From: Candidatus Omnitrophota bacterium
GTDB taxonomy: Bacteria; Omnitrophota; Koll11; JAHIPI01
DNA length: 10,919 nucleotides
Direction of reading: 5' to 3'
Assembly (NCBI GenBank): GCA_028718265.1
Contig: JAQUMG010000046.1
Location: 1 to 10,919 of the forward strand
Positions within the stretch are counted from its first letter, which is position 1. Each line of letters starts with the position of its first letter. Positions 1-10,919 of this stretch are shown here, piece by piece. The translations under genes and the position numbers were made by a program. The notes below the pieces were generated by a model. That model was given only the letters and a program-made list of their open reading frames with translations. It was not told the DNA's origin and did no database searches.

Positions 1-1
1 G

Positions 2-3000
2 TTCTCAAATTACGGGTTCGGTATTAACGTATCTGCCCCGGGAGGCGGCTTTAAAGGAGAACTGCCGGACGCTTACGGGATGTATAACATACTTTCTACT
101 ATGCCGGATAATTCGGAAATAGCCGATTCAAGGCCCCAGCTTCAGGTTTCGTCGGGTTACTGGCGGATCGCAGGTACTTCAATGGCTTGCCCGCATGTAG
201 CCGGAGTAGCGGCCCTTATAAAAAGCCGGTACCCCGATGCTCAACCCGACGAAATACGCGGCAGGATTATGGCAGGAGCGGACAATATAGACTCACTCAA
301 TCCTGATTTTAAGAACTGTCTCGGAGCGGGGAGAATAAATGCCTATCAATCTCTCATCACAGAACCTGCCCCGCTTATAAGGCTGACAGAGATAAAATAT
401 GATGAGATGACTTTAACTAAAACAGGCAATATCAAAGTTTATTTAAAAAGTTTCTGGGGAAAGGCAATTAACGTCGAGGCTGTATTATCAACGTATGACC
501 CGCGGGTTACTTTAAATCAATCAAGCGCGAACTTTGGTGACATCAACGCCGACGAAACAAAGTCAAATTCCCTTAGCCCGTTTAACATATCTATCAGTCC
601 TGGTTTCCCTGCCGGAGAAGCTATAGATTTGCAGCTTACCATTACCGCCGGAGGCGGCTATGAAAAAACCTACGATTTTGCCATACCTGTCACTTACTTC
701 GCGGCTGTTAAAAATACCCGGCTGCCACTGGAAGATTCGTTTACGACATGCTTAAGCACGGGAGATTACGATAATGACGGTTATACGGATGTCATAGTCA
801 CGGGTATGAGTGATGACGAGGCAAGATTTTACAGAAATAACCATGACGGATCCTTTGTTCAGGTCAACGATGATACAGGGGTGCATTGCGAGGCCCGCGC
901 CATAACATCCCTGTTTTTTGACCTCAATAATGACGGCTTTCAGGATATACTTGTAGGCCAGGTTGTTAACAGTCTGGGGACCGAAGATCCGGCCGACGAT
1001 ATTATAGGATACACCAAATTATTCCTTAATAACGGGAACGGGATGTTTACCGACATATCTCTATCGAGCGGTATAAGCGATTTTACACATTGTAGAAGCG
1101 CTATAGCTCTTGATTATAATAACGACTCTTTTACGGATATTTTATTGGGTTCTCAGGACGATTCTCAGTCGATAGCCCTCATGAGAAATAACGGCAACGG
1201 GACTTTCTCTAATGTGACAAATGGAGCAGGTATCAGTAAGATTCCACATACATACCCGAATCTGGTAGCTTTCGACTATGACAATGACGGTGACCAGGAT
1301 TTGTTTGTAACAGGCGAGTTTAATCTTGATAACAGGCACTACCTTTACAGAAATAACGGCGACGGCACATTTACGGATTGCGCGGCAGCAGCCGGGATAG
1401 ACATTGCAAGAGGCGGCGCTTTCGGTGCCGCGGCAGGCGACTATAACAATGACGGATTCATAGACTTATATGTGGCAGGCCTTATGACCTCCCCTTCATA
1501 TGGTGTCAGGCCGTCGAAATACGACGCCTTGTACATGAATAACGGCGACGGTACATTTACAGACGTTTCGGAGCAGGCCGGCGACCCGGGCACTACGCAG
1601 GAAGGCATGCATTACGGCAACGACTTTTTCGACTTTGATAACGACGGCTATCTTGATCTTTATATAGCCGAAGGCGGATTGAGCCCCGAGAAAAATGCGT
1701 TATTCAGGAATAACCGGGACGGCACCTTTACGGCGATAACCGATAAGGCGTTTTACGCTTTTGTCAGGCCGGCATTCGGAGCCAGCGTCATATTCGATTA
1801 CAATAATGACGGAGCAATGGACGTATATGCGCTATCCAGCACATTTTTTTCAGCCGGGGGAGACGGGGCATTTTTCGAGAACATGACGGGCACGAAAAAT
1901 AACTGGATTAAAATAAAGCTTGAAGGCAGCGTAAGCGCGCGCGACGCCCACGGCGCGAAAATATATGTAACGGCAGGCGGCCGCACCCAGCTTAGGGAAG
2001 TGCATAGCTCGCCCGTCCAGACACAGCCGGTCAATTTCGGGTTAGGGAATGAGACGTTTATAAATGAGATAGAAGTCTGTTGGCCGAGCGGCCTTACGCA
2101 GAAGGTAACCGGTGTCGCTGCTAATCAGATTATAGTAATATCCGAAGCGGCGACAGAAGGTCCCTTTATTTATACGGTTATACCGAATGCGGTTTATGCA
2201 GGCGATACTGTTACTATTACCGGCCGGAACTTCGGCGCATTTAGCGGTACGGCCTGTGTCAAATTCGGTAATAATGCCGGGGTAGAGGTTATAAGCTGGT
2301 CCGATACGGAAATTACATGCAAGATTCCGGTTGACGCGGTAAGCGATGTCATACGCGTAATAACAGAGACCGGAGCAAGCAATAAAGTGCGCGTTGCCGT
2401 CAAAATAGGGAATCCCCCTGTGAATCTTACCGGCAACATTGTATATCCTTACAAAATAGCGCTCACATGGCAGGACAACTGTCAGGGTGAAGACGGATTC
2501 ATAATAGAGCGCGGCGAAGAATCCGGCGGCCCGTTTACGCAAGTAGGCACGTCTTCATACAACAACCCCCGCTACATCGACACTGGTGTTATAGAGGGCA
2601 GGACATACTACTACAGGGTATGTGCCTATAACAGCGCGGGTAATTCGGGATATTCAAACATAGCCATGATAACGCCGGGTATGATCCTTATAACTGCCCC
2701 GGAAAATTTAAGGATCTCATCATCCGGAGGAATATCCGCTCTTTATATTGCCTGGACCGACTGCTCAAATAATGAGGACGGCTTCATAGTAGAACGCAGT
2801 GAATCTCCGGATAGCGGATTTGCGCAGATAGCGGTAGTTTCCTCTGCCAATGTCACTTATGCAGACTACCGTGTTGCCATCGGCATAACATATTATTACA
2901 GAGTCTGTGCATATAACGATGTGGGCAATTCGGCATATTCGAATGTATTGGAGGCCAAGCTTACCATGCCTGCGCCGTCAAATTTGAAAGCGCAGGCCGT

Positions 3001-5032
3001 ATCGCCGACGCAGATAAATCTCTCATGGATGGATCATTCGACTAGTGAGGAAGGATTCATAATAGAGCGAAGCGAAAGTCCAGACACAGGATTTGCAGTT
3101 GTCGCAACGCTTCCCGCCGACACCATTACTTATAATGATGCAGAAGTTTCCGGTACCACGGCGCACTATTACAGAATATGTGCGTACGACAGCACAGGCA
3201 ATTCAGCATATTCCAACATAGCGAAAAGTACAGTCTTTATATGTGCCCCGACCGATCTGGCAGGTGAGGCTGTATCATCAACTAAGATACGTCTTACGTG
3301 GAAAGATAATTCCGATAATGAAACCTATTTCATGATATACCGAAAATATGCTACCGACCCTCACTACGAACATACAAATTCGGCAAATAGGAACGCGACA
3401 ACATACCTTAGCGAATATCTTAAGCCAAGTACCACATATTATTATGTGGTGCGTGCATTTAATAACTCTGGATATTCGGAGTTTTCGAACGAAATATCCG
3501 TTACCACTCTTGCCAATTCGCCTCCGGTCTTGGATCCGATCGACAACAAAATTGTAAATGAAGGACAACCCTTGCAGTTTACTATTTCAGGCACAGACGT
3601 CGATGGCGATTACTTAACATACTCAACATCAGCTCCTCCTGCTGACGGGATGGTATTCAAGGGGAAGACAGGGGCATACTCATGGACACCCACACCTTTT
3701 CAGGCCGGAGAGTATGCTATGACGTTTACGGTATCGGATGGCCAGCTTAGCGATTCCGAGACTATATCTATAAACGTCCTGGACACAATAGATGAAGTCG
3801 CACCCGGCGAATCCATACAGGATGCGGTAAATAATGCCGCGGCAGGAGATACTTTATACATCGGCGGTGGAACATACGAAGGCGATATAAACGTGCAGAA
3901 TAAAAATATAACCATAAGAGGCATAAGCGTTTTTGACACTACCATAAAAGGCAACATCTCGTCGTGTAATTCCAATTCATCCATAGAGGACCTAACCATT
4001 ATTTATAAACAAGGAAGTACCATCACTTACTCAAACGAGTATTACACAGACTTTAAGCTTGCAGCAGACGCCGGCATTACCGCAGTCAATTCAGACATAA
4101 CTGTCAGAAACTGCACCATCATGCCTGATTTCGACATATTTGGTATAGATAAATTCGGCAAAGGAATCCAGATATGGAACTTATACGGTAATCCCGACAT
4201 AGCGCCTCTAATCGAGAATTGCGAGATTTTAAATGCCGATGCAGGCATATATCTCTATTCCCAGGTTTTTGGCGGGGCCATCCTCGGCGAAATAAAGAAT
4301 AACCAATTGGAGAATAATAACTGCAGCATAGTTATGAGAATGCACAAGGAAAAACCGCTTATTCAGGATAACGCAATCTCCTACTCAATGAACGGTATCC
4401 ACATAACCTACGAAGACGATGCGCTACTAGAGGAACGGCTCAGTAATATCATCACTAACACCTTCCACAGCAATACCTGTGACATATGGTGTGATGAGAC
4501 CGGCGTCATTGCGAAGAGTTACAATAACCTTATAAGAAACAGCGGCTTTGAGGAATCATTCTGGCCGCCTGCCTTCTGGTCTGAATGGAGCGGGGCAGCA
4601 GGGTCGCCGGAAGACGGCGGCGCCTATGGATATATATATGATATGGTAAGTCATTCAGGCCGGTATTGCGTTGTGCGCGGCTTGTATGGCACAACTATCC
4701 GTTGGGGTGGGTTCAGCCAGGATGTAGCCGTAAATCCGGGAGACTTTGTAATGATGAACGGCTGGCTGATGAGCCCCGAATCCAAACCGCTTTCCAATGG
4801 GGCGGAGGCGCATATAGAACTTGTTTTCCTTTCGGCGGACGGGACAGAACTTATAAAACATCAAAGCGCCCAATTGACAAGTGGAAGCGGCTGGGTGCGG
4901 CGCTCCATTACACAGACAGCACCTGCAGGAACTACAACTGCGCGCATAAATTTCGTTCTTGTAGGTACAAATGACAGTTCATCGGGAGAAGTATATTTTG
5001 ATGATGCTTTTTTAAGTGCCGCAAGCCAGTGA
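2..5032 (+). CDS. Giant multidomain subtilisin-family (S8) serine protease, 5' end missing
   Basis: Probably a secreted subtilase. The frame is open from base 2 and already reads subtilase sequence (SNYG...SAPGG, residues 2-15 of the visible part), so the ATG at 80 is internal and the real start, signal peptide, pro-region and the catalytic Asp and His lie upstream. GTSMACPHVAG carries the nucleophile Ser60. Domains in order (visible residue numbers): S8 C-terminal part 1-118; beta-sandwich about 119-234; seven FG-GAP/VCBS repeats about 235-630; ASPIC/UnbV 634-718 (RDAHGAK, FGLG, WPSG); IPT/TIG 720-802; four fibronectin III domains 803-1170; He_PIG/cadherin-like 1171-1262; pectin-lyase-fold beta-helix about 1263-1508 (starts PGESIQDAVNNAAAGDTLYI); C-terminal jelly-roll-like domain 1509-1676 (begins NLIRNSGFEE). 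No sortase motif or membrane anchor is seen at the C terminus. The protease call is firm; the roles of the accessory domains in adhesion or glycan binding are inferred. No clear intrinsic terminator follows. Confidence 0.93.
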   Translation, partial: FSNYGFGINVSAPGGGFKGELPDAYGMYNILSTMPDNSEIADSRPQLQVSSGYWRIAGTSMACPHVAGVAALIKSRYPDAQPDEIRGRIMAGADNIDSLNPDFKNCLGAGRINAYQSLITEPAPLIRLTEIKYDEMTLTKTGNIKVYLKSFWGKAINVEAVLSTYDPRVTLNQSSANFGDINADETKSNSLSPFNISISPGFPAGEAIDLQLTITAGGGYEKTYDFAIPVTYFAAVKNTRLPLEDSFTTCLSTGDYDNDGYTDVIVTGMSDDEARFYRNNHDGSFVQVNDDTGVHCEARAITSLFFDLNNDGFQDILVGQVVNSLGTEDPADDIIGYTKLFLNNGNGMFTDISLSSGISDFTHCRSAIALDYNNDSFTDILLGSQDDSQSIALMRNNGNGTFSNVTNGAGISKIPHTYPNLVAFDYDNDGDQDLFVTGEFNLDNRHYLYRNNGDGTFTDCAAAAGIDIARGGAFGAAAGDYNNDGFIDLYVAGLMTSPSYGVRPSKYDALYMNNGDGTFTDVSEQAGDPGTTQEGMHYGNDFFDFDNDGYLDLYIAEGGLSPEKNALFRNNRDGTFTAITDKAFYAFVRPAFGASVIFDYNNDGAMDVYALSSTFFSAGGDGAFFENMTGTKNNWIKIKLEGSVSARDAHGAKIYVTAGGRTQLREVHSSPVQTQPVNFGLGNETFINEIEVCWPSGLTQKVTGVAANQIIVISEAATEGPFIYTVIPNAVYAGDTVTITGRNFGAFSGTACVKFGNNAGVEVISWSDTEITCKIPVDAVSDVIRVITETGASNKVRVAVKIGNPPVNLTGNIVYPYKIALTWQDNCQGEDGFIIERGEESGGPFTQVGTSSYNNPRYIDTGVIEGRTYYYRVCAYNSAGNSGYSNIAMITPGMILITAPENLRISSSGGISALYIAWTDCSNNEDGFIVERSESPDSGFAQIAVVSSANVTYADYRVAIGITYYYRVCAYNDVGNSAYSNVLEAKLTMPAPSNLKAQAVSPTQINLSWMDHSTSEEGFIIERSESPDTGFAVVATLPADTITYNDAEVSGTTAHYYRICAYDSTGNSAYSNIAKSTVFICAPTDLAGEAVSSTKIRLTWKDNSDNETYFMIYRKYATDPHYEHTNSANRNATTYLSEYLKPSTTYYYVVRAFNNSGYSEFSNEISVTTLANSPPVLDPIDNKIVNEGQPLQFTISGTDVDGDYLTYSTSAPPADGMVFKGKTGAYSWTPTPFQAGEYAMTFTVSDGQLSDSETISINVLDTIDEVAPGESIQDAVNNAAAGDTLYIGGGTYEGDINVQNKNITIRGISVFDTTIKGNISSCNSNSSIEDLTIIYKQGSTITYSNEYYTDFKLAADAGITAVNSDITVRNCTIMPDFDIFGIDKFGKGIQIWNLYGNPDIAPLIENCEILNADAGIYLYSQVFGGAILGEIKNNQLENNNCSIVMRMHKEKPLIQDNAISYSMNGIHITYEDDALLEERLSNIITNTFHSNTCDIWCDETGVIAKSYNNLIRNSGFEESFWPPAFWSEWSGAAGSPEDGGAYGYIYDMVSHSGRYCVVRGLYGTTIRWGGFSQDVAVNPGDFVMMNGWLMSPESKPLSNGAEAHIELVFLSADGTELIKHQSAQLTSGSGWVRRSITQTAPAGTTTARINFVLVGTNDSSSGEVYFDDAFLSAASQ
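704..1900 (+). repeat. Seven FG-GAP/VCBS repeats, predicted seven-bladed beta-propeller
   Basis: Seven calcium-loop motifs of the D-x-(D/N)-x-D-G-x-x-D type lie in one frame, with first Asp codons at 764, 920, 1112, 1274, 1439, 1631 and 1796, that is every 52 to 64 residues. Most are followed by an NN-x-(D/N)-G-(T/S/M)-F turn typical of the family. Seven such repeats make a complete integrin-alpha-like propeller, and the UnbV domain directly after them is the usual partner in CRTAC1/ASPIC proteins. The third motif is altered (DYNNDSFTD, Ser in place of Gly). Calcium binding and a ligand-binding role are inferred from the family. Confidence 0.88.
2408..3512 (+). repeat. Four tandem fibronectin type III domains
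   Basis: Four copies of about 91 to 95 residues each carry the FnIII signature: a Pro-x-Asn/Asp-Leu start, a W-x-D core (LTWQD, IAWTD, LSWMD, LTWKD) and a Y-Y-x-(V/I)-x-A-(Y/F)-(N/D) strand. The equivalent Tyr/His codon that opens the last strand is at 2606, 2891, 3164 and 3437, a spacing of 285, 273 and 273 bases. Copies 2 and 3 share the run ERSESPD, so they look like the most recent duplicates, while copy 4 is more divergent. Such repeats are common spacers in bacterial extracellular enzymes. Confidence 0.9.
3786..4525 (+). other. Right-handed parallel beta-helix (pectin-lyase fold) segment of the protease protein
   Basis: The region opens with the characteristic first-coil sequence of secreted beta-helix proteins (PGESIQDAVNNAAAGDTLYI, then GTYEGDINVQNKNITIRG). 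Short strand/turn coils rich in Asn and Ile follow, such as IENCEILNADAGIYLYS, GEIKNNQLENNN and IQDNAISYSMNGIHI. This matches DUF1565/NosD-like and pectate-lyase-like folds. I cannot identify a lyase or hydrolase active site, so it may be a binding or structural module rather than a second enzyme. Confidence 0.75.
4526..5029 (+). other. C-terminal jelly-roll carbohydrate-binding-like domain of the protease protein
   Basis: The segment begins NLIRNSGFEE and then continues with Trp/Phe-rich beta-strand sequence. The start is the form seen in CBM4/9/16-type and related beta-jelly-roll modules (N-L-(I/V)-x-N-G-x-F-E-x-x-x-x-x-W). It ends with GEVYFDDAFLSAAS, and a V-Y-F-D-D-(V/A)-x-L strand is the usual final strand of these modules. 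Sugar binding is inferred from fold resemblance only. Confidence 0.65.
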
Positions 5033-5064
5033 TCCATAAATCCCCGCCGCTTAGATATCAACAT

Positions 5065-5106
5065 AAAGGAGTGTTAATGATAAAAAAGATAGTTTTTGTC
5101 TATTGA
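5065..5106 (+). other. Nine-codon mini-ORF (MIKKIVFVY) behind a strong Shine-Dalgarno sequence
   Basis: AAAGGAG at 5065-5071 lies five bases before ATG 5077, the best ribosome binding site in the window. It serves a frame of only nine codons, MIKKIVFVY, ending at TGA 5104-5106. The peptide resembles the first residues of a signal peptide (compare MKKIIFAAA of the gene at 5772). After the stop the same frame reads ten more mostly hydrophobic or basic codons to TAA 5137. It could be the stump of a decayed secreted-protein gene, a leader peptide, or chance. I do not claim a product. Confidence 0.35.
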
Positions 5107-5131
5107 TATATGCTAATTTTTAAGGTATATT
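5103..5131 (+). promoter_or_regulatory. Predicted sigma70-type promoter for the PilZ gene
   Basis: A -35 box TTGATA at 5103-5108 and a -10 box TATATT at 5126-5131 each match the consensus in five of six positions and are separated by exactly 17 bases. Transcription would begin near 5138 and give a leader of about 113 nt before the PilZ ATG. The -35 box overlaps the stop codon of the nine-codon mini-ORF. Confidence 0.6.
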
Positions 5132-5182
5132 TAAAGTAAAGAAAGAAGAAACGCTAAGTTAACAAAATTTTTCAACGATAAA

Positions 5183-5211
5183 GGCAAAACCGCTTTTTGG
5201 GTGGTTGTGCC
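5183..5211 (+). promoter_or_regulatory. Leader hairpin upstream of the PilZ gene, faintly GEMM-like
   Basis: The arms at 5183-5193 (GGCAAAACCGC) and 5201-5211 (GTGGTTGTGCC) pair over 11 positions with one A.G mismatch and one G.U pair, closing a seven-base loop TTTTTGG. It has no U-tract after it, so it is not a terminator. The left side (ATAAAGGCAAA, then CC...GG, then GCC) recalls the first half of the c-di-GMP-I (GEMM) riboswitch. However, the conserved GACGCAAA strand and the second helix are absent, so I call only a structured leader. Confidence 0.45.
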
Positions 5212-5250
5212 GGCGGCGTGGAGGTTTGATTTTAGAAAGGACGAAGTAAA

Positions 5251-5679
5251 ATGAGCGCTAACCATATAGAACATCAGAGGGTTACGGCGTTTTTGACAAA
5301 GAGAGCGCTTGAAACATACGCGGCGCAGCCGGACAGGCGAAAATACCCGCGCATAGATAAGAATTTAATAATAGTATTCAGAAAAATGGATTCTATGGAG
5401 CAATGTGATACCGCCGTTACGGACGATATGGGCATGGGCGGGTTCAGGATTAAGGCAGCGTTTCTCGGAAATCCTTTATCGGCAAATGACATTATAGAGG
5501 TAATCATTAAAGACCCACGAAATAACATTAAACCGGTAATAGCGATAGGACGCGTTGCATGGATAAAAGAAAAAAGCTATGATAACTACGAAATAGGAGT
5601 AATGCTTACCAACATAGCGCGAAAATACAGAAAGAAATTTATAAAATACCTGAAGGCGCAGATAGACTTGAAGTACTAA
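5251..5679 (+). CDS. Small PilZ-domain protein, probable c-di-GMP receptor
   Basis: A 142-residue cytoplasmic protein made of a short N-terminal helical stretch (about 1-28) and one PilZ domain (about 29-140). PilZ domains bind the second messenger c-di-GMP through an RxxxR motif and a (D/N)xSxxG motif. Here R30-KYP-R34 gives the first. The second reads D59-M-G-M-G-G64, with Gly where Ser is usual. The C-terminal half (GRVAWI...NYEIGVML) is typical of the domain. There is no output domain, so it likely acts by binding a partner protein. The start is supported by AAAGGA at 5236-5241, nine bases upstream. It has its own promoter (5103-5131) and a terminator-like hairpin just after the stop, so it is likely monocistronic. 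Family confident; partner and process unknown. Confidence 0.87.
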   Translation: MSANHIEHQRVTAFLTKRALETYAAQPDRRKYPRIDKNLIIVFRKMDSMEQCDTAVTDDMGMGGFRIKAAFLGNPLSANDIIEVIIKDPRNNIKPVIAIGRVAWIKEKSYDNYEIGVMLTNIARKYRKKFIKYLKAQIDLKY

Positions 5680-5680
5680 A

Positions 5681-5731
5681 CCGGATCCGTATTATATTCT
5701 CTGAATAAAGAGAATTTTTTATCCGGCCTTT
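5681..5731 (+). terminator. Nested terminator-like hairpin after the PilZ gene
   Basis: The inner hairpin pairs ATTCTCT (5696-5702) with AGAGAAT (5709-5715) around GAATAA and runs into six T (5715-5720). An outer inverted repeat CCGGAT (5681-5686) / ATCCGG (5721-5726) encloses it and is followed by CC and TTTTT (5727-5733 region). Either stem plus T-run would work as a Rho-independent terminator. It starts one base after the PilZ stop codon. The 45 bases between it and the next ATG hold a ribosome binding site and only a weak TATAAA (-10-like) at 5743-5748 without a good -35. Confidence 0.65.
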
Positions 5732-5771
5732 TTAACTGCTTATATAAAGTTTATTCGAAGGACAAGGCAAT

Positions 5772-8700
5772 ATGAAAAAGATAATATTCGCGGCAGCCGT
5801 ATTTGCCATATTAATTGCACCCGCTTATTCGTTTGCTTATGCAATGAGGATAAACTGCGGCGGCACGGCTTATACTGCCGTAAACGGGGATTTTTATATT
5901 GCAGATCGGGAATACACGCAGGCTAACGGCGCAGGATATACCGGCGGCAGCGCGGGAAGCGCGGCGCCGAACGCCGTGGAAAACACACAGGACGATTCTC
6001 TTTATCTTACGGATAGATACGGGAGTTTTGATTATAAATTCGATCTCGCAAATGGTTATTACAATGTAACTCTGCGATTTGCGGAGACGTATTTTCCTGC
6101 CCCAGGCTTCAGAAAATTCCGCATCTTCCTCGAAAATAATCTCGTTTATGATAATTTCGATCCATGCACCGGCGGGTGGTACCGTGCTGTTGACCTAAAT
6201 TTTATTGTCAAGGTAGAGGACGGGCAACTTAACATTACCTTTGGTGCCATACAAGACCTGCCTAAACTATGCGCAGTTTCCGTCGCAAATATTCCAAAAC
6301 CTCAAAGCACGGGACCGGTCCGCATTTCCGGCAGAAACATACTTCTAAACGGTGAAAAATTTATAATAAAAGGCGCAGGATACCAGCCTGTGCCGGTGGG
6401 CTATGACGTAAACGAATACGATGTTTATAACACCCCCGGCATCTACAACCGCGATCTGCCGCTCCTGCGCGCGATGAATTGCAATGTAATAAGAACATGG
6501 GGCAAAGTGAACAGCATGGCGTTTCTTGACGCATGCTGGAACGGCGGCACCGACCCTATATATGTTGTCATGGGTTTTCATCCGTGGAACGAAGCCAATA
6601 TAGATCCTAATGACCCGAATAATACACGTCAGGATATAATAAATGAGTTTAAAGATTATGTAAATACTTACAAGAACCACCCTGCGGTTTTAATGTGGGC
6701 TGTCGGCAACGAAAACAACTACTGGCAAGCCGCGCCGTGGAATCCTTCCATGACACATGAAGAATTAATGCGCTGTTGGTACAGCCTTGTGAATGACCTG
6801 GCTCTTGCGGCATACGACGCAGAGGGTGTGTCATATCATCCTGTAACACATCCTAACGGTGCCGTCTATGACGCATCCGGGCCGATAGGAAGTACGCTGT
6901 ATAAAACCGACGACGCTTCTATGCCGTATCTTGACGTCTGGGGCGCTAACGTATATACAGCGTGGAGTCTTGACGATAGCATCACCAATTATCAGGCCGC
7001 CAGTTCAAAACCGTTCTGGATATCAGAATACGGATTCAGGGGTGATAATCAAAGATATCAGGCAGAAGGCGCAGATATCCTGTGGGAAGAGATACTTGAA
7101 CATTACGATACGTGCTCCGGTTCGTCTATCATGGCATACAGCGATGAGTGGTGGAAATATAATGATCCGGCGTGGACCTCTGACGAAAAACGCATTCATC
7201 TCGGCATCCACGATATATGGCTTTATAACGAGGAATTCTGGGGGTTGGTCGGTGTGGAAGGTAAGGACATGCAGTCCGATAATGTCTACCCGAAGCTCGT
7301 TTATTACCGGCTTAAAGAACAGTGGGCACCGGACAATGAAAAAAGTAACCTCGCTTTTAATAAACCCGCGAGCGCGTCTTCGGTGGAACCCTCCAGCGGA
7401 TATACACCGGATAAAGCCGTAGACGGAAATATTAATACGAGATGGTCTTCCGAAGCATCGGACATACAGTGGCTTTGTGTGGATCTTGGTGGTGTACATA
7501 GTATAGGCCGCGTAGTTATACGCTGGGAAAATGCATACGCGGCAGCCTATGAAATACAGGTATCAAATGATGCCGCAAACTGGACTACGGTGTATTCAAC
7601 CTCAAGCGGTGCGCCTTATACTAATTTCATATATTTGGACGGCATCGCTGCCCGCGGCAGGTACATAAGGTTGTACTGTACTCAACGCGCGACGTCCCGG
7701 GGCTATTCTTTATATGAATTTAAGGTATTTGAACCAATAGCGGAAAACGCCGCTATAGGCAAGACAGCCTTCACTTCAGTTGTAGAAAATAATGATCCTC
7801 AACTCGCCGGAGCTAAAGCCATAGACGGAAATTTTGCCACAAGATGGTCATCAGGAATTACGAATCCCGAAACACCGCTTGATGCCCCTTACGAACAGTG
7901 GATATATGTCGACCTCGGTGCGTATTATGATATAAGTCAGGTCGTTTTGCGGTGGGAGCAGGCATATGCCCATGAATACAAGATACAGAAATCCTATGAC
8001 GGTAATAACTGGACGGATATTCATACGGAGACGAACGGCAACGGGACGGACGATTATATTAATTTTTCGCCTTCGGTTCAATCGCGATATATAAGACTTT
8101 ATTGTATAAAAAGAGGGGCTCCTTACGGCTATTCATTGTGGGAATTTCAAATAAACGGGATTATAAGTTTGCCGCCGGACGAACCATGCCAGATAGGGGC
8201 CTTTATCGCTGATTGGGCGAAAGAAGCGACTTTCCCGTGGAACGGCAATGAGGGTATTACGAAATTTGAAGATGTAATACAGAGAGAAGTTGCCTGCGTA
8301 AAGTTATACCATAAGATTACCGACGATTTTCCTTTCCGCGATTGCCTTACTATATATAATCATGGCACGCATCATGCAGTTCCTTTTATAGACATACATC
8401 CCAGCACAAGTGATGCCGATACTGCGCCGCATCTGCTTGAAATAATTAACGGCGTATTTGATGATGAGATACATAACTGGGCCCGACAGGCGCGGGCGTT
8501 CGGGAAACCTCTATGGATATCATTTGACGGCGAGATGAACGGAGATTGGCATAGCGGCTCCGGCGCGGCAAACGGCGGAAGTACTCTTGACGGCTACGGT
8601 GATCCGGCTAAAGCCGATGGTCCTGAAATATACATAGATGCATGGCGGCATATCCATGATATCTTTGATGCCGAAGGGGTCGATAATGTGGCCTGGGTAT

Positions 8701-10919
8701 GGAGCGTGTACGCGTATGACTGGCCTCAGGATAGCTGGAACCATTTCGAAAATTACTATCCCGGCGACGCATATGTTGACTGGCTAAGCGTCCACGGGTA
8801 TAACTGGAATCGCGCCGAGCTCGGTGGATGGCAGTCCTTCCAGACTATATTTAACGATGCCTTAGGCAGGATACACATGATTAACAGTGAAAAGCCGGTA
8901 ATGATAGGCGAATTCGGGTGCGCTGACGGAGAGCCGGGGCAAAAGAGCACATGGATAACAGATGCCTTTAATCTCATTAAGACGACGTACGATTATATTA
9001 AATGCGCAGTTTGGTTTGACATGAATAAGGAAGAAAACTGGCTAATCGATTCCGACGGAAATGTTGCCCCGCGCACAGCTCTGTCAGACCCTTATTTTAC
9101 TTCCAGCGGTGATCCCGGCACTGCTTACATAAAGTCATTCATTCCTCCCTATGAAAAAAGATTCAACTGCGGCGGCTCTTCTTACACTGCCGTAAACGGA
9201 GATTATTATGCGGCTGACCAGACGTATACGTCTGAAAACGGGGCTGGTGTCATCGGCGCGTCATCCCCGGTCTCTACCACCATAACGATTGACGGAACCA
9301 CAGACGATCCGCTGTATCAGACAGCGCGGCAAGGAGGCAACTTCCAGTATAAATTTGACGTTCCAAATGGCCGATACGAGGTAAAACTTCAATTCGCAGA
9401 AATTGTCCATGGCGAGCCGCCATCGCGGTCATTTTTGGTTTTGATTAACGATGCGGTCGTAAAGGGACATCTCTCTACTATCTATGGCGCCGCCGGAGGT
9501 ATGTATAAAGCCTACGACCTCGAATTTTTTACGAACGTAACTAACGGCCAATTAATAGTTGAATTCCGCGCGGCCCCCGGGAATCCCGAATGGGATGTGA
9601 CCGGCATAATAAACGCTATTTCAGTAGTTACCTCCAAGCCGGCGAGCGAAGGTTCAGTAAAGGTTTCAGGCCGGCAAATATTACTTAGCGATCAGCCATT
9701 TACTATAAAAGGCACCTGCTATCAACCGATACCGATAGGCTCTGGTATAAACGAATACAACTTCTACACCGACTCTGATATTTATAACCGCGATTTCCAG
9801 ATATTGCGCGATATGAAGTGTAATGCCGTCCGCACATGGGGGAAAGTGGGTTATTATGACGAACACGGCTCGTTTTTACCCGCTGCAGGTTTTATGGATG
9901 CTGCCTATAATGAAGGCATAAATCCGATTTATGTAATAATGGGATTTCATGTGGATGGCTCGCTGAATCTTGCGGATCCCGCTATCCGGCAGAATGTAAT
10001 AGATGAATTTAAACTTTATGTTCATCTGTACAGGAACCACCCTGCAGTTTTAATGTGGGCCGTTGGCAACGAAAATAATTATTGGTATCCGGGAGATAAG
10101 AAAGACTGGTATAGTCTGGTCGATGAATTGGCATGGGCCGCATACGAAGTAGAAGGTAAGTCATACCATCCCGTTACTACGCCCAACGGCGATATATGGA
10201 ATAGCACCGGGCCCATTGGCAACCGTGATTTCAAAACCAACGATAATTCTATGCCGTATCTTGACGTCTGGGGTGCCAATATCTATTCGGGGTGGAGTTT
10301 TCAGAACAGGATACAGACTTATGCCGGCCTGAGTTCAAAACCTTTCTGGATATCGGAATACGGTTTTCCCGGCACAGACGAACGCAATCAGGCGGAAGGA
10401 GCGCGTGTATTGTGGGAGGAAATGGCGCGTAATTCAAATATATGCTCCGGCGGCACCATAATGGAATACTCCGATGAATGGTGGAAATCAGGCACGCCCG
10501 ACAGACACAATGACTCGGACGGAGTAGAATTTTTCGGCGTAGTATCTGCGGAAGATAACGGCAGCGCGGCAGATATCATGCATCCGAAGCCGGCTTATTA
10601 TGTGCTTCAGGAAGCGTGGGGCGAAACTGCGGGCAAGAATATAGCTTTTGGTAAAAATGCTTATGTTTCCTCCGTAGAAGAAGGAAGCGGCCATATTGCC
10701 GCTAACGTGATTGACAGAAATTTTACTACGAGATGGTCATCCGTTGCTTCCGATCCGCAGTGGATATACATAGACCTCGGCGAAACTCATGCCATAGGCT
10801 CGGTTGCCTTATGGTGGGAAGCAGCATATGCCGCTGCTTACGAAATACAGGTTTCCGACAACGCGTCAGATTGGACTACGGTAGATTCCGTATCCGGCGG
10901 AGACGGGTATAACGATTTT
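5772..10919 (+). CDS. Giant secreted multi-catalytic glycoside hydrolase with duplicated malectin-GH-F5/8C blocks and a GH26 domain, 3' end missing
   Basis: The frame stays open from ATG 5772 to the window end (1,716 codons, no stop). GAAGGA at 5757-5762, nine bases upstream, supports the start. Residues 1-24 form a Sec signal peptide (KK, hydrophobic core, A-Y-A cleavage site). Domains: malectin/CBM57 26-175; clan GH-A TIM barrel about 181-522 with acid/base E314 in MWAVGNE and nucleophile E419 in WISEYG; F5/8C (discoidin, CBM32-like) 526-654 and 659-796; GH26 807-1112 with acid/base E921 in DGEMNG and nucleophile E1047 in MIGEFG; malectin 1130-1287; second GH-A barrel 1294-1618 with E1434 and E1529 in the same motifs; third F5/8C 1623 to the edge. 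All six predicted catalytic Glu are present, so three active sites are likely. GH26 members cut beta-mannans, beta-1,3-xylans or mixed-linkage glucans. The GH-A barrels resemble GH2/GH5/GH72 proteins, but I cannot assign a family or substrate. Confidence 0.92.
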   Translation, partial: MKKIIFAAAVFAILIAPAYSFAYAMRINCGGTAYTAVNGDFYIADREYTQANGAGYTGGSAGSAAPNAVENTQDDSLYLTDRYGSFDYKFDLANGYYNVTLRFAETYFPAPGFRKFRIFLENNLVYDNFDPCTGGWYRAVDLNFIVKVEDGQLNITFGAIQDLPKLCAVSVANIPKPQSTGPVRISGRNILLNGEKFIIKGAGYQPVPVGYDVNEYDVYNTPGIYNRDLPLLRAMNCNVIRTWGKVNSMAFLDACWNGGTDPIYVVMGFHPWNEANIDPNDPNNTRQDIINEFKDYVNTYKNHPAVLMWAVGNENNYWQAAPWNPSMTHEELMRCWYSLVNDLALAAYDAEGVSYHPVTHPNGAVYDASGPIGSTLYKTDDASMPYLDVWGANVYTAWSLDDSITNYQAASSKPFWISEYGFRGDNQRYQAEGADILWEEILEHYDTCSGSSIMAYSDEWWKYNDPAWTSDEKRIHLGIHDIWLYNEEFWGLVGVEGKDMQSDNVYPKLVYYRLKEQWAPDNEKSNLAFNKPASASSVEPSSGYTPDKAVDGNINTRWSSEASDIQWLCVDLGGVHSIGRVVIRWENAYAAAYEIQVSNDAANWTTVYSTSSGAPYTNFIYLDGIAARGRYIRLYCTQRATSRGYSLYEFKVFEPIAENAAIGKTAFTSVVENNDPQLAGAKAIDGNFATRWSSGITNPETPLDAPYEQWIYVDLGAYYDISQVVLRWEQAYAHEYKIQKSYDGNNWTDIHTETNGNGTDDYINFSPSVQSRYIRLYCIKRGAPYGYSLWEFQINGIISLPPDEPCQIGAFIADWAKEATFPWNGNEGITKFEDVIQREVACVKLYHKITDDFPFRDCLTIYNHGTHHAVPFIDIHPSTSDADTAPHLLEIINGVFDDEIHNWARQARAFGKPLWISFDGEMNGDWHSGSGAANGGSTLDGYGDPAKADGPEIYIDAWRHIHDIFDAEGVDNVAWVWSVYAYDWPQDSWNHFENYYPGDAYVDWLSVHGYNWNRAELGGWQSFQTIFNDALGRIHMINSEKPVMIGEFGCADGEPGQKSTWITDAFNLIKTTYDYIKCAVWFDMNKEENWLIDSDGNVAPRTALSDPYFTSSGDPGTAYIKSFIPPYEKRFNCGGSSYTAVNGDYYAADQTYTSENGAGVIGASSPVSTTITIDGTTDDPLYQTARQGGNFQYKFDVPNGRYEVKLQFAEIVHGEPPSRSFLVLINDAVVKGHLSTIYGAAGGMYKAYDLEFFTNVTNGQLIVEFRAAPGNPEWDVTGIINAISVVTSKPASEGSVKVSGRQILLSDQPFTIKGTCYQPIPIGSGINEYNFYTDSDIYNRDFQILRDMKCNAVRTWGKVGYYDEHGSFLPAAGFMDAAYNEGINPIYVIMGFHVDGSLNLADPAIRQNVIDEFKLYVHLYRNHPAVLMWAVGNENNYWYPGDKKDWYSLVDELAWAAYEVEGKSYHPVTTPNGDIWNSTGPIGNRDFKTNDNSMPYLDVWGANIYSGWSFQNRIQTYAGLSSKPFWISEYGFPGTDERNQAEGARVLWEEMARNSNICSGGTIMEYSDEWWKSGTPDRHNDSDGVEFFGVVSAEDNGSAADIMHPKPAYYVLQEAWGETAGKNIAFGKNAYVSSVEEGSGHIAANVIDRNFTTRWSSVASDPQWIYIDLGETHAIGSVALWWEAAYAAAYEIQVSDNASDWTTVDSVSGGDGYNDF
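5847..7733 (+). repeat. Intragenic duplication, copy A (malectin, GH-A barrel, F5/8C)
   Basis: This block matches the block at 9159-10919 in domain order and in many runs of residues: NCGG-x-x-YTAVNGD-(F/Y)-Y, NHPAVLMWAVGNENNYW, MPYLDVWGAN, SSKPFWISEYGF and AYAAAYEIQVS. At DNA level 6917-6943 is identical to 10247-10273 (27 bases), while most other shared codons differ at third positions. The copies are therefore old but still recognisable. Confidence 0.9.
7347..8159 (+). repeat. Tandem pair of F5/8 type C (discoidin, CBM32-like) domains
   Basis: Two adjacent domains (residues 526-654 and 659-796) each show the family pattern: N-x-A-x-x-K at the start, A-(V/I)-D-G-N-x-x-T-R-W-S-S, Q-W-(L/I)-x-V-D-L-G, a Y-x-I-Q-x-S-x-D/N strand, and R-Y-I-R-L-Y-C near the end followed by G-Y-S-L-(Y/W)-E-F. 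They probably bind sugars of the target polysaccharide. The domain at 10638-10919 is a third member, and by shared residues it is closest to the first of this pair. Confidence 0.87.
8190..9105 (+). other. GH26-type catalytic domain between the two duplicated blocks
   Basis: Codons for residues 807-1112 encode a clan GH-A barrel with GH26 hallmarks: an N-terminal G-A-F-x-A-D-W strand, the acid/base motif F-D-G-E-M-N-G-x-W (E921), V-A-W-V-W-S, a D-x-Y-V-D-W-L-S-V-H-G-Y-N-W strand, the nucleophile motif M-I-G-E-F-G (E1047), and a late W-F-D-M-N-K-E-E-N-W-L-I-D-S strand. The residue before the acid/base Glu is Gly, where many beta-mannanases have His, so the substrate may not be mannan. Confidence 0.82.
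9159..10919 (+). repeat. Intragenic duplication, copy B (malectin, GH-A barrel, F5/8C cut by window end)
   Basis: This is the second copy of the malectin/GH-A/F5-8C block, offset from copy A by about 3.3 kb (NCGG motifs 3,312 bases apart, acid/base Glu codons 3,360 bases apart). The two catalytic Glu lie 95 residues apart here and 105 in copy A, so loops near the active site differ. The F5/8C domain is truncated by the window edge after about 94 residues. Confidence 0.9.

Follow-up and report, generated by a model that had tools for sequence, protein, structure and literature searches.

What does a single bacterial protein chain with three glycoside hydrolase barrels act on, and how did it come together? 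The window, the whole 10,919-nucleotide stretch of DNA analysed here, holds an ORF on the plus strand (5772-10919) that runs for 1,716 codons without a stop and is cut at its 3' end by the contig end at position 10,919. After mononucleotide shuffling (n = 200) the longest open run in this frame reached at most 180 codons (mean 91), in agreement with a sequence-only reading that had claimed an uninterrupted frame of at least 1,716 codons; the other five frames contain 41 to 133 stops each. We interpret the product, with a probability of about 0.6, as a multi-catalytic beta-glucanase secreted by an uncultured bacterium, perhaps one from the Omnitrophota/Auribacterota part of the tree.

Pfam finds two malectin (CBM57) stretches in the protein (PF11721, 153.8 bits against a gathering score of 23), three F5/8C (CBM32) stretches (PF00754, 3.8e-58), two of Glyco_hydro_72 and two of Glyco_hydro_2_C. 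The two malectin and three F5/8C modules named by the sequence-only reading are therefore present, the third F5/8C module being cut by the contig end, and a single signal peptide, judged by eye, stands ahead of all three barrels as that reading had it, suggesting that the chain is exported. We set the module borders from Pfam and the alignments, which gives the following order.

5772..5840, plus strand: signal peptide, residues 1-23 (sequence, by eye)
5841..6287, plus strand: malectin domain 1, residues 24-172 (PF11721, best stretch 24-161; tree)
6303..7343, plus strand: first paired barrel, GH157/GH158/GH72-like, clan GH-A, residues 178-524
6711..6713, plus strand: Glu314, predicted acid/base (GNEN), by alignment to BuGH158 E137 (manual count)
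7026..7028, plus strand: Glu419, predicted nucleophile (SEYG), by alignment to LaGH157 and to BuGH158 E220 (manual count)
7344..7736, plus strand: F5/8C (CBM32) domain 1, residues 525-655 (Pfam; PDB 2rva/4zz5)
7737..8189, plus strand: F5/8C (CBM32) domain 2, residues 656-806 (Pfam)
8193..9116, plus strand: GH26 barrel, residues 808-1115, nearest to the lichenase CtLic26A
8532..8534, plus strand: Glu921, predicted acid/base, by alignment to CtLic26A chain position 109 (manual count)
8910..8912, plus strand: Glu1047, predicted nucleophile (model strand 236-243)
9129..9647, plus strand: malectin domain 2, residues 1120-1292 (Pfam; in the tree, sister of the P0002 malectin, 100/100)
9663..10676, plus strand: second paired barrel, residues 1298-1635, 54% identical to the first, with the same conserved residues
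10071..10073, plus strand: Glu1434, predicted acid/base (alignment)
10356..10358, plus strand: Glu1529, predicted nucleophile (alignment)
10689..10919, plus strand: F5/8C (CBM32) domain 3, residues 1640-1716, cut by the contig end (Pfam; sequence)

All three barrels carry both catalytic glutamates as predicted by alignment (E314/E419, E921/E1047 and E1434/E1529), and the two paired barrels would act by a retaining mechanism. The sequence-only reading had set two GH-A barrels apart from one GH26 barrel; the three barrels and their glutamates stand, but clan GH-A includes GH26 too, and all three barrels belong to it. Structure models, made of the first paired barrel and the GH26 barrel, place the glutamates at strands 4 and 7 in both, that is, within the barrel active sites. 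Aligned over 613 columns, the two malectin-barrel-F5/8C units share 48% identity. All NCBIfam matches on the enzyme fell below their curated cut-offs, and PADLOC gave weak partial matches only.

The first and second paired barrels are, by their sequences, paralogues of one family, and because they are paralogous, similar chemistry is likelier than action on two different neighbouring linkages, the role proposed by the sequence-only reading. Both the family profile and the structure matches of the first barrel are nearest to enzymes of beta-1,3-glucan (GH157, GH158 and GH72), with GH2 close behind, although absence of a family from the structure-match lists does not exclude it. Glu419 aligns with the position that is Ala in the LaGH157 E224A chain. 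The acid/base column holds Glu in 132 and the nucleophile column in 135 of the 139 sampled barrels, and 132 keep both. The seven barrels that lack one or both, found in P0040 (both of its barrels), P0082, P0103, P0108, P0189 and P0236, are possibly non-catalytic copies. Tandem barrels of the family occur in seven proteins (P0003 and P0121-P0126, two of them named Omnitrophota), in which the first barrel is divergent (37-40% identity to the window's) and the second closer (47-63%).

LaGH157 (PDB 9fz9, 9g4n, 9g5g) is the best profile and structure match, with an aligned nucleophile and, like the paired barrels, a W-W-K after strand 8. Nevertheless, it is only 19-22% identical to them and is missed by a single-sequence search at E 0.001, and its PDB chain has 537 residues and one barrel where the window chain has three. 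GH158 (BuGH158 and GH158(Pro)) and GH72 (Gas2 and Gel4) share clan GH-A and beta-1,3-glucan with the paired barrels, and the GH158 catalytic pair aligns with theirs, but both score lower than LaGH157, and the GH158 alignments end short of the W-W-K. Pfam PF03198 (GH72) scores 76.5 bits against a gathering score of 25.9, its best stretch covering model positions 8-145 of 314, and PF02836 (the GH2 barrel) also exceeds its gathering score. In GH2 enzymes, sugar-binding and Ig-like domains precede the barrel; neither is called there by Pfam at E ≤ 0.01, and malectin stands in their place.

The paired barrels might instead be GH72 transglycosylases of the Gas/Gel kind that remodel beta-1,3-glucan, in the cell's own matrix or that of a host, and do not digest it. 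Pfam GH72 matches 31 of the 36 members of the barrel alignment, and Gas2 and Gel4 are among the structure matches. We nevertheless consider such a role unlikely, given that better scores go to GH157 and GH158, whose tested members are endo-hydrolases, and that a lichenase-like GH26 barrel and at least three CBM32s in the same chain fit digestion. As parts of a beta-glucanase, the two barrels would represent an uncharacterised clan GH-A family and cut (or transfer) beta-1,3-linked glucan.

At E ≤ 0.01 Pfam does not call the GH26 barrel (PF02156) in the window's enzyme, although PF02156 is called in the relatives P0002, P0004 and P0240. Kinship to characterised GH26 enzymes is present in both sequence and fold: phmmer against the PDB finds the Clostridium thermocellum lichenase CtLic26A at 4.3e-35, and the model is nearer to CtLic26A than to mannanases or xylanases by about 10 Z units. 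In the GH26 alignment the Glu921 column holds Glu in 121 of 123 rows, the Glu1047 column in 122, and both in 120. The -1 subsite is changed. Arg197, His200 and Phe207 (BoMan26B numbering), conserved among the mannanases compared in PMC6556568, are Ser917, Gly920 and His927 in the window, so that by alignment the domain differs from the beta-mannanases at each of these three residues. The same window residues stand against Arg105, His108 and Tyr115 of CtLic26A (manual count). We regard the domain as likely a divergent GH26 of the lichenase kind, with beta-1,3-1,4-glucan activity predicted from sequence and model; it would cut mixed-linkage or related beta-glucan.

These results weigh on the substrate proposed by the sequence-only reading, a branched polysaccharide whose mannan or xylan backbone is cut by the GH26 barrel while the others work on neighbouring linkages. 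Many mannanases belong to GH26, and some sources label relatives of this domain as beta-mannanase. The distance of the model from mannanases and xylanases, the three replaced subsite residues and the common family of the other two barrels make this proposal quite improbable.

The binding modules allow a further possibility. The nearest solved modules to CBM32 domain 1 (PDB 2rva and 4zz5, E about 7e-32) come from a Paenibacillus glucanase/chitosanase, and chitosan binding by them is reported in PMC5651945. Glycine for the subsite histidine together with loss of the arginine occurs in 19 of the 123 GH26 rows, the window's included, and GH2 beta-glucuronidases are structurally close to the first barrel. 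The target might accordingly be another beta-linked polymer, for example a glucosamine- or uronate-bearing exopolysaccharide, fitting both the changed subsite and the chitosan-type CBM32s. This is not probable, as the barrel family profile is nearest to GH157 and GH158 and the same CBM32 type co-occurs with PF17652, which we take to be GH81, in 26 of the 120 matches listed (GH3 and other families occur with it as well). CBM30 (PF21582), a module whose ligands are beta-glucans, is annotated in the barrel carriers P0096, P0167, P0168, P0209, P0227 and P0233, and also in P0004. In a beta-glucanase, the malectin and CBM32 modules would anchor the chain on its substrate and thereby keep the cuts near one another.

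How unusual the layout is can be judged from its relatives. Three protein searches, within a set length range, listed 120 of 157, 120 of 142 and 120 of 865 matches, or 358 distinct proteins besides the window's. Among these listed matches (blastp 1e-5), none has the window's set of three barrels, in line with the sequence-only reading, which knew of no described enzyme in this order; one (P0002) has both barrel types, nine have at least two barrels of the paired type, and 11 have GH26 with CBM32. The junction from GH26 to malectin 2 is likewise absent from all relatives among the matches listed, GH26 being followed by CBM32 in P0002, P0004 and P0240 and by malectin 2 in the window. A scan of genome contigs gave two weak loci, in Auribacterota and UBP3 records (27% and 28% identity). 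Among the 44 genomes of the phylum set, eight have a match at E ≤ 1e-30, each over one or two modules, and none matches the whole chain. At one locus (L001) the barrel genes adjoin a GntR/LacI-type regulator and metabolic genes, which is uninformative on substrate. A literature search by title and abstract opening found no description of this architecture.

P0002, an uncharacterised metagenome protein of 1,782 aa, has the window's order malectin-barrel-CBM32-CBM32-GH26 at 62-71% identity per module, but lacks the second malectin-barrel unit and ends in CBM32-PKD-CBM32-beta-helix. Compared with the window's modules, the P0002 malectin is closer to malectin 2 (71% identity) than to malectin 1 (44%), whereas the P0002 barrel is closer to the first barrel (62%) than to the second (49%). 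Trees join the P0002 malectin with malectin 2 and the P0002 barrel with the first barrel, each at 100/100 (the malectin tree omits the long-branched P0109, and the barrel tree uses 22 chosen rows of 139). Four groupings are rejected by AU tests: the P0002 barrel with the second barrel at p = 6e-6, both barrels of the window with each other at 2e-6, the P0002 malectin with malectin 1 at 2.4e-5, and both malectins of the window with each other at 1.8e-4. These p-values are optimistic because the groups were chosen after a first quick tree. Because the trees and AU tests pair the P0002 modules crosswise, a simple recent tandem duplication does not account for the two units. The trees show a mosaic ancestry: whole modules have been swapped, breaking near the linker of malectin and barrel, in the line of the window or of P0002.

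P0127 (malectin-barrel-CBM32) is closer to malectin 1 than to malectin 2 (52% vs 43%) and to the second barrel than to the first (62% vs 54%); in the trees, however, support for joining its barrel to the first barrel is weak (84/73), and its malectin is not assigned to either window malectin. On one possible route, a P0127-like gene would have received a barrel-CBM32-CBM32-GH26-malectin stretch between its own malectin and its own barrel. Alternatively, the chain could be an assembly chimera of two genes, its sole source being one 10.9 kb contig and its GH26-to-malectin 2 junction occurring in none of the relatives listed. This is very unlikely: exact direct repeats in the window reach 27 bases at most, the modules are similar in GC (0.44-0.50) and GC3 (0.42-0.52), and the first five module types recur in order in P0002, which lies on another contig.

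The upstream ORF (2-5032) encodes, by Pfam, the end of an S8 peptidase domain, FG-GAP repeats, ASPIC, TIG and fn3, and ends in two further modules.

3785..4546, plus strand: beta-helix module of the upstream gene (phmmer E 1e-5)
4547..5029, plus strand: C-terminal module of the upstream gene (blastp)

The beta-helix is shared, at 42-54% identity (phmmer E 1e-5), with P0002, P0004, P0065, P0096, P0209 and P0233, which all carry one of the enzyme's barrel types and have the beta-helix near the C-terminus. The proteins searched had been selected for their resemblance to the window protein, and the result covers carriers within these families. The beta-helix is possibly a common targeting or binding module, and one is predicted at the missing C-terminus of the window protein. 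The C-terminal module precedes a barrel in at least 11 rows (blastp), among them P0065, P0142 and P0145. In one genome of the Auribacterota set (G043), an ORF at L017:6381-8690 combines a C-terminal module of this type with three CBM32 and malectin, and two RHS-repeat ORFs (8704-14605) follow directly.

An ORF with a PilZ domain (5251-5679; Pfam), a family that binds c-di-GMP, separates the two long genes and shares their strand. A hairpin at 5182-5212, upstream of this gene, looks riboswitch-like by eye. A c-di-GMP aptamer at about 5150-5256 was rejected: the window has no Rfam gathering match, no such Rfam family appears in 5000-5900 at E ≤ 5, folding is unremarkable (z = -0.66), and degenerate patterns matched nothing in 44 genomes or viral contigs. 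Promoter- and terminator-like sites in 4900-5900 are near shuffle level (4 vs 3.1 and 2 vs 1.1).

A more far-reaching combination of these points is tentative and, as a whole, rather doubtful. The paired barrels would form a clan GH-A family that has no name yet and occurs widely in uncultured phyla, and the GH26 clade with its rebuilt -1 subsite would have a new specificity. The natural tri-catalytic enzyme, recombined at the malectin-barrel linker, would serve one beta-glucan-like polymer, and a beta-helix targeting module in common would link it to the peptidase-like protein encoded upstream. The analysis brings to view a GH26 clade with an altered -1 subsite and a large barrel family near the beta-1,3-glucan families, of which we found no characterised member. 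The mosaic ancestry bears on how uncultured bacteria build long multi-enzyme chains from exchangeable parts.

Several catalytic domains in one chain are a known kind of arrangement. Thermococcus MDG, as described in PMC12265866, is GH5-GH12-GH12-CBM2-CBM2 and like the window protein has three catalytic domains in one chain, and PbGH26A-GH5A (PDB 6d2w) joins GH26 to another barrel. Both differ from the window protein in their families and binding modules; its mix of families, uncharacterised barrel family, changed GH26 subsite and module exchange look new.
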